DNA from: Halomonas citrativorans
Lineage (GTDB): Bacteria > Pseudomonadota > Gammaproteobacteria > Pseudomonadales > Halomonadaceae
Reading direction: 5' to 3'
Length of the DNA: 64,000 nucleotides
Assembly (NCBI RefSeq): GCF_900163645.1
Contig: NZ_FUKM01000057.1
Span: 124,001-188,000 of the forward strand
Each line of letters starts with the position of its first letter. Position 1 is the first letter of the stretch. Under the pieces are notes generated by a model. It saw nothing but the letters and a program-made list of their open reading frames with translations. It did not search any database and was not told the DNA's origin. Of this stretch, positions 1-64,000 are shown piece by piece. A program made the translations under genes and the position numbers.

Positions 1-1438
1 GGTACTGGCTCAACGTCTTAATATTGCGCCGCGCCAAACTCTGGAAAGTAGCCTCATCGCCCAGACGGCGGGCGACATCGCCGCTATCACGCTCTTCATT
101 ACCCAGTACGGCAAAGTCGATCTCGGCAGCACGCAGCACACTGATAAACGCGCGCAGCGTGCGCTGGTTACGCATGTCAAACACGCCGTCGCCCAGCCAC
201 AGCAACACCTCGGCTTCGCGCTTGTCGGCCATCAGCGGCAGATTGAGGTCCGCCGCCCAGTGCAGGCGCGAGTCAGGCTCGAAGCCGCCGGGGTTGTCGG
301 TCGCAATCAGGTTGTCTAGCACTTCGGCGCCCTTGTTGGGCGTATTGCCGTGCTCCAGGGTCAGAAAGCGACGCATATCGACAATGGCATCAACGTGCTC
401 AATCATCATGGGGCACTCTTCAACGCAGGCGCGGCAGGTCGTGCAGGACCATAACGTTTCGGCATCCACCAGTGCGCTACCCGTGCGGGCAACAATCGGG
501 TCGTGGGGGCTGCCGCCATGCTCGCCGACCGGCTTGCCGGGGTAGGGCGAGCCTGCATAGTGCGCATCGGTGCCGCCAGCCATGCCGACTACCATGTCCT
601 GAATCAGCTTCTTGGGATTGAGCGGCTGACCGGCGGCAAAGGCGGGGCAGACGGCTTCACAGCGCCCACACTGAACGCAGGCATCAAAGCCTAAAAGCTG
701 GTTCCAGGTGAAGTCAGCCGGTACCTCAACGCCGAGCTTTGTATGCTCGTCATCCAGTGCCAGCGGTTTAAGGCCGGTTGAGCGGTGCTCGCCGCCGGCT
801 CGGTTTGAAAAGCGCTCCGGGCGACGATGGAAGGCCAGATGTAGGGCACCTGCAAAGGCGTGCTTCATCGGCCCGCCCCAGGTCATACCGAAGAACATCT
901 CACCCAGCCCCCAGGTGATGACACCGGCCAGTACCAGTGCGGCCAGCCAGCCTGCTCCGCTTTGGAAAACGCCTTCCGGTAAAATGCCGGCGGTGGGTAG
1001 CGTCACCACGAACATACCGATGGAGAATGCCATCAGGCTCTTGGGCAGGCGCATCCAAGGGCCTTTGGAAAGCCGCGATGGCGGCGGGCTGCGTCGCTTG
1101 GCAACCACTAAACTACCCAGGAACATGCTCACCGTGGCGGCCAGCAACACCCAGGCTAAGATAGTGTTATCAAGCCCAAAGCCATGCACCATAATCGCCA
1201 GCAACGCGGCCAGCACAAAGCCACCCGCAGTGGCCACGTGGGTATGAGAGATGAGTTTGTCTCGCTCGACAACGTGGTGTAGATCCACCAGGTAGCGCCT
1301 GGGGACCTGCATCAGGCCGCGGATAATCGGTGCAGGAGAGGGCCGCCCCTGGCGCCACAGACGCACACGGCGCACAGCACCAATGGCGGCCAGTAACAGC
1401 GCAGAAAACAGCAGTATCGGTAGGAGGGTATCAAGCAT
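1..1438 (-). CDS. dgcB: DgcB, iron-sulfur subunit of dimethylglycine demethylase (3' end beyond window)
   Basis: The frame starts at an ATG at 1438 and stays open to the window edge, giving the first 479 residues; the family is about 650 long, so the C-terminus is missing. Several hydrophobic segments in the first 170 residues indicate a membrane-anchored N-terminal domain (DUF3483 type). Two ferredoxin-like cysteine clusters follow, CVQCGRCEAVCP and CTTCRACVEECP, each suited to a 4Fe-4S centre. In Pseudomonas, DgcB works with DgcA to demethylate dimethylglycine to sarcosine, passing electrons toward an ETF. It lies 84 bp downstream of dgcA on the same strand, the order known from the Pseudomonas cluster. 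The identification rests on the cysteine motifs and on this gene order; the etf genes would be expected just outside the window. Confidence 0.88.
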   Translation of the reverse strand, partial: MLDTLLPILLFSALLLAAIGAVRRVRLWRQGRPSPAPIIRGLMQVPRRYLVDLHHVVERDKLISHTHVATAGGFVLAALLAIMVHGFGLDNTILAWVLLAATVSMFLGSLVVAKRRSPPPSRLSKGPWMRLPKSLMAFSIGMFVVTLPTAGILPEGVFQSGAGWLAALVLAGVITWGLGEMFFGMTWGGPMKHAFAGALHLAFHRRPERFSNRAGGEHRSTGLKPLALDDEHTKLGVEVPADFTWNQLLGFDACVQCGRCEAVCPAFAAGQPLNPKKLIQDMVVGMAGGTDAHYAGSPYPGKPVGEHGGSPHDPIVARTGSALVDAETLWSCTTCRACVEECPMMIEHVDAIVDMRRFLTLEHGNTPNKGAEVLDNLIATDNPGGFEPDSRLHWAADLNLPLMADKREAEVLLWLGDGVFDMRNQRTLRAFISVLRAAEIDFAVLGNEERDSGDVARRLGDEATFQSLARRNIKTLSQY

Positions 1439-1472
1439 GGCGTCTCTCCTCTCAGAGACACCGTAAGTACGA

Positions 1473-1502
1473 AATGTCATGAGCCTGATGGCCCATGACA
1501 TT
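1473..1502 (-). promoter_or_regulatory. Intra-operon hairpin between dgcA and dgcB
   Basis: The arms AATGTCATG (1473-1481) and CATGACATT (1494-1502) are perfect inverted repeats. They are extended inward by GCC/GGC after one A/C mismatch, around a TGAT loop. No U-tract follows on the minus strand, so it does not look like a simple terminator. A role in mRNA processing, stability or partial attenuation between dgcA and dgcB is inference. Confidence 0.55.
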
Positions 1503-1522
1503 CAGCTTACAGCGTTAGTGTG

Positions 1523-3595
1523 TCAGAAGTCTTTGCACAACCGCAGCGCATCGTAGATGGCCGCATGCGTGTTGCGTGGCGCGGTGCAGTCACCCAGACG
1601 GAACAGCACGAAGCCATCGCCGCTTTCAGACAGGCAGGGCTGAGGCTTGATCGCGTAGAGCGCTTCGATATCGGTCTGGCCCTTGTTACGCGACTGCTCC
1701 TTGAGGCTGTAATAGAGGGCTTCATCCGGGCGCACGCCGTTTTCCACCACCACCTGATCCACCACCCGCTCTTCCAGCGCGCCGGTGTACTCGTTTTCAA
1801 GCACCGCCACCAGTGAGTCGCCTTCGCGATATACCTTATGCAGGGCGAGATCCGAGGTCATGATGACCTCTTTCTCATAAAGGCTGCGGTAGTAGGTGGG
1901 GAAGGTCGTGCCACCTACTGCGGCCCCTGGCTTGATATCGTCGGTAACGATCTCAACTTTTGATCCCTTGTCGGCCAAGTAATCAGCAGCCGATACACCG
2001 GAAAATTCGCAGATAGTGTCGTAGACCAGTACGTTCTTGCCCGGCGCTACGCTGCCGCTAAGAATGTCCCAAGTGCTGACCACCAAACTCTTGCCCAGGT
2101 CGCTGTCGTAGCCCCACTCCGGTACCTGGGAGAGGAACGGCTGCCCGCCGGTGGCCACAATCACTATATCCGGGCGCAGATCAGCAATGGTCGCTTCGTC
2201 GGCACGGGTATTCAGGCGCAGGTCGATCTCAAGGCGTGCCAGCTCCAACTGGTACCAGCGAGTGATGCCAGCAATCTGATCGCGCTGGGGGGCTTTCGAG
2301 GCCAGGGTGATCTGACCACCGATCTGATCCTGGGCTTCAAACAGGGTGACATCATGACCGCGCTTGGCGCATACGTGTGCCGCTTCCATGCCCGCCGGGC
2401 CACCGCCCACGATGACTACCTTGCGTTTGGGGCCTTCGCTCTTCTCGACGATATGCGGCAAGCCCATATATTCGCGCGAGGTTGCGGCGTTCTGAATGCA
2501 CAGCACGTCCAAGCCCTGGTACTGGCGGTCGATGCAGTAGTTGGCGCCCACGCACTGCTTGATCTGGTCGATCTGGCCCATCTTAATTTTGGCAATGATA
2601 TGAGGGTCGGCAATGTGGGCGCGGGTCATACCCACTAGATCCACGTAGCCGCCTTCCAAAATACGTTGGGCCTGGTTGGGGTCCTTGATATTCTGGGCGT
2701 GGATAACCGGCACATTGACCACTTCCTTGATGCCCGAGGCCAAGTGCAGGAAGGGCTCGGGCGGAAACGACATGTTCGGAATGACGTTGGCCAAGGTATT
2801 GTGGGTATCGCAGCCTGAGCCTATCACACCGAAATAATCGACCATGCCGGTGGCATCGTAATAGGCAGCGATCTGCTTCATGTCCTCATGGGTCAGGCCG
2901 TCCGGGTGGAACTCATCACCGGTGATACGCATGCCGACCACGAAGTCGTCGCCCACTTCAGCACGCACTGCCTTGAGCACTTCCATGCCAAAGCGCATGC
3001 GATTTTCAAAGCTGCCGCCCCACTCATCGGTACGCTTGTTGACCCGTGGGCTCCAGAATTGGTCGATCAAATGCTGGTGCACCGCAGATAGCTCCACGCC
3101 ATCCAGCCCGCCCTCCTTCGCCCGGCGTGCCGCTTGGGTGAAGTCATAAATGATGCGGTGAATCTCTTCAACTTCGATGGTTTTACAGGTCGAGCGATGG
3201 ACGGGCTCGCGGATGCCCGACGGTGATACCAGCGTTGACCAGTCGTAGCCGTCCCAACGTGAACGACGGCCCATGTGGGTAATCTGAATCATGATCTTGC
3301 CACCGTGCTTGTGCACGGCGTCCGCCAGATTCTGAAAGTGCGGGATGATGCGGTCGGTGGAGAGGTTGACCGAGCTCCACCATGCCTGGGGGCTGTCGAT
3401 AGAAACAATCGACGAGCCGCCGCAGATGCACAGGCCACAGCCGCCCTTGGCTTTCTCTTCGTAGTATTTGACGTAACGCTCGGTGGTCATGCCGCCGTCG
3501 GTAGCGTAGACCTCGGCGTGGGCCGTACTGACCACACGGTTACGAATGGTTTGGCTGCCGATCTGGATTGGTTTGAACAGTGCCTCAAATGCCAT
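1523..3595 (-). CDS. dgcA: DgcA, dimethylglycine demethylase flavoprotein subunit (OYE/trimethylamine dehydrogenase family)
   Basis: 690 residues. An N-terminal Old-Yellow-Enzyme-type TIM barrel (about 1-345, with HMGRRSRWDG and the HQHLIDQFWSPRVNKRTDEWGG stretch) binds FMN. A cysteine cluster follows (C348, C354, C366), then an FAD/NAD-type domain starting VVIVGGGPAGMEAA near 393. This is the layout of trimethylamine dehydrogenase. With DgcB it converts dimethylglycine to sarcosine in glycine betaine catabolism. It sits between the DUF5943 gene (11 bp upstream) and dgcB, as in Pseudomonas aeruginosa. The cluster reads CVGANYC, with Ala351 where trimethylamine dehydrogenase has a fourth cysteine. 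I believe this is typical of the DgcA branch. Length and both domains are complete. Confidence 0.93.
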   Translation of the reverse strand: MAFEALFKPIQIGSQTIRNRVVSTAHAEVYATDGGMTTERYVKYYEEKAKGGCGLCICGGSSIVSIDSPQAWWSSVNLSTDRIIPHFQNLADAVHKHGGKIMIQITHMGRRSRWDGYDWSTLVSPSGIREPVHRSTCKTIEVEEIHRIIYDFTQAARRAKEGGLDGVELSAVHQHLIDQFWSPRVNKRTDEWGGSFENRMRFGMEVLKAVRAEVGDDFVVGMRITGDEFHPDGLTHEDMKQIAAYYDATGMVDYFGVIGSGCDTHNTLANVIPNMSFPPEPFLHLASGIKEVVNVPVIHAQNIKDPNQAQRILEGGYVDLVGMTRAHIADPHIIAKIKMGQIDQIKQCVGANYCIDRQYQGLDVLCIQNAATSREYMGLPHIVEKSEGPKRKVVIVGGGPAGMEAAHVCAKRGHDVTLFEAQDQIGGQITLASKAPQRDQIAGITRWYQLELARLEIDLRLNTRADEATIADLRPDIVIVATGGQPFLSQVPEWGYDSDLGKSLVVSTWDILSGSVAPGKNVLVYDTICEFSGVSAADYLADKGSKVEIVTDDIKPGAAVGGTTFPTYYRSLYEKEVIMTSDLALHKVYREGDSLVAVLENEYTGALEERVVDQVVVENGVRPDEALYYSLKEQSRNKGQTDIEALYAIKPQPCLSESGDGFVLFRLGDCTAPRNTHAAIYDALRLCKDF

Positions 3596-3606
3596 GGCGA
3601 CGCTCC

Positions 3607-4140
3607 TCAGTTCTTGGGCGTGACAACAAACAGGCCGTACTCACAGCCCTTTTCGGCGCCGCTTTGGGTCTGTTCGGCAACCGTACGCAGCGAGCTTCCA
3701 CGCGCACTCATAATCTGGTCCATGGCACCGGCAAACCAGCCGGTGAACATGTACTCGATTTTGCGGTCCACCTTGCCCATCTGATACACGAAGGCGCTGT
3801 GTTCAAGGCGTACGCGGGCCGTGCCAGCATCCAGGTCAATCTCTTCGGTCACGAAGATGCCCCAGCCGCGCTGCGAAAGGCGTTTCATGTAGTGCTCGAA
3901 CACGTCCACGCCTTCCATACCGTGGAGTTCGGCCTCTTTTTCACACCAGTGCCAAGCGCTTTTATAGCCCGCGTGGTAGAGGATGTCGGCGTATTTTTCA
4001 GCACCCAGGGCCTCTTCAATGGCGACGTGGTTGTTGACGAAGAAGTGGCGCGGGACATACAGCATCGGCAGCGCGTCGGTTGTCCAGATACCGGTTTCGC
4101 TGTCGACGTCAATCGGGAGTTCGGGGGCGGTTTTGGTCAC
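3607..4140 (-). CDS. DUF5943 protein of the dimethylglycine demethylase operon
   Basis: 177 residues, no signal peptide or membrane segment. It matches the small protein that lies between the dipeptidase-like gene and dgcA in Pseudomonas clusters, classed as DUF5943 and possibly distantly related to V4R-type sensor folds. Its biochemical role is not known to me; conservation within the operon suggests it helps assembly, activity or sensing in dimethylglycine demethylation. It is separated from dgcA by 11 bp and from the upstream dipeptidase-like gene by 96 bp, so co-transcription is likely. W64, H65 and C66 (WHWCEKE) form a noticeable polar cluster. Confidence 0.8.
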   Translation of the reverse strand: MTKTAPELPIDVDSETGIWTTDALPMLYVPRHFFVNNHVAIEEALGAEKYADILYHAGYKSAWHWCEKEAELHGMEGVDVFEHYMKRLSQRGWGIFVTEEIDLDAGTARVRLEHSAFVYQMGKVDRKIEYMFTGWFAGAMDQIMSARGSSLRTVAEQTQSGAEKGCEYGLFVVTPKN

Positions 4141-4236
4141 GGTTGTATTCCTTGCACTTATATTTATTCAAAAGACATTGAGTTATTCAACGGCTTCCAG
4201 AGTCTCGTCGAACGGCAGTACAGGCTGTGCATGTAC

Positions 4237-5214
4237 TTATTCGCCCCACACATCCTTCAAGGTTCTAACCCAGTTCTCGCCCATGATTTTTCTGGCCTGA
4301 GATTCGCTCAGGCCGCGCTTGAGAAGCGCCTCTGTCAGGTTGGGGAATTCGCCGATAGTACGGATACCTTCGGGATTAATGATCTTGCCGAAACTGGTCA
4401 GGCGGCGGGCGTAGCCCTTGTCGTGGGTCAGCCACTCAAAGAAGTTCTGGTCATGGCCTTGGGTGAAGTCGGTGCCGATACCGATGGCATCTTCACCCAC
4501 GATGTTCATGATGTACTCAATCGCTTCGCAGTAGTCGTCGATGGTCGAATCAACGCCCTTCTTGAGGAACGGGGTGAACATGGTGACGCCGACAAAGCCG
4601 CCATGGTCGGCGATGAACTTGAGCTCAGCATCCGACTTGTTGCGCGGGTGCTCCTTGAGTCCGGAAGGCAGGCAGTGCGAGTAGCACACCGGCTTTTTGG
4701 ATTCGAGAATGACTTCTTCAGAGGTCTTGGCGCCTACGTGGGAAAGGTCGCACAGCATACCCACACGGTTCATTTCGGCAACGATCTCGCGGCCAAAGCC
4801 GGACAGTCCGCCGTCACGCTCGTAGCAACCGGTGCCGACCAGGTTCTGGGTGTTGTAGCACATCTGCACGATGCCCACGCCGAGCTGTTTGAAGATCTCG
4901 ACATAACCGATCTGGTCTTCAAAGGCATGGGCATTCTGGAAGCCGAAAATGATCCCGGTCTTGCCTTCTTCCTTGGCGCGCATGATGTCAGCGGTGGTAC
5001 GCACCGGGCGAACCAGGTCGCTGCACTCCTCCATCAGTTTGTTGGAGGCGACAATATTGTCCACCGTTGCCTTGAATCCCTCCCAAACCGAGACGGTGCA
5101 GTTGGCTGCCGTCAGGCCGCCACGGCGCATGTCTTCCAGCAGTTCGCGATTCCATTTTGCAATGATCAGGCCGTCAATGACGATGGCGTCCTGGTGTAAT
5201 TCGGCAGGGTTCAT
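4237..5214 (-). CDS. M19 (renal) dipeptidase-like protein, probably with an altered metal site
   Basis: 325 residues with the membrane dipeptidase (peptidase M19) TIM-barrel fold: LCDLSHVG (H159), the SH at 179-180 and GIGTDF (D249) match the C-terminal half of the site. The N-terminal zinc motif HxD is absent: the position reads IDGLIIAKWN (11-20). The bridging glutamate region reads FGFQNAH, with Gln93 in place of Glu. Ordinary dipeptidase activity is therefore doubtful. It is the first gene of the dgc operon, 196 bp downstream of gbdR and separated from it by gbdR's terminator. Homologues occupy the same place in Pseudomonas dimethylglycine clusters, so a specialised role in betaine catabolism is likely but undefined. 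Confidence 0.82.
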   Translation of the reverse strand: MNPAELHQDAIVIDGLIIAKWNRELLEDMRRGGLTAANCTVSVWEGFKATVDNIVASNKLMEECSDLVRPVRTTADIMRAKEEGKTGIIFGFQNAHAFEDQIGYVEIFKQLGVGIVQMCYNTQNLVGTGCYERDGGLSGFGREIVAEMNRVGMLCDLSHVGAKTSEEVILESKKPVCYSHCLPSGLKEHPRNKSDAELKFIADHGGFVGVTMFTPFLKKGVDSTIDDYCEAIEYIMNIVGEDAIGIGTDFTQGHDQNFFEWLTHDKGYARRLTSFGKIINPEGIRTIGEFPNLTEALLKRGLSESQARKIMGENWVRTLKDVWGE

Positions 5215-5360
5215 AACGTGGCTCCTGAATTGTTTATGTAGGGAGCATAGCGTTGAGGTGGTGTCTATCTGCGCTTGGAAACGACGATGGAAATTCCAAA
5301 AGCGTCATCATGAGAAATGCAGGTGCAGGAAGCCTGGTGAATAAGCAGAAAACACGGTAC

Positions 5361-5388
5361 AAAAAAAGAGCCGCCTTGCGGCAGCTCT
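5361..5388 (-). terminator. Intrinsic terminator of gbdR
   Basis: Read on the minus strand, AGAGC and GCTCT arms with an inner GCC/GGC (one mismatch) enclose a short loop (5367-5388), followed by a run of seven T (5367-5361). It lies 23 bp beyond the gbdR stop and separates gbdR from the downstream dipeptidase-dgcAB operon, which must have its own promoter in 5215-5360. Confidence 0.8.
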
Positions 5389-5410
5389 AGTTCAGCGGTG
5401 GCACATCCGT

Positions 5411-6547
5411 TCAGCCAAGAGGAACGCTGGCAAAGGTGGGTTCGCCCTGGGCATAGGCCAAGGCCAGCAGTGCGCTTGATGCCGGCTCGTTGCTGACAGG
5501 TTCTACCCCCCAGCGCTTCAGCAGCGGAGGGTTTTTTTCCGGCGTTTTTTGGCGTGAATGGATGCCCAAGCGCTCATCGCGCGGCGGAATACCAAAACAT
5601 TCCCGATAGCACTTGGAAAAATGCGGGGTAGAAACAAAGCCGCATACCGAGGCAATCTCAATGATTGAGAGAGGCGTTTGCTTGAGCAATTGGCGCGCCC
5701 TGACCAGGCGCAGCTTTAGGTAGTACCTGGAGGGCGAGCAGTGCAAGTAACGTTGGAACAGCCGCTCCAGCTGGCGGCGGGAAACATCGACATAGTTTGC
5801 CAGCTCATCAAGCTCAAGCGGCTCTTCAAGGTTGGATTCCATCAACGCGACGATTTCCAGCAGCTTGGGCTGCGTCGTACCCAGCACGTGTTTTAACGGC
5901 ACGCGCTGCTGATCCTGCTCGTTGCGCATACGCTCATAGACGAACATTTCGGAAATACCTGCGGAAAGCTCCTTGCCGTGATCGTGAGCGATCAGGTTGA
6001 GCATCATATCCAGCGGCGCCGTTCCGCCCGAGGCAGTGAAACGGTCACGGTCAATGGAAAACAGCCGCGTCGTCAGGGCGATTTTCGGAAACGCCTCTTG
6101 AATGGAGGCCAGGCACTCCCAGTGAATGCTGATTTCATAATGGTCCAGCAAGCCCGCTTGGCCCAACGCCCAGCTACCGGTACAGATAGCACCCAAGCGT
6201 CGCAGTTGGCGCGACTGAGCCTGTAGCCATTGAATATGCTCGCGGCTAACGCTGTGCTGAGGAGCGACCCCGCCACATACGACCACCCAGTCAAGTGAGA
6301 GCGGTGCGTGGATAGAGGCGTCCGGCGTCACATTAAGGCCGTCGCTGGCGCGCACCGGTGCACCGTCCTGAGTCAAGGTATACCAGCGGTAAAGCTCTCG
6401 CCCCGCCAGCTGGTTTGCCATGCGCAGTGGTTCAATCGCTGACGCCAGCGAAATGAGGGTGAAGTTGTCCAGCAGCAGAAAGCCGAGCGTTTGCGGTATG
6501 TGCGAGTGACCTACTGGCATGGTTTTTTTGGATTGATCGGTGGTCAT
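5411..6547 (-). CDS. gbdR: GbdR-like AraC/GlxA-family regulator of betaine and dimethylglycine catabolism
   Basis: 378 residues from the ATG at 6547. I prefer this start over the GTG at 6565 because AGAGGT sits 7 nt upstream of the ATG. The N-terminal half is a DJ-1/PfpI-like domain (GFLLLDNFTLISLASAIEP; GAICTGSWALGQAGLLD with the nucleophile-elbow cysteine). The C-terminal half is a double AraC helix-turn-helix (ELANYVDVSRRQLERLFQ and IIEIASVCGFVSTPHFSKCYR). This is the architecture of GbdR, which activates dgcAB and betaine genes in response to glycine betaine or dimethylglycine in Pseudomonas. It lies directly upstream of the dgc operon on the same strand. The symbol rests on architecture and context; related regulators such as CdhR or SouR share the fold. 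Confidence 0.82.
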   Translation of the reverse strand: MTTDQSKKTMPVGHSHIPQTLGFLLLDNFTLISLASAIEPLRMANQLAGRELYRWYTLTQDGAPVRASDGLNVTPDASIHAPLSLDWVVVCGGVAPQHSVSREHIQWLQAQSRQLRRLGAICTGSWALGQAGLLDHYEISIHWECLASIQEAFPKIALTTRLFSIDRDRFTASGGTAPLDMMLNLIAHDHGKELSAGISEMFVYERMRNEQDQQRVPLKHVLGTTQPKLLEIVALMESNLEEPLELDELANYVDVSRRQLERLFQRYLHCSPSRYYLKLRLVRARQLLKQTPLSIIEIASVCGFVSTPHFSKCYRECFGIPPRDERLGIHSRQKTPEKNPPLLKRWGVEPVSNEPASSALLALAYAQGEPTFASVPLG

Positions 6548-6890
6548 GGTCTTTACCTCTATCACCTAACATCATTGATTTTCTTTTTATTATCGTTCTA
6601 TGTCGCTGGTGTCTTGTTTTGAGCCCCTGCGTTAGATACGTGCTGCTTGCCTGCATATTGGCACGAATGACTCTTATACTGACAAAGCAATCTGAAAAGT
6701 AACTCAATGGGTGTCGCAAATAGAACGCTTGAGGTCGCTTTGAAAGTGGTAAATACCGATGCTAAGCGGGTGTCAGTGATTAGCGAAACGGTTTTTCAAC
6801 ACTCAGTGTCGTTTTAATAAGTCATTGAACCCAAAGGCTTTGCACACAAAACGCTATAAGCTCATAATCTGAATGCGTAAGGAGGCATCA
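6548..6890 (+). promoter_or_regulatory. Divergent gbdR/mscL intergenic region with a candidate mscL promoter
   Basis: 343 bp without a credible gene between the divergent gbdR and mscL starts. A plausible sigma70 promoter for mscL is TTGCAC (6840-6845), a 17-nt spacer and CATAAT (6863-6868). The ribosome-binding site AAGGAGG follows at 6879-6885. The gbdR side is AT-rich; I see no clear operator there. Confidence 0.4.
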
Positions 6891-7406
6891 ATGGCCAGGT
6901 TTTTCAAGGAGTTCCGCGAGTTTGCCGTTAAAGGCAATGTGGTAGATATGGCGGTGGGCATCATTATCGGCGGTGCGTTTACACTGATTGTGCAAAGCCT
7001 GGTAAGGGATGTCATGAATCCGGTGATCGGCCTGTTGGTCGGCGGTATCGATTTCTCTAACCTGTTTGTCGTGCTCCGAGAAGGAGCAACGTCAGCATCG
7101 TACCCCACACTTGCGGCGGCTCAGGCAGACGGTGCGGTGACGCTCAATCTTGGTCTGTTTATCAATGCGGTCGTCAGTTTTACGATTGTTGCCTTTGTGG
7201 TCTTCATGCTGGTGAGAACCATCAACCGCTTAAAGCGCGAAGAGGTGGAGGCGCCCAAAAGCCCGGTCGAAAAGCCCTGCCCGTATTGCTTTATGACGGT
7301 ACCTATCAAGGCGACCCGCTGCGGACACTGTACGTCAGAGCTGGCTGTGCCCACGCAAGCTGAAGAGCAGTCTCTAAAGGCGGCAACGTCTCCACCGCAG
7401 GCGTGA
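6891..7406 (+). CDS. mscL: Large-conductance mechanosensitive channel MscL with C-terminal zinc ribbon
   Basis: 171 residues from the ATG at 6891, chosen because AAGGAGG lies 5 nt upstream; an in-frame ATG at 6873 has no such site. The first 115 residues are a standard Msc[29 protein letters not shown]1, periplasmic loop, TM2 ([18 protein letters not shown]) and the KREE stretch. Pentamers open under membrane tension to release solutes on hypo-osmotic shock. Instead of the usual C-terminal helical bundle it continues into PCPYC...RCGHC (about 130-151), two CxxC knuckles of a zinc-ribbon type. It is a single-gene unit closed by a strong terminator. In this halophile setting it complements the osmolyte uptake genes. 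Confidence 0.95.
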
Positions 7407-7440
7407 CGGCAAACGCTATTCAGGACGGGTCAACGGCATA

Positions 7441-7472
7441 AAAAAGGGGCGCCTCGCAGGGCGCCCCTTTTT
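7441..7472. terminator. Bidirectional intrinsic terminator between mscL and hemY
   Basis: A 13-bp perfect stem, AAAAAGGGGCGCC (7441-7453) and its complement (7460-7472), has a six-base loop and A/T flanks on both sides. It can end mscL on the plus strand and hemY on the minus strand. Confidence 0.92.
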
Positions 7473-7483
7473 CGTAGCGTACC

Positions 7484-8746
7484 TTAAGCGCGTTTTTTGG
7501 TCGCTTTCGTATCCGATTTTTGACTGTCGCTGGCATCGCTGGGTTGGGGGAGCGAAGGCAGTGACTGCGCTAGCATTTCTACGCTGTGACGGTAGTAAAG
7601 CTGGCTTTTATTGTGTTCGCCAAGGCTTGCGTAGAGGCGCGCAAGCTCGGCGCACACCTCACCATTGGGACGCTGGCGCTGGCTGGCCTCAAAGTACTCC
7701 AGAGCTTTTTCCCACTTGCCGGTACGCAGTGAGAGGCGGCCACAGGTCAGCAGCAGTTCGGGGTCATTGGGGCGCTCTTGCAACCACTTTTCAGCTTTTG
7801 CCAACTGGCGCGCCGCGTGCACGTTCAGCAGGCCGTAACGCTTCACCAACCGGGCATCCCAGTGATGATCCAGCGAGTGGTTCAGCAGACGCTCGGCGAT
7901 GCTCTCTTCGTTAGACTGGACCAGCGCATCGGTGTACAGCACGATCAGTTCGGTATTGCCGCGCAGGTACTCGGGCATGTCTGCCCAGAGGCCGCGAACG
8001 CGCTCGATATTACCGGGGTTTTTAGCTTCAAACAGAATCAGCTCACGGTACGCCTTGAACTCAAGCTGCTCGCGCTCCTGCTGGGCAATCAGCTTTTGGG
8101 CAGCCAAGCGTGGCAGCAGCCAGCGCAGGCCTTCCCAGTCGTTGACGCTCAGGTGTACCTGCTTGAGCAGTTTCAGTACCTGCGGGTGGTCGCTTAGTTT
8201 TCTGTCCAGACGATTCAGAATTGCCAGCGCCTCTTCAGGCTGCTGTCGATCAATCATCAACTGCGCCTGCATCAAGCCAATAGCCGTGCCGGCGCCCTCA
8301 GTGGTGAGCTGCGCTTGGTTCAGGTGCTCTTGAGATTTAGTGTGGTTACCCTGGTAGTGTGCTGCCAGGGCGGCCGACAGGTAGTTAACCAGCGGCGTGC
8401 TGGAGTCATTGGCGGCATGTACCAGGGTTTTTTCAGCTTTTTTCCAGCGGCCTTCCGTCAAGGCGACCAAACCACGCACGGTACGCTTCATGGCACGGCG
8501 ATTACGCGCACGGCTGTTCCAGGTACGGAAACGGCCCACAGGGCGGATAATGCCGGTTAGCAGCCGCAGCGCAAAATGCACCACAATAAATGCGGCCAGT
8601 AGCAGAATCAGGCCAAACCAGAACGAGGTCTGGACCGAGGTTTCACCTACCCGAATTAACCAGTAGCCAGGTACTGACATCATCAGGTGCCCAAACAGGG
8701 CACCGACGGCTAGACCCGCGACCAGCAGGAGAATAAGTTTTCTCAT
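7484..8746 (-). CDS. hemY: HemY, membrane TPR protein of the haem biosynthesis operon
   Basis: 420 residues. Two membrane helices (about 4-23 and 41-60) are followed by a long alpha-helical region with tetratricopeptide-like repeats (for example DPELLLTCGRLSLRTGKWEK and VCAELARLYASLGEHNKSQL) and a charged tail. This is proteobacterial HemY (HemY_N plus TPR), the last gene of hemCDXY operons. It is unrelated to the Bacillus protoporphyrinogen oxidase of the same name. Its exact role is uncertain; it is thought to assist late porphyrin handling at the inner membrane. Its ATG overlaps the hemX stop by 4 bp, indicating translational coupling. It ends 12 bp before the bidirectional terminator. Confidence 0.9.
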   Translation of the reverse strand: MRKLILLLVAGLAVGALFGHLMMSVPGYWLIRVGETSVQTSFWFGLILLLAAFIVVHFALRLLTGIIRPVGRFRTWNSRARNRRAMKRTVRGLVALTEGRWKKAEKTLVHAANDSSTPLVNYLSAALAAHYQGNHTKSQEHLNQAQLTTEGAGTAIGLMQAQLMIDRQQPEEALAILNRLDRKLSDHPQVLKLLKQVHLSVNDWEGLRWLLPRLAAQKLIAQQEREQLEFKAYRELILFEAKNPGNIERVRGLWADMPEYLRGNTELIVLYTDALVQSNEESIAERLLNHSLDHHWDARLVKRYGLLNVHAARQLAKAEKWLQERPNDPELLLTCGRLSLRTGKWEKALEYFEASQRQRPNGEVCAELARLYASLGEHNKSQLYYRHSVEMLAQSLPSLPQPSDASDSQKSDTKATKKRA

Positions 8747-10197
8747 GCATCACCTCCCTCTTCGCCGTTTTGCTGGCGCGTCCTGAAGCGGTTTTCAATA
8801 AAGTGGGTCATGGCCTGCTGGGAGGCACTGATATCCGGCAGTTCGGGCTCAATATCCGCTTGCTTAAGCTCCTGAAGGCTTGAGATCACGCTTTGCGTGG
8901 CGTCGCTGTCCAGGTCGTAGTAGCCATTAAGTAATTCCAGCGCTTTATCGATACTGGCTTCATACAGTGGCTGCTCCTCTTTCAACAGGGCAAGCTGGGC
9001 CTGCTCAAGAATCAAGCGCAGGCTTTGGCGCAGGTATGACTCTTGCTCGGGAGTGACCAGCATTTCCATCGGTTCGTCGTGGTGACGAATCACGACCAGA
9101 TCTTTAAGCTCTTCACCAAAACGTGCCAGCTGACGCTGGAAGTTGCCGGTAGGCGGCTGCTCAATGCCAGAGGTTATGGCGCGTTCTTCCACTTCCTGCG
9201 AAAGACGCAGGCTGGAAACACGCTCTTGCAGCGCATTAAGCGCTAGATAGAGTCCCGTACGATCCACCCGCGGCACGCCATCCAGTGCGGCAAGCTCGTT
9301 AGCAATATCACGACGCACGGCGGTTAACGCCGGGTTGTCAGCATCCGCCAAGCGGGCGTCGGCGGTACGCAGCAGCGCAGCAGCACCGTCTACATCGCCT
9401 TCAAGCTGGAGGCGCTGATTCGCCAGGCGCAGCAGGTAGGCCGCTTCTGCATGCAGCCAATCGCGGTCGTCGGTGTCTTGCGTCTGGGAAAGCTGGTTCA
9501 GCACATCATCCATCGTGCTGTTGACGTCGCTGCGGTAGCTATCAAGCTCGCTGCGTAACTCTTCCAGCGTGCCATCAAGGGCCTGGGTACGTTCGCGTTC
9601 GCTGCTTTCAATGCGTGACTCAAGGTCGCTCACGGATTGCTGAGTCGCGCTGCTGTCGGTCTGTTGGCTTAACGCATTGATGCGCTGTTGCTGGCTATCA
9701 AGGCGTTGCCAGCCCTGCCAGGCCACTACAATAAGCGCCACGCCCAGCACTAGTACCAACACCAAGGCTAACAGGCCGCCTTTGCCGCCTTTATGCTGCT
9801 CACCTCCACTTGGGGGAGGCGGCGTTGTGCCTTTTCCACCGTTACCGGAGGGACGATTGGGCGTTGTTGTACTGCCACTGGGCTCTTTTTTAGCCGTGGC
9901 AGGTTCAGTGACGCTAGCTGTCGGCTTCTCGCCGTTAGGCGTCGTACTGGAGGGGGATGCGGTGGCAGATGTCGTACCAGGCTTGCCGCTGTTTTTACCA
10001 CGCCGACGAGAGCTAGCGTTTTTCGGCGCGTCGCTTGATGGCTGAGCAGCTGAGCTTGCGGGCGGGCTGCTGTCAACCGCGCTGGATGGCGAGGGAGTTG
10101 AGGCAGACGCGGCAGTTTCGCCCGGCTTGGCGCTTTTTTGAGGCGCGTCGGCGGACGCTTTTTGTACGTCTTCCTGGTCGTTTGGTTGTTTGCTCAT
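8743..10197 (-). CDS. hemX: HemX, membrane protein of the haem biosynthesis operon (putative uroporphyrinogen-III C-methyltransferase)
   Basis: 484 residues. Residues 1-140 are a low-complexity, Ser/Pro/Ala/Thr-rich cytoplasmic tail containing SSRRRGK. One transmembrane helix follows at about 141-160 (GLLALVLVLVLGVALIVVAW), then a coiled coil (about 163-245) and a helical HemX domain with AAYLLRLANQRL. Databases often call HemX a methyltransferase, but it lacks the SAM-binding motifs of CobA/SirA, so that name is doubtful. It is third in hemC-hemD-hemX-hemY, 17 bp after hemD and overlapping hemY by 4 bp. The unusually long N-terminal tail is of the sort often seen in Halomonas and pseudomonads. 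Confidence 0.9.
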   Translation of the reverse strand: MSKQPNDQEDVQKASADAPQKSAKPGETAASASTPSPSSAVDSSPPASSAAQPSSDAPKNASSRRRGKNSGKPGTTSATASPSSTTPNGEKPTASVTEPATAKKEPSGSTTTPNRPSGNGGKGTTPPPPSGGEQHKGGKGGLLALVLVLVLGVALIVVAWQGWQRLDSQQQRINALSQQTDSSATQQSVSDLESRIESSERERTQALDGTLEELRSELDSYRSDVNSTMDDVLNQLSQTQDTDDRDWLHAEAAYLLRLANQRLQLEGDVDGAAALLRTADARLADADNPALTAVRRDIANELAALDGVPRVDRTGLYLALNALQERVSSLRLSQEVEERAITSGIEQPPTGNFQRQLARFGEELKDLVVIRHHDEPMEMLVTPEQESYLRQSLRLILEQAQLALLKEEQPLYEASIDKALELLNGYYDLDSDATQSVISSLQELKQADIEPELPDISASQQAMTHFIENRFRTRQQNGEEGGDA

Positions 10198-10214
10198 CTG
10201 TCGCTAGCCCTTAA

Positions 10215-11036
10215 TTAAGTTCCTTGATCGACATCGGCACCCATAGGGTTACAGGACCTGTCCAACGCAGCTGCAAGGGCAGCTGGCGTTGCTCCCGACG
10301 CCACCTTGAGGTCACAAAAACCCAGTGTACCGGCCAGTGTAGCTAAACGCTGACTGGAAACGATTAGCGGTTGGTTCAACGCTGTTTGATCACACCATTT
10401 TGCCAGATGTTCGAGCAGTTCGCTGCTGGTGACGATGAGTGCTCGAAAATCTCCCGTAGCAAGGCGGGCCTGGAGTGAGGCCGAAGGCGGATGAAAAATG
10501 CGCCGATACACAGCGACCCGGGTCATCTGAGCACCGCGTTCTGTCAGCGTCTCGGCCAGTAGCGTTCGGCCACCTTCTCCCGCCACCAGTAATATCCGCT
10601 GATGTGCGACATTCTTCAGTGAGGCGAGCGCTAAAAGTGCCTCGCTGGTGTTATCGCCGCGCTCATTTCCAGCCTTTTGTTGGTCAGCACCGGGTCTGTC
10701 AGCCGCTGCTGATGGGATGCGTACCCGTACGCCCAACTGGTCAAACAGTGCCTCTGCCGTAGCGCTCCCCACGCCATAATAAGCAATGCCAGTGGGTAGC
10801 TGTGGCCAGTAGCGATCCAGCGCGTTACCTAAACACAGGGCCGCGAAGGGGCTAACCACTATTACCTTGTCGTACTGGTCAATATCCAGCCAGACGCGGC
10901 GCATCAGCGGGTCCTCTGGTAGCGCTTGAAGGCTCATCACCGCCATTGGCTCTACCCAGGCGCCCGTTGCGCGCAGCGTATTGGCAAGCACTTCACCGCG
11001 CTTGCCAGGTCGGCAGATCAGCACTGGCTGTGTCAT
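10215..11036 (-). CDS. hemD: Uroporphyrinogen-III synthase
   Basis: 273 residues. HemD converts hydroxymethylbilane to uroporphyrinogen III with inversion of ring D. The sequence is poorly conserved across the family, as expected. It starts with the typical [22 protein letters not shown] and shows the [14 protein letters not shown] and [13 protein letters not shown] segments of the two alternating alpha/beta domains. Its ATG overlaps the hemC stop by 4 bp (11033-11036), and hemX follows after 17 bp. A Q/K/E-rich insertion near residues 118-128 ([13 protein letters not shown]) looks like a species-specific loop. Confidence 0.92.
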
Positions 11037-11977
11037 ACGTGGTTGCCGTAGACCTCGGCCAAAATATCGCCTGCACCCTGGTCAAGCAGCTCTTCGGCAA
11101 TGCGAATGCCCAGTGCTTCAGGCTCGTACATTGAGCCGCGGCCTTCAGCACGCAATACTTCGGTGCCCTCAGGATTGCCCACCAGCCCGCGCAGCCACAG
11201 CGTCTCATTGGCCTTGTCGAGCACCGCGAAACCGGCAATCGGTACTTGGCAGCCGCCTTCCAGGCGCGTATTCATGGCGCGTTCTGCACGTACGCGGGTG
11301 GCGGTGTCCGGGTCATCCAGCGGAGCCAGCAGGCCGATCAGTTCCGGGTCATGCAGGCGGCACTCAATGCCCAGCGCGCCTTGGCCGCAGGCGGGCAGGC
11401 ACACTTCTGGCGGCAGTGCCTGGGCAATACGCTCTTCAAGGCCCAAGCGTTTTAAGCCAGAGGTCGCCAGGATAATGGCATCGAATTCACCATCGTCTAG
11501 TTTGGCCAGCCGGGTTTGCACGTTGCCGCGCAGGCTGAGAATTTGCAGGTCAGGGCGAGCTTCACGAAGTTGGAGCCCGCGACGCAGGCTGGCGGTGCCT
11601 ATTTTGGCCCCTTCAGGCAATTCATCGATGCTTTTATAATGGTTGGATACAAACGCATCGGTAGGGTCTGAGCCCTCTAAAATAACCGAAAGCCCTAAGC
11701 CTTCGGGGAAAAGCATGGGGACATCCTTCATCGAGTGGACGGCAATATCCGCGCGGCCATCCAGCATGGCGTCTTCCAGCTCTTTAACAAATAGCCCCTT
11801 GCCGCCAATTTTAGACAGAGGGGTGTCGAGAATTTTGTCGCCTTTAGTAGAGAGCGCGACCAGCTCAACCTCAAGGCCCTCATGGGCAGCCATCAAGCGG
11901 TCACGGACGTGCTCGGCTTGCCACATGGCCAACTGACTTTTCCGCGTAGCAATACGCAGTTTGGTGATGGATGACAC
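11033..11977 (-). CDS. hemC: Porphobilinogen deaminase (hydroxymethylbilane synthase)
   Basis: 314 residues, full length. Motifs: [18 protein letters not shown] at the N-terminus, [11 protein letters not shown], the arginine-rich [12 protein letters not shown] (127-137) and [10 protein letters not shown], and GGCQVPI with C243 as attachment site of the dipyrromethane cofactor. It polymerises four porphobilinogens to hydroxymethylbilane. It is the first gene of hemCDXY, divergent from argH across a 294-bp gap containing degenerate repeats. In Pseudomonas, algZ/algR lie between argH and hemC; they are absent here. Confidence 0.97.
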
Positions 11978-12062
11978 GTTATTCTCCCTTTGCCGCTGAC
12001 GCGGCGCGTCAAGCTATGATGTGTCTCATCATAAAGCACCCGGGCGCACAGTAAAAATAACT

Positions 12063-12140
12063 GGCTGTTTTTAAGAAGCTGTTTTAAGCCACTGTCTTCA
12101 AAAGCTGTCTCCAAGAGCAGTCTTAAAGAATTGCCTTAAA
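12063..12140. repeat. Degenerate 13-bp tandem repeat in the hemC-argH divergent region
   Basis: Six successive units of 12-14 bp share the pattern GAAGCTGTYTTAA: GGCTGTTTTTAA, GAAGCTGTTTTAA, GCCACTGTCTTCAA, AAGCTGTCTCCAA, GAGCAGTCTTAAA, GAATTGCCTTAAA. They lie about 85 bp upstream of the hemC start and 130 bp upstream of argH. They could be slippage-born sequence or repeated protein-binding sites; the sequence does not decide. Confidence 0.6.
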
Positions 12141-12271
12141 GATAAGTGCTCGGCGGGCCAAACGCCATTACTCTGCAAATGTAGGCGGCCCGAACTCAAG
12201 CCATAAGCGCAATGACTCTGTTACACTTTCCGCCATCGACTCTTTTGTTTTGTCAGCAGGATATACCTCCG

Positions 12272-13675
12272 ATGAGCCAAGCTACGAATCAGTCCTGGGG
12301 CGGTCGCTTCAGCGAGCCTACCGATGCCTTTGTGGCGCGTTTTACCGCGTCTGTCACCTTTGACCAGCGCCTTGCGCGCCAGGATATTCAGGGCTCTATT
12401 GCCCACGCCACCATGCTTAGCCGCGTAGGCGTGCTGACCGACGAAGAACGCGACGCGATTATTAACGGTTTGACCGAAATTCAAGGTGAAATCGAGCGCG
12501 GCGAATTTAACTGGTCGGTGCCGCTTGAAGACGTCCACATGAATATCGAAGCACGCCTGACCGACAAGATCGGTATCACTGGCAAGAAGCTTCACACCGG
12601 TCGTTCGCGTAATGATCAGGTAGCGACCGACATCCGCCTGTTTATGCGCGACGAGATTGACGTCATTGAGGTGGAATTAAAGCGCCTGCGCGAAGGCATG
12701 ATCGAGCTTGCCGACCGCGAAGCCGATACCATCATGCCCGGCTTTACCCACCTGCAAACCGCCCAGCCGGTCACCTTTGGTCATCATCTGCTGGCCTGGC
12801 AGGAAATGCTCGCCCGTGACCATGAGCGCCTGCTGGATTGCCGTAAACGCGTGAACGTACTGCCGCTGGGCGCCGCTGCGCTGGCGGGTACTACGTACCC
12901 GATTGATCGCCACGTTACTGCGGAGCTGCTGGGCTTTGACCGGCCGGCAGAGAACTCGCTGGATGCCGTGTCGGATCGCGACTTCGCGATTGAATTCACC
13001 AGCTTTGCCAGCATCTTGATGATGCACCTGTCACGCATGAGCGAAGAGTTGGTGCTGTGGACCAGCGCCCAGTTTGACTTTATCGACCTGCCTGACCGCT
13101 TCTGCACCGGCTCTTCCATCATGCCGCAGAAGAAAAACCCTGACGTGCCAGAGCTGGTACGCGGTAAAACAGGCCGCGTATATGGTCATTTGATGGGCCT
13201 TCTGACGCTGATGAAGTCGCAGCCGCTGGCCTACAACAAGGATAATCAGGAAGATAAAGAGCCGCTGTTTGATGCGGTGGATACGGTGCGCGACTGCTTG
13301 AAAGCGTTCGCGGATATGGTGCCTGCCATTGAGCCGAAAAAAGACAGCATGTATGAAGCGGCGCGGCGTGGGTTCTCTACCGCCACCGACCTTGCCGACT
13401 ACCTGGTCCGTAAAGGCGTTGCCTTCCGCGATGCCCATGAAATCGTCGGTCAGTCAGTTGCTTACGGCCTAAAAACCCAAAAAGATCTCTCGGAAATGAG
13501 CCTGGAAGAGCTTCAACAGTTCTCCTCTATCATCGAGCAGGATGTTTTTGACGTACTGACGCTGGAAGGCTCGGTGGCCGCGCGTAATCACATTGGCGGG
13601 ACGGCGCCCAATCAGGTACGTGCCGCAGCACAGCGCGCCCGCGAGGCGCTCTCGTTACTGCAGGGTCAGGCATGA
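12272..13675 (+). CDS. argH: Argininosuccinate lyase
   Basis: 467 residues from the ATG at 12272, which begins the conserved [14 protein letters not shown] region; an upstream in-frame start at 12212 would add a non-conserved tail. ArgH cleaves argininosuccinate to arginine and fumarate, the last step of arginine synthesis. The fumarase/aspartase signature [11 protein letters not shown] lies at 280-290 and carries the catalytic serine loop. [13 protein letters not shown] and the [10 protein letters not shown] region supply further active-site residues. The stop overlaps the ATG of lptM (13672-13675). It heads the argH-lptM-lysA-dapF run and is divergent from hemC. Confidence 0.97.
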
Positions 13676-13794
13676 AAACATTAGCGCTTATCGCGATCAT
13701 CGCTTTATTCGTCGCGGGTTGCGGTCAGAAGGGGCCGCTTTACCTGCCCGACGATAACTCACCCGATAACGGTGTGGCCGAACAGGCTGGGTAA
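13672..13794 (+). CDS. lptM: LptM (YifL)-type small lipoprotein
   Basis: A 40-residue lipoprotein. It has a short basic N-terminus (MKTLA), a hydrophobic segment and a lipobox VAGC with lipidated C17, followed by GQKGPLYLP, the hallmark of the YifL/LptM family. In E. coli LptM binds the LptD-LptE lipopolysaccharide translocon and aids its oxidative maturation at the outer membrane. Its ATG overlaps the argH stop (ATGA), and lysA starts 23 bp downstream. The position before lysA/dapF is the conserved one. The remaining tail ([14 protein letters not shown]) is short and polar. Confidence 0.9.
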
Positions 13795-13817
13795 GCGGCT
13801 GCAGGAGAGACGACATT

Positions 13818-15089
13818 ATGGATCATTTTAACTACCGCGACGGCGTGCTTTACGCCGAAGATGTGCCGCTTTCGCAGATCGCCGCAGAGCACGGCACGCC
13901 TTGTTACGTTTATTCCAAGGCAACGTTTGAGCGCCACTTTCGCGCTTACACCGAAGCGCTTGGCGGCCATCCGCATTTGATCTGCTACGCCGTTAAAGCC
14001 AACTCTAACCTGGCGGTGTTGGGCCTGCTTGCAAGGCTAGGCGCTGGGTTTGATATTGTCTCGGTCGGTGAACTTGAGCGTGTATTAACCGCCGGTGGCG
14101 ACCCCGCAAAAGTGGTGTTTTCAGGCGTTGCCAAGCAGCCCCATGAAATGGCGCGCGCGCTTGAGGTGGGCATCAAGTGCTTTAACGTCGAGTCGCGCCC
14201 CGAGCTTGAGCGCTTAAATGCCGTGGCGGGTGAGTTGGGTAAAATCGCCCCGGTTTCGCTACGCGTGAATCCGGACGTGGATGCGGGCACGCATCCGTAT
14301 ATCTCCACTGGGCTTAAAGACAACAAGTTTGGCATCGCGGTTGATGACGCGCTTGAGGTTTACGAGCTGGCCGCCAGCCTGCCGAATCTTCAGGTGAAGG
14401 GGTTGGATTGTCATATTGGTTCGCAGTTGACTGAAACCGCTCCGTTTTTGGACGCACTGGATCGGCTATTGATGCTGATGGAGCGCCTGCGCGAACGGGG
14501 TATCGAGATTGATCATTTGGATCTGGGCGGCGGTTTGGGCGTGCCTTACCGGGATGAAACGCCCCCGCAGCCGTTTGATTACGCAAGCCAACTGTTAGCT
14601 CGCCTGTCGCGCTGGAAAGGCGGCGAAAATCTGACGCTGCTGTTTGAACCAGGCCGCTCTATTGCCGCCAATGCAGGTGTCATGCTGACGCGGGTTGAAT
14701 TCCTGAAGCCCGGCGAAACCAAGAACTTCGCCATTGTTGATGCGGCCATGAATGACCTGATTCGCCCGGCGCTGTATCAGGCGTGGCAGGCTATCGTGCC
14801 GGTGGACACCCGTGAAACTCGCCCAAGTGCGGTGTATGACGTGGTCGGCCCAGTGTGCGAAACCGGCGATTTCCTGGGTAAAGAGCGTGAGCTTGTGATT
14901 GCTGAAGGCGATCTTCTGGCGGTACGTTCAGCGGGTGCTTACGGCTTTGTCATGGCGTCCAACTACAACAGCCGCCCGCGTCCGGCCGAGCTAATGGTCG
15001 ATGGCGATACGTGTCACGTGGTTCGGCGTCGGGAGACGGTCGAAAGCCTTTGGGCGGGCGAAGCGCTGCTGCCTGAAGGAGCGCGCTAA
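13818..15089 (+). CDS. lysA: Diaminopimelate decarboxylase
   Basis: 423 residues. A PLP-dependent group IV decarboxylase: Lys60 in CYAVKAN forms the Schiff base, HIGSQL and the glycine-rich [10 protein letters not shown] bind PLP phosphate, and [14 protein letters not shown] provides the cysteine/glutamate of the partner active site. It makes lysine from meso-diaminopimelate. The start has AGGAGAG upstream. The stop codon TAATG shares one base with the dapF start, so lysA and dapF, consecutive enzymes around meso-DAP, are translationally linked. Full length and complete. Confidence 0.97.
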
Positions 15090-15922
15090 TGCTTCTGCAT
15101 TTCACCAAAATGCACGGTCTGGGCAACGACTTTATGGTCGTTGATCTGGTAACCCAGCGTGCCCGGCTGCGTGAGGAGCATATCCAACAGCTGGCCGATC
15201 GTCGCTTTGGAATTGGTTTTGATCAACTGCTGGTGGTTGAGCCGCCCCGCAACCCCGAGATGGACTTCCGCTACCGTATTTTTAATGCCGACGGAAGTGA
15301 AGTGGAGAACTGTGGCAATGGTGCTCGTTGCTTTGCGCGCTTTGTGCGCGACCAGCGCTTGACCCACAAGCATGAGATTCACGTAGAAACAGCCGGTGGC
15401 CCGCTGGTTTTGCACGTACAGCACGATGGCCTTGTTCGTGTCGATATGGGGCGACCACGCTTTAGCCCGGCGGCACTGCCCTTTGAAGCCCCAGGCGACC
15501 AACCATTACACGAACTTGAGGTCGACGGTGAAACGCTTCACATCGGTGTGGTATCCATGGGTAATCCCCACGCGGTATTGCAGGTGGAAAGCGTGGAGCG
15601 CGCCCAGGTTGAGCGTTTTGGGCCGTTGATGGAAGCGCACCCTCGCTTCCCCAAGCGTGTTAACGTGGGCTTTATGCAGGTTCTTTCGGCTAACCAGATT
15701 CGTCTACGGGTATTTGAGCGGGGCAGTGGCGAAACGCTTGCTTGTGGTACCGGTGCGTGCGCCGCCGTTGCTAGCGGAATCCGCCAGGGCGTCCTGAAAA
15801 GCCCGGTGAACGTTCACCTGCCCGGCGGCGAGCTGACGATAGAGTGGCCCGACCCGGAAGCGTCCCTGATTATGGTCGGCCCGGCTACACGCGTTTTTGA
15901 TGGTCGCGTAGCACTTAATTGA
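15089..15922 (+). CDS. dapF: Diaminopimelate epimerase
   Basis: 277 residues. It interconverts LL- and meso-diaminopimelate by a two-cysteine mechanism. C75 lies in ENCGNGARC and C219 in [10 protein letters not shown], the two diagnostic motifs; [12 protein letters not shown] is the usual N-terminus. Meso-DAP feeds both peptidoglycan and, through the adjacent lysA, lysine. It overlaps lysA by one base and precedes the DUF484 gene by 33 bp. Confidence 0.97.
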
Positions 15923-15955
15923 TAGTGACGCGTAACGGATACAAGGAGAACGGCG

Positions 15956-16666
15956 ATGTCTCAAGCCCCTGAACCGCGCAAGACGCTCGATCCAGACCAG
16001 GTAGCATTTTGGCTTGCCCGGCATCCCGATTTTTTTGTAGGCCGTGAAGGGTTGTTGCAGCAGCTTAAAGTACCGCACCCGCATATTGATGGTGCGGTAT
16101 CGCTGCTTGAGAGGCTGGTGCTGGACTTGCGTCAGCGGGCGGAAAAGGCCGAAGATCGCCTGGAGCATTTACTGGAAACCGCTCGGCACAACGAAGCTCA
16201 GTATCGGCGCCTACGGGAAACCCTGATGGCGCTGGTCGAAGCGGATAGCCGTGACGCCTTAGCGCAAGCTCTGGCGACTCAGCTTAACGAGCGATTTGAT
16301 ACGCCCGCGATGGCACTTTGGTGCCCGGCGTCGTTAAGCGATAGCGAACCCACCATGCCCCAGCCTCCGCGCCATGTGCTGGACCAGCACGCCAGTACAC
16401 GTTTGGCCGCGTTACTGGACGGTAAAACCAGCCGCTGTGCCAAGTTAAGCGTTAGCGATTGGAAGTGCCTATTGCCGCATACTAAAGCGCCACGTAAAGC
16501 GGGCTCCTGCGCTATCTCGCGCCTCTCGGCGGGCGAGTCGCTGGGATACCTGCTACTGGCAAGCCCCAACCCTGACTGCTATCGCGCCAGCATGGATACG
16601 CTGTTTACCGAGTATCTTGGGGATATCGTGGCACGGCTTTTAATTCGCTTGGAAACGTATGGCTGA
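15956..16666 (+). CDS. DUF484 family protein (YigA-like)
   Basis: 236 residues. The N-terminal FWLARHPDFFVGREGLLQQLKVPHP is the DUF484 signature. A helical, possibly coiled-coil region (about 45-85) follows, then a GAF-like C-terminal domain (LSAGESLGYLLLASPNPDCY). No signal peptide. The molecular role is unknown; the gene is consistently found between dapF and xerC, as yigA is in E. coli. An AAGGAGA site precedes the ATG, and the 3' end overlaps xerC by 8 bp. Confidence 0.88.
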   Translation: MSQAPEPRKTLDPDQVAFWLARHPDFFVGREGLLQQLKVPHPHIDGAVSLLERLVLDLRQRAEKAEDRLEHLLETARHNEAQYRRLRETLMALVEADSRDALAQALATQLNERFDTPAMALWCPASLSDSEPTMPQPPRHVLDQHASTRLAALLDGKTSRCAKLSVSDWKCLLPHTKAPRKAGSCAISRLSAGESLGYLLLASPNPDCYRASMDTLFTEYLGDIVARLLIRLETYG

Positions 16667-17570
16667 GTCGCTTCTTGCCGCAGCGGTGGCACGCTATATC
16701 GGCGCGCTAGGCCAACATGCAAGCCCGGCAACCGTCGCCGCCTATCAGCAGGATTTAAGCGCCCTGTGCCGGTTTGCCGAGCAGCGCGAAATACAGGACC
16801 CAGCGCTGCTGGATACGGCGCTGCTGCGCACTTTTCTAGGCACAGAGCGCAGCCGCGGGCTTGGCGCACGCAGCCTTGCACGGCGCCGAGCGGCACTTTC
16901 GCGCTTTGCCGATGACCTGGTCAAGCAGGGGATTCTTGCCGATAACCCGGTCGCGCTACTGCGCACGCCTAAGCAACCCAGCCACCTGCCGCGCCCGGTC
17001 GATGTGGATGCATTGGCCCATTTTCTGGATAGCCCGCATGATGGTTCGCCCCTGGCCGTACGCGACCAGGCCATGTTGGAGCTTTTTTACTCCAGTGGTT
17101 TGCGCCTGGCAGAACTTGCCGCGCTGGACCTTCACGATCTGCAGACCAGCCGCGTACGTGTGATAGGCAAAGGCAGTAAACCACGCCAGGTGCCTGTCGG
17201 GCAGCGCGCCCAGCACACCCTGGCGGAGTGGATTGCCTGCCGGGCAACTATGGCACCTGAGGGTGAAACGGCGCTTTTTGTGGGCCAGCGTGGGGCGCGG
17301 CTGGGGCATCGAGCCATTCAAAAACGTCTTGCCCAACTCTCTGTTAGCCGGGGCTTGCCCGAGCACTTGCATCCTCACCGCTTGCGTCACTCGTTTGCCA
17401 GCCATTTGCTTGAATCAAGCCAGGATCTGCGTGCGGTTCAGGAGCTGTTAGGCCACGCAAACCTCTCCACCACCCAAGTATATACTCGGCTCGACTGGCA
17501 GCATTTGGCGACCAGCTATGACGCCGCCCACCCACGCGCCAAGCGCCGCCCTTCTGGAAACACACCATGA
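16659..17570 (+). CDS. xerC: Tyrosine recombinase XerC
   Basis: 303 residues with an N-terminal SAM-like core-binding domain and a C-terminal catalytic domain. All catalytic residues are visible: R149 (SSGLRL), K171 (GKGSK), H240 and R243 (HPHRLRH), H266 (LLGHAN) and Y275 (TTQVYTR). With XerD it resolves chromosome dimers at dif at the division septum. It overlaps the DUF484 gene by 8 bp and the following HAD gene by 4 bp. The synteny with dapF excludes an integron- or phage-type integrase. Confidence 0.96.
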   Translation: MAESLLAAAVARYIGALGQHASPATVAAYQQDLSALCRFAEQREIQDPALLDTALLRTFLGTERSRGLGARSLARRRAALSRFADDLVKQGILADNPVALLRTPKQPSHLPRPVDVDALAHFLDSPHDGSPLAVRDQAMLELFYSSGLRLAELAALDLHDLQTSRVRVIGKGSKPRQVPVGQRAQHTLAEWIACRATMAPEGETALFVGQRGARLGHRAIQKRLAQLSVSRGLPEHLHPHRLRHSFASHLLESSQDLRAVQELLGHANLSTTQVYTRLDWQHLATSYDAAHPRAKRRPSGNTP

Positions 17571-18307
17571 CCGCACTAGCAGCTATCACGTTTGATTTAG
17601 ACGATACGCTTTGGGATAACCAGGGCGTGATGCTACGCACGGAGGAGGGGCATTACGGCTGGTTACTTGAGGCGCTGAGTATCTGGCGCGCAACGCGTCA
17701 AGAGGCGCCGCTGTCGCTGGATTATGAGGCGGGCGTGGAGGACTATTTACAGCGCCGCCAGCAGTTCGCTAAAGATGTGCCCGAGCGGCGCGGCGACTTT
17801 ACCTGGCTACGCCTGCGCGCTCTGGAGGCGCAGTTGGAAGCCGAGGGCCTGCCCCGGAGTGCGGCCATTTTGTGGGCGGCAGCGGCCATGAACGAGTTTC
17901 ATCGCCTGCGTATCCAGGTTTCTCCGCATCCGGAAGCGGCGGGCCTGCTTTCCGCGTTAGGCGAGCGCTACCAGCTGGCGGCCATTACCAACGGCAATAT
18001 TCATTTAAAGCGTCAGCCGTTGGCGGCGTATTTTCCGGTGGCGATTGCTGCAGGCGAGCTTCTGGCGCCCAAGCCGGAACACACGCCCTTTCTAACGGCG
18101 CTTTCAAGGCTTAATGTCACGCCCGAGTGCGCGATGCACGTCGGCGACTCGTGGGAAGAGGATATTTTACCGGCTCAGCAACTGGGCATGCACGCGGTGT
18201 GGGTCTCAAGCGACCAGAGCCAGGCGCTGCCGCCCAGGGTACACCGCATCGCACATATTAAAGAGCTGCCGGGTATATTGGATAAGCTGGACGGTTCAGT
18301 GGCCTGA
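17567..18307 (+). CDS. HAD-superfamily hydrolase (YigB-like phosphatase)
   Basis: 246 residues. Motif [10 protein letters not shown] carries the nucleophile D10 and D12; [12 protein letters not shown] is motif II, and [23 protein letters not shown] is motif IV. The helical cap between about 20 and 110 marks subfamily I. E. coli YigB, encoded at the same place downstream of xerC, dephosphorylates FMN among other substrates; a riboflavin-pathway role here is inference. It overlaps xerC by 4 bp, and its last 12 bp overlap the convergent engB. Confidence 0.88.
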
Positions 18308-18949
18308 GGTGTCTTCCGGTGGCGTATGCAACCACTGGTCAAGCTTTTGCGAAAGTGTATCGACGCCCTGGCGCTTGAGCGATGAGAAAAGCTGAACTGA
18401 CACCAGGTCTTCCCACTCTTTTAAGCGAGAACGGACTTTTTGCAGCGAGGCACTTGCCGGGCCTTTTTTCAGCTTGTCGGCCTTGGTTAGCAGGATATGT
18501 ACCGGCATATTGCGCTGGTCGGCGAAGCTCAGCATCATCTGGTCAAACTCGCTCAGCGGGTGGCGAACGTCCATCAGCAGCACCAGCCCGCGCAGGCTAA
18601 ACCGGCCCCGCAGGTAGTCAGACAAATGCTGCTGCCACTCGATTTTGACGGCTTCTGGCACTTTCGCATAACCGTAGCCTGGAAGGTCAACCAGACGCCG
18701 CGCCTCGTCGTTCATGACGCTGAAAAAGTTGATCAGCTGCGTGCGCCCTGGCGTGCGCGAAGTGCGGGCGAGGCCGTTCTGTTGCGTGAGCGCGTTGATA
18801 GCGCTCGATTTGCCCGCGTTAGAGCGTCCTGCAAACGCCACTTCCGCACCCGTATCGTCAGGGCAGGTAGCCAGTGTTGGGGCGCTGATAACAAATTTGG
18901 CGGTAGGGTAGTTCAACCGAGCGACGGGGCTATCTTGAGGGGTGGACAT
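18296..18949 (-). CDS. engB: EngB (YihA/YsxC) ribosome biogenesis GTP-binding protein
   Basis: 217 residues from the ATG at 18949, preceded by CAGGA 8 nt upstream; an upstream in-frame start would add 36 poorly conserved residues. G motifs: G1 GRSNAGKSS (41-49), a G2 threonine in [11 protein letters not shown]3 DLPGYGYA and G4 TKAD. EngB is an essential circularly-ordinary Ras-like GTPase needed for assembly of the large ribosomal subunit. It is convergent with the HAD gene (12-bp overlap) and divergent from cytochrome c4, the pseudomonad arrangement. Confidence 0.95.
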
Positions 18950-19209
18950 GGAATGAATCCTGAAAATCGAACCTATAAAACAGTCTGCGTTAACCACGCG
19001 TATAATGACATGGCACGCCGCACTGCGACGAATTACCCCGTCAGTCAGGTCAAGCATTGTGCTAAAAAGCGGTGATACCTGTGACCTGGGGCGTTAGTGT
19101 ACCACTGGGCTTAAGCCAACAGCGACTAATCGGTAGGTTGAGCACCCTATTTGACATGCCAGATAGCGCCCACCGTTATGAATAGCGTAGCCCTTGAATC
19201 GCATAGTGA

Positions 19210-19293
19210 GTCGTTATTAGAACCGTCCTTAGAGTCATCATGAGCGTCGTTATGAACGTCTTTACGAAAATCTTTACGAACATCTGTGTGAAA
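19210..19293. repeat. 12-bp degenerate tandem repeat across the cytochrome c4 start
   Basis: Seven consecutive 12-bp units run without gaps from 19210 to 19293, for example GTCGTTATTAGA, GTCGTTATGAAC, GTCTTTACGAAA, ATCTTTACGAAC, ATCTGTGTGAAA. The array crosses the start codon at 19240. Within the gene it encodes a four-residue periodicity (VVMN, VFTK, IFTN, ICVK) at the beginning of the signal peptide. Confidence 0.75.
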
Positions 19294-19917
19294 GCAGCGC
19301 TGGCAAGCTTGGCGGCTGCTTTAAGTGCCCCCGTTATCGTTTCTGCGCAGCCTGCTGACCCGCAAGCAACGGATATCACCGCCGGTCAACAGCGCGCGCA
19401 AACGTGTGCGGCTTGTCATGGGCAAACGGGCATCAGTCCGGCCAGTGCATTTCCGCATTTAGCGGGGCAGCAAGCCTCTTACCTGGCCAAACAGATTAGA
19501 GATATTCGTGATGGCGAGCGGGTGGTTGTGCAAATGACAGGCATGGTTGACGACTTTTCTGACCAGGATGCGTGGAACGTTGCCGCCTATTATGCAGCCC
19601 AGGAGGCTAATCTGGGCCATGCCAATGCGGAAGACGAGGCGCTATTGGCACGCGGAGAAGAGATTTATCGTGCAGGGGTGCGCTCGCGTGGTGTGCCTGC
19701 CTGCAGCGCATGCCATACGCCCACGGGTGGCGGTGTTGGCAGCGCCGTTTACCCGGCGATTGCTGGTCAGTACCCCGCCTATACGATGACGGCGTTACAC
19801 GCGTTTGCTAGCGGTGAACGAACGAACGACCCAAGCGGTAGCATGCACGATATTGCGACTCGGCTAAGCGAGGAGGATATGCAGGCCGTGGCTAACTACC
19901 TCTTTGGTTTACACTAA
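19240..19917 (+). CDS. Dihaem cytochrome c4
   Basis: 225 residues with a signal peptide ending near VSAQ (about 36). Two haem-binding motifs, CAACH (56-60) and CSACH (155-159), each start a class I cytochrome c domain; MTGM (about 99-102) and M202 are candidate axial ligands. Cytochrome c4 is a periplasmic electron carrier delivering electrons to terminal oxidases. The gene between engB and dsbA is in its usual pseudomonad place; DsbA may help handle its CxxC cysteines. The N-terminus is unusual: its first codons are part of a 12-bp tandem repeat. No strong ribosome-binding site is visible, and the ATG at 19252 is an alternative start. Confidence 0.92.
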   Translation: MSVVMNVFTKIFTNICVKAALASLAAALSAPVIVSAQPADPQATDITAGQQRAQTCAACHGQTGISPASAFPHLAGQQASYLAKQIRDIRDGERVVVQMTGMVDDFSDQDAWNVAAYYAAQEANLGHANAEDEALLARGEEIYRAGVRSRGVPACSACHTPTGGGVGSAVYPAIAGQYPAYTMTALHAFASGERTNDPSGSMHDIATRLSEEDMQAVANYLFGLH

Positions 19918-20014
19918 GTGGTATCCTGAAAATGAATGCTCTTTCCTATCGGTGAGGGAACCTGATAGCGTTAGAGATAGTCCTATCTTCGCTTATCCCT
20001 TGGAGAATTGTCGC

Positions 20015-20647
20015 ATGTTCAAAACGTTATTGGTTGCCCTGACCGGTTTAGGCCTTTCAGCATCTGTCAGCGCTCAGGAATTGGTAGAAGGTAAAGACTA
20101 TACGCTGCTTGATTCACCGGTCGCGACTCAGGTCGATGAGGATCACATCGAAGTGACCGAAGTGTTCTGGTTCGGCTGCCCTCACTGCAACCGCCTTCAA
20201 GCACCCATCACTGAATGGTACGAAACACTAGATGATGACGTAAGTATTGTGCATATGCCCGCTGTCATGGGCGGAAACTCCAATGTTCACGCGACGGCTT
20301 TTTATGCTGCCGAGTCGCTAGGCATTGAAGACGATTTGCATGCTGATTTCTTTACGGCGATTCACCAGGATGACCGCGCGTTAACGGATGCGGACGATAT
20401 TGCCGACTTTTTTGCCGATTATGGTGTCAGTGAAGAAGATGCCAAAAAATCCTTAACTTCGTTTGGCGTACGCAGCGAAGTTAACAACGCCCACGGTCGT
20501 ATTCGTGAAATGCGCTTGATGGGTGTGCCCGCGCTGGTGGTTGATGGCCGTTACGTTATTACCCCCAGCACCGCAGGCAGCCTTGAGAATATGCCGCAAG
20601 TGGCAGAAGCACTCATCGAGCGCGTGCGTACTGAGCGCGCGCAGTAA
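20015..20647 (+). CDS. dsbA: Thiol:disulfide interchange protein DsbA
   Basis: 210 residues from the ATG at 20015, with TGGAG 9 nt upstream; the longer frame from 19904 has no such support. A signal peptide ends at SVSA|QE (20/21). The thioredoxin-fold active site is FGCPHC (C55, C58), with an inserted helical domain and the cis-proline in MGVPALVV. DsbA oxidises cysteine pairs in newly exported periplasmic proteins. It follows cytochrome c4 by 97 bp and precedes an EEP-family gene by 27 bp. The CPHC dipeptide is that of E. coli DsbA. Confidence 0.95.
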   Translation: MFKTLLVALTGLGLSASVSAQELVEGKDYTLLDSPVATQVDEDHIEVTEVFWFGCPHCNRLQAPITEWYETLDDDVSIVHMPAVMGGNSNVHATAFYAAESLGIEDDLHADFFTAIHQDDRALTDADDIADFFADYGVSEEDAKKSLTSFGVRSEVNNAHGRIREMRLMGVPALVVDGRYVITPSTAGSLENMPQVAEALIERVRTERAQ

Positions 20648-20674
20648 GGTGTAAGGGCATGGGGTGATAAGCAG

Positions 20675-21499
20675 ATGGTCAATCTGACAACAGTGAATCA
20701 GCCGGGCAAGTTATCGTCTCTGCTAGAAACGGGGCACCTTCGCTTGCTGACGTTTAATTTGCAGGTGGGCATCCAAACGTCTGCTTATCATCACTACTTT
20801 ACCCGCAGTTGGCAGCACTTCTTGCCGAACCCTCAGCGCGTTAAACGTCTGGATATTATGGGCGATGTGTTGAGCCAGTTTGATGTGGTGGGGCTTCAGG
20901 AGGCCGATGGCGGCAGTTTTCGCTCCAGTCGTATCAATCAGGTGGAGTACCTGGCCGCTCAGGCCGGGTTTCCGCATCACTTTAAACAGTTAAACCGTAA
21001 TCTGGGGCGTATCGCCCAGCACAGTAACGGCCTGCTTTCGCGTCTGACACCTACGAAGATTGAAGAGCACCGTTTGCCCGGTACGTTACCTGGTCGCGGG
21101 GCCATTCACGTACGTTTTGGTAACGGGCCGGATGCGTTACATATTTTTATTGCTCACTTGGCGCTTAGCCAGCGTGGGCGTGGGCGTCAGCTTGACTACT
21201 TGAGTGAAATTATTGAGCCGCTACATCACGTGGTGGTGATGGGCGATCTCAACTGCACGCCGGATCAGTTGCACGCCCATCAGCGGTTTAGTGCCTCGCT
21301 GCCGCTTCATCCGGTTAAACCGCTATTGAGCTATCCCTCGTGGCAGCCACGACGTGCGCTGGACCATATTCTGCTCTCGCAAACGCTGGAGGCCGCTGAG
21401 GTGCGGGTAATGGATCATCTGTTCTCTGATCACCTGCCTATTGCCGTTGATCTACCGTTACCTAACGCCTGTCTATTGGCGATTGAAAACGCCAACTAA
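20675..21499 (+). CDS. Endonuclease/exonuclease/phosphatase (EEP) family protein
   Basis: 274 residues, no signal peptide. EEP-fold metal and catalytic motifs are present: LLTFNLQVG (N-terminal Asn), VVGLQEADG (Glu), HLALSQRGRGRQ, VVMGDLNCTP (Asp/Asn) and FSDHLPIAVDL (C-terminal Asp-His). The substrate is unknown; nucleic acid, phosphoinositide-type or other phosphodiesters are possible. The same gene follows dsbA in pseudomonads. A strong terminator closes the unit at 21583-21616. Confidence 0.85.
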   Translation: MVNLTTVNQPGKLSSLLETGHLRLLTFNLQVGIQTSAYHHYFTRSWQHFLPNPQRVKRLDIMGDVLSQFDVVGLQEADGGSFRSSRINQVEYLAAQAGFPHHFKQLNRNLGRIAQHSNGLLSRLTPTKIEEHRLPGTLPGRGAIHVRFGNGPDALHIFIAHLALSQRGRGRQLDYLSEIIEPLHHVVVMGDLNCTPDQLHAHQRFSASLPLHPVKPLLSYPSWQPRRALDHILLSQTLEAAEVRVMDHLFSDHLPIAVDLPLPNACLLAIENAN

Positions 21500-21582
21500 C
21501 GCTTAAGGCCGTCAAACGGGCGAATATGTGCGTTTTAAGCCGCTTTAACCGGTAGATAATTGCCTGTTTAGGGATGACGTTC

Positions 21583-21616
21583 GGCCTGGAATCAGCGATG
21601 ATTCCAGGCCGTTTCT
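21583..21616 (+). terminator. Intrinsic terminator after the EEP gene
   Basis: A perfect 12-bp stem, GGCCTGGAATCA (21583-21594) and TGATTCCAGGCC (21599-21610), has a GCGA tetraloop and is followed by the T-rich GTTTCTTTG. It separates the dsbA unit from the TRAP genes. Confidence 0.8.
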
Positions 21617-21634
21617 TTGTGTAGGACATTTAAC

Positions 21635-22183
21635 ATGCACGCCAATGCTCATGAGCCGCGGTTGCTCCGCTGGCTCGACTGCGTGACGGAGAGAGTTGGC
21701 CGGGCCATTGCCTGGCTGGTTGTGATCATGATGCTGGTTCAGTTCGCCATCGTTGTCATGCGTTACGCCTTCGGTATGAACAGTATTGTGATGGAAGAGT
21801 CGGTAATGTATATGCATGCCGCCGTATTTATGCTGTGCGCTGGCTGGACGCTGCGTCACGAGGGCCATGTGCGGGTGGATATCTTTTATCGGCGCATGTC
21901 CGACCGCGGCCGTGCCTGGATCGATCTTCTCGGTACGCTGTTTTTACTGATCCCGGTGATGCTATTTATTGCGATCACGAGCTTTCACTACGTTTACAGC
22001 AGCTGGTCGATCATGGAACGCTCCGCCAATGGCGGTATTCCTGCCGTCTTTCTACTCAAGTCAATGATCCTGGCGATGGTGGCGCTGATGCTTCTCCAGG
22101 CGGTAGCCCAGTTAATCCGCAAAATATTGATCATTCGCGGCAAACTGCCTGCGCCTATTTCTGAGCATGAGGAGATCATCTAG
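21635..22183 (+). CDS. TRAP transporter small membrane subunit (DctQ type)
   Basis: 182 residues from the ATG at 21635 (TAGGA 8 nt upstream); a TTG at 21617 is less likely. Four hydrophobic helices (about 22-45, 55-80, 95-118 and 140-160) and the family motifs MEESVMYMHAAVFML and REGHVRVDIFY-like (HEGHVRVDIFYRRM) identify a DctQ subunit. It pairs with the large permease that starts at its stop codon. No periplasmic DctP gene adjoins, so the substrate cannot be inferred. The unit is bounded upstream by a terminator. Confidence 0.88.
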   Translation: MHANAHEPRLLRWLDCVTERVGRAIAWLVVIMMLVQFAIVVMRYAFGMNSIVMEESVMYMHAAVFMLCAGWTLRHEGHVRVDIFYRRMSDRGRAWIDLLGTLFLLIPVMLFIAITSFHYVYSSWSIMERSANGGIPAVFLLKSMILAMVALMLLQAVAQLIRKILIIRGKLPAPISEHEEII

Positions 22184-23598
22184 TGCTGGCGACTCTATTG
22201 GAAGGTATGCCGCTGATACTATTCGCCACGGTTTGCGTTGTTTTAATGCTGGGGTATCCGGTGGCGCTGTCGCTGGCGGGCACTGCGCTGGCATTTGCCG
22301 GGTTGGGATGGTTGCTTCAGTCGATGGGCGTTGCGGTGCCGTTTGAAGCGCGCTGGATGAACTCCATGCCCAACCGAATTTACGGCATCATGACCAATAG
22401 CACCCTGCTGGCGGTGCCTTTATTTGTGCTGATGGGTGTGCTGCTTGAGAAGTCCAAGGTCGCTGAAACACTGTTAGACGCGATGACCATGGCGTTTGGC
22501 GCTCTACGTGGGGGGCTGGGCATTGCCGTGGTCTTGGTCGGTATGCTGCTGGCCGCGTCTACCGGTATTGTAGGGGCTACTGTGGTCACCATGGGCCTGC
22601 TCTCGCTACCTACGATGCTAAAGCGTGGCTACTCGCCAGCGCTTGCGACCGGCACTATTTGTGCGACCGGAACGCTTGGTCAGATTATTCCACCGTCCAT
22701 TGCGCTGGTGTTACTGGGCGACGTGCTCAACAATGCCTACCAACAGGCCCAGCTTGCCATGGGCGCCTGGAGCCCGAAAACGCTTTCCGTAGGGGATCTG
22801 TTTGTTGGCGCACTGGTGCCCGGCCTGATACTGGTGGTCGCATATATTATCTACTTACTGATGGTGGCGTGGCTTAAGCCGGGCGCCGCTCCTGCCGCTG
22901 ATCGTCAGGCGTTGATGCAAGAGCTTGGGCATACCGGCAGTATCTGGCCGCTACTCATAAAAGGGCTTTTACCCCCGGTACTGCTGATCGTTGCCGTGCT
23001 GGGGTCTATTTTGGGCGGCATTGCGACGCCCACCGAGGCATCCGCCGTGGGCGCGTTTGGTGCCTTGCTGCTGGCCGCTTTTAATCGCCAACTGAGTGTT
23101 CCCATGCTGCGCGAGGTGGTGTACTCCACCGCTAAAGTCACCAGCATGGTGTTTTTAATCCTGATTGGGGCGGCGCTGTTTTCGCTGGTTTTCCGTGCCT
23201 TCGGCGGTGAAGAACTGGTGACCCACCTGTTTGAAGCGATGCCGGGGGGCGTTGTAGGCGCCACGATCGTGGTCATGCTGGTGATCTTCCTGCTTGGGTT
23301 TATCCTCGACTTTATCGAAATTACCTTTGTTGTGGTGCCGATTGTCGGCCCGGTTCTGCTGGCCATGGGCGTTGACCCCATTTGGCTAGGTATTATGATC
23401 GCCGTTAACCTGCAAACCTCGTTTTTAACGCCGCCGTTTGGGTTTGCGCTCTTTTACCTGCGGGGCGTAACGCCACAAAGTGTGCCGACCTCCGCCATCT
23501 ACCGAGGCGTCATTCCGTTTATTCTTTTGCAACTGGGAATGCTATTGGCGCTGGCGCTGTTCCCCGAGCTTGCCACGTGGCTACCGTCGGTTATTTAG
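22183..23598 (+). CDS. TRAP transporter large permease subunit (DctM type)
   Basis: 471 residues. The start is a GTG sharing one base with the TAG stop of the DctQ gene; GAGGAGA lies 7 nt upstream. About a dozen transmembrane helices, with GATVVTMGLLSLPTMLKRGYS, the TLGQIIPPSIAL stretch and the C-terminal LQTSFLTPPFGFALFYLRGV, are typical of the longer TRAP family linked to mannitol/chloroaromatic compounds. It drives sodium-coupled uptake of an anionic solute delivered by a binding protein that is not encoded nearby. thiD starts 8 bp after the stop. Confidence 0.9.
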   Translation: MLATLLEGMPLILFATVCVVLMLGYPVALSLAGTALAFAGLGWLLQSMGVAVPFEARWMNSMPNRIYGIMTNSTLLAVPLFVLMGVLLEKSKVAETLLDAMTMAFGALRGGLGIAVVLVGMLLAASTGIVGATVVTMGLLSLPTMLKRGYSPALATGTICATGTLGQIIPPSIALVLLGDVLNNAYQQAQLAMGAWSPKTLSVGDLFVGALVPGLILVVAYIIYLLMVAWLKPGAAPAADRQALMQELGHTGSIWPLLIKGLLPPVLLIVAVLGSILGGIATPTEASAVGAFGALLLAAFNRQLSVPMLREVVYSTAKVTSMVFLILIGAALFSLVFRAFGGEELVTHLFEAMPGGVVGATIVVMLVIFLLGFILDFIEITFVVVPIVGPVLLAMGVDPIWLGIMIAVNLQTSFLTPPFGFALFYLRGVTPQSVPTSAIYRGVIPFILLQLGMLLALALFPELATWLPSVI

Positions 23599-23606
23599 GA
23601 AACCCC

Positions 23607-24428
23607 ATGACACGAAACGTAAATGTACTGACGATTGCAGGCTCTGATCCCTCCGGTGGCGCAGGGCTGCAGGGTGATTTAAAGACGTTCTCGGCGCTGG
23701 GCGTCTATGGCACCAATGTGATTACGGCGGTGATTGCGCAAAATACTTGCGGCGTTTCCTCGGTCTATCCGGTATCCCCCCAGGCGATCCGTGAGCAGTT
23801 GGAAACCCTGTTGGACGATGTGGAGCTGGATGCCGTCAAGATTGGCATGGTCGCAAGCCAGGATGTCGCTGACGTGATTGCTGATGTACTGCGCAAGCGC
23901 CGCCCACGCTGGATCGTGCTTGATCCGGTGATGGTCGCCAAAAGTGGCGATATTTTGGTAGACGATGTGGGGATTCGGGCGGTACGCGACATTCTGGTAC
24001 CGCTGGCCGATGTGATCACACCTAACCTGCCAGAAGCCGCCGTGCTGCTGGATACCGCCTCACCTACGAGCCTGGACGCCATGGAAGCCATGCTGCCAGG
24101 CTTAGCCCAGCTGGGCGCGCCTTATGTCGTGTTAAAGGGTGGGCATCTTCGTGGTGAGACATGTCCTGACTTGCTGGCAACGCCGGATGGTCACGAGTGG
24201 CTACCGGCATCGCGTATCCAAACAGAGAATTTACACGGCACTGGCTGCGCCCTGTCATCCGCTATTGCGGCCTGCTTGGCAAAGCTGCCCATGGATGCGC
24301 CTGCCCAAGCCCCCGCTGCGGCTATTAGCGATGCTAAACGGTGGCTGCATGCTGCTCTTGAGGCCAGCGTTCAACTAAGCGTTGGCAAAGGGCGCGGGCC
24401 GGTGCACCATTTTCATGCCTGGTGGTAA
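23607..24428 (+). CDS. thiD: Hydroxymethylpyrimidine/phosphomethylpyrimidine kinase
   Basis: 273 residues from the ATG at 23607 (TTAGGA 7 nt upstream); an in-frame start inside the permease gene would add ten residues. Ribokinase-fold motifs are AGSDPSGGAGLQGDLKTF at the N-terminus, VLDPVMVAKSG, TPNLPEA and the anion-hole motif LHGTGCALSSA. ThiD phosphorylates HMP and HMP-P for thiamine synthesis. It may be co-transcribed with the TRAP genes (8 bp apart). thiS/thiG lie about 19 kb away. I found no convincing TPP riboswitch upstream. Confidence 0.94.
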   Translation: MTRNVNVLTIAGSDPSGGAGLQGDLKTFSALGVYGTNVITAVIAQNTCGVSSVYPVSPQAIREQLETLLDDVELDAVKIGMVASQDVADVIADVLRKRRPRWIVLDPVMVAKSGDILVDDVGIRAVRDILVPLADVITPNLPEAAVLLDTASPTSLDAMEAMLPGLAQLGAPYVVLKGGHLRGETCPDLLATPDGHEWLPASRIQTENLHGTGCALSSAIAACLAKLPMDAPAQAPAAAISDAKRWLHAALEASVQLSVGKGRGPVHHFHAWW

Positions 24429-24539
24429 CGCGCTACACGCTAAAATGAATCGTTAGCTTGCGGGATATGGCTTCGCCCACCATGCTGAAGGGTGTCTGTG
24501 AAACGACTGCCTGGATGTTTGTCTGAGGAGCGTTATGCC

Positions 24540-25385
24540 ATGACCCGCACGTTTGTGTTTGCCACTGACCTCTCTGCTGAAAATCGCGCTGGCTTTGCGC
24601 GCGCATTGCGCCTTGCTTATACGCACAACGCCCATCTGGATGTTCTGCATGTGCTGGACCCCCATCTGCCGCATCGGCTACTGCAAGCAGTAGAGCATGC
24701 GATCAATGAAGATATTGGCGCCACCTTGACCGATATTCGTGAAGACTACGCGCTGGAAGCCCCCAAGGCCGTAGTACAAACCGTTACCGGCGAACCCCAT
24801 GTCGAAATTGCACGCAAGGCCCATGAACAGCAGGCTAGGCTGATTGTGCTGGGGATGCATCGCAAACGTGGCCAGAAAGCGCTGTTGGCGGGCACCACGC
24901 TAATGCGCGTCGTACGCAATGCGCCATGTCCTGTGGTGATTACCCAGTACACGCCCACCCAGCCCTGGCAGCATATTGTGATACCCGTTGATGCCTGTTT
25001 GAGCGCTCGCCAAATGCTAAAACAGACGCTAAGCCACTTTCCCGATGCAAAACTAACGCTGCTGCATGCCTGGACACTGCCCGGTGAAGAAGCACTGGGT
25101 TCTGAGGTCTATTTCGCTCAGTGGCGTGAGCAGGAAGTGGCGCGCCTGCGGGAGGCGTTAAAACACCAGATTAATGACCTGGTGCACGAGCTCGACGATG
25201 CCCCCGATATTGAGCTGGTACTTGAACCCGGCACGCCGTGCGAGGTGACCCAGGACTATATCAGGTACCATTCGCCTGACTTGGCGGTGATGAGTAGCCG
25301 TAGCCAGCCCTTCCACTCCAGCCAGCTAACGCAAGCGCTGCTCAGCGAACCCCACTGCGACCTGATGTTATGCCGCGCCTGGTGA
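24540..25385 (+). CDS. Tandem universal stress protein
   Basis: 281 residues from the ATG at 24540, with GAGGAG 9 nt upstream. Two Usp domains: residues about 1-138 (RTFVFATDLSAENR; IVLGMHRKRGQKALLAGTTLMRVVRNAPCPVVIT) and about 145-281 (HIVIPVDACLSARQMLK; LAVMSSRSQPFHSSQLTQALLSEPHCDLMLC). The first carries a GMHxxxG-like nucleotide loop; the second is degenerate. It probably acts in stress adaptation; the ligand is unknown. It forms a likely unit with dtd, 45 bp downstream. It is distinct from the single-domain teaD. Confidence 0.85.
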   Translation: MTRTFVFATDLSAENRAGFARALRLAYTHNAHLDVLHVLDPHLPHRLLQAVEHAINEDIGATLTDIREDYALEAPKAVVQTVTGEPHVEIARKAHEQQARLIVLGMHRKRGQKALLAGTTLMRVVRNAPCPVVITQYTPTQPWQHIVIPVDACLSARQMLKQTLSHFPDAKLTLLHAWTLPGEEALGSEVYFAQWREQEVARLREALKHQINDLVHELDDAPDIELVLEPGTPCEVTQDYIRYHSPDLAVMSSRSQPFHSSQLTQALLSEPHCDLMLCRAW

Positions 25386-25430
25386 CGTGAATAGGTACAC
25401 TAGGCGCTGATATCGTCAGGAGAAGCGCAA

Positions 25431-25868
25431 GTGAAAGTACTGATACAGCGTGTGAGCCAGGCAAGCGTCAGTGTCGAGGGGCAAACGGTGGGTGCTATTG
25501 AACAAGGATTATTGGCACTGGTGGGTGTTGAGAAGGGCGACACTGACGCCGCCGTTGAGAAAATACTTCACCGACTTTTGCACTACCGTGTCTTTAGCGA
25601 CGCCGAGGGCAAAATGAATCTCAATCTTCAGCAGGTAGACGGTGGCTTGCTGCTGGTATCGCAGTTTACCCTGGCCGCTGAAACCCATAAGGGCCTGCGC
25701 CCGGGCTTTTCCAGCGCCGCGCCCCCGGCCGAAGGTGAAAGGCTGTTTAATGCGTTGGTCAGCCAGGCCCAGTCGGCTTGGCCGAAGGTCGCCACCGGCC
25801 AGTTCGGTGCCGATATGCAGGTGGCACTGGTTAACGATGGCCCGGTGACGTTCATGCTGGAAAGCTAG
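25431..25868 (+). CDS. dtd: D-aminoacyl-tRNA deacylase
   Basis: 145 residues, started by a GTG with CAGGAGAAG just upstream. The two signature motifs that form the cross-subunit active site are present: SQFTLAA (catalytic SQxT) and NDGPVTFML (GPVT-type cis-proline motif). Dtd removes D-amino acids, and glycine, from mischarged tRNAs. Full length for the family. It is convergent with the ABC-F gene, whose stop lies 34 bp away. Confidence 0.95.
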
Positions 25869-25902
25869 CGGTTTGGCCCCGCAGAGTACAAACATCCTGG
25901 TA

Positions 25903-27861
25903 CTAAGCGGTTTCACTGGCCAACAGTTCGGCCTCCATGACTTCCAGCGACTCTTCAGCTGCTAGCCACTGCTGCTCGGAACTGTCCAGGCGGGCCTTGA
26001 TGGTGGCTTGCTGGGCCAGCGCATCGGTAAGCTCGGCCTTACGGCTGCTGTTGGTATAAAGCTCGGGGTCGGCCAGCACAGACTCTACGTCTTCCAGCTC
26101 GGCCTGGGCTTTTTCCATGGCTTTTTCAGCCTGGTCGCGCTCTTTTTTCAGCGGGCGCAATTTTTCACGCAGCTCGGCAGCGGCCTTACGGGCTGCCTTG
26201 CGCGCCTCGCGGCTATCACCACTGGACTGCTGGTTCTGACGCTCGGCCTTTTCACTGCGCGAATCGCGGCGGCTCTCCTCAAGGCGCGCCTTCAACCAGG
26301 TGCGATAATCCTCAAGGTCGCCATCAAACGGCTCAACTCGATTATCCGCTACACACCAAAACTCGTCGACCGTGGCACGCAGTAAGTGGCGGTCGTGGGA
26401 TACCAGAATCACCGTGCCTTCAAAACCGGCCAGCGCCTCGGTAAGCGCTTCGCGCATTTCCAGGTCCAGGTGGTTGGTCGGCTCATCCAGCAGCAATAAA
26501 TTGGGCTTTTGCCAAGCGACCAGCGCCAGTGCCAAGCGCGCTTTTTCACCGCCTGAGAAAGTGGCCACTTTGCCAAAGGCGTCATCGCCTTTAAAACCAA
26601 AGCCGCCCAGAAAGTTGCGAATCTCCTGGTCGCTGACTCTAGGTGAAAGGCGCTGGACATGCACAAAAGGGGTAGAGGTGACATCTAGCCCTTCCAGCTG
26701 GTGCTGAGCAAAGTAGCCAATCGCCAGATGCTCGCCGGGAATGCGCTTGCCGTTTAGCAGTTCAAGCTCGCCGGTCAAGGATTTGATCAGCGTTGATTTA
26801 CCCGCCCCGTTAGGCCCCAGCAGGCCAATACGGCTGCCCGGCAGCAGCGTAATATTGACCTTGTCGAGCTGAACGGTGTCACGCTCTTTACTCCGGTAGC
26901 CCAGCTGGGCCTGATCAAGTACCAGCAGCGGGTGCGAGGTTTTATCGGCGGCCGGTAGCGTGAAGTGAAACGGAGAGTCGACGTGGGCGATGGCAATATC
27001 TTCCATACGCTCCAGCATTTTTACCCGGCTTTGCGCCTGCTTCGCTTTGGTTGCCTGAGCTTTGAAGCGGGCAATAAAGCGCTCAATCTCTTCCCGGCGG
27101 GCTTGCTGTTTCGCCGCTTCGGCCTGCTGCAGGGCTAACTTCTCGGCTCGCGTTCGCTCAAAGAGGGAGTAGTTGCCCCGATAAAGCTCAAGCGTCTGGT
27201 GGTGCATGTGCACTATGTGGTCACATACTGCATCCAGAAAATCGCGGTCGTGGGAAATCAGCAGCAGGGTGCCCGGGTAGCGGCTTAGCCACTGCTCCAG
27301 CCACAGCAGCGCGTCGAGGTCCAGGTGGTTGGTGGGCTCATCCAGCAGTAATAAGTCAGAGGGCATAAACAGCGTACGCGCCAGGTTAACGCGCATTCGC
27401 CAGCCGCCTGAAAAGTCGGAAAGCGGACGGGAAAGATCTGGCTGGAAAAAGCCAAGCCCAACCAGTAACTGGGCGGCGCGAGACTCCGCACGGTAGCCAT
27501 CCAGGGTTTCGATCAGCCCGTGAAGCTCGGCTTCGCGGTGCGCTTCGCCCGCCTCCTGGGCGGCGAGCAGTTCGGCTTCAGCTTGGCGCAGGGCCTTATC
27601 GCCATCCAGCACATATTCGATAATTGGCCGGTCAAGCGCTTCAACTTCCTGAGCCATATGCGCGATGCGTTGCCCACCGCTCATTTCAACATCGCCCTGG
27701 TCGGGGCCTAATTCACCCAACAGGAGCTTGAAAAGGCTCGATTTACCAGCGCCGTTTGCCCCGATAATACCCGCCTTGATACCGTCGTGCAGGGTCAAGT
27801 CGGCGTTCTCGAGTAGCGTTTGCGTGCCGCGTTGCAGGGCGACTTGGCGCAGTGCGATCAT
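25903..27861 (-). CDS. ABC-F family ATPase (YheS-like)
   Basis: 652 residues from the ATG at 27861 (GGGAGAG upstream); a TTG at 27873 is in frame but less likely. Two ABC domains: Walker A GANGAGKSS and GPNGAGKST, signatures FSGGWRMRVNLAR and FSGGEKARLALAL, Walker B LLLDEPTNHLDL twice. There is no transmembrane segment. The inter-domain linker is rich in K/R/Q/A helices (P-site tRNA-interacting motif region), and a long charged coiled coil ends the protein (about 545-652). This is the YheS type of ribosome-associated ABC-F factor. It is divergent from the TIGR02444 gene, with 30 bp between the start codons. Confidence 0.92.
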   Translation of the reverse strand: MIALRQVALQRGTQTLLENADLTLHDGIKAGIIGANGAGKSSLFKLLLGELGPDQGDVEMSGGQRIAHMAQEVEALDRPIIEYVLDGDKALRQAEAELLAAQEAGEAHREAELHGLIETLDGYRAESRAAQLLVGLGFFQPDLSRPLSDFSGGWRMRVNLARTLFMPSDLLLLDEPTNHLDLDALLWLEQWLSRYPGTLLLISHDRDFLDAVCDHIVHMHHQTLELYRGNYSLFERTRAEKLALQQAEAAKQQARREEIERFIARFKAQATKAKQAQSRVKMLERMEDIAIAHVDSPFHFTLPAADKTSHPLLVLDQAQLGYRSKERDTVQLDKVNITLLPGSRIGLLGPNGAGKSTLIKSLTGELELLNGKRIPGEHLAIGYFAQHQLEGLDVTSTPFVHVQRLSPRVSDQEIRNFLGGFGFKGDDAFGKVATFSGGEKARLALALVAWQKPNLLLLDEPTNHLDLEMREALTEALAGFEGTVILVSHDRHLLRATVDEFWCVADNRVEPFDGDLEDYRTWLKARLEESRRDSRSEKAERQNQQSSGDSREARKAARKAAAELREKLRPLKKERDQAEKAMEKAQAELEDVESVLADPELYTNSSRKAELTDALAQQATIKARLDSSEQQWLAAEESLEVMEAELLASETA

Positions 27862-27891
27862 GCTCTCTCCCAAAGAAAAGTGGGTAAACCA

Positions 27892-28464
27892 ATGCTTGAT
27901 TCTAACCGATTGCGCCGCCTGGAGCAGATGCCATTATGGGATTTTGCCCTCTCGTTTTACAAAGCCCCCGGCGTTGAAGACGCCTGCCTGACGCTACAGG
28001 ACACATTAGGCGTCGATGTGTGCGAACTGTTATTTCACGGCTGGCTGTTCGTGCATGGGCTTGAAGCACGCCCAGAAGCGCTGGCGCCACAGCGTGAGCA
28101 GCGTCAGATATGGCAGCGTGAGACCACTGAGGTGTTGCGTCATTTGCGCCGCAGATTAAAGCCCCAGGCACTGCACAGCGCCTCTGTTTCCGCTCTGCGT
28201 AAAACGATTCAGCAGGCTGAACTGCAGGCCGAACGTGAAAACCTTCAACGTTGGCAAAGGTGGGCGATCGAAAATTCTGACAGCGACCAGCGATTAACAA
28301 ACTGCACGTTGTTTTCGAACGATAGCGAGAAATGGCTGCAAGATAAGCTGTTTTTTGCCGAACTTGACAAGGGTTGCCAAGGTGAGCCAAGCGCGCGCGA
28401 AAGCGTGGTTAACGCTTGGCAAATCCTGGCAGCCCGGCTTGACCACTTCGAGTCACCGCGCTAG
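27892..28464 (+). CDS. TIGR02444 (DUF2390) family protein
   Basis: 190 residues from the ATG at 27892. The core PLWDFALSFYKAPGVEDACLTLQDTLGVDV and LFHGWLF matches the TIGR02444 family found in pseudomonads and Halomonas beside ABC-F genes. It is soluble and mostly helical. The function is unknown. The ribosome-binding site is weak. The divergent start of the ABC-F gene lies 30 bp away, so the two share a very short promoter region. Confidence 0.78.
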   Translation: MLDSNRLRRLEQMPLWDFALSFYKAPGVEDACLTLQDTLGVDVCELLFHGWLFVHGLEARPEALAPQREQRQIWQRETTEVLRHLRRRLKPQALHSASVSALRKTIQQAELQAERENLQRWQRWAIENSDSDQRLTNCTLFSNDSEKWLQDKLFFAELDKGCQGEPSARESVVNAWQILAARLDHFESPR

Positions 28465-28632
28465 CCTGAAAATAAGCTGCTTTTGAATAATCTTTCGTTA
28501 TGCGTCCGCTGACCCACAGCAATGGATAACGTTTTTGCGTGTCAGCGAATGTTAAAAAGCGAATGTAAAAAAACAAAGGCAGAATTTTTGCGCACTCGTA
28601 CGGCGCGCTTACCACTGCAAGGGGAACATCGC

Positions 28633-29646
28633 ATGAAGGCAAGCAAGTTAGTAACGACGGCTAGCGTTGGCGCACTGTTGCTGGGCATGACCGCGGCTGC
28701 CCAGGCAGACAACTGGCGCTACGCTCACGAAGAGTACGAAGGTGATGTACAGGATGTGTTCGCCTACGCATTCAAAGAGTATATCGAAGATAATTCCGAC
28801 CACACCGTTCAGGTTTATCGCTTTGGCGAACTGGGCGAGTCTGACGACATCATGGAGCAGACTCAAAACGGCATTCTCCAGTTTGTTAACCAGTCACCGG
28901 GCTTTACCGGCGCGCTGATTCCAGAAGCGCAAATTTTCTTTATTCCTTACCTTCTGCCTACCGATCAAGATACGGTTCTAACGTTCTTCGACGAAAGCGA
29001 AGCGATTAACGAGATGTTCCCCGAGCTTTACGCTGAGCAGGGTCTTGAGCTTCTTAAGATGTACCCAGAAGGCGAAATGGTGATTACCACCGATGAGCCG
29101 GTCAGCTCGCCCGAGGATCTGCAGAACAAGAAAATCCGTACCATGACCAACCCGCTGTTGTCAGAAACCTACAACGCGTTTGGCGCAACACCCACGCCGC
29201 TGCCGTGGGGTGAAGTGTACGGTGGTCTGCAAACCGGGATTTTGGACGGTCAGGAAAACCCGATCTTCTGGATCGAATCGGGCGGTCTGTATGAAGTCTC
29301 TCCGCACCTGACGTTTACCGGCCATGGCTGGTTCACAACCGCCATGATGGCGAATCAGGACTTCTATTCAGATCTTTCTGGAGAAGACCAGCAGCTGGTT
29401 CAAGATGCCTCTGAAGCTGCTTATGACCAAACCATGGAGCACATCCAAGGCCTGGCCGACGAAGCGCTGGAGAAAATCCAGGCGGCTTCTAGCGATGTGA
29501 CCGTTACGCGTCTGAACGAAGAGCAGATCCAGGCGTTCCGTGAACGGGCGCCACAAGTGGAAGAAGCCTTCCTCGAAATGACGGGTGACGGTGGCGCCGA
29601 GCTGCTGGAGCAGTTCAAAGCCGACCTGGAAGCCACAAACCCGTAA
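28633..29646 (+). CDS. teaA: TeaA, periplasmic ectoine/hydroxyectoine-binding protein
   Basis: 337 residues from the ATG at 28633 (AAGGGGA 9 nt upstream). A signal peptide ends at AAAQA|DNW (25/26), and the mature protein begins DNWRYAHEEYEGD as I remember for Halomonas elongata TeaA. DctP-family motifs include RFGELGESDDIMEQTQNG, PWGEVYGGLQTGI and DGQENPIFW. TeaA is the high-affinity binding protein of the TRAP transporter TeaABC, which recovers ectoine and hydroxyectoine leaking from the cell and takes up external ectoines under salt stress. teaB and teaC follow after a 283-bp gap with a terminator-like hairpin, which would give excess TeaA over membrane subunits. Confidence 0.95.
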   Translation: MKASKLVTTASVGALLLGMTAAAQADNWRYAHEEYEGDVQDVFAYAFKEYIEDNSDHTVQVYRFGELGESDDIMEQTQNGILQFVNQSPGFTGALIPEAQIFFIPYLLPTDQDTVLTFFDESEAINEMFPELYAEQGLELLKMYPEGEMVITTDEPVSSPEDLQNKKIRTMTNPLLSETYNAFGATPTPLPWGEVYGGLQTGILDGQENPIFWIESGGLYEVSPHLTFTGHGWFTTAMMANQDFYSDLSGEDQQLVQDASEAAYDQTMEHIQGLADEALEKIQAASSDVTVTRLNEEQIQAFRERAPQVEEAFLEMTGDGGAELLEQFKADLEATNP

Positions 29647-29686
29647 TGTTGAGTTGCCGTTTAAGGCAGAAAGGGTGACTCATATC

Positions 29687-29712
29687 AGGGGCAGCCACGG
29701 CTGCCCCTTTTC
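29687..29712 (+). terminator. Terminator/attenuator between teaA and teaB
   Basis: AGGGGCAGC (29687-29695) and GCTGCCCCT (29700-29708) form a perfect 9-bp stem with a CACG loop, followed by TTTC. It lies 40 bp after the teaA stop. Partial termination here would set a high ratio of binding protein to membrane subunits. Confidence 0.78.
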
Positions 29713-29749
29713 TATTGTTTATCGATACTATTAAAGGGGAGAAACGTTG

Positions 29750-29851
29750 GTGGATAGTAACCCCATACAAAAGGCGAAAAGCTTAAGCAGCCCCTACGCT
29801 AAACGTTTGCCGGTACTGTTCTCTCTCCCTTCAACGTTGAGCGTGGAATAA
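29750..29851 (+). CDS. Possible small ORF (33 aa) in the teaA-teaB gap
   Basis: A GTG-initiated frame of 33 codons (DSNPIQKAKSLSSPYAK... ending SVE) has an unusually good ribosome-binding site, AAGGGGAG, 8 nt upstream. It resembles no family I know and has no membrane segment. It lies between the teaA terminator and teaB. It could be a short regulatory or leader peptide, or chance; only the start signal supports it. Confidence 0.25.
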   Translation: MDSNPIQKAKSLSSPYAKRLPVLFSLPSTLSVE

Positions 29852-29892
29852 CCTTGATGACTAGCATGTTATTGGCCGTTGCTAGCCATCGT

Positions 29893-29916
29893 CATGCCGT
29901 TAAACATGCCGTTAAA
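29893..29916. repeat. Exact 12-bp tandem duplication upstream of teaB
   Basis: CATGCCGTTAAA occurs twice back to back (29893-29904, 29905-29916), directly abutting the AAGGAG ribosome-binding site of teaB. A deletion or gain of one unit would keep the spacing of the site itself but alter its 5' context. Confidence 0.85.
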
Positions 29917-29929
29917 AAGGAGCCCGGCC

Positions 29930-30508
29930 ATGACCGATGAAGAATCCGAGAAGAGCTATCATTCTGGTTTACCCGGCGTGCTGGGAGTGATCGACACTGC
30001 AATTAGCAAAATCGAGTCAGTAATACTGGCGCTAGGGGTTTTGCTAATGGCGCTGAATACGGTCACCAATGTGATTGCCCGCTTTGTATTTGGCAATAGC
30101 ATCATGTTCTCCGGTGAGTTAAACCGTATTTTGATCATCATGATTACCTTTGCCGGTATTGGCTATGCGGCGCGCCACGGGCGTCATATACGTATGTCGG
30201 CAATTTATGACGCCTTACCGGTGGGTGGGCGTAAAGCATTGATGATCTGTATTTCGCTCATCACCTCTTTAGTTATGTTCTTTCTATTTTACTACTCGAT
30301 CGTTTATATCCTCGACCTGTATAGCAAAGGACGCGTGCTGCCTTCGTTAAGTTTGCCGGTCTGGATCATTTACCTATGGGTGCCGATGGGCTTTTTCATC
30401 ACTGGTATTCAGTACCTGCTAACCGCCATTAAAAACCTCACGAGTCGGGATGTGTATCTCTCAACGGGTGTGGTCGATGGTTACAAAGATACCGAAACTG
30501 AAGTTTGA
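29930..30508 (+). CDS. teaB: TeaB, small membrane subunit of the ectoine TRAP transporter
   Basis: 192 residues from the ATG at 29930 (AAGGAG 7 nt upstream). Four transmembrane helices (about 33-57, 69-90, 106-130 and 145-165) and the DctQ motif [29 protein letters not shown] identify the small subunit. With TeaC it forms the sodium-coupled membrane part of the ectoine/hydroxyectoine transporter fed by TeaA. teaC starts 30 bp downstream. A long polar N-terminal extension (about 30 residues) precedes the first helix. Confidence 0.92.
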
Positions 30509-30538
30509 TGCAGGGCATCGCATCCTGAGGAAAGAGCT

Positions 30539-31822
30539 ATGACGACAATAATGATAGTCACCATGATTGCCCTGCTACTGCTGGGCTTTCCCATGATGGT
30601 GCCGCTCATTGCAGCGGCGATCATCGGTTTTTACATGATGTTTAACGGCTTCGGCCAGATGGATACGCTGATTCAGCAAATGATGGCAGGTATACGACCA
30701 GCCTCGCTGATCGCAGTACCCATGTTTATTTTAGCGGCTGATATTATGACCCGCGGCCAGTCGGCTAATCGTTTGATCGCGATGGTGATGTCGTTTATTG
30801 GCCATATTAAAGGCGGGCTTGCGGTGAGTACGGCGGCGTCCTGCACTCTGTTTGGTGCCGTTTCAGGCTCAACCCAGGCAACCGTGGTAGCGGTGGGTTC
30901 GCCGCTGCGGCCCAAAATGCTTAAAGCCGGCTACTCCGACTCCTTTACCCTGGCGCTGATTATTAATGCCAGCGATATCGCGTTTTTGATTCCGCCGAGT
31001 ATCGGCATGATTATCTACGGCGTTGTATCTGGGACATCCATTGGGGAGCTGTTTATCGCCGGTATTGGCCCCGGCCTTCTGATTCTGCTTATGTTTTCGG
31101 CCTACTGTATTACCTACGCAATTGTTAAGGATGTACCGACTGAGGCGAAAGCCAACTGGAGAGAGCGTGGCACTGCCGTGAAAAAAGCGCTTTGGCCGCT
31201 GGGTTTCCCGGTCATTATTATCGGCGGTATTTATGGCGGTATTTTTAGTCCTACGGAGGCTGCCGCTGCGTGTGTGCTTTATGCGGTGCTGCTGGAATTT
31301 GTGGTGTTTCGGTCCCTCAAGATGGTCGATATCTACACGATTGCCAAATCTACCGGCTTGATTACCGCTGTGGTGTTTATCCTGGTGGCAGTGGGTAATA
31401 GCTTCTCCTGGATTATTTCCTTTGCTCAAATTCCCCAAACTATTCTGGAAGCCGTAGGCGTGAATGATGCAGGGCCGACCGGCGTCTTGATCGCGATTTG
31501 TATCTCCTTCTTTATCGCCTGCATGTTCGTTGACCCTATCGTGGTTATCCTCGTGCTTACGCCTATCTTTGCCCCTGCCATTGCCGCAACAGGACTCGAC
31601 CCGGTACTGGTCGGCATCTTGATTACCCTGCAGGTGGCGATTGGCTCGGCCACACCACCGTTTGGCTGCGACATCTTTACCGCGATTGCGATCTTTAAGC
31701 GGCCTTACTGGGAAGTTATTAAAGGCACGCCGCCGTTTATCTTTATGCTCATCCTAGCGGCCGCGCTTCTCATCATGTTCCCGCAGATTGCGCTGTTTCT
31801 GCGCGACTTGGCGTTCCGCTAG
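30539..31822 (+). CDS. teaC: TeaC, large permease subunit of the ectoine TRAP transporter
   Basis: 427 residues, DctM family, with about eleven to twelve transmembrane helices. Typical segments are ASLIAVPMFILAADIM, FGAVSGSTQATVVAVGSPLRPKML, IPPSIGMIIYGVVSG, GIFSPTEAAAACVLY and the C-terminal TPPFGCDIFTAIAIFKRPYW. It translocates ectoine or hydroxyectoine with sodium. GAGGAAAGAG precedes the start. It lies between teaB (30 bp) and teaD (21 bp), clearly co-transcribed. Confidence 0.94.
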   Translation: MTTIMIVTMIALLLLGFPMMVPLIAAAIIGFYMMFNGFGQMDTLIQQMMAGIRPASLIAVPMFILAADIMTRGQSANRLIAMVMSFIGHIKGGLAVSTAASCTLFGAVSGSTQATVVAVGSPLRPKMLKAGYSDSFTLALIINASDIAFLIPPSIGMIIYGVVSGTSIGELFIAGIGPGLLILLMFSAYCITYAIVKDVPTEAKANWRERGTAVKKALWPLGFPVIIIGGIYGGIFSPTEAAAACVLYAVLLEFVVFRSLKMVDIYTIAKSTGLITAVVFILVAVGNSFSWIISFAQIPQTILEAVGVNDAGPTGVLIAICISFFIACMFVDPIVVILVLTPIFAPAIAATGLDPVLVGILITLQVAIGSATPPFGCDIFTAIAIFKRPYWEVIKGTPPFIFMLILAAALLIMFPQIALFLRDLAFR

Positions 31823-31843
31823 CCTTCCATCAAGGAGAACTGC

Positions 31844-32287
31844 ATGTTTAACCGCATTTTAGTCCCAGTGGATGGCTCGAAAGGCGCTATTAAGGCGCTC
31901 GATAAAGCAGTAGGACTACATCTACTAACGGGCGCTGAGCTCTATTTCTTGTGTGTATTCAAGCACCACAGCCTGCTTGAGGCGTCACTTTCCATGGTGC
32001 GCCCCAACCAGTTGGATATTCCTGACGATGCGTTAAAAGAGTACGCCACCGAGATCGCTATACACGCGAAAACCCATGCCATTGAGCAAGGCGCGGACAG
32101 CACTAGCGTACGTGCTTTTGTTAAAGGTGGTCGGCCTTCACGCACCATTGCACGCTTCGCCTGGAAACGAGAGTGCGATTTGATCGTGATTGGTGCTCAA
32201 GGCACTAACGGCGAAAAGAGCATGCTGCTGGGGAGTGTATCTCAACGGGTGGCCGGTGCGGCGCATTGCCCCACCTTGGTGGTGTAA
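31844..32287 (+). CDS. teaD: TeaD, UspA-type ATP-binding protein of the ectoine transport operon
   Basis: 147 residues, one Usp domain: [22 protein letters not shown] at the N-terminus and [32 protein letters not shown] at the C-terminus, with the G-2x-G-9x-G(S/T) ATP-binding pattern. In H. elongata TeaD binds ATP and lowers the activity of TeaABC, acting as a regulator of ectoine uptake. It follows teaC by 21 bp with AAGGAGA upstream. Repeats and a hairpin lie after the stop. Confidence 0.92.
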
Positions 32288-32355
32288 GCTTCGTTGTAGA
32301 CACTGCGGCTGACGTAAGCGTGTTTCACAAGGTTAAACCTCTTGGTAAAAGCGAG

Positions 32356-32400
32356 GTCGTACCAGTCGTAGCTACAGTCGTAACAACAGTCGTAACAACA
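32356..32400. repeat. 12-bp tandem repeat downstream of teaD
   Basis: Units GTCGTACCA, GTCGTAGCTACA, GTCGTAACAACA and GTCGTAACAACA follow one another. The last two are identical. The array lies in the non-coding gap between teaD and the FKBP gene, just before a hairpin. Confidence 0.8.
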
Positions 32401-32404
32401 GTGT

Positions 32405-32446
32405 CCCGTTTCAGGTGGATACACCCTGAAGCGGGTGTTAGTCTTT
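32405..32446 (+). terminator. Likely terminator of teaBCD
   Basis: CCCGTTTCAGG (32405-32415) pairs with CCTGAAGCGGG (32425-32435), 11 bp with one G-U, followed by TGTTAGTCTTT. The T-tract is broken, so its efficiency is uncertain. Confidence 0.5.
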
Positions 32447-32496
32447 GAAACACTTAACATCTGGCGTATTGCGCCGTCGAATAAGGTTACTTTTTT

Positions 32497-33177
32497 ATGA
32501 AAACATTGCTCTCCTCAACGGCTCTGACAGGTCTGCTTTTAGTTGCACCGTTTGTTGCTGCGGCCCCTGAAACTGACGATCAGCGCCTTGCCTACAGCCT
32601 TGGGGTTACGCTGGGTGAAAGCATGAAAGCGGATATCGGCGACCTTGACCTGGATGCGTTTAACGACGGCATGCGCGATGTGTTCGAGGACAACGAGTTG
32701 GCGCTCGACGAAGAGCAAATGGTTGAGGCTATCATGGCCTTCCAGGAGCGCTCGTTGGAGGCGCGTGAACAGGAAACCGCTGAGATCGCCCAGGCAAACC
32801 TCGAGGAAGGCGAAGAGTTCCTGGCAGAAAACGCCGAGCGTGAGGGCGTAGAGGTGACGGATTCTGGCCTGCAGTACGAAGTGCTTGAGTCGGGCGATGG
32901 CGCAACGCCCGGGGCTGAGGACACTGTTGAGGTGAATTACGAAGGCATGCTGCTGGATGGCACGATATTCGACAGCTCGTTTGAGCGCGGCGAGTCGGTT
33001 AGCTTCCAGGTCAATCAAGTCATTGAAGGCTGGCAGGAAGGCCTGCAGATGATGAGCGTTGGCGATAGCTGGATGCTGTATATCCCTGCTGACCTGGCCT
33101 ACGGCGAAAACGGTCAAGGCCCGATTGGCCCCAATGAAATGCTCACTTTCCGGGTTGAACTGTTAGGCGTTGAATAA
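32497..33177 (+). CDS. FKBP-type peptidyl-prolyl cis-trans isomerase (Mip/FkpA-like), periplasmic
   Basis: 226 residues. A signal peptide ends near VAAA (about 22). An acidic helical FKBP_N dimerisation domain (about 25-115, DQRLAYSLGVTLGESM) precedes the FKBP domain (about 135-226). That domain has VEVNYEGMLLDGTIFDSSFERGE, VIEGWQEGLQMMSVGD and IPADLAYGENGQGPIGPNEML, with the aromatic residues of the FK506-type pocket. It catalyses proline isomerisation and acts as a folding helper in the periplasm. The very acidic composition suits a saline environment. The depolymerase gene follows after 3 bp. Confidence 0.92.
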   Translation: MKTLLSSTALTGLLLVAPFVAAAPETDDQRLAYSLGVTLGESMKADIGDLDLDAFNDGMRDVFEDNELALDEEQMVEAIMAFQERSLEAREQETAEIAQANLEEGEEFLAENAEREGVEVTDSGLQYEVLESGDGATPGAEDTVEVNYEGMLLDGTIFDSSFERGESVSFQVNQVIEGWQEGLQMMSVGDSWMLYIPADLAYGENGQGPIGPNEMLTFRVELLGVE

Positions 33178-33180
33178 CCC

Positions 33181-34266
33181 ATGCCTATGGCCCTGCGGGT
33201 TGCTCACACGCTAAGTGCGTTGCTGCTGCTAAGCGGCCCGCTGGCAGCCAGTGCAATGGCTGAAACGCCTGAGCGCTTGCCCGCGCTGAATGCCATATCA
33301 GAGCAGGCAAGCGTCGTCGGCGTTTCATCAGGCGGTTATATGGCAACCCAGCTAGCGGTTGCTTGGCCTGAGCGCTTTAGCGGTGTAGGCGTGCTGGCGG
33401 CAGGGCCCTGGGGCTGTTCGCAGGGCTCGCTGAACCTGGCGCTTAATCAATGCATGCAAACGCGTGCAGGCCAACCTGACCTGGATGAGCTGGAAGCACG
33501 TTGGGCGGGTTATGGAAGGCGTGATCGGGTTGGTCATCATGAAGACTTGGCCCAGCTACGCGCCTTTATCTGGTATGGCGATGCAGACGATGTCGTACAG
33601 CCCGAGCTGGCTGAGCTATTGGTCAAGCAGTGGTTGGGCTGGCTGACATCGCCTGAGCAGCTGCAGCTGGTGCGTAATCAGGCAGCGGGGCATGGCTGGC
33701 CAGTCCAGCTACGCGAGGAGGAAGCCGTTGGCCCGCAGGAATTAGGCAACTGCCGCCAGGGCGGTGGTAGCCATGTGCTGGCCTGTGATGAGGATGTGGC
33801 CCAGGAAATGCTTGCCTGGTTATACCCCGAACGTGACGCAACTGTGTCCGCAGCTACTTCCACAACTACTTCCGCAACGGGAGAGCTAGTCGCTTTCGAT
33901 CAGTCGGAGTTTGCGGTTAAAGGGCTAGCGGACACGGGGTATGTATTTATCCCTGCGGCATGTGAAGAGGGAGCATGCCCGGTCACTATTGCGCTGCACG
34001 GCTGCCAAATGAGCACTAACGCTATTGGTGATACCTTTGTTAGCCATAGCGGTTTGAATCATTGGGCCGCCAGCCACCAGCAGATAGTGCTTTACCCACA
34101 AGTTGACAGCAGCTTGTCGAACCCGCAAGGGTGCTGGGATTGGTGGGGATATGCAGAAAGCCTTTGGCAGAAAAATCCGCTGCACGATACCCGTGAAGGC
34201 GTCCAAGCGAGCGCGCTCATGAGTATGCTTGACCGTTTGGAAGCCGCGCCGGTTATGTCTGACTAG
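33181..34266 (+). CDS. Secreted PHB-depolymerase-family esterase
   Basis: 361 residues (or 359 from the ATG at 33187). A signal peptide ends near SAMA (about 27). The lipase box GVSSG holds the probable nucleophile S49. FIWYGDADDVVQP supplies the likely aspartate, and GHGW the likely histidine. The C-terminal half has LHGCQMS, QIVLYPQVDSS and NPQGCWDWWGY, typical of poly(3-hydroxyalkanoate) depolymerase-type esterases. A Ser/Thr/Ala linker (221-232) joins the two halves and is encoded by a 12-bp repeat. It probably hydrolyses extracellular polyesters or related esters. It starts 3 bp after the FKBP gene without a clear ribosome-binding site, so translation may be coupled. Confidence 0.8.
   Translation: MPMALRVAHTLSALLLLSGPLAASAMAETPERLPALNAISEQASVVGVSSGGYMATQLAVAWPERFSGVGVLAAGPWGCSQGSLNLALNQCMQTRAGQPDLDELEARWAGYGRRDRVGHHEDLAQLRAFIWYGDADDVVQPELAELLVKQWLGWLTSPEQLQLVRNQAAGHGWPVQLREEEAVGPQELGNCRQGGGSHVLACDEDVAQEMLAWLYPERDATVSAATSTTTSATGELVAFDQSEFAVKGLADTGYVFIPAACEEGACPVTIALHGCQMSTNAIGDTFVSHSGLNHWAASHQQIVLYPQVDSSLSNPQGCWDWWGYAESLWQKNPLHDTREGVQASALMSMLDRLEAAPVMSD
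33841..33876. repeat. 12-bp repeat encoding a Ser/Thr linker in the depolymerase
   Basis: ACTGTGTCCGCA, GCTACTTCCACA and ACTACTTCCGCA follow in frame and encode TVSA, ATST and TTSA (residues 221-232), between the two halves of the esterase. Confidence 0.75.
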
Positions 34267-34276
34267 TTCTGCCTGG

Positions 34277-34783
34277 CTAGCTCTTCTTTACCACTTCAAA
34301 GTCAAACCAGCTCCCCATATCTCCCTCCGGTGTTTCAAGAATCACGCGTGCCCGCCAGGGCGTAGCAGTTTGCACCTCTTTATCCACCTGGCCGTAGCCA
34401 CGAAAACGGCCTGGCGTGATGGCATCCAGCACAAAGCGCTCAATTCTCGAGTCTCGATAGCGGTCGACCAAATCCACGTTGACCTGATGAGCGGGAATGC
34501 CTTGAATATCGACTTTCAACGGTAAAGAGGCGAGCGCTTCTATAGGACCGTTAACATCAATATGAAAGGTCAACTGGCGTCCACTGCCCAGTGCGACGGA
34601 ACAAGGGTGAGCATGGACATCGCAACTGGCGGCGGAAGGGAACCAGGTAACGTGACTTTTATCGTGGTATTGATGAAAAAATACGTACCATGTAGACATC
34701 GCCAGTGCTAAACCGGTGACTAAAATCAGCACCTTGAGTCCCTGTAAACCTGAAAAACCAGCAGTTTTAGGTAGTATCTTCAT
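34277..34783 (-). CDS. Hypothetical membrane-anchored periplasmic protein
   Basis: 168 residues. One transmembrane helix (about 16-36, LKVLILVTGLALAMSTWYVFF) is followed by a periplasmic, probably beta-rich domain containing C54, H57, H59 and C61 (CDVHAHPC), PLKVDIQGIPAH and a conserved-looking GRFRGYGQVDKE. The layout recalls FixH-like or copper-handling accessory proteins, but I do not recognise a family. It is convergent with the depolymerase (10 bp between stops) and divergent from the AEC permease. No clear ribosome-binding site is seen before the ATG at 34783. Confidence 0.6.
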   Translation of the reverse strand: MKILPKTAGFSGLQGLKVLILVTGLALAMSTWYVFFHQYHDKSHVTWFPSAASCDVHAHPCSVALGSGRQLTFHIDVNGPIEALASLPLKVDIQGIPAHQVNVDLVDRYRDSRIERFVLDAITPGRFRGYGQVDKEVQTATPWRARVILETPEGDMGSWFDFEVVKKS

Positions 34784-34888
34784 GGCAGAATACCGCTACG
34801 CAGGCCGTGAGGCGGAGTGTCGTTTCATGGTAACAGTAAACGTGTCGATGTCGTTGTGCTGTGATGTCGCAGCCACTAAGGAAAGCTC

Positions 34889-35803
34889 ATGGAGAGTATT
34901 ACCGCTGCGCTAGGGCCCCTGTTCCTACTTATTTTATTAGGAGCGGGCTTAGGCTACTGGCGCTGGCCCGGTGCAGATTTTTGGCCGCAAATGGAGCGGC
35001 TAATTTACTTTGTGCTTTTCCCTGCCATGCTGGTGGGAACGCTGGCCACCGCCGATGTCAGCCAGGTGCCGGTAGGGCGCTTGGCCCTGGTGCTATTAGG
35101 CGCCATTGCGTTTTTTGGACTGCTGATCTGGTGGTTTCGCCATTGGCTACAGCTAACACCTGCAGCGTTTACCTCGGTGTTTCAAGGCGCGGTGCGCTTT
35201 AACACCTATGTGGGCGTAGCGGGGGCCGCGGCATTGCATGGCGAGTTAGGTGCAACCACTGCGGCTGTTGCCGTAGCGCTGATGGTGCCCGTGGTGAACA
35301 TCATGTGTGTGGCAAGTTTTGTGGCTGCCGGCACATTAGGCAGTGCGAGCATGGGTAAAAGCGTCATGGCGCTGGTGAAAAACCCGCTGATCCTCGCCTG
35401 CCTGGCAGGCATAGGATTAAACCTGAGCGGCATTGGCCTGCCAGGATGGAGCCAGGACACCGTCGGACTGCTAGGGCGTGCCGCGCTACCACTAGGGCTG
35501 GTTGCCGTTGGGGTGGCGCTACGCCCGGCCGCGTTGTTACGCATTGACCGTGGCCTGCTAGCGACCAACAGCGTCAAATTGTTACTAATGCCTGCGCTGG
35601 TATTGGTGCTGGCGTGGGCGCTAGGCCTGGATACCGTTAGCCGGGACGTGGCGCTGCTATTTGCGGCACTTCCCACGGCAACCTCGGCCTATATTCTGGC
35701 CCGCCAGTTAGGCGGTGACGCTGAGCTAATGGCGGCCATTATCACCGGTCAAACGCTACTCGCCATGCTCACGCTTCCGCTCTGGTTACAGCTTGCAGGG
35801 TAA
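34889..35803 (+). CDS. AEC (auxin efflux carrier) family permease
   Basis: 304 residues with about ten transmembrane helices arranged as two five-helix repeats. LIYFVLFPAMLVGTLAT in the first half and the small-residue, proline-containing LFAALPTATSAYILARQLGGD in the second are typical of bacterial AEC/MdcF-like carriers. Such proteins move small organic acids such as malate or malonate; the substrate here is not deducible. AAGGAAAG precedes the start. It stands alone: the gene upstream is divergent and the next downstream element is the Fur-box sRNA locus. Confidence 0.85.
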   Translation: MESITAALGPLFLLILLGAGLGYWRWPGADFWPQMERLIYFVLFPAMLVGTLATADVSQVPVGRLALVLLGAIAFFGLLIWWFRHWLQLTPAAFTSVFQGAVRFNTYVGVAGAAALHGELGATTAAVAVALMVPVVNIMCVASFVAAGTLGSASMGKSVMALVKNPLILACLAGIGLNLSGIGLPGWSQDTVGLLGRAALPLGLVAVGVALRPAALLRIDRGLLATNSVKLLLMPALVLVLAWALGLDTVSRDVALLFAALPTATSAYILARQLGGDAELMAAIITGQTLLAMLTLPLWLQLAG

Positions 35804-35838
35804 GATGTAAAAATAAATAAAAAGTATTCGCATTTGTA

Positions 35839-35867
35839 TTGACGGTTTAAATGATAATGATTATATT
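35839..35867 (+). promoter_or_regulatory. Sigma70 promoter overlapped by a Fur box
   Basis: TTGACG (35839-35844), a spacer of exactly 17 nt and TATATT (35862-35867) make a near-consensus promoter. TGATAAT-G-ATTATAT (35852-35866) lies across spacer and -10 and matches the 7-1-7 Fur consensus TGATAATnATTATCA except for the last two bases. Fur with iron should block this promoter. The nearest genes on both sides converge on this gap, so it serves neither of them. Confidence 0.75.
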
Positions 35868-35872
35868 GTGCT

Positions 35873-35993
35873 TGTAGCGTTTAATGAGTCGCTACAGACC
35901 ACGACAGCGAGCCGCCAGTTTGTTGTCATGGTTTCTCCCTCTCATTGCTAGTCACGGTCTTTTGCCACTCCTTTGGAGTGGCTTTCTTTTTTT
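35873..35993 (+). ncRNA. Putative Fur-regulated small RNA (about 120 nt)
   Basis: Expected start is 35873-35875, six to eight nt after the -10. Stem-loop 1: TGTAGCG (35873-35879) with CGCTACA (35890-35896). Stem-loop 2: ACCACGACA (35898-35906) with TGTCATGGT (35924-35932), one mismatch. A C/U-rich unpaired stretch (35932-35963, including CTCCCTCTCATTGC) follows and could pair with purine-rich ribosome-binding sites near AUG. The end is an intrinsic terminator, GCCACTCC-TTT-GGAGTGGC (35964-35982), plus an 11-base T-rich tract. No good ORF lies within. It resembles RyhB/PrrF/NrrF in logic and size; I do not recognise it by sequence. The remaining gap (35994-36158) is AT-rich with nothing I can name. 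Confidence 0.7.
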
Positions 35994-36158
35994 GTGCATT
36001 ACGTAAATTATTTTTTGTAATAAGTGCAGGATGGTGAATTAAAGTAATGCCGCCATTTGCGCCAAGTCAAACCAATCCCTGTTACAGCAGTCTTTGCCCA
36101 TCAATTAAACGGATTCAGGGCTGTTTTGGATGTATAACCACTACTACTTGTTCAGTCC

Positions 36159-37346
36159 TCAGTATTTCATCCAAGCGTTTAATTTATCGAAGAAAGCGAG
36201 ACATTGGTTGAGTTGCTCTATTTCTATAAATTCGTCGGGCTTATGGGCTTGCCGGATGGAGCCAGGCCCAAGTATTACGGAAGGTATACCGCCATCAACT
36301 TCGAATACACCACCTTCAGAGCCATAAGACACTTTTCCTCCACGCTCGGGAAGAATTGGCTCAAGTTGTTTGAACATTTCGTTGGCAGTAGCATCTCCCA
36401 TGGCGGGATAGGCAAATAGTTCTTGCCACTCAATAGCTGAGTCTACTGATAAGCGTTGCATTTCTGGTAGTAAGGTAGCTTCTATATCGTGAATCAACGC
36501 CTTGATGTCTGCGGCAGCTGCATTCTGGTCAATGCTGCGAAGTTCAAAGATAAAGCTGCACGTATCAGGGGTAACGTTGGTTGCCACACCGCCTTCGATG
36601 ATGGTGGTAAGGGTGGTGGCATGGGGAACGGTAAAGTCGTGATCGAAGGGGCCATCCTGCTCATATCGTCGTGATCGTTCGGCGATCATGGTGATGATAC
36701 GTGAGGCATACTCGACCGCATTGACGTGCTGGGGAGAAAACGATGAGTGGCCGCCTTCTCCTAGCACCGTCACCCGCATTGCGATCTTGCCTTTCTGGCC
36801 GTTGATCAGCTTCATTTCGCTGGGTTCGCCGATAATAGCCAACGCCGGTGGTACTTTCAGTTCTGATAAATAGCGTGCGATGGCGGGCGCCCCCAGGCAG
36901 CCCACTTCTTCATCGTGAGAGAAGCAGAAATAGAAGGGGCGCTGTAGTTCAGCGTTGGCAAACGCCGGTGCTGCCGCCATGACGCACGCTGCAAAACCTT
37001 TCATGTCGCAGGTGCCACGACCAAACAAGCGGCTGCCGCGCTGCTCCATTTTGAAAGGGTCGCTTTGCCAACTCTTTGGGTTGGCAGGAACCACGTCCGT
37101 ATGGCCAGAGAGGACAATGCCAGGTAGGTCGGCTGGGCCCAAACGAGCGACCAGATTGGCCTTCTCGCCGCTTTTATCCGGTAACACCGTCACATCCGCG
37201 CCTAAATTGGTAAAGAATTCCTCCATGTAGTCAATAAGTTCGAGATTGGAGTACGCACTCGTCGTGTCGAAAGCGATCAGGTCGGCAAGGTGTGATATTG
37301 AAGCTTCCAACTGCGGGTGAGCGTTCGGAGTGGCACTAGCTTGCAT
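36159..37346 (-). CDS. Acetylornithine deacetylase-like M20 peptidase/deacetylase (ArgE family)
   Basis: 395 residues from the ATG at 37346 (GAGGA 8 nt upstream); an in-frame TTG at 37364 is possible. Metal-site residues of the M20 family are visible: SGHTDVVP, GRGTCDMKG, HDEEVGCLG, IGEPSEM and the C-terminal GSIRQAHKPDEF. The sequence fits ArgE (N-acetylornithine deacetylase). It lies 34 bp downstream of a TctCBA transporter and apart from arginine genes. It may therefore act on an imported N-acyl compound rather than in arginine synthesis, where Halomonas may use ArgJ. That is inference from context. Confidence 0.8.
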   Translation of the reverse strand: MQASATPNAHPQLEASISHLADLIAFDTTSAYSNLELIDYMEEFFTNLGADVTVLPDKSGEKANLVARLGPADLPGIVLSGHTDVVPANPKSWQSDPFKMEQRGSRLFGRGTCDMKGFAACVMAAAPAFANAELQRPFYFCFSHDEEVGCLGAPAIARYLSELKVPPALAIIGEPSEMKLINGQKGKIAMRVTVLGEGGHSSFSPQHVNAVEYASRIITMIAERSRRYEQDGPFDHDFTVPHATTLTTIIEGGVATNVTPDTCSFIFELRSIDQNAAAADIKALIHDIEATLLPEMQRLSVDSAIEWQELFAYPAMGDATANEMFKQLEPILPERGGKVSYGSEGGVFEVDGGIPSVILGPGSIRQAHKPDEFIEIEQLNQCLAFFDKLNAWMKY

Positions 37347-37380
37347 GCTGTTAATCCTCGGCAATAGGGGAATCGTTGGC

Positions 37381-38853
37381 TCAAACCTGGGCTTTTTTAA
37401 GTTGCTGACGAATCGTTACTACCACCACAAATATCGCCAAAGACGCGAATAACCAGGTGATTGGTGATGACACCAGAATGCTGGGATCACCGCGGGATAG
37501 AGCAAGGGCGCGACGCAAATTTTCTTCCAGCATTGGGCCAAGAATGAAGGCGATTAAAAAGGGCGCGGCGGGAATAGCGAACAGGAACATGAAAAAGCCG
37601 AATACGCCCATCGCCAGCAGTACGATGACGTCATACATGCTGTTGGAGATCGAAAAAATACCGAATACGCACAGGGCGAGAACAATCGGCGCCATCAAGC
37701 CAGGCGGAATACGTGAGATATGCGAGAAAAAGCGCATCGTTGCCTTGCCGGCCCCAAACAGCAGAACGGATGAGAACAGCATGCCAATAAATAGCATGTA
37801 AACTTCATGAAGATTGTTCTCAAACAGCATGGGGCCTGGGGTCATGCCGTGAATCATAAAGGCACCCAGCATTACGCCTGTAATCACGTCACCCGGTACG
37901 CCTAGGGCTAACAACGGAATCATGGTGGAGCCACAGCAGCCATTATTGGCAGACTCAGATGCCGCGATGCCTTCCAGCTCGCCTTTACCAAAGTTTTCGC
38001 GGTTCTTTGAACTGCGCTGTGCTTCGCCGTAGGAGGAGAAAGCTGCCGCCGAAGGGCCAATACCGGGGATGGCCCCCATCACGACCCCAATCATGCTGCC
38101 TTTGAGCATTGCCTTTAAGGAACGGCGCAGCTCATCGCGTGTTACCCGGTTATCGCCCAACTGCATGGGCTTATGGCTTTGGTTGTGACGAAACACAATA
38201 ATCTTAAGCAGCTCAGGAATTGCAAACAGGCCAATCAGCACGGGTGCCACGGCCAGGCCGCTCTGCATATCCACCGTCAGGTCAAAGCGGAACGAGCCGT
38301 ACATATCTTCCCCTACGGTGGCCAACAGTAGCCCCAAGCATGCAGAAACCAGCCCAAGTAGTAGCGAGCGCCCGGACACACCCGCTACGGTAGTGAGCGC
38401 AAAAATCATCAGCATGAAATATTCGGGGGGACCGATACGCAGCGCGAGAAGTGCCAGTGGCGCGGCGATAAAAATCAGTGAAAGGTTAGAAATAAAATCC
38501 CCGGTACATGAGGAGTAGAGTGCCATGTTAAGGGCTTTGCCCGCCTTGCCCTGTTGGGCCAGAGGGTAACCGTCAAGGGTGGTGCAGGCGGCTGAAGCGG
38601 TACCTGGGGTCTTGATCAATATTGCCGATACCGAGCCGCCATAGGTCGAGCCTTTATAAAGCGCGACAAGCAGCAAAATACTCGGGATAGGCTGCATGTA
38701 AAAGGTGAAGGGCAGCGCCAACGTAACGGCCATGGTGCCGGTCATGCCGGGAATCGCACCAATAATCACTCCACCCCAAATACCGGCGGCCATGATCAGG
38801 AAATTCTCAAAGGTGGCCACCGCCTGAAAGGCAACCAGCAGATCGTTGAGCAT
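37381..38853 (-). CDS. Tripartite tricarboxylate transporter large subunit (TctA family)
   Basis: 490 residues, about twelve transmembrane helices. The TctA signatures are GVIIGAIPGMTGTMAVTLALPFTF, LLVALYKGSTYGGSVSAILIKTPGTA and the repeat MGAIPGIGPSAAAFSSYGEAQRSSK. GVPGDVITGVMLGAFMIHG matches the second half. It is the translocating subunit working with TctB and the periplasmic TctC; the substrate class is carboxylates or related anions. It lies 24 bp after the TctB gene and 34 bp before the ArgE-like gene. Confidence 0.93.
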   Translation of the reverse strand: MLNDLLVAFQAVATFENFLIMAAGIWGGVIIGAIPGMTGTMAVTLALPFTFYMQPIPSILLLVALYKGSTYGGSVSAILIKTPGTASAACTTLDGYPLAQQGKAGKALNMALYSSCTGDFISNLSLIFIAAPLALLALRIGPPEYFMLMIFALTTVAGVSGRSLLLGLVSACLGLLLATVGEDMYGSFRFDLTVDMQSGLAVAPVLIGLFAIPELLKIIVFRHNQSHKPMQLGDNRVTRDELRRSLKAMLKGSMIGVVMGAIPGIGPSAAAFSSYGEAQRSSKNRENFGKGELEGIAASESANNGCCGSTMIPLLALGVPGDVITGVMLGAFMIHGMTPGPMLFENNLHEVYMLFIGMLFSSVLLFGAGKATMRFFSHISRIPPGLMAPIVLALCVFGIFSISNSMYDVIVLLAMGVFGFFMFLFAIPAAPFLIAFILGPMLEENLRRALALSRGDPSILVSSPITWLFASLAIFVVVVTIRQQLKKAQV

Positions 38854-38877
38854 AGTGGTCAGTCCTGTACGCGACAG

Positions 38878-39381
38878 TTAAATTCCGAGAGCCCTGAAAA
38901 GGCTGCCAACCGGGAAACGCGTATTGAGTGCGCTGGAGAAAAACAGGTAGAGAAGCAGTGGAAGCACGATGGCTACGATGGTTGCCACTATTTTGTGGCG
39001 CCAATAACCCGTCAGTACCAGCATCGCCATTAACAGCAGGATGCTCGATAACAAGAACCCTAATAGCGTCACTGCACCGATAAAGAGCACAAAGGCCAGT
39101 ACCGTCCAACCGAAGCGAGTGAGCAGCGTGGGAAGGGGGGTGCCGCCGCGAAGGGCGCTGGCATCTTCAGGGTCAGCGAGTGCTTCGGTTTTACGGGAAA
39201 ACGATAGCCCGACAAGCAGCATGCCCAACGCTATACCCAGCATGGAAACCGTTCGTGGCCACATATCAGGCGGTGGTGCAAACCCTGGAATAAAGCGCGG
39301 GCGGGGCACATAGGCGGGGATCAGTAAAAAAAGCACGATCCCGAACAGCGCTGTAATAACCAAGCCGCGTGCTATACCCAT
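38878..39381 (-). CDS. Tripartite tricarboxylate transporter small subunit (TctB family)
   Basis: 167 residues. One helix at about 7-25, then three to four more (about 47-60, 80-110 and 120-150) around a cytoplasmic loop, the usual TctB topology with low sequence conservation. FIPGFAPPPDMWPRTVSMLGIALG is the recognisable N-terminal TctB motif. It is the accessory membrane subunit. It lies between the TctC gene (56 bp) and the TctA gene (24 bp). Confidence 0.85.
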   Translation of the reverse strand: MGIARGLVITALFGIVLFLLIPAYVPRPRFIPGFAPPPDMWPRTVSMLGIALGMLLVGLSFSRKTEALADPEDASALRGGTPLPTLLTRFGWTVLAFVLFIGAVTLLGFLLSSILLLMAMLVLTGYWRHKIVATIVAIVLPLLLYLFFSSALNTRFPVGSLFRALGI

Positions 39382-39437
39382 GACCCCTCCAGCGATGAAA
39401 TGATATATGCAGTCGTTACGCGATGTTTAGAGTGTAT

Positions 39438-40403
39438 TTATTCCAGATAGCCAAACTGCTCAGCCAAGGAGCGATAGAACTCGTATTGCTCCTCTGCATA
39501 CGTCTCCATGTCGACACTGCCGATGGTGGAAATCGAGCCACGGTCTTCGGCACGGCTGAGCCATGTCTCATCTTCGGCAACCTGATCCATTACCTGGCTC
39601 CAGGTATTCATCACTTCTTCGGGTAGGTCAGGTGGGCCGTACAATGCGCTCCAGCCAATGACCTGGCCTGCCAGCTCATAGCCCAGCTCTTCAGCGGTGG
39701 GCACTTCCGGCAACGCTTCCATACGCTCGGGTGAGAACACCATTAACGGGCGCATATCGCCACTCTCGATATGCGGCATCAGTGACGCTGCCGCGATGGC
39801 GAGAAAATCAACGTGTCCACCTAGCAGGGCCGTTGCCAGCTCGCCGCCACCCCGGTAAGGAATCAACGTTGCCGCCGTCAGTGGGTCCATTCCCGCATCA
39901 GCAAGTAGTGATTGCACCGTAAAGCCATCAATAGCGGTAGCGCCAGAGGCAGCGTAGCTCATTGCTCCTGGATCGTTTTCGATGCCTTCCAGCAGATCCT
40001 CAACGTTTTCGTAGGGGGAGTCATCGGCCACGGCCAGAATCATGGGAGTGGCTTCAAGCGGGCTGATAAACGTGTACTCATCCCAGTCAACGCTGCTGTT
40101 TTCATTGACCGCCGGTGACAGTGCCATGCCGACGCGAGCCAACAGCAGGGTGTAGCCATCGGCGTCTGCCTGTGTCACATCGCGAGCGCCGGTCATTCCA
40201 CCGGCGCCAGCCTGGTTGACGACCGTAACAGGCTGGCCTAGATATTCGCGTGCAGACTCCGCCAAGGCTCGGCCCGCAAGGTCAGAAGCGCCGCCCGGGC
40301 CATAAGGAACGACGAGCGTGACGGGCTCGGAAGGATAGCTTTGCGCATAGGCGGTGGACGCAGCGAGAAGCGTTGCCGCCGTTAAGCTTAGGGTGAGTTT
40401 CAT
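39438..40403 (-). CDS. Periplasmic substrate-binding protein of the tripartite transporter (TctC/Bug family)
   Basis: 321 residues with a signal peptide ending at STAYA|QS (about 20). Bug-family motifs: YPSEPVTLVVPYGPGGASDLAGRALAE, the GAGGMTGARDVTQADADGYTLLLA loop and LATALLGGHVDFLAIAAAS. Bug proteins bind carboxylates or amides through two water-bridged loops; the ligand is unknown. It is the first gene of the transporter-deacetylase operon and divergent from the LysR regulator. Confidence 0.92.
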   Translation of the reverse strand: MKLTLSLTAATLLAASTAYAQSYPSEPVTLVVPYGPGGASDLAGRALAESAREYLGQPVTVVNQAGAGGMTGARDVTQADADGYTLLLARVGMALSPAVNENSSVDWDEYTFISPLEATPMILAVADDSPYENVEDLLEGIENDPGAMSYAASGATAIDGFTVQSLLADAGMDPLTAATLIPYRGGGELATALLGGHVDFLAIAAASLMPHIESGDMRPLMVFSPERMEALPEVPTAEELGYELAGQVIGWSALYGPPDLPEEVMNTWSQVMDQVAEDETWLSRAEDRGSISTIGSVDMETYAEEQYEFYRSLAEQFGYLE

Positions 40404-40490
40404 TCTTATCTCCGCAACAGTTGTTGGATGTATTGTTAAACGGCGTTGTCATCTGCATTTGTGTATCCAGCTTATTCAACATAGACAAGT

Positions 40491-40507
40491 ATGAAATTTG
40501 TTTCAAT
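40491..40507. promoter_or_regulatory. Candidate LysR operator
   Basis: ATGAAATTTGTTTCAAT has dyad arms (ATGAAA/TTTCAaT) around a short centre, close to the T-N11-A pattern of LysR-type sites. It lies 88 bp upstream of the TctC gene and 121 bp upstream of the LysR gene. Support is weak beyond position and symmetry. Confidence 0.35.
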
Positions 40508-40627
40508 GATTCTATTTAGTATGCATTAATGTTCTAGTGGCGGGCCGAAATTGCAAGCTTATGGTTTATAAAGTTCGTTTTAATCTGCTAATGATTTAGC
40601 GAAGATTTTTAGAGTGAGTTCAAGATA

Positions 40628-41554
40628 ATGAAAATAAAAGAGATTGAAGCATTTGATGCATTTATGAAGCACGGCACCACCAAGGCGGCCGCAGAGGTGC
40701 TTGGGATTAGTCAATCAATGGTGAGCCGCCTGCTTGCCGGGCTTGAGGAAACATTGGGTTTTGCGTTATTTAAACGAACGCGTAATCAGCTTTCGCCAAC
40801 ATCCGAAGCATTTTTATACCACGCCTCTGTCTTAAGGCTTATGGCGAGTATTCGAGATACTCAGAAAGATGCAGATGCAATTTCCAATAATCAATTAGGC
40901 AGTATCGTTGTCGCTGCTCAGCCAATCTTTTGCGATACCTTTTTACTCGACGTTATTAAGCGCTTTAAACAAAAACACCCTAATGTAGGCGTGCGATTGA
41001 TTGATGCAGGTTTACAAGAGTTGCTTAAAATGATCGACAACAATACTTGTGATGTGGCGCTGGGAATAACCCTGGAAGCAGATACTTACGGTGCAAAGGT
41101 CACAAGTCTGGCGCGTTGTTCTGCGCGCTGCATCATGCACCGTACGCATCCGCTCGCGAAGCAGGACGTTATATCGCTGTCTAGCTTGCAGAATCAGGCA
41201 TTTGTCGAGCTGATGGCGGATAGCCCTCTGCGTGCCCGTGTGGATTACATGATGCAAACAGTAAATATTAAAAGGCACATGGCGGCTGAAATGCGCCATA
41301 TGCGGGGAGTGTGTGCACTGGTTGACCGAGGGCTTGGCGTCGCCGTCATCGATCCTGTTGCAGAATTACTGCTGCCGGGAACTGCCGTCGTGTCAAAGGC
41401 GATGGAGCCCACCATCGAATGGGAAATTGCCTTGCTTAAATCTAAACACAAGCCGTTAAGCAACGTGGCTGAATCCTTCTGCGAAGGGATATACGCCGAA
41501 ATCGACAGCTTGCATAAAATGGAAATATTAACGTCCCTTAATATAAAACAGTAA
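40628..41554 (+). CDS. LysR-family regulator, probably of the tctCBA-deacetylase operon
   Basis: 308 residues. N-terminal winged HTH (KIKEIEAFDAFMKHGTTKAAAEVLGISQSMVSRLLAGLEETLG) and a two-lobed effector domain (from about 92, LGSIVVAAQPIFCDTF). It is divergently placed 224 bp from the transporter operon, the classic arrangement of a LysR activator with its target. The coding sequence looks more AT-rich than its neighbours, a hint of separate origin. A 13-bp duplication covers its stop codon. Confidence 0.88.
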   Translation: MKIKEIEAFDAFMKHGTTKAAAEVLGISQSMVSRLLAGLEETLGFALFKRTRNQLSPTSEAFLYHASVLRLMASIRDTQKDADAISNNQLGSIVVAAQPIFCDTFLLDVIKRFKQKHPNVGVRLIDAGLQELLKMIDNNTCDVALGITLEADTYGAKVTSLARCSARCIMHRTHPLAKQDVISLSSLQNQAFVELMADSPLRARVDYMMQTVNIKRHMAAEMRHMRGVCALVDRGLGVAVIDPVAELLLPGTAVVSKAMEPTIEWEIALLKSKHKPLSNVAESFCEGIYAEIDSLHKMEILTSLNIKQ

Positions 41555-41581
41555 AGGGAAACACAAAGCAGTAAAGGGAAA
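41549..41581. repeat. Direct duplication at the LysR stop codon
   Basis: CAGTAAAGGGAAA occurs at 41549-41561 and 41569-41581, 20 bp apart; the first copy contains the stop codon. Confidence 0.7.
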
Positions 41582-41686
41582 TATAGGGCAAAGAGAAGCA
41601 ACTGGCGGGTCACCTGCCGACGTTTATGGGAAGCATCACTTGCCCAATGTCACGCCTGGCAGGCGAAGGTGGCCGAAAGCAGTAAC

Positions 41687-42430
41687 TTACGCCTCACGCC
41701 GATAAATCAGATCCCACACGCCATGGCCGAGCTTCTCGCCACGGGCTTCGAACTTGGTCAGCGGGCGGAAGGCGGGGCGGGGCACATAGGGCGCCGTGTC
41801 AGTATCGGCCGTGTTGGCATAGCCGGGGGCGGCTTCCATTACCTCGGCCATCCACTCGGCATAGGCTTCCCAGTCGGTCGCCATATGGAAAGTACCGCCG
41901 GGTTTCAGGCGTGTGCGAATCAGCTCGACAAACGCGGGCTGCACAATGCGCCGTTTGTGGTGCTTTTTCTTCGGCCAAGGGTCGGGGAAGAACAGCTGCA
42001 CGGTGGTCAATGAGCCTTCTGGCAGGCACTTCTCCAGTACGGCCAGGGCGTCTTCCTTGTAGATGCGCAAGTTGGTGAGGCCACGCTTGTCCACTTCATC
42101 CAGCAGCTTGCCGACGCCCGGCGAATGCACTTCGATACCGATAAAATCGGTGTCTGGGTGGGTCTCTGCCTGCTCGATCAGCGAATTGCCCATACCAAAA
42201 CCGATTTCAACCACGCGGGGCGCTTCCCGGCCAAACAGTGCGGTCAGATCTTGCAGGCCATCGGCAATCGTCAGGCCAAAGCGCGGCCATACATCTTCAA
42301 GGCCTCGGTTCTGGGCCTGAGTCATGCGCCCAGCACGGATTACATAGCTTTTAATGCCGCGGCGATGCAGCGGCGCTTCAGCGCTTTCTGGCCCGGTTGA
42401 GGACTCATCGGTACTTTTAATATCAGTCAT
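41687..42430 (-). CDS. trmB: tRNA (guanine-N7-)-methyltransferase
   Basis: 247 residues. SAM-binding motif [14 protein letters not shown], the [19 protein letters not shown] signature and the C-terminal [19 protein letters not shown] identify TrmB, which makes m7G46 in tRNA variable loops. It has a 30-residue polar N-terminal extension before [14 protein letters not shown]. It lies 8 bp downstream of thiG, as in pseudomonads (thiS-thiG-trmB). Confidence 0.95.
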
Positions 42431-42438
42431 AAAATCTC

Positions 42439-43230
42439 TTAACCGTTAATGCGACCAGCAAAAGGTGATGAAGGGTCTGCCGTTTGGCGGCGCGGCATGC
42501 GCCCGGCCAGGAAAGCATCGCGCCCGGCTTCTACGGCGCTCTTCATGGCGCGCGCCATGCGCAGCGGTTCACGAGCGTGGGCGATGGCGGTATTCAAAAG
42601 CACGCCATCGCAACCCAGCTCCATAGCCATGGCCGCGTCAGATGCCGTGCCGATGCCGGCATCCACCAGCACCGGTACGCTGCTTTGTTCCACAATCAGG
42701 CGTACGTTGTGCGGGTTCTGAATGCCGTGGCCTGAACCAATCAGCGAGCCCAGCGGCATGATGGCGCAGCAACCCATGGCTTCAAGCTCGCGTGCCACAA
42801 TGGGGTCGTCGCTGGTGTACACCATGACGTCAAAGCCATCGGCCAACAGCGTCTCAGCGGCTTTCAGAGTTTCGACGACGTTGGGGTAGAGCGTGGTCTC
42901 ATCGCCCAGCACTTCCAGCTTGACCAGCTTGTGTCCGTCAAGCAGTTCGCGGGCCAGGCGACAGGTGCGTACGGCGTCTTTGGCGGTATAGCAGCCTGCC
43001 GTGTTGGGTAGCAGGGTATAGCGCGACGGCGAAATCACGTCGAGCAGGTTGGGCCCGGCTTCCTGGCCCAGATTGGTACGACGTACGGCAAAGGTGACAA
43101 TCTCGGCGCCACTTTCGGCAATCGCCGCGCCGGTCTCGTCGAAGTCTTTATATTTGCCGGTACCCACCAGCAGGCGAGAGCTAAAATTACGTCCGGCGAT
43201 AGTAAACGGCGCATCGTTTTGAAGTGTCAT
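42439..43230 (-). CDS. thiG: Thiazole synthase
   Basis: 263 residues. TIM-barrel Thi[23 protein letters not shown], the [10 protein letters not shown] motif, [16 protein letters not shown] with the probable Schiff-base lysine, and the phosphate-binding [32 protein letters not shown]. It builds the thiazole phosphate of thiamine from deoxyxylulose phosphate, a glycine-derived imine and ThiS thiocarboxylate. It follows thiS by 65 bp and precedes trmB by 8 bp. Confidence 0.96.
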
Positions 43231-43295
43231 AGCGAATCCTGGATAAAGCGCATGAAATAGGGCGTAGCCAGTAAAAGAGGCATGCGAGCTGCGGG

Positions 43296-43496
43296 CTAGC
43301 CACCGCCAATGGCGTGCACCACTTCGACCTGGTCATCCTCGGCCAAGGGAGTGATAGCTAGCTGGCTGCGTGGCACAATCTCTTCGTTGATCTCTACCGC
43401 GACCCGCCGACCCGTAAGCGCCAATTGATCGATTAGATCCGCAGCCGTCAGGCCCGCTTCCAGCGCGTAAGGCTCGCCATTGAGTTGAATGTGCAT
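43296..43496 (-). CDS. thiS: Sulfur carrier protein ThiS
   Basis: 66 residues, beta-grasp fold: [22 protein letters not shown] at the start and the required C-terminal GG (HAIGGG) for adenylation and thiocarboxylation. It donates sulfur to ThiG for thiazole formation. It is the first gene of thiS-thiG-trmB. I looked for a TPP riboswitch upstream and did not find one. Confidence 0.94.
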
Positions 43497-43657
43497 AAGG
43501 GCGTCTCGTCTATCGAGGCATAGGGTCTATAAGAGTTAGGGCTAACCCTAGCGAAATACCAAAAAGTGCCTCTATTGTAGCGGTTTCCTGCGGCGCAAGG
43601 TATGCCGAGTCGCATGCTTGCTTATCGTGACGCGTTAACATCTTGAAAGGAGCAGCA

Positions 43658-44035
43658 ATGCAACGTAGCGAACGAATCATTTGGTGCCTGGTAGCGCTCT
43701 CCGGAGCTATCACGGTCATGGTGGGCGCGTATGCTGCTCATGGTCTGACTGCGCGCGTTTCGGCGGAGTTGGTGCACGCGGCCGAAACTGGCGTGCGCTA
43801 CCAGGCTTGGCACACGCTAGCGGTAATGGCGGTACTGGTCGGTCAGCGCGTGCTTGGTTTCAAGGGCTGGCAGTGGCCAGTTGCGCTGTGGGGGTTGGGC
43901 ATGGTGGCTTTCTCCGGCTCGCTTTATGCCATGGCAATGGCCGGTTTGAATGCAGGTATCGTGACGCCTATTGGTGGCGTTTTACTGATTGCCGGGTGGC
44001 TGATGCTGGCTGTGGCGGTGATCAGAAGCCCTTAA
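43658..44035 (+). CDS. DUF423 family small membrane protein
   Basis: 125 residues from the ATG at 43658 (AAAGGAGC 6 nt upstream). Four transmembrane helices and the DUF423 motifs GAYAAHGL, GVRYQAWHTLAVM, FSGSLYAMA and TPIGGVLLIAGW. The function is not established in this widespread inner-membrane family. It is a single gene, convergent with lacI. Confidence 0.88.
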   Translation: MQRSERIIWCLVALSGAITVMVGAYAAHGLTARVSAELVHAAETGVRYQAWHTLAVMAVLVGQRVLGFKGWQWPVALWGLGMVAFSGSLYAMAMAGLNAGIVTPIGGVLLIAGWLMLAVAVIRSP

Positions 44036-44104
44036 CCAAGAAGCCCCCGTAGATCCGCGAGCTCGTCGAGCTGGGTATTTGCAGACAACTAACACCGGGC
44101 CTTT

Positions 44105-45154
44105 TTACGGCTGACCTTTTAGCCGCCCGGTGCTTTTACGCACGATCAGGTGGCTGCTTAGCGTCTGATGCCGAATGGCCTGCTCGCCACGCAGCAGGTG
44201 AAGCAGAAGCTGCATGGCCTGCTGACCGATTTCGTTACGCGGCTGGCTAATGGTCGTCAGCTCCGGGTCGCAGTACTCGCTCAAGCCAATATTATCAAAG
44301 CCGACGACCGACAGCTGGTCGGGCACCCTTATGCCCAACTGGCGGGCGGCTTTCAGCACGCCAACCGCCATCTCGTCACTATGACAAAAAATCGCGGTAG
44401 GCCGGGGCGCTTTCCCCTCCAGTAGTGCTAGCCCCTGCTGATACCCAGAGCGAAATCCAAAGTTACCCTCTGCAATACGCGCTTCATTGCTCAACTGATG
44501 GGCCGCAAGCGTATCGCGATAGCCGCGGTTTCGTTCCTGGCAAATAGGGTTGTTCGCCGGGCCAGAAAGTGTGGCAATACGTCGATGGCCGAGCGACACC
44601 AGATAATCAATCGCCTGGCAGCTGGCCTGATGGTTATCGACGGCAATTAACGGCAGGTCGATATCGCTAAAAAACTCACAGGCCATGACCAGCGGAAAGC
44701 TCGCCTGACCATCCGCCTGCTTGACCAGCGCTTTGGGGATCTCTGAGGTCATCAGCACGATACCATCGGCCTGATTGGTCGAAAGTAGCCGAAAATAGGC
44801 CTCTGCGCGCGCCGGGTCGTGTTCGCAGTCACCAATCAGTATCTGGTAGCCCGCCTGATGGGCAACATCTTCCATGCCGCTAATAATTTCGGAGAAGAAC
44901 GGATTCGAAATATCCGGCAAGAGCGCCACGATGGTTTTGGACTCCGCTCGGCGCAAGTTGCGTGCGGCAATGTTGGGCGAATAACCCACCTGAGCAATTG
45001 CCTGGTTCACCCGCTTTCGGGTGGCATCGCTGACTTTTTCAGGCGTTGCCAAGGCGCGTGATACGGTGGCTGTCGAACAGCCCGCCGCTTTCGCCACGTC
45101 TTTAATCGTCGGCACGCTATGCGGCTGTTTGCTCGTTACCGGGGTGTTAAGCAT
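44105..45154 (-). CDS. LacI-family repressor of the adjacent sugar/polyol operon
   Basis: 349 residues from the ATG at 45154, preceded by CAGGA; a longer frame starting at 45247 would run through its own operator and is unlikely. N-terminal HTH VPTIKDVAKAAGCSTATVSRALATPEKV with hinge helix NIAARNLRR, then a periplasmic-binding-protein-like effector domain (KTIVALLPDISNPFFSEII to VVGFDNIGLSEYCDPELTTI). It is divergent from the isomerase-dehydrogenase-ABC operon; palindromes lie before both transcription units. It probably represses the operon until a sugar ligand binds. Confidence 0.9.
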   Translation of the reverse strand: MLNTPVTSKQPHSVPTIKDVAKAAGCSTATVSRALATPEKVSDATRKRVNQAIAQVGYSPNIAARNLRRAESKTIVALLPDISNPFFSEIISGMEDVAHQAGYQILIGDCEHDPARAEAYFRLLSTNQADGIVLMTSEIPKALVKQADGQASFPLVMACEFFSDIDLPLIAVDNHQASCQAIDYLVSLGHRRIATLSGPANNPICQERNRGYRDTLAAHQLSNEARIAEGNFGFRSGYQQGLALLEGKAPRPTAIFCHSDEMAVGVLKAARQLGIRVPDQLSVVGFDNIGLSEYCDPELTTISQPRNEIGQQAMQLLLHLLRGEQAIRHQTLSSHLIVRKSTGRLKGQP

Positions 45155-45227
45155 TGAACGATAATCCTGAAAAAAACGCGCCTGAAAGCGGGCGGTTAAA
45201 GACAATTTTGGCGCCCTACTAGCTAAA

Positions 45228-45243
45228 ATGTAAATGTTTACAT
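45228..45243. promoter_or_regulatory. LacI-type operator upstream of the repressor gene
   Basis: ATGTAAATGTTTACAT is a 7-2-7 palindrome 74 bp upstream of the LacI start codon, suggesting autoregulation. Confidence 0.65.
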
Positions 45244-45458
45244 CCAAATTCTAGCAGTGCTAACCACAACATTTAAACGCACCTTTACTATTAGCGCGTT
45301 AATTATGTGACTATTTATTCCCTTTTTTTATTTATTCTTTAGTCTAAATTATAAGTGCTTACCGAGAGGTTTAAGATTTAAAGCCCTTTTGAAGCAGTGC
45401 GTTATCCATTTTATATTTCCTTTTTTACGCGCTTGACCGATGTACGTTGCTCTGCTGA

Positions 45459-45476
45459 AATGTAATCCATTACATT
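45459..45476. promoter_or_regulatory. LacI-type operator upstream of the sugar operon
   Basis: AATGTAATCCATTACATT is a perfect 8-2-8 palindrome, sharing ATGTAA/TTACAT half-sites with the one at 45228-45243. A candidate promoter is TTGACC (45433-45438), 17 nt, TGAAAT (45456-45461), overlapped by the operator. The two sites are 231 bp apart, which would permit looping. The 376-bp gap between the divergent starts otherwise holds only AT-rich sequence. Confidence 0.72.
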
Positions 45477-45530
45477 GCGTCTTTCAGACTGGTTGCTGAC
45501 GCTAAAACAACAAAACAAATGAGGTCGATG

Positions 45531-46586
45531 ATGAAGACCCTTAAAGGGCCCGCGCTCTTTCTAGCCCAGTACATTGGTGATCAACCGCCTTTTGATAGCC
45601 TGGAGAATATTGCTCGCTGGGCATCGGAACTGGGCTTTAAAGCGATTCAAATGCCCACGCTGGATAAGCGGTTTTTTGATCTTGAACGAGCGGCAGAAAG
45701 CCAGGTGTATTGCCAGGAAGTGCAGGCGACTTTAGCGCAATATGACTTGGAAATTTGCGAGCTTTCGACGCATTTGCAGGGCCAATTGGTGGCCGTGCAT
45801 CCGGTTTATGACAGCCTGTTTGATGGCTTCGCCCCGCCTGAACTGCACGGCGATCCGGTCGCGCGGCAAGCCTGGGCCGTCGAGCAGCTAAAGCTTGCTG
45901 CGCAGGCCAGCGCCAATCTGGGTTTGAAGGCCCACGCCACGTTCTCCGGCTCGCTGCTTTGGCCGTTTCTTTACCCCTGGCCGCAGCGCCCCGCTGGATT
46001 GGTTGAAGACGGGTTTGCCGAGCTAGCCAAGCGCTGGCGGCCCATTCTGGACGCTTTCGATGCCGCCGGTGTGGACTTATGTTTTGAGATTCATCCCGGT
46101 GAAGACCTGCACGATGGCGCGACCTTCGAGCGTTTTTTAGCCGCTGTGGACCATCACCCGCGCTGCTGCATGCTGTATGACCCTTCGCATTTGGTGCTTC
46201 AACAGCTTGATCACCTTGCCTTTCTTGACCGCTATCACCCGTATATCCGCATGTTTCATGTCAAGGATGCCGAGTTTCATCCTACCGCCCAGCAGGGCGT
46301 TTACGGCGGCTACACCTCCTGGGTCGAGCGGGCAGGCCGCTTTCGCTCCCTGGGCGACGGGCAGGTGGATTTCAAAGCGGTGTTCTCGAAACTGGCCCAG
46401 TACGATTTTGATGGCTGGGCAGTCATCGAGTGGGAGTGCGCGCTCAAACATCCTGAGCAGGGCGCGGCGGAAGGCGTCACGTTCGTGAACGAGCACATCA
46501 TTCAGGTGACCGACCGCGCGTTTGATGATTTTGCCGATGCTGGAACGGATCGCCAGGCCAATCGCACGCTGCTGGGACTAGGCTAA
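45531..46586 (+). CDS. Sugar phosphate isomerase/epimerase-like TIM-barrel enzyme
   Basis: 351 residues from the ATG at 45531, with GAGGT 5 nt upstream; ATGs at 45519 and 45528 are alternatives. AP-endonuclease-2-type TIM barrel with a probable metal site: ELSTHLQGQLVAV, LCFEIHPGEDLHDG, MLYDPSHLVLQ, FHVKDAEF and WAVIEWECALKHPE. The HPGED, DPSH, HVKD and EWE elements are the usual metal ligands. The reaction is unknown; relatives isomerise or epimerise keto-sugars or inositol derivatives. It heads an operon with a Gfo/Idh dehydrogenase (21 bp) and a sugar ABC importer. Confidence 0.85.
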   Translation: MKTLKGPALFLAQYIGDQPPFDSLENIARWASELGFKAIQMPTLDKRFFDLERAAESQVYCQEVQATLAQYDLEICELSTHLQGQLVAVHPVYDSLFDGFAPPELHGDPVARQAWAVEQLKLAAQASANLGLKAHATFSGSLLWPFLYPWPQRPAGLVEDGFAELAKRWRPILDAFDAAGVDLCFEIHPGEDLHDGATFERFLAAVDHHPRCCMLYDPSHLVLQQLDHLAFLDRYHPYIRMFHVKDAEFHPTAQQGVYGGYTSWVERAGRFRSLGDGQVDFKAVFSKLAQYDFDGWAVIEWECALKHPEQGAAEGVTFVNEHIIQVTDRAFDDFADAGTDRQANRTLLGLG

Positions 46587-46607
46587 ACTACGCTCAGGGG
46601 TTAGATA

Positions 46608-47786
46608 ATGACAACAACCAACAACATGCCACGAAGGCTTCGGCTCGCCATGGTAGGCGGCGGTCAAGGCGCTTTTATTGGCAGTGTACACCGCATGGCG
46701 GCGCGCCTGGATGACCGTTTTGAGCTGGTGGCCGGGGCTTTTTCATCTCGGGCCGAGCGCAACCTGGCGACCGCCGACGAGTTAGGTATTGATGAGCAGC
46801 GCTGCTATGCCGACTACGCAGCGCTGTTGGCAGGCGAAGCCGCTCGTGAAGATGGCGCGCAGGTTGTGGCAATCGTGACGCCTAACCACCTGCATTACCC
46901 GGCGGCGCTGGCAAGCCTGGAAGCGGGCTTTCACGTGGTGTGCGAAAAACCCATGACGCTCAGCGTTGAGGAAGCTGAACAGCTGGCTCAGGCGGCTGAG
47001 AAAAGCGCTCGCCACTTTGTATTAATGCACAACTATGCGGGTTACCCACTGGTTCAGCATGCCCGTGAACTGATTGCCGAAGGCGCGCTGGGGCAGCTTC
47101 GCCATGTGCAGGTCGAGTATATTCAAGAGTGGTTAAGCGACCCCCCCGAAGCCGATAACCGACAGGCCGCCTGGCGGTTGGACCCCGCTCAGGCGGGTGC
47201 GGCGGGCTGCCTGGGGGATATCGGCGTGCATGCGTTTCAGTTGGCCCAGTTTATTAGTGGCCAGCGCGTCAGCGAGGTCAGCGCTGAGTTGGTGACCGCG
47301 GTGCCGGGGCGGGCGCTAGATGATAACGTTCAGGCGTTGCTGCGCTTCAATGGCGGGGCACGAGGTATGCTCTGGGCAAGCCAGACGGCCGCTGGTTATG
47401 AAAACGCGCTAACCATTCGCATCATCGGTGAGAAAGCCAGCTTGCAGTGGGCCCAAGAGCAGCCCAACGAGCTGTGGCTGAAACCGCTTAATGGGCCAAG
47501 CCAGCGCTTAACACGGCGCGATGATTGGCTAAGTGCAGACATTGGCCAGGGCGTTCGCGTGCCGGGCGGGCATCCGGAAGGCTACATTGAAGCCTTTGCC
47601 AACCTGTATCAGGCGCTGGCCGATGGGCACACGTCAGGCGAGTATCCGTCTTGGTTGCCCGGCATTGAAGACGGTGTGGATGGCATGCGCTTTATTGCCG
47701 CCGCGATTACCTCACACGAGGCGGAGGGTAGCTGGACGCCGCTGCATCTGAGTAAAGCGTCAGGCGCTTCTGGGGGCGCCCCATGA
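46608..47786 (+). CDS. Gfo/Idh/MocA-family oxidoreductase
   Basis: 392 residues. Rossmann motif LRLAMVGGGQGAFIGSVHRMAA, the EKPMTLS motif with the conserved lysine, and AGAAGCLGDIGVHAFQLAQFI of the C-terminal domain (D/H catalytic pair). It is an NAD(P)-dependent dehydrogenase of sugars, inositols or their derivatives. Paired with the upstream TIM-barrel enzyme it suggests an oxidation-isomerisation route, perhaps through a keto-sugar. Its stop overlaps the ABC ATPase start by 4 bp. Confidence 0.9.
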   Translation: MTTTNNMPRRLRLAMVGGGQGAFIGSVHRMAARLDDRFELVAGAFSSRAERNLATADELGIDEQRCYADYAALLAGEAAREDGAQVVAIVTPNHLHYPAALASLEAGFHVVCEKPMTLSVEEAEQLAQAAEKSARHFVLMHNYAGYPLVQHARELIAEGALGQLRHVQVEYIQEWLSDPPEADNRQAAWRLDPAQAGAAGCLGDIGVHAFQLAQFISGQRVSEVSAELVTAVPGRALDDNVQALLRFNGGARGMLWASQTAAGYENALTIRIIGEKASLQWAQEQPNELWLKPLNGPSQRLTRRDDWLSADIGQGVRVPGGHPEGYIEAFANLYQALADGHTSGEYPSWLPGIEDGVDGMRFIAAAITSHEAEGSWTPLHLSKASGASGGAP

Positions 47787-49324
47787 GTGAGCCTATTTTA
47801 AAGCTTGAAGGGATCGGTAAAGCGTTCGGCCCCGTTCAAGTACTGAATGATATTTCCCTTTCCGTTATGCCGGGCGAAGTGCTGGGTATTCTGGGGGAAA
47901 ATGGCGCCGGAAAATCCACGCTGTTAAAGATCATCAGCGGTATTTACACGCCAACGGTGGGTGCGATTTACCTGAATGGCCAGATATTCAGCGCATTGGA
48001 CCCGATTACGGCGCGTTCTCACGGCGTGGCGATGATTCCCCAGGAATTCAATTTAATCCCCACGCTGCGCGTTTACGAAAATGTCTTTTTGGGCCAGGAA
48101 GTACGCCGTCATGGTTTTCTTGACCACGCAGGCATGCGTAAACGCACCCAGCAACTGCTCAGCTCGCTTGAAGTGGACCTAGACCCTGAACTTTCCATCG
48201 AGCGGCTAAGCGTTGCCCAAAAGCAGATGGTTGAAGTGGCCAGGGTGCTGGTTAACGACGCGCGACTGCTGATTCTGGATGAGCCCACTACGGTACTGAC
48301 CGACCGTGAAGTTGCGGTGTTGTTCAGGGTAGTGCGCGCGCTGGTCGCCAAGGGCGTCACGATTCTGTTTATTTCTCACAAGCTAAAAGAGGTCAAAGAC
48401 CTTTGTGACCGGCTGCTGATTTTACGCGACGGCCAGCAAGTAGAACTGTGCGAGACCGCGACGCTTAATGAAGAGGACATGGCGCGCAAAATGGTCGGGC
48501 GTGAGCTGTCACAAATTTACCCTGAGAAGCTCGCGCAACGTGCTGATAACACGCCGCCTGCGCTGCGGGTGCGGGGTTTAAGCCTTAAAGGCAAACTCAA
48601 GGACATCAACCTAAAGGTACGCCGTGGCGAAGTGCTGGGGCTGGCCGGGCTGGTGGGCGCGGGGCGCACCGAAATTGCTGAAACCATCATGGGGTTGCAC
48701 CGCAAAGAGCAGGGCGAGATATTTATCGATGGCGAGCTTGTAGATCTTCGATCGCCCAACGAAGCCCACGCCCACGGCTTGGCGTATCTGTCGGAAGACC
48801 GCCAGGGCAAGGGGCTGATTCTCTCGTTTAACGTCATGCAGAACATTACCGCCCTTAGCCTGAAACGCTATGTTCGCGGGTTTATCAAGCACCGCGCTGA
48901 ACGACGTCAGGCCGAACATTATCAGCAGCGCTTGGCCATCAAGGCATCCAACCTGGCGGCGCCGGTGAGTCTGTTGAGCGGTGGCAACCAGCAGAAGGTT
49001 TACTTCTCAAAATTACTCGATATTGAGCCCGATATCCTGATTCTCGATGAGCCCACCCGCGGCATCGACATAAGCGCCAAACAGCAGATTTATCGATTGA
49101 TTCGCGACCTTACCGAACAAAATAAAGCCGTTATCGTGATCTCCTCCGAGCTTGAAGAGGTCATTGGTATTGCGGATCGGGTGTTAGTGATTCGAGAGGG
49201 GAAAATAGCCGTTGAGCTTAGCGGTGACGATATCAACGAAGAACAAATAATGCTGTATGCCGCTGGCGCACGACAGCACGCCAACCTTGAACCAGTGGGG
49301 AATTACGATGGCTCAATCGCCTAA
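47783..49324 (+). CDS. Sugar ABC transporter ATPase (RbsA type, two domains)
   Basis: 513 residues with two fused ABC domains. Domain 1: Walker A GENGAGKST, signature LSVAQKQMVEVAR, Walker B LLILDEPTTVLT. Domain 2: degenerate Walker A GLVGAGRTE and signature LSGGNQQKVYFSK, followed by ILDEPTRGIDI. This asymmetry is typical of RbsA/MglA/XylG carbohydrate importers. It energises the permease encoded next, whose start lies 17 bp inside its 3' end. Confidence 0.95.
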   Translation: MSEPILKLEGIGKAFGPVQVLNDISLSVMPGEVLGILGENGAGKSTLLKIISGIYTPTVGAIYLNGQIFSALDPITARSHGVAMIPQEFNLIPTLRVYENVFLGQEVRRHGFLDHAGMRKRTQQLLSSLEVDLDPELSIERLSVAQKQMVEVARVLVNDARLLILDEPTTVLTDREVAVLFRVVRALVAKGVTILFISHKLKEVKDLCDRLLILRDGQQVELCETATLNEEDMARKMVGRELSQIYPEKLAQRADNTPPALRVRGLSLKGKLKDINLKVRRGEVLGLAGLVGAGRTEIAETIMGLHRKEQGEIFIDGELVDLRSPNEAHAHGLAYLSEDRQGKGLILSFNVMQNITALSLKRYVRGFIKHRAERRQAEHYQQRLAIKASNLAAPVSLLSGGNQQKVYFSKLLDIEPDILILDEPTRGIDISAKQQIYRLIRDLTEQNKAVIVISSELEEVIGIADRVLVIREGKIAVELSGDDINEEQIMLYAAGARQHANLEPVGNYDGSIA

Positions 49325-50300
49325 TACCAAGTCAATGGGGAGCGTTGCACGCCAAGGCCTGCGCAGGTTGCCCCTTAACGCGACGATTCTAGCCCCGCTG
49401 GTGGCGCTGATTTTGCTGTTCGTGGTGTCATCGATTGCCAGCGAATATTTTCTTAATACGCGCAATATTTCCAACGTAATGCGCCAGGTCTCCTATACCG
49501 GCATTATCGCTATCGGCATGACCTTTGTGATTATCGCCGGCGGGATCGATCTGTCGGTGGGGTCGATGGTGGCGCTGGTGGGTGTGGTTATCCTGTATAT
49601 CGTCAATAGCATTAGTGACCCTATTCAGGCGGTGCTTCTTGGCCTGTTGGCCGCTATCGCAGTGGGCGGGCTGTTAGGGCTATTCAACGGTTTGTTAGTC
49701 ACCCGAGGGCGCATAGCGGCCTTTGTGGTAACGCTTGCCAGTATGTCGATTTTTCGCTCGCTGGCGCTCTACTTCACCGATGCGGCGGTGGTTTCTACCC
49801 CCAATCCGCTATTCTCAAGCGTGGGCGGCGGCTTTTTGCTGGGCATTCCGGTGCCGGTGATCGTGTTCTTTGGCCTGGCGATCATCGCGCATGTGCTGCT
49901 GTTTCATACCCCTTACGGGCGGCATGTGTGCGCGGTGGGCGCTAATCCTCAGGTAGCACGCTATTCGGGCATTCGGGTTGAGCGCATTGTGCTCTCCACC
50001 TTTGTGATTGCGGGCATTTGCGTGGGGCTTTCAGCCATCATGCTGACCTCGCGGCTCAACTCGGTAAGCCCGAGTGATGCGGGCTACTTTTATGAGTTGG
50101 ATGCTATTGCCGCCGTCGTCATAGGAGGCACGGCGCTTTCCGGTGGGCGCGGCTCGATATGGGGCACGGTCATCGGCGCGCTGATTCTGGGCATTATCAA
50201 CAACATGCTTAACCTGACGGGCGTTTCCCCTTATTTACAGGGACTGGTCAAGGGCGGCGTCATTTTGCTGGCGGTGCTGCTGCAGTACAAGCGTACCTGA
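49308..50300 (+). CDS. Sugar ABC transporter permease (RbsC type)
   Basis: 330 residues from the ATG at 49308 (GTGGGGA upstream); a longer frame from 49257 lies within the ATPase gene. About eight to ten transmembrane helices with the RbsC motifs MTFVIIAGGIDLSVGSMVAL and AVGANPQVARYSGI (contact with the ATPase), and ELDAIAAVVIGGTALSGGRGS. It forms the channel for the sugar importer. Confidence 0.93.
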   Translation: MAQSPNTKSMGSVARQGLRRLPLNATILAPLVALILLFVVSSIASEYFLNTRNISNVMRQVSYTGIIAIGMTFVIIAGGIDLSVGSMVALVGVVILYIVNSISDPIQAVLLGLLAAIAVGGLLGLFNGLLVTRGRIAAFVVTLASMSIFRSLALYFTDAAVVSTPNPLFSSVGGGFLLGIPVPVIVFFGLAIIAHVLLFHTPYGRHVCAVGANPQVARYSGIRVERIVLSTFVIAGICVGLSAIMLTSRLNSVSPSDAGYFYELDAIAAVVIGGTALSGGRGSIWGTVIGALILGIINNMLNLTGVSPYLQGLVKGGVILLAVLLQYKRT

Positions 50301-50421
50301 CTTGTAAAAACGGACGTTAAAAACAGTCTTTTCGGTCGCTATGCCCAAACAGGGCCGACGATCACACTGGACGGGGTTGGCTCGTCCATCCACGATGTAC
50401 GTTAGAAAGGGAGCAATAACA

Positions 50422-51390
50422 ATGACACTATCACGCCTTTTCAAGACTGCCGCGCTGGCAACGGCCATAGCGAGTACGTCCAGCCTGGCGCTGGCCGACG
50501 ACTACCATATTGGCGTCACCGTGCCGTCCGCTGACCATGGCTGGACCGCAGGCCTTTTATGGTGGGCACAGCAAGCTGCCGACGACCTGAGTGAGCAGTA
50601 TCCGGATGTGAGCTTTACCGTGCTTTCCGCCAATTCCGGCACGGCCCAGGTCTCTAACGTGGAAGATCTGATGATCCGCAACCTGGATGCGTTAGTCATT
50701 CTTCCACACGACCCGGCAACGCTTCAGGCAGTTATTTCCGAAGCTTACGATGAAGGCATCTATACCGTTGTGGTGGACCGCGAGCTTGAAACGCCTGCGC
50801 AAAACGTCTTTATTGCGGGCGATAACCCAGGCTTAGGCGAGCACGCCGCGCGTTATATCGCTGAAGAGTTGGGCGGCGAGGGCAATATTTTGGTGCTGGA
50901 AGGCCCGCCTATTCCCATCAACAGTCAGCGTGTCGATGCCTTTAATCGGGTGATGGAAAACTATCCCGATATCAATATCCTGGCCTCCCAAACGACCAAC
51001 TGGAACCCACAGCAGGCACTTAGCGTAACGGAAGACCTGCTGGGCAGTAACCCGGAAGTGGATGCCATTTGGGCGGGTGACGATGACGTATTGATCTCGG
51101 CCCTTCAGGCGGTGGATGAAAACAACCGCGACGATATCCAGCTGATTGTGGGCGGTGGCGGCTCTCAACGCGTGATCGAAATGATCCGTGATGAGCACCC
51201 GATGGTTAAAGGCACCGTTACCTATCCGCCGAACATGATTGCTTCTGCCATGGCGCTAGCGGTACACGGCGTTAAAGGCGAGCATCTGGGCGATATGTAC
51301 CACGGCGTGCCTTCAAGGCTCATCCTTAACGCTGACCTGATCACCCTCGACAATGTAGAAGAGTACTACGAGCCAGAAGCCGCTTACTAA
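50422..51390 (+). CDS. Sugar ABC transporter substrate-binding protein (RbsB type)
   Basis: 322 residues from the ATG at 50422 (AAAGGGAGC upstream). A signal peptide ends at LALA|DD (about 25). Periplasmic binding protein cluster B: IGVTVPSADHGWTAGLLWWAQQAA, VEDLMIRNLDALVILPHDPATLQ, VVVDREL, IWAGDDDVLISALQAV. Ligand-binding aromatics (W41, W48-W49) suit a sugar or polyol. It is last in the operon, 121 bp after the permease, and is followed by a strong terminator. Confidence 0.92.
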   Translation: MTLSRLFKTAALATAIASTSSLALADDYHIGVTVPSADHGWTAGLLWWAQQAADDLSEQYPDVSFTVLSANSGTAQVSNVEDLMIRNLDALVILPHDPATLQAVISEAYDEGIYTVVVDRELETPAQNVFIAGDNPGLGEHAARYIAEELGGEGNILVLEGPPIPINSQRVDAFNRVMENYPDINILASQTTNWNPQQALSVTEDLLGSNPEVDAIWAGDDDVLISALQAVDENNRDDIQLIVGGGGSQRVIEMIRDEHPMVKGTVTYPPNMIASAMALAVHGVKGEHLGDMYHGVPSRLILNADLITLDNVEEYYEPEAAY

Positions 51391-51405
51391 GCTACCTGGC
51401 CGCTA

Positions 51406-51455
51406 AACGCCCCGGCCCCAGGCTACTTGATAGCCAGGGCCCGGGGCGTTTTTTT
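51406..51455 (+). terminator. Terminator of the sugar operon
   Basis: AACGCCCCGG and CCGGGGCGTT pair around an inner stem-loop containing GGCTAC-TTGA-TAGCC; seven T follow. It lies 15 bp after the binding-protein stop. Confidence 0.88.
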
Positions 51456-51499
51456 GCAAGCCATTCTCTACGATCACTGCTTACCCCGTTTGTCGGCTG

Positions 51500-51913
51500 C
51501 TACGTAGCGGGCAAGGCATAGCTTGCGGTGGCGTGCACAACTGGGCGACGTTCATCGGCCGCGGAGAATATCTGCACTTCACCCACCGCTAAACGGCGGC
51601 CCAGCTTGATCAGCCTGGCGTGAGCGATAATGTCATGCTCGCCTGAAGCGGCGCGCAGGAAATGGCAGTTGAAATCACTGGTGACTGCCATGGGTTCAGG
51701 GCCGATTTGGGCCAGAATCGCCACGTACAGCGCCACATCGGCAAAGCCCATCATCGTAGGGCCGCTTACTCGGGGGCCAGGGCGTAGATGCTCATAACCT
51801 ACCGTTAAGCGCATCGTGGCACACATCTCGCCCACGCTCTCAATTCTGCCCATTCGCTGGGGGAACACTTCATCTAAAAAGTGCTCGATCTGTTCGACAG
51901 TCATGATGGTCAT
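51500..51913 (-). CDS. PaaI-like hotdog-fold thioesterase
   Basis: 137 residues from the ATG at 51913, with AAGGA 8 nt upstream. Hotdog fold with GPTMMGFADVALYVAILA (helix with the catalytic acidic residue) and TSDFNCHFLRAA, as in 4HBT/PaaI thioesterases. The acyl-CoA substrate is unknown. The start lies close to the glcB terminator hairpin, which falls in its upstream region. Confidence 0.82.
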   Translation of the reverse strand: MTIMTVEQIEHFLDEVFPQRMGRIESVGEMCATMRLTVGYEHLRPGPRVSGPTMMGFADVALYVAILAQIGPEPMAVTSDFNCHFLRAASGEHDIIAHARLIKLGRRLAVGEVQIFSAADERRPVVHATASYALPAT

Positions 51914-51929
51914 TGTTGTTGTCCTTCAT

Positions 51930-51962
51930 AAAAAAAGCCCCAAGGCATATGCCTTAGGGCTA
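51930..51962 (-). terminator. Terminator of glcB
   Basis: On the minus strand, AGCCC-T-AAGGCA and TGCCTT-G-GGGCT form a stem (51936-51961) followed by TTTTTTT. It lies 20 bp after the glcB stop. The next gene on this strand is the thioesterase. Confidence 0.87.
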
Positions 51963-51981
51963 GTTGTACCATAAAACGAAT

Positions 51982-54156
51982 TTACTTCGATTTATGCACC
52001 TGGCGCCACTCGTGAAGCAGCGGCTCGGTGTAGCCCGACGGCTGTACGCGGCCTTTGAAGATCAGGTCAGAGGCGGCCTTGAACGCGGTGGAGTCCTCAA
52101 AGTGACTGCTCATGGCGGTGTAAGTGGGGTCGCCTGCGTTTTGCTCATCGACCACTTTGGCCATGCGCTTGAGGGTTTCTTCAACCCGAGGTGAGTCCAC
52201 AATGCCGTGATGCAGCCAGTTGGCGATGTGCTGGCTAGAAATACGCAGCGTGGCGCGGTCTTCCATCAGGCCTACATCGTGAATATCCGGCACTTTGGAG
52301 CAGCCCACGCCGTGCTCTACCCAGCGTACCACGTAACCCAAAATGCCTTGGCAGTTGTTATCCAGCTCCTGCTGAATCTCGTTATCTGACCAGTTAGGGT
52401 TTTCCGCCACCGGGACGCTGAGCAAATCATCCAGGAAGTCGGGCTCGCCCAGCGCTTCAAACTCGCGCTGAACGTCGGTGACATTCACCTGGTGATAGTG
52501 CAACGCATGTAGGGTAGCGGCCGTGGGTGAAGGTACCCAAGCGGTGTTGGCGCCGGCTTTTGGATGGCCGATTTTCTGTTCCAGCATGTTGTGCATTAAA
52601 TCGGGCATGGCCCACATGCCTTTACCGATCTGGGCGCGACCGCGTAGACCGCAGGCAAGGCCTACCTGCACGTTGCTCTTCTCGTAGGCGGTAATCCATG
52701 CGGCGGACTTCATGTCGCCCTTGCGGACCATGGGGCCTGCTTCCATGGCGGTGTGCATCTCATCGCCGGTGCGGTCCAGGAAGCCGGTGTTGATGAACGC
52801 CACGCGTGAAGAGGCCTCGGCAATACACGCCTTGAGGTTGACCGTGGTGCGGCGCTCTTCGTCCATGATGCCCATCTTTAGAGTGTCGCGGCTCATGCCA
52901 AGGATATCTTCTACGCGGCCAAACAGCTCGTTGGCAAACGCAGCCTCTGCAGGGCCGTGCATCTTCGGCTTGACGATATACACCGAGCCGGTACGCGAGT
53001 TGCGTGGCTGGTCGGCATCTTTTTTAAGATCGTGCAGTGCCAGCAATGAGGTCACCACAGCATCAAGAATACCTTCTGGAAGCTCGTTGCCCTCCTCATC
53101 CAGAATCGCTGGCGTGGTCATCAAGTGGCCCACGTTACGCACAAACATCAGCGAACGGCCGGGTAGGGTCACCTTGCCGCCTTCGGTGGTGTTCCAGGTG
53201 CGGTCAGCGTGCAGCTTACGGGTGAAGGTTTTACCGCCCTTGTCGATGTTCTCTTCCAGATCGCCCTTCATCAGGCCGAGCCAGTTGCTATAAACGCCTA
53301 CCTTGTCTTCGGCATCCACGGCGGCCACGGAGTCTTCGCAATCCATAATGGTGGTGAGTGCGGCTTCAACGACCACATCTTTTACGCCCGCTGGGTCGGT
53401 TTTGCCAATGGCGTGGCTGGCATCGATCTGGATTTCCAGGTGCAGGCCATTATTGGCTAGCAGAATCGTCTCAGGAGCGGACGTTTCGCCAGTAAAGCCA
53501 ATTAGCTTGCCGGAATCTTTTAGCCCAGTTTCCCGGCCGCCTTCCAGCGTAACGACCAAATGGCCGTCACGAATTGTGTAGTTAACCGCGTCGCGGTGAG
53601 AGCCGGTGGCCAAGGGCGCCGCACGGTCCAGAACGCCTCGCGCATAGGCAATGACTTTAGCGCCGCGCTTGGGGTTAAAGCTTGTGCCTTTTTCCGCGCC
53701 GTCTTCCTCGGAAATAGCGTCGGTGCCATAGAGCGCGTCATAAAGACTGCCCCAGCGCGCATTCGCCGCATTCAGGGCGTAGCGGGCGTTACTTACCGGC
53801 ACCACCAACTGTGGACCTGCCTGTATGGCAACTTCGCGGTCGACATTGGCGGTGGTCGCCTTTACGTTGGAAGGAAGGTCGGCCAGGTAGCCGATCTCTT
53901 TCAAAAAGGCCCGGTAGGCTGGCATGTCGCTAACGGGGCCGGGGTTCTCACGATGCCATGCATCAATTTTTTCTTGCAGCGCATCACGCTCTGCTAGCAA
54001 TTGTTTATTTTTTGGGGTCAGATCATGGAACAGGGCATCGACACCGGCCCAGAAGGCGCTTTCATCAACACCCGTGCCAGGTAGTGCCTGCTCGTTAATA
54101 AAGCGGTCCAGCTCGGCGGCCACCTGCAAACGGTGGCGCGTGATACGCTCGCTCAT
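51982..54156 (-). CDS. glcB: Malate synthase G
   Basis: 724 residues from the ATG at 54156 (AGGAG 7 nt upstream), the usual length of the monomeric G isoform. Conserved segments are [46 protein letters not shown] and [18 protein letters not shown]. It condenses glyoxylate and acetyl-CoA to malate in the glyoxylate/glycolate pathway, allowing growth on C2 compounds. It is a single-gene unit with its own terminator; aceA is not in the window. Confidence 0.97.
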
Positions 54157-54338
54157 GGGGTTTCTCCTGTGAAGGTGCCCGTGGGTGATGGATGGCCACG
54201 GCCAGTGTAAAATAAGAGCAAAACACATTTATGGAAAATACTTCCACAACTGTGTGGGCATGTAAACAGCGTAGACGTTAAAGCGGCACAATGCTCGACC
54301 AAATGATAAGAAAGCAGGGCGCTCATAGAGAGGTTTGG

Positions 54339-55334
54339 ATGCAGGATTTCCAACAGCTGGAAGGTTTGTTTCGGCAAACGGCAGGCGAATCAGCCTTTTC
54401 CCGATTAGTGCCGGGTGAAGCGCTGTGGGACGTCGTGAAGGGCTATTTTCTGCATTATGGTCTGGAAGCACTCTTTGAAAGCACCGATGAGGTGCATGCA
54501 GGCTTTATCGATACCGGCCGCTTTGCCTTGTGGTGCCAGGTATGGAGCCCACCCAATCCATTGGGCACAGCCTTTGTGGTGCACGGCTACTTTGACCATT
54601 TAGGCCTTTATCGTCACCTGTTAACGCACTTGTTGGCCAAGGGCTGGCGGGTAGTGCTATGGGACCTGCCGGGTCATGGGCTTTCGAGCGGCCCGCGCGC
54701 AGAAATTGAAGATTTTGACGACTACCAGCACTGTCTCACCTACATGCAAAACACCCTGATAACGTTAGGCATAGCCCCCAGGCCGTGGTTGGGTGTTGGG
54801 CAGAGTACCGGAGGTGCGATTCTCGCAACCGACGCACTCACCCGCCGCGAAGAGGCCGGTTGGGATGGCCTGGTGCTGCTCGCGCCGTTGGTACGCCCTT
54901 GGCGGTGGACTCAGGCGAGTTGGATGCACCTTATCGCCAGTCCGTTCTTGAAGGATATTCCGCGCAAATTTCGGCCCAACTCAACCGACGAAGCGTTTAC
55001 CGAATTTCTGCGTGATCAGGACCCACTGCAGCCCGAACGCTTAAGTGTGGCGTGGGTAAGCGCCATGCGGCGCTGGATGCCACGTCTGCTCGCGCTTGAG
55101 CCTGTCGACGTGCCAACGTTGATTTTGCAGGGTGAGCAGGATTTAACGGTTGATTGGCAGTGGAACCTGGCCGTTCTAGCACAAAAATTTACCGCCGCCG
55201 AGATTCACTACCATCCGGAAGCACGTCACCATTTAGTTAACGAAGCAGAGCCGATTCGCGAGACCTTGTTTAGCGCTATCAACACGTTTATTGACCAGAT
55301 GCCTGACGGGCCGCATGAGCCTGTCGAACCCTAA
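54339..55334 (+). CDS. Alpha/beta hydrolase (monoacylglycerol lipase/lysophospholipase-like)
   Basis: 331 residues from the ATG at 54339, chosen for GAGAGG 5 nt upstream; in-frame ATGs at 54291 and 54303 are alternatives. Alpha/beta hydrolase fold: VVHGYFDHLGLYRHLLTHL, DLPGHGLSSGPRAEIEDFDDY, nucleophile S156 in GQSTGG, LILQGEQDLTVD (Asp) and the terminal EARHHLVNE (His). It resembles the Hydrolase_4 group acting on acyl glycerols. No signal peptide. The FMN reductase gene follows after 28 bp. Confidence 0.85.
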   Translation: MQDFQQLEGLFRQTAGESAFSRLVPGEALWDVVKGYFLHYGLEALFESTDEVHAGFIDTGRFALWCQVWSPPNPLGTAFVVHGYFDHLGLYRHLLTHLLAKGWRVVLWDLPGHGLSSGPRAEIEDFDDYQHCLTYMQNTLITLGIAPRPWLGVGQSTGGAILATDALTRREEAGWDGLVLLAPLVRPWRWTQASWMHLIASPFLKDIPRKFRPNSTDEAFTEFLRDQDPLQPERLSVAWVSAMRRWMPRLLALEPVDVPTLILQGEQDLTVDWQWNLAVLAQKFTAAEIHYHPEARHHLVNEAEPIRETLFSAINTFIDQMPDGPHEPVEP

Positions 55335-55362
55335 ATAGCCTGTTATTAAGGAGCCCAATCGA

Positions 55363-55941
55363 ATGAGCGCAGTACCCAAGGTATTAGTATTTGCTGGAAG
55401 CAGTCGCCAGGATTCACACAATAAACAGTTGGCGCGGCTGGTTGCCAAGCGCCTTGAGGCATTGGGCGGAGTGGCCACGTTTGTGGATTTGAAAGAGTAC
55501 CCGTGCCCTCTGTTTGATGAAGATATTGAAACCCAAGGCGTTCCGGAGAACGTGCTGAAACTGCGCGAACTGCTTGCTGATCACCAAGCGCTGTTTATCG
55601 CCTCACCGGAATATAACGGCTTTATCACCCCGCTTTTGAAGAACACGCTGGACTGGCTGTCTCGCCCTTATGAAGACACGCCGGGCCTGGCACTTTATTC
55701 AGGCAAGTGGGCTGCGCTGGTGTCGGCCTCGCCTGGTGGGTTAGGTGGCATTCGTGCGATGCCGCTGGCCCAACAGTTGCTCGCCAATCTAGGCTTGATC
55801 GTACTGCCGCAGCCGATGTCGCTCTCCAAAGCGCACACAGCTTTTGATGAAACGGGCGCGTTTATCGAAGAAACCCATAGTAAAAAGCTCGATGCCCTTT
55901 GTCAGCGGCTGGTGGATATTCTGGCGTGTACGAGCGATTAG
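55363..55941 (+). CDS. NAD(P)H-dependent FMN reductase (ArsH/chromate reductase-like flavodoxin fold)
   Basis: 192 residues. FMN phosphate loop VFAGSSRQDSHNKQLA, then the ASPEYNGFITPLLKNTLDWLSRP motif and SASPGGLGGIRAMPLAQQLLANLG. These mark the NADPH-dependent FMN reductase family, quinone or chromate reductase-like. It is likely cytoplasmic and protects against redox stress. AAGGAG lies upstream. It may be co-transcribed with the alpha/beta hydrolase. Confidence 0.88.
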   Translation: MSAVPKVLVFAGSSRQDSHNKQLARLVAKRLEALGGVATFVDLKEYPCPLFDEDIETQGVPENVLKLRELLADHQALFIASPEYNGFITPLLKNTLDWLSRPYEDTPGLALYSGKWAALVSASPGGLGGIRAMPLAQQLLANLGLIVLPQPMSLSKAHTAFDETGAFIEETHSKKLDALCQRLVDILACTSD

Positions 55942-56019
55942 GTTTTTTTAGCTTAAATAAGCCTTTTCAACTAAGCACCCTTCAATAGCCTACCCAACTG
56001 TCTCAAGGAAGTTTTACGC

Positions 56020-56850
56020 ATGTCAGATATTCTGATTAGTGCCAATGACCTGTTGGACCGCTTGGCGAGTGACGTTCCACCCAAGGTGCTGGATGCGTCG
56101 CTGCCCAATAGCCCCATTGCGGCTCATGTGCCGGAAGATGATCGAAAAATACCCGGTTCAATCGAGTTTGATATCGAGCAGGTCTTTTCCGACCGGAAGG
56201 CAGTGTTTCCGCATACGCTGCCCTCGAAAGAGGCACTGGAAGCGGCGTGCCAAGGCCTCGGCTTGGCCCCTGATGATGAGATCGTGATTTATGATAATCG
56301 GGGTGTTTACTCCTCCCCGCGCGGCTATTGGCTGCTCACTCAAGCGGGCTTCAAGCATGTAAAACTGCTGGATGGGGGGCTGCCGCACTGGCATTCGCTA
56401 TCGCTGCCGGTGCAGCATGGTTATTCCGTGGCAGCGCCGCTGTCCTCCCGCCCTGCGCTCCAGGCCAACGAGAGCGTGGTCAGTGTGGGCGAGGTCTACG
56501 ACAATATTCCGCAGCAGCGCTTTAAGCTGGTGGATGCCCGAAGTGCCGAGCGCTTTTCCGGGGCGGGCCCCGAGCCCCGTCCGGAATTTCCCAGTGGGCA
56601 TATCCCGTTTTCTTTTAATCTGCCGTTTACCGAGCTCTTGGAAAACGGACACTTCAAGAGCCGGGAGGAGATTTCAGAGCTCATGCGCAGCAAAGAGCTT
56701 TACCCTTCGGACCATCTGACCTTCAGCTGTGGCTCTGGCATCACGGCCTGCATTGTATGGGTGGCCGCGGAGTTGGCCGGGTACGAGCACCTTGCGCTGT
56801 TCGATGGGTCATGGACGGCGTGGGTGATGAGCGGCCGCCACGAGAGTTGA
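56020..56850 (+). CDS. 3-mercaptopyruvate/thiosulfate sulfurtransferase (tandem rhodanese)
   Basis: 276 residues, two rhodanese domains. The N-terminal one (about 1-140) is catalytically inactive. The C-terminal one carries C237 in SCGSGITAC, the six-residue loop closer to mercaptopyruvate sulfurtransferase (CGSGVT) than to thiosulfate type (CRKGVT). Other family motifs are IYDNRGVYSSPRGYWLL and LVDARSAERFSG. It transfers sulfur from mercaptopyruvate to thiols or cyanide. SseA is the E. coli counterpart. It is convergent with comM. Confidence 0.88.
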   Translation: MSDILISANDLLDRLASDVPPKVLDASLPNSPIAAHVPEDDRKIPGSIEFDIEQVFSDRKAVFPHTLPSKEALEAACQGLGLAPDDEIVIYDNRGVYSSPRGYWLLTQAGFKHVKLLDGGLPHWHSLSLPVQHGYSVAAPLSSRPALQANESVVSVGEVYDNIPQQRFKLVDARSAERFSGAGPEPRPEFPSGHIPFSFNLPFTELLENGHFKSREEISELMRSKELYPSDHLTFSCGSGITACIVWVAAELAGYEHLALFDGSWTAWVMSGRHES

Positions 56851-56874
56851 TGGCAGGCCTTTCTTCATGCGCCT

Positions 56875-58383
56875 TCAGCCTTTCCCTAGCATCCGATCCA
56901 GCTGCCGATAGCCGATGGCCTCGATCAGATGTGCCTGGGAGGGCTTGGGCTCGCCCTGTAAATCAGCCAGCGTCAGCGCTACGCGCAGCACGCGGTGATA
57001 GGCGCGAGCAGAAAGTTTGAGTTTTTCCAGCACGCTGGCAAGCCAGGCGCGCTCTTCATCGTCAAGTGCGCAGGCGGCTTCCAGGGCTTTACCGCTTAAC
57101 TGGCTATTGAGTGCGCCGCGCGCCATTTGACGCTCTCTTGCGGCCATAACGCGCTCGCGCACTGCTTCTGATGATTCGCCCTGAGTTTGAGCGGTCAACT
57201 GTTCGGGCGGAAGCGCAGGAACTTCTACCTGTAGATCAATGCGATCCAACAGCGGGCCGGAAAGCCGCGCCTGGTAGCGCTGAATCTGGCTGGCGGTGCA
57301 TTGACAGCGCTGGCGAGGGTCGCCCAAATGCCCACAAGGGCAAGGATTCATAGCGGCTACCAATTGAAACTGAGCCGGGTATCGGCGTTCGTGGCTGGCC
57401 CGGGCCAGATGTATTTCGCCCGTTTCCAGTGGCTGGCGCAGAACTTCTAACACGTTGCGGGAAAACTCCGGCAGTTCGTCTAAAAACAGCACACCGTGAT
57501 GGGCAAGCGAGATTTCTCCTGGTTTGGGTTTTGATCCACCGCCCACCAGCGCGGCGGCGCTGGCGCTATGATGCGGTTGGCGAAATGGGCGCTTGCCCCA
57601 GTCGGCATCCAGCGACAGCCCACATACCGAGCGCACGGCGGCGACCGCCAAGGCGTCTTCTTCTGAAAGCGGCGGTAGAATGCCCGGCAGGCGGCTGGCC
57701 AGCATGGTTTTACCCGTGCCAGGCGGGCCTGCGAACAGTAAATTGTGGCCTCCCGCAGCGGCCACTTCCAGCGCGCGACGCGCCTGTTGCTGGCCGCGTA
57801 CATCGGCTAAATCGGCCATTGGCGTGGTGGTTTTTATTGATGCGGGCAGGCGGTGGGGCGGGATTTTCTCCTGCCCGAGTAGGTGAGCAACGACCTGCCA
57901 AAGCGTATCCGCTGGCAATACCGGTAAGTCACCGGCTAGTGCGGCCTCGTCGGCGCAGGCGCGAGGGATAATCAGGGCGTTCCCGGCCCGGCGCGCTGCC
58001 AGCGCGAAAGGAAGCATGCCGGGTACGGCGCGCAGCTTGCCGTCCAGCGCTAATTCGCCCGCGCACTCCATGCCTTCTAGCGCGTCTACTGGAATCTGAC
58101 CTGAGGCCGCAAGAATGCCGAGTGCGATGGGCAAATCGAACCGGCCGCCCTCCTTGGGAAGGTCCGCAGGCGCCAGGTTGAGCGTAATGCGCCGGGTGTT
58201 AGGGAAATCAAACCCGGCATTAACCAATGCGCTGCGTACACGTTCACGGCTTTCCTTGACCGCCGTTTCGGGTAACCCTACCAGCGTAAGCCCCGGTAAG
58301 CCGTTGGCAAGATGTACTTCTACATGGACGGCTGGTGCATCCAGGCCCACGCCCGCACGCGTGGCCACAATGGCTAAGGTCAT
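56875..58383 (-). CDS. comM: ComM/YifB-family AAA+ ATPase (Mg chelatase-like)
   Basis: 502 residues. N-terminal Lon-like ChlI domain (ARAGVGLDAPAVHVEVHLANGLPGLTLVGLPETAVKESRERVRSAL), AAA+ core with Walker A GPPGTGKTM and the Walker B region VLFLDELPEF, and the zinc-type loop PCPCGHLGDPRQRCQC. ComM is a hexameric helicase that promotes branch migration during natural transformation. Many annotations call it Mg chelatase-like; it is unrelated to chlorophyll or cobalt metabolism. It is convergent with the sulfurtransferase, 24 bp between stops. Confidence 0.93.
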   Translation of the reverse strand: MTLAIVATRAGVGLDAPAVHVEVHLANGLPGLTLVGLPETAVKESRERVRSALVNAGFDFPNTRRITLNLAPADLPKEGGRFDLPIALGILAASGQIPVDALEGMECAGELALDGKLRAVPGMLPFALAARRAGNALIIPRACADEAALAGDLPVLPADTLWQVVAHLLGQEKIPPHRLPASIKTTTPMADLADVRGQQQARRALEVAAAGGHNLLFAGPPGTGKTMLASRLPGILPPLSEEDALAVAAVRSVCGLSLDADWGKRPFRQPHHSASAAALVGGGSKPKPGEISLAHHGVLFLDELPEFSRNVLEVLRQPLETGEIHLARASHERRYPAQFQLVAAMNPCPCGHLGDPRQRCQCTASQIQRYQARLSGPLLDRIDLQVEVPALPPEQLTAQTQGESSEAVRERVMAARERQMARGALNSQLSGKALEAACALDDEERAWLASVLEKLKLSARAYHRVLRVALTLADLQGEPKPSQAHLIEAIGYRQLDRMLGKG

Positions 58384-58520
58384 TCCACTTCCTCGCTTAT
58401 TTCCTAATTCTACTTGATCAAAATAGTTAACTTACCGTAACTAAGAAAACTTTGATAGCAGACAGGGCTTTAGGCGTGATGTGCATAGCGGGGAGATGGT
58501 GCGATGTGCGGACACCACTT

Positions 58521-59402
58521 CTAACGGGTGGGCTGGTTGTGGCGGGAAAAGTCCTCCAAAGCGGTAGACAACACACGGGCAAAGCGTTGGGCGGAAGGTA
58601 GCGCTCCAAAGCTCCATACGGGGGGCAGGCGCAAAAAGTTGCCGTTTTGCACAATGGGCAGCTGTTGCCACAGGCCACTTTCTGCCAGCTCTTCTTCTAC
58701 GCCCATGGGCACCGGGTCAACAATTACCAGCGTCGCTTCTGAATAGCGGGCAAGCACTTCGATACCTGCTAAGGCGAACCCCCAAGCGTTGGTGGGTTGG
58801 TCCCAGGCATTGTCCAGGCCAAGCTGCTCAAGCACCGCATTGTAAAGGCTGTTATCCCCGAAGATCCGCACATGGCGTGCATCCATAAACTGCACCATCA
58901 ATAGCGGTGCGGTGTCAGGTTGCGCTTCACGTAGTGATGCCATTAGCGTCTGTGTGTCGGCAATTAATTGTTCTGCCTGGGGTTGTCGCTCGGTGAGCTC
59001 ACCCAGTTGGCGCGTTAATGCCTGGATTTCCTGCCAGGTATCGGCACCGGGGGAGTAAAGCGGAATGGAGGTTACCGGTGCGATGCGCTCCAAGCGAGGC
59101 GTGAGTGCAGCAAACATCGGCGAGATCAATATCTGCTCGGGAGCCAGCTGGGCCAACAATTCAAAATTGGGCTGGGTGCGCAGCCCAAGGTCGGTTACAC
59201 CTTCTGGAAGTCGCGGCTCGCCGACCCAGTCGTAGTAGTCCTTCTGTTGGGCAACGCCGCTGATCGGCGCGTCGATAGCCACCAAGGTCTCGGCAATGGT
59301 CCAGTCCACCGTGGCAAACTGGGCATGGGCGCTGGTAAACGCTAGCAGGCTGGTGAGCAGAAGCGCGGCTCGGGCGAAAAAAAGCGTCACAGTACGGCGC
59401 AT
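58521..59402 (-). CDS. Iron-siderophore ABC transporter substrate-binding protein (FhuD-like)
   Basis: 293 residues with a signal peptide ending at SAHA|QF (about 27). Class III binding protein (PeripBP_2 type): DWTIAETLVAIDAPISGVAQQKDYYDWV, LGLRTQPNFELLAQLAPEQILIS and the long helix with TEALxx-like spacing. The last part, LRLPPVWSFGALPSAQRFARVL, matches FhuD-like proteins. It would carry ferric hydroxamate siderophores imported by the TonB receptor at 61.3-63.4 kb. No permease or ATPase gene adjoins. It lies 69 bp downstream of the MFS gene. Confidence 0.85.
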   Translation of the reverse strand: MRRTVTLFFARAALLLTSLLAFTSAHAQFATVDWTIAETLVAIDAPISGVAQQKDYYDWVGEPRLPEGVTDLGLRTQPNFELLAQLAPEQILISPMFAALTPRLERIAPVTSIPLYSPGADTWQEIQALTRQLGELTERQPQAEQLIADTQTLMASLREAQPDTAPLLMVQFMDARHVRIFGDNSLYNAVLEQLGLDNAWDQPTNAWGFALAGIEVLARYSEATLVIVDPVPMGVEEELAESGLWQQLPIVQNGNFLRLPPVWSFGALPSAQRFARVLSTALEDFSRHNQPTR

Positions 59403-59471
59403 GAGGAAGAGCCATTTTGAAAGAAGAGCTGTATTTAAACGATAATCCTTCTTGCTTGCAACGCCATACGT

Positions 59472-60635
59472 TCAAGCATTTGGAAGGGCAGAAGCCGTAG
59501 ATTTTGTATTCGCTGCGTTGCCTGCTCTCGCCAATCCGGCGGTAAAGGCAAGGCAGGCGAAGGCAGTGACGGCGTAAGTGGGCGTCAATTGGCCCATGAT
59601 CATTCCGAAAAGGGGCGCGCCTGCGGTTTGGCCGATAGCGATGGTTAAAAAGCCTATTGTCAGGCCCGTCGCGGGGCGGCTAGGCAGTGCCGAGACGCCC
59701 CACACCAGATAGACACCGGTAAGCATGATGTAGGCCATGCCGAACAGCGCACCACCGAGTAGCGTCAGCGCGGGAGTGGTACCTTCAAAACCCACCAGTA
59801 AAATGCCGCTTGCCAGCGCACCTAGAAACAGCCAGTGTGTCCGGTTAATTCCAAACCGGGTAACGAGTGCCCCGGCCCCTGCGCCTGCCATGCCTGCCGC
59901 GCCAATGGCAATCCATAGAAGGCCTGCGCCAGTATGGCCCCAATCCAAGCGTAGCGTGACCAGCTGGCTGCCAAAAGACCACAGGGCAGTGCTTGAGGCG
60001 CCCATCAGAAAAGACGCGATAATCAATCGTTTAAGGGTCTTGTTGAACGGCGGTAAACCTTTTACGCGGCTTCCTGCTGCCTGAGTATTACCCGGTACGC
60101 TGATGATTACCGCTATCGCCATGCACAGCGCAGTCGCGGCAAAGATCAAAAAAGCGATTCGCCACTGGCCACCCATCAACAACGCCGCTGGCCCTGAAAG
60201 CACTACACCTGCGCCGGTTCCGGCGTTGATGAGCGTGTTGGTGGCACTCTGCCGGGCCGGCTTGACCGCCGCAGCCACTGCGGCGGCCATGGGCGGCGAA
60301 GCAAGGCCTGTGCTGGAGCCTGCCAGCATCACAGCGCCTGCCAGCCATAGCGATGAGGGCGCCGCTGCAATACCTACCATGCCGATTGCCGCCACCAGCG
60401 CTGCGCCGGTTGCCACTGCGCGGGGTCCCAGCCGTTCGGTCAGGTGGGCAGAGACAATGATCGCCGCGCAATAGCCTAGAAAAGAGCCGCCCGATATCAC
60501 CCCGCTCATGGTTGAGGATAAAGAGAGATCTGCATCGATTTGAGGAAGAAACAGCCCAAAAGCAAAGCGGGCAAAGCCGTAGCAGATGGCAATGAGCCCA
60601 AATCCCACGGCGCCGAGCGTTATGCTAGGGCTCAT
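59472..60635 (-). CDS. MFS transporter (YbfB/AraJ-like)
   Basis: 387 residues, twelve predicted transmembrane helices. The N-terminal GFGLIAICYGFARFAFGLFLPQI resembles the YbfB/MFS_4 group, and AHLTERLGPRAVATG is the A-like loop between helices 2 and 3. The substrate is unknown; a siderophore exporter or drug efflux are both possible given TetR control and the iron genes around. Its start overlaps the TetR stop by 4 bp, so the two are one unit. Confidence 0.85.
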   Translation of the reverse strand: MSPSITLGAVGFGLIAICYGFARFAFGLFLPQIDADLSLSSTMSGVISGGSFLGYCAAIIVSAHLTERLGPRAVATGAALVAAIGMVGIAAAPSSLWLAGAVMLAGSSTGLASPPMAAAVAAAVKPARQSATNTLINAGTGAGVVLSGPAALLMGGQWRIAFLIFAATALCMAIAVIISVPGNTQAAGSRVKGLPPFNKTLKRLIIASFLMGASSTALWSFGSQLVTLRLDWGHTGAGLLWIAIGAAGMAGAGAGALVTRFGINRTHWLFLGALASGILLVGFEGTTPALTLLGGALFGMAYIMLTGVYLVWGVSALPSRPATGLTIGFLTIAIGQTAGAPLFGMIMGQLTPTYAVTAFACLAFTAGLARAGNAANTKSTASALPNA

Positions 60636-61159
60636 GATGGCGCCTGTTTAACAAGACGAACTGCACAATGACGGGCGGTGGCAACGGCGTCCGCGCCGCG
60701 ATAGATGGCGGTCGCCGTTGCGCCTTCGAATAGAATCAGAATTTGCTCGGCTAGCTGCTCATCGCCACGCCCGTTGGTTTCGAGCGCGATGATTTCTTGA
60801 ATTTTATTCCAGGCCCTGGCCTTGTGAACGGCTATGGCCTCGGCGATTTCTGGCACATCGCCACCAGTTTCTCCATAAGCGCGTAGAAACAGGCATCCTC
60901 GGCAACCTTCTACCCGCACCCAGTCTTCCAGCGCTTTGAACAGTGCATCAACACTGCTCACATCCAATCGCCGTAAGAACCGCTTGTCTCGCTCCGAAAG
61001 CACCTTGGCGATGAGTGAATGCTTACTGCCCGCGTGTTTATAGAGCGTTCTGCTCGACATGCCAGCAGCCTGAGTAAGCCGGTCCATCCCGGTGGCGGTA
61101 AAACCGTGCCGGTCGAAAAGGGATTCTGCGGCGGAGATAAGCTTCGTTTTAATGTCCAT
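60632..61159 (-). CDS. TetR-family repressor
   Basis: 175 residues, slightly shorter than usual. N-terminal HTH KLISAAESLFDRHGFTATGMDRLTQAAGMSSRTLYKHAGSKHSLIAKVL; the C-terminal ligand domain contains GCRGCLFLRAYGE with two cysteines (about 94-97), a motif seen in redox- or electrophile-responsive relatives. It overlaps the MFS gene by 4 bp and has a long palindrome just upstream of its start, so autoregulation is expected. Confidence 0.88.
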   Translation of the reverse strand: MDIKTKLISAAESLFDRHGFTATGMDRLTQAAGMSSRTLYKHAGSKHSLIAKVLSERDKRFLRRLDVSSVDALFKALEDWVRVEGCRGCLFLRAYGETGGDVPEIAEAIAVHKARAWNKIQEIIALETNGRGDEQLAEQILILFEGATATAIYRGADAVATARHCAVRLVKQAPS

Positions 61160-61165
61160 GCATTC

Positions 61166-61189
61166 AATGTAAAACGATCATTTTACATT
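61166..61189. promoter_or_regulatory. TetR operator
   Basis: Arms AATGTAAAA (61166-61174) and TTTTACATT (61181-61189) are perfect inverted repeats around CGATCA, itself nearly palindromic, 7 bp before the TetR start codon. Binding there would block both repressor and MFS transcription. Confidence 0.78.
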
Positions 61190-61275
61190 GTCAAAAAAAG
61201 AATCTACTTTGCTGAACCCCGGCGCCGTGTTGGCTGAACAGGGCACCGGGGCTCAGCGGCTTTCATAAAACGTGT

Positions 61276-63393
61276 TTAGAAACGGTAGTGAACGCTTGCT
61301 GTAATCCCGCGCTCAGCGCCAAAGTAGCAGTAATCCAGCGAGTTGCATGACGCTACGTAGGATTTATCCAGTACGTTGTTGACGTTAAGGCGGGTTTCAA
61401 CGCCGTTAACGCCCACATGGCTAAGGTCGTAGCCGATGGTGGCATCGACCAGCGTGTAGTCGGGTACGGTTTCAGTGTTTGCGCGGTCTGCGGCGATATC
61501 CGCGTAATGCCTCACACCAACGCCTACATCCACGCCATTTAGCCAGCCGCTGTTCGCTTCATAATGTCCCCATGCCTGTAGCTGGTGCCGAGGCGAGTAA
61601 ATCGCATTGTTGCCCTGGTTTCCGTCGTCACTTTTAGCGTAGGTAATATCGGTAAAGCTATAGCCTGCTTGAAGCGAGAGCGTTTCGGTCAGCTGGGTCT
61701 GGGCCTCCAACTCAAGTCCTTGGGATTCAATTTCGCCCACGGCGCGGTAAGGGTCAGAGGGCTGCTCTTTGGTGGCTACGTTTTCCTGGCTGATATGGAA
61801 AATGGCCGCGCTGTACTGGTTGGCGCTACCGCTGGGTTGATACTTCACCCCGGTTTCCCACTGCTCGCCTTCCATGGGCGAGAGCAAATCGCCGCTTTCA
61901 TCCACAAAGCTTGTGGGAGTAAACGCGGTGGAGTAACTCAAGTAAGGCGCTACGCCGTTATCGAATAGATACACCACGCCCGCACGGCCGCTAAGTTGAG
62001 TATCGTTTAGCGAGCTTGAATCGTCGGTATCCTTGTTCGTGTTATCAATGCTTACCCAGTCATAGCGTCCGCCCAGCGTGAAGCGCCAGTTGTTGAGCGC
62101 AATTTGATCCTGTAGATAAACACCGGTCTGTTCAATGTTATGTTGTTCCCGAGTAGGGGCATAAAATGCGACGGGATCACTGCCATAAACCGGCTCAAAG
62201 GCGTTAATGGGCTGGAAGGCACCGGAAGGCCATGACACGTTGTTTTCGCGCTGCTGATAGTCCACGCCAAAGAGCAGTGTATGCGCCATAGCACCGTTAT
62301 CAAATCGAGCTTCAAGCTGATTATCGATGGTCCATGCTTCAAGGGACTCGTCGCTGCCGGAGTAATAGCGGGTTAATTCATTGGAAGCGGGCGATGTCCA
62401 GCCAAAGCCATATACCTGATTAAGTACTACGTCCGAATTCAGGTAACGCAGCATCTGACGGCCAGTGACCCGGTCATTAAAGCGGTGCTCAAGCGAGTAG
62501 CCGAACATACGCTGGGTGCGCTCGTAGGCGTCGTAATCTTCTTCGCCGTCAAAGAAATTATTGCTGATTTTACGCCCGTTGCGGGGTATTACGGCACCTT
62601 CATAAGGTACGCCGGAGTGATAACCGCCTTTCGGTTCATCCTGCAGGTAGGCTTCAACCGTCAGGCTGGTGTCGTCGGTCATGTCCCATGTCAGGCGTGG
62701 GGCAATGGCAAAGCGCTGCTCTTCGGCGGGCCCGAACTGGGTGTCTGCACCGCTGGCGATACCCGTTAAGCGAAATGCTATGCGCTGCTGCTCGTCAATC
62801 GGCCCGGTTAGGTCGAACGCGGCGCTACGCTGGTTATTGTTGCCCACTTGCAAGCGCAGCTCGCCGCCTTGCTCAAACTCAGGACGCTTGCTGTTCAGCG
62901 CTACCATGCCACCCGGAGAGGCGCGGCCATAGAGCACGGAGGCAGGCCCGCGAACGACTTCGATGCTTTCCAAAAACCAAGGGTCGATACGCATCGAACT
63001 GTGGGAGTTGGCATCGCCCATCACTTTCAGGCCATCCAGAAACGTGTTGCTTAAGCTGCCATCGGAAAAACCGCGCAACACTAAATAGTCGAAGCGGTTT
63101 GAAGCGCCCACCTGATTGGAGTAAACGCCTGGCGTGTAGTTGGTTGCGCGCTGGACGGTCGTTACGCCACGCTCTTCCATCTGCTCCTGGGTAATGGTTG
63201 ACACACTTTGCGGCGTCTCGATAAATGGCGTTTCTACCTTGGTGGCAGCCTGCTGAGCAGTGACCGTGACCGTCGTTAGCTGACGAGCTACATCCGGTGA
63301 TGTTTGGGCATAGGCGACAGATACCGAGCCGCCTGCCAAGGCAATGGATAGCGCAAGGTGGCGATAGGACAAGCGGTGCGGGAGCATAAGCAT
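61276..63393 (-). CDS. TonB-dependent ferric siderophore receptor (ferrichrome/hydroxamate type)
   Basis: 705 residues. A signal peptide ends near AYA|QT (about 30). TTVTVTAQQA is a TonB-box-like start. The plug domain (about 55-165) has ETPQSVSTITQEQM, LRGF and the IEVVRGPASVLYGRASPGG motif. A 22-strand barrel follows and ends in the obligatory aromatic F (SVHYRF). KSYVASCNSLDYCYFGAERGI near the C-terminus carries the paired cysteines common in FhuA/FoxA-like receptors. It imports ferric siderophores across the outer membrane. Fur boxes precede the start, and an AraC regulator is encoded just upstream. Confidence 0.93.
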   Translation of the reverse strand: MLMLPHRLSYRHLALSIALAGGSVSVAYAQTSPDVARQLTTVTVTAQQAATKVETPFIETPQSVSTITQEQMEERGVTTVQRATNYTPGVYSNQVGASNRFDYLVLRGFSDGSLSNTFLDGLKVMGDANSHSSMRIDPWFLESIEVVRGPASVLYGRASPGGMVALNSKRPEFEQGGELRLQVGNNNQRSAAFDLTGPIDEQQRIAFRLTGIASGADTQFGPAEEQRFAIAPRLTWDMTDDTSLTVEAYLQDEPKGGYHSGVPYEGAVIPRNGRKISNNFFDGEEDYDAYERTQRMFGYSLEHRFNDRVTGRQMLRYLNSDVVLNQVYGFGWTSPASNELTRYYSGSDESLEAWTIDNQLEARFDNGAMAHTLLFGVDYQQRENNVSWPSGAFQPINAFEPVYGSDPVAFYAPTREQHNIEQTGVYLQDQIALNNWRFTLGGRYDWVSIDNTNKDTDDSSSLNDTQLSGRAGVVYLFDNGVAPYLSYSTAFTPTSFVDESGDLLSPMEGEQWETGVKYQPSGSANQYSAAIFHISQENVATKEQPSDPYRAVGEIESQGLELEAQTQLTETLSLQAGYSFTDITYAKSDDGNQGNNAIYSPRHQLQAWGHYEANSGWLNGVDVGVGVRHYADIAADRANTETVPDYTLVDATIGYDLSHVGVNGVETRLNVNNVLDKSYVASCNSLDYCYFGAERGITASVHYRF

Positions 63394-63395
63394 GA

Positions 63396-63433
63396 CAATA
63401 ATTCTCTACCGTTTATAGTAATGAGAATTATTG
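63396..63433 (-). promoter_or_regulatory. Paired Fur-box-like elements upstream of the siderophore receptor
   Basis: CAATAATTCTC (63396-63406) and GAGAATTATTG (63423-63433) form an 11-bp perfect inverted pair separated by 16 bp. Each half, as in AATGAGAATTATTG, matches part of the Fur consensus GATAATGATAATCATTATC. They lie 3-40 bp before the receptor ATG, so iron-loaded Fur would block its expression. Confidence 0.72.
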
Positions 63434-63504
63434 CTTTTTAATGGGGTGTTGAGCTATGCAATATGCCAAATCAGCTATGCGTAATGTCAGTATTAATGAT
63501 GCGC

Positions 63505-63999
63505 TTATTGTGTTCTGGCCCTGCTGATCACTTCTGTTGGTGCAATACCGAAGCGGCGTTTGAAGGCCGTCGTAAAATTGGTGGCATGGCGATAGCCACA
63601 GGCATGCGCTGTCTGTTGAACACTATAGCCTTTTTCCAAGTGGCTATAGGCTTGTTGAAGCCGACAGTGGCGTAAGTGATCAAAAATTGAGCAGCCGTAA
63701 AGTGTACTAAATTTCTGCCGCAAGCTGCTGGGACTCATCGCCGCACGACGAGCCAGACCGCTCAGGCAGTAATCGGTCATTGGGTTATTGCGCAGCTCGG
63801 CATGCAATTGAGCAAGCTGCTCGCGTTCGCGGGCCTTGATGCCCCGTGTAGATTTACTCTCCCTGGTAGGCGGCGTGGGTAAGCCGTGCCCAAGAAGCTG
63901 GAGGGCAAGCCCCTGCCAAACTAATGAATGCCGCCAGTCATCCAGTGGCGCTTCGCAGCTAGCGCGTAGCTGAGCAAAGAGTGTGGAAGGTGGCGCCCA
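63505..63999 (-). CDS. AraC-family regulator, PchR-like (5' end beyond window)
   Basis: The frame stays open to the window edge, so only the C-terminal 164 residues are seen. They end with a complete AraC domain: LSGLARRAAMSPSSLRQKFSTLYG (first HTH) and SVQQTAHACGYRHATNFTTAFKRRFGIAPTEV (second HTH). An internal TTG at 63807 could look like a start, but the upstream frame (LVWQGLALQLLGHG) is protein-like. It is probably the siderophore-responsive activator of the receptor gene, in the manner of PchR. It lies 111 bp upstream of the receptor on the same strand. Confidence 0.85.
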   Translation of the reverse strand, partial: WAPPSTLFAQLRASCEAPLDDWRHSLVWQGLALQLLGHGLPTPPTRESKSTRGIKAREREQLAQLHAELRNNPMTDYCLSGLARRAAMSPSSLRQKFSTLYGCSIFDHLRHCRLQQAYSHLEKGYSVQQTAHACGYRHATNFTTAFKRRFGIAPTEVISRARTQ

Positions 64000-64000
64000 A

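Follow-up and report, generated by a model that had tools for sequence, protein, structure and literature searches.

What is encoded between two converging genes?

The question that this locus raises is whether a gap of 355 bp in the genome of Halomonas citrativorans holds, on its plus strand, a gene for a small RNA (sRNA), and what sort of RNA that would be. The window, by which we mean the whole stretch of 64,000 nucleotides (64 kb) that was analysed, places the gap between a transporter gene and a peptidase gene whose ends (35803, plus strand, and 36159, minus strand) make them convergent, just as the initial annotation of this DNA had said. Our answer is that the gap very probably encodes a PrrF-type, Fur-repressed, iron-sparing sRNA of this lineage, with sdhC and acnB as its most likely targets; transcription, Fur repression, Hfq dependence and target repression are all things that we infer from sequence. 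The features on which the argument draws are as follows.

ends 35803, plus strand: upstream neighbour, a membrane transporter gene
35839..35844, plus strand: -35 element TTGACG (motif scan; TTGACG and 17-nt spacer in 30/30 genus loci)
35852..35866, plus strand: predicted Fur box TGATAATGATTATAT, overlapping the spacer and the -10 element (2 mismatches in 14 to TGATAATNATTATCA)
35862..35867, plus strand: -10 element TATATT (motif scan; genus loci)
35874..35993, plus strand: predicted sRNA, about 120 nt long (5' end placed from the promoter; fold z -5.2; Rfam PrrF match of 42 bits over 35839-35991; our model R1, described below, covers 35869-35990)
35874..35895, plus strand: hairpin 1 (covariation in the family and genus alignments)
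35883..35888, plus strand: hairpin 1 loop AAUGAG, the complement of seed CUCAUU at 35941-35946
35896..35934, plus strand: hairpin 2 (predicted fold; covariation)
35935..35963, plus strand: single-stranded seed region (predicted fold; 35924-35959 invariant in 34/34 genus copies)
35937..35945, plus strand: proposed acnB-pairing segment CCCUCUCAU (ATGAGAGGG in 26/29 acnB leaders)
35945..35957, plus strand: proposed sdhC-pairing segment UUGCUAGUCACGG (12/13 pairs across the sdhC GUG start)
35964..35993, plus strand: intrinsic terminator (8-bp stem 35964-35982, then T tract TTTCTTTTTTT)
ends 36159, minus strand: downstream neighbour, an M20 peptidase gene

The near-consensus promoter that had been claimed here is present, with 10 of 12 consensus matches. 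However, three promoter-like sites are seen in 3 kb and shuffles lead one to expect 2.5, so the match is not significant by itself, and the argument for a candidate sRNA gene rests on conservation instead, TTGACG with its 17-nt spacer being found at the corresponding position in every one of the 30 genus loci examined (L001-L030). The Fur box said to lie across the spacer and -10 element is likewise borne out as a sequence match, and is the sole site in the 64-kb window with two mismatches or fewer to TGATAATNATTATCA; relaxing this to three mismatches gives four sites against 1.07 expected. In relatives the match is poorer, often 9-11 of 14, and its position is alike in most, the best-scoring Fur-like site of L006 and L025 lying elsewhere than expected. 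Just 5' of the -35 element, an A-rich block (35809-35836) resembles the corresponding stretch of the plus-strand loci in one genus alignment and is possibly an UP element or a second Fur site. Further upstream, and also near the sRNA, the window encodes a protein (33181-34266) with weak Esterase and Esterase_PHB matches, possibly a PHB-depolymerase-like enzyme.

As to the RNA itself, the predicted fold of 35874-35993 has an energy of -42.9 kcal/mol (z -5.2), a stability equalled by none of 200 shuffles. The proposal of a unit of about 120 nt containing two stem-loops and ending in a hairpin plus T-tract agrees with the predicted terminator, the fold and the covariation described below. An unpaired C/U-rich stretch is there too, with one correction: its limits are 35935-35963 and not 35932-35948, positions 35932-35934 closing hairpin 2.

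How might the RNA act, and on what?

The genome encodes Hfq and two FUR-family proteins, and the mechanism that we propose would run as follows. With enough iron, Fur would occupy the box over the spacer and -10 element and block transcription; under iron shortage Fur would depart, letting transcription run for about 120 nt to the intrinsic terminator. Aided by Hfq, the single strand at 35935-35963 would then bind mRNAs of dispensable iron-rich enzymes at the start codon or ribosome-binding site, most likely those of sdhC (the first succinate dehydrogenase gene) and acnB (aconitase B), whose translation would be blocked and iron thereby spared.

The named targets (sdhC, acnB and the SOD gene) were chosen as PrrF and RyhB targets, acnB and sdh being PrrF targets in Pseudomonas. 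The start codon of sdhC is GUG, and CCGUGAAUAGCAA, which lies across it, pairs with 35945-35957 at 12 of 13 positions. Of 31 genus loci, 30 have CCGTGAATAGC at the start and one has CCGTGAATAGT; with 50 loci from other family genera included (81 altogether), CCGTGAATAGC occurs in 68 and a CCGTGA start in 80, the sole exception, L336, being a mis-called start. Coding reasons could of course explain much of this conservation. The start of acnB we read as GTG, behind a Shine-Dalgarno sequence within the conserved leader ATGAGAGGGCCCCAAC (L344-L373). Nine nucleotides over that Shine-Dalgarno, ATGAGAGGG, are the exact complement of 35937-35945 and are found in 26 of 29 leaders (30 loci fetched), the remaining three keeping 7-9 complementary nucleotides; this block is non-coding, and the flank upstream of it is variable.

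At least nine contiguous complementary nucleotides near the start are found in only 3 of 113 genes of the genome, acnB included, the start codons in this comparison being our own calls. In duplex energy, three of the 113 genes reach the sdhC value and six the acnB value (counts that may include sdhC and acnB themselves), and 2 of 58 window genes match one or the other, so the pairing energies by themselves are not exceptional. Nor is there enrichment of seed complements: the genome holds 16 complementary 14-mers with up to two mismatches, the RNA's own gene included, against 46 for a reversed control, and a second set gave 10 against 10. Only the sdhC match overlapped the start codon of an identifiable gene. 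A 15-nt tandem repeat (CCGTGACTAGCCATG-like) at L269 and L277 (G000:C32:197682-197710) yields chance matches to the seed complement.

Two ideas were tried and abandoned. An Fe-SOD target was dropped, the SOD gene of this genome pairing at only -11.5 kcal/mol. A SOD match is found in 39 of 41 genus genomes, mostly one each, and the translations at four loci (L207, L208, L210 and L215) look like the Mn type, so that sodB, the usual RyhB and PrrF target, may be absent from these genomes; it was not found here. The second idea, that loss of the sdhC site accompanies lack of a PrrF match, fits G062 and fails on G111, which is equally unmatched and keeps the site.

Might a real Fur-controlled sRNA have its main business elsewhere, with other mRNAs, or as an activator or sponge? 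We regard this as the lesser possibility, and one to be taken seriously, since the sdhC and acnB energies are unexceptional, seed complements are not enriched genome-wide, and the named candidates were limited to three. Set against it are the placing of both sites on a start codon or Shine-Dalgarno sequence, their conservation, and the standing of acnB and sdh as Pseudomonas targets of PrrF. We keep to sdhC and acnB as likely targets of the predicted RNA.

Is it a relative of PrrF?

The initial annotation recognised no known family sequence, and here it was wrong. At Rfam's own threshold nothing in the window matches, but at a lowered one the PrrF model (RF00444) aligns from end to end (1-150 of 150) at 42 bits and E 7.8e-6, the cut-off being 90 bits. 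The other four Rfam matches up to E 10 have E values of 0.81-8, and neither the RyhB nor the NrrF model is among the five. The design suggested earlier, of a RyhB/PrrF/NrrF type, accordingly survives as Fur-box-bearing and PrrF-like by sequence, and does not extend to a match with the RyhB or NrrF model. At E <= 0.001, RF00444 finds 118 of 151 family genomes and none of 14 control genomes, with none of the 151 family genomes searched passing 90 bits. These figures under-count the family, because the unmatched genomes include two (G005 and G034) that have the sRNA by blastn. Across the order, the same threshold picks out 47 of 293 genomes, 12 of them over the cut-off.

The reciprocal comparison was made with R1, a covariance model from 38 family sequences (the window's included) that starts just after the -10 element, omits the promoter, and was built without any locus above Rfam's cut-off. 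R1 recovers all 26 order-level PrrF-like loci (L181-L206), with best scores of 36.1-60.6 bits and further copies down to 30.4; 12 of these loci exceed Rfam's cut-off, and we take them to be Pseudomonas. Extra matches in L181 and L182, at 13 bits each, are at chance level, and 55 control loci (185 kb) give 13.4 bits at most. As the 26 loci were picked with the Rfam model, R1 confirms kinship and not spread.

The seeds tell a similar story. Loci above Rfam's cut-off carry UCUCCUCAUCAGGCUAAUCACGG, other family genera UCUCCUCAUCAAGCUA(G/A)UCACGG, Halomonas organivorans and others CUCCUCCUCAUUGCUAGUCACGG, and the window sRNA CUCCCUCUCAUUGCUAGUCACGG, which compared with UCUCCUCAUCAGGCUAAUCACGG keeps the 3' half (GCUAGUCACGG) and has an altered 5' half. 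To arrange them in this order is a reading made without a tree. It is on these grounds that we call the predicted sRNA homologous to PrrF, and, since it falls short of Rfam's cut-off, a divergent PrrF variant and not a formal member of RF00444.

The contrary view would have a Fur-repressed sRNA of independent origin, resembling PrrF only through its Fur promoter and anti-Shine-Dalgarno seed. It is favoured by the failure of the window and of every one of the 151 family genomes searched to reach Rfam's cut-off, and by differences in the hairpin sequences. We nevertheless think it improbable, because a model lacking the promoter detects the loci above Rfam's cut-off, the seeds form a graded series around a constant GCUA(G/A)UCACGG, and the parts stand in PrrF order.

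Does the RNA mask its own seed?

Within the PrrF-like RNAs, one group carries a loop complementary to its seed. The loop of hairpin 1 reads [AG]AUGAG in 100 of 103 distinct copies with a CAUU-GC seed (L001-L206), and a complementary loop occurs in none of 96 copies with CAUCAA-GC (75) or CAUCAG-GC (21) seeds; 12 further copies with other seeds, counted apart, include three with such a loop, and the Fur box, which has identical letters, is excluded from all these counts. Three copies depart from this pattern: in L009 the second copy reads AGUGAG, where a G-U pair preserves the complementarity, and L088 and L098 are without the loop. In the predicted fold of the window RNA, 35941-35947 can pair with this loop, the loop-seed form (-42.9 kcal/mol) lying close to one with three local hairpins (-42.1 kcal/mol). 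No covariation is visible between loop and seed because their letters are invariant, so the putative pairing rests on co-occurrence, and a single ancestral event kept by descent is also possible. It is a tentative idea, which we would not bet on, that in the CAUU-GC clade the RAUGAG loop is a built-in anti-seed masking CUCAUU, a switch that Hfq or a true target would open; if so, iron sparing would have a threshold. The loop also resembles the AUGAG of the acnB leader.

Is the gene conserved as a unit?

By blastn the sRNA is present in all 61 congeneric genomes sampled, and the 34 aligned genus copies show no difference over 36 nt (35924-35959). Covariation across Halomonadaceae, which had been proposed as a check, is seen for both hairpins in the family alignment and for hairpin 1 in the genus alignment too. 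Among the 38 family sequences the hairpin covariation score is 0.326, against 0.184 for shuffles, which overstate its significance because the sequences share descent, and at most 0.130 for a slid control, which preserves relatedness, the structure itself having been chosen with the same sequences in view. Sixteen of 19 hairpin pairs change on both sides somewhere in this set, with 17% of cells unpaired. RNAalifold recovers only hairpin 1 from the family alignment, and in the genus alignment prefers the loop-seed pairing over hairpin 1. Within the genus, pairs of hairpin 1 switch between UA and CG (18/15) and between AU and GC (22/12), and a terminator stem pair between GC and AU (23/11 of the 34 copies). 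Lack of conservation in relatives had been named as one of the findings that would count against an sRNA; promoter, stems and terminator are all conserved.

The unit also occurs in tandem. Matches of at least 70 bits number two to four in 20 of 61 genus genomes, those of G014 and G018 being partial matches or contig ends; the window genome has one copy. Arrays of three or four copies spaced at 183-184 nt are found in L016, L017 and L067, where seed and terminator persist in the downstream copies and neither promoter nor Fur box can be recognised, so that these copies would depend on read-through. Elsewhere in the order, L201 (G440), from another family, holds a tandem of five PrrF-like copies, each with a Fur-like box and four spaced at 277 nt.

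That the gap might hold a mere terminator common to the converging genes, with promoter and Fur box there by chance, is a thought encouraged by the chance-level count of promoter-like sites and by the frequency of terminator-like hairpins (7 seen in 3 kb, 3.2 expected), yet it is very improbable in the face of 36 invariant nucleotides upstream of the terminator, a promoter retained in all 30 genus loci, covarying hairpins and tandem copies of the whole. Slighter still is the case for a small protein gene starting at the ATG in the hairpin 1 loop, whose frame runs open to the end of the RNA in 26 of the 34 copies from the genus, and which we rejected on its non-constant frame (ATG-to-core distance modulo 3 split 21, 11 and 2 among the 34), its early stops in the other 8 and the lack of any Shine-Dalgarno sequence seen before the ATG.

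Why does it matter?

Our results indicate that PrrF-type iron-sparing RNAs are not confined to the genomes passing Rfam's cut-off, and that Halomonadaceae and further families of the order have them too, hidden by the threshold. The altered seed is a natural experiment on seed-target co-evolution: GATGAGGAG in the acnB leaders of genera with the CAUCAAGC seed would point to co-evolution, and ATGAGAGGG there would speak against it. There is a practical side as well, in that excerpts of three papers describe engineering of Halomonas bluephagenesis by sRNAs that use PrrF1 of P. aeruginosa as scaffold (PMC12164125, PMC13101641, PMC13414033). If H. bluephagenesis has a native relative of the RNA, as the 61 sampled genus members do, it could have Hfq, targets and iron control in common with PrrF1-scaffold tools. 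The portions of these three papers, PMC12096840 and PMC6533273 that were available describe no native PrrF-type RNA in Halomonas, which we do not offer as a claim of absence from print.

How does it compare with known systems?

RyhB (Rfam RF00057), NrrF, ArrF and FsrA are iron-starvation sRNAs that spare iron. The predicted RNA would be like RyhB and NrrF in sparing iron, and matches neither Rfam model. Microbes of cheese, including Halomonas, are the subject of a review of 2025 that, in the parts available, lists FsrA and PrrF as RyhB-like and calls RyhB-like systems in these organisms understudied (PMC12096840). With PrrF (RF00444) the likeness goes much further, taking in a Fur-box promoter, two 5' hairpins, a single-stranded GCUA(G/A)UCACGG seed and an intrinsic terminator, and tandem copies are a feature of some PrrF-bearing genomes as of some relatives of the single-copy window genome. 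What sets the window sRNA apart from PrrF is a seed in which CUCAUU-GC replaces CUCAUCAG-GC, and a 5' loop complementary to that very seed.
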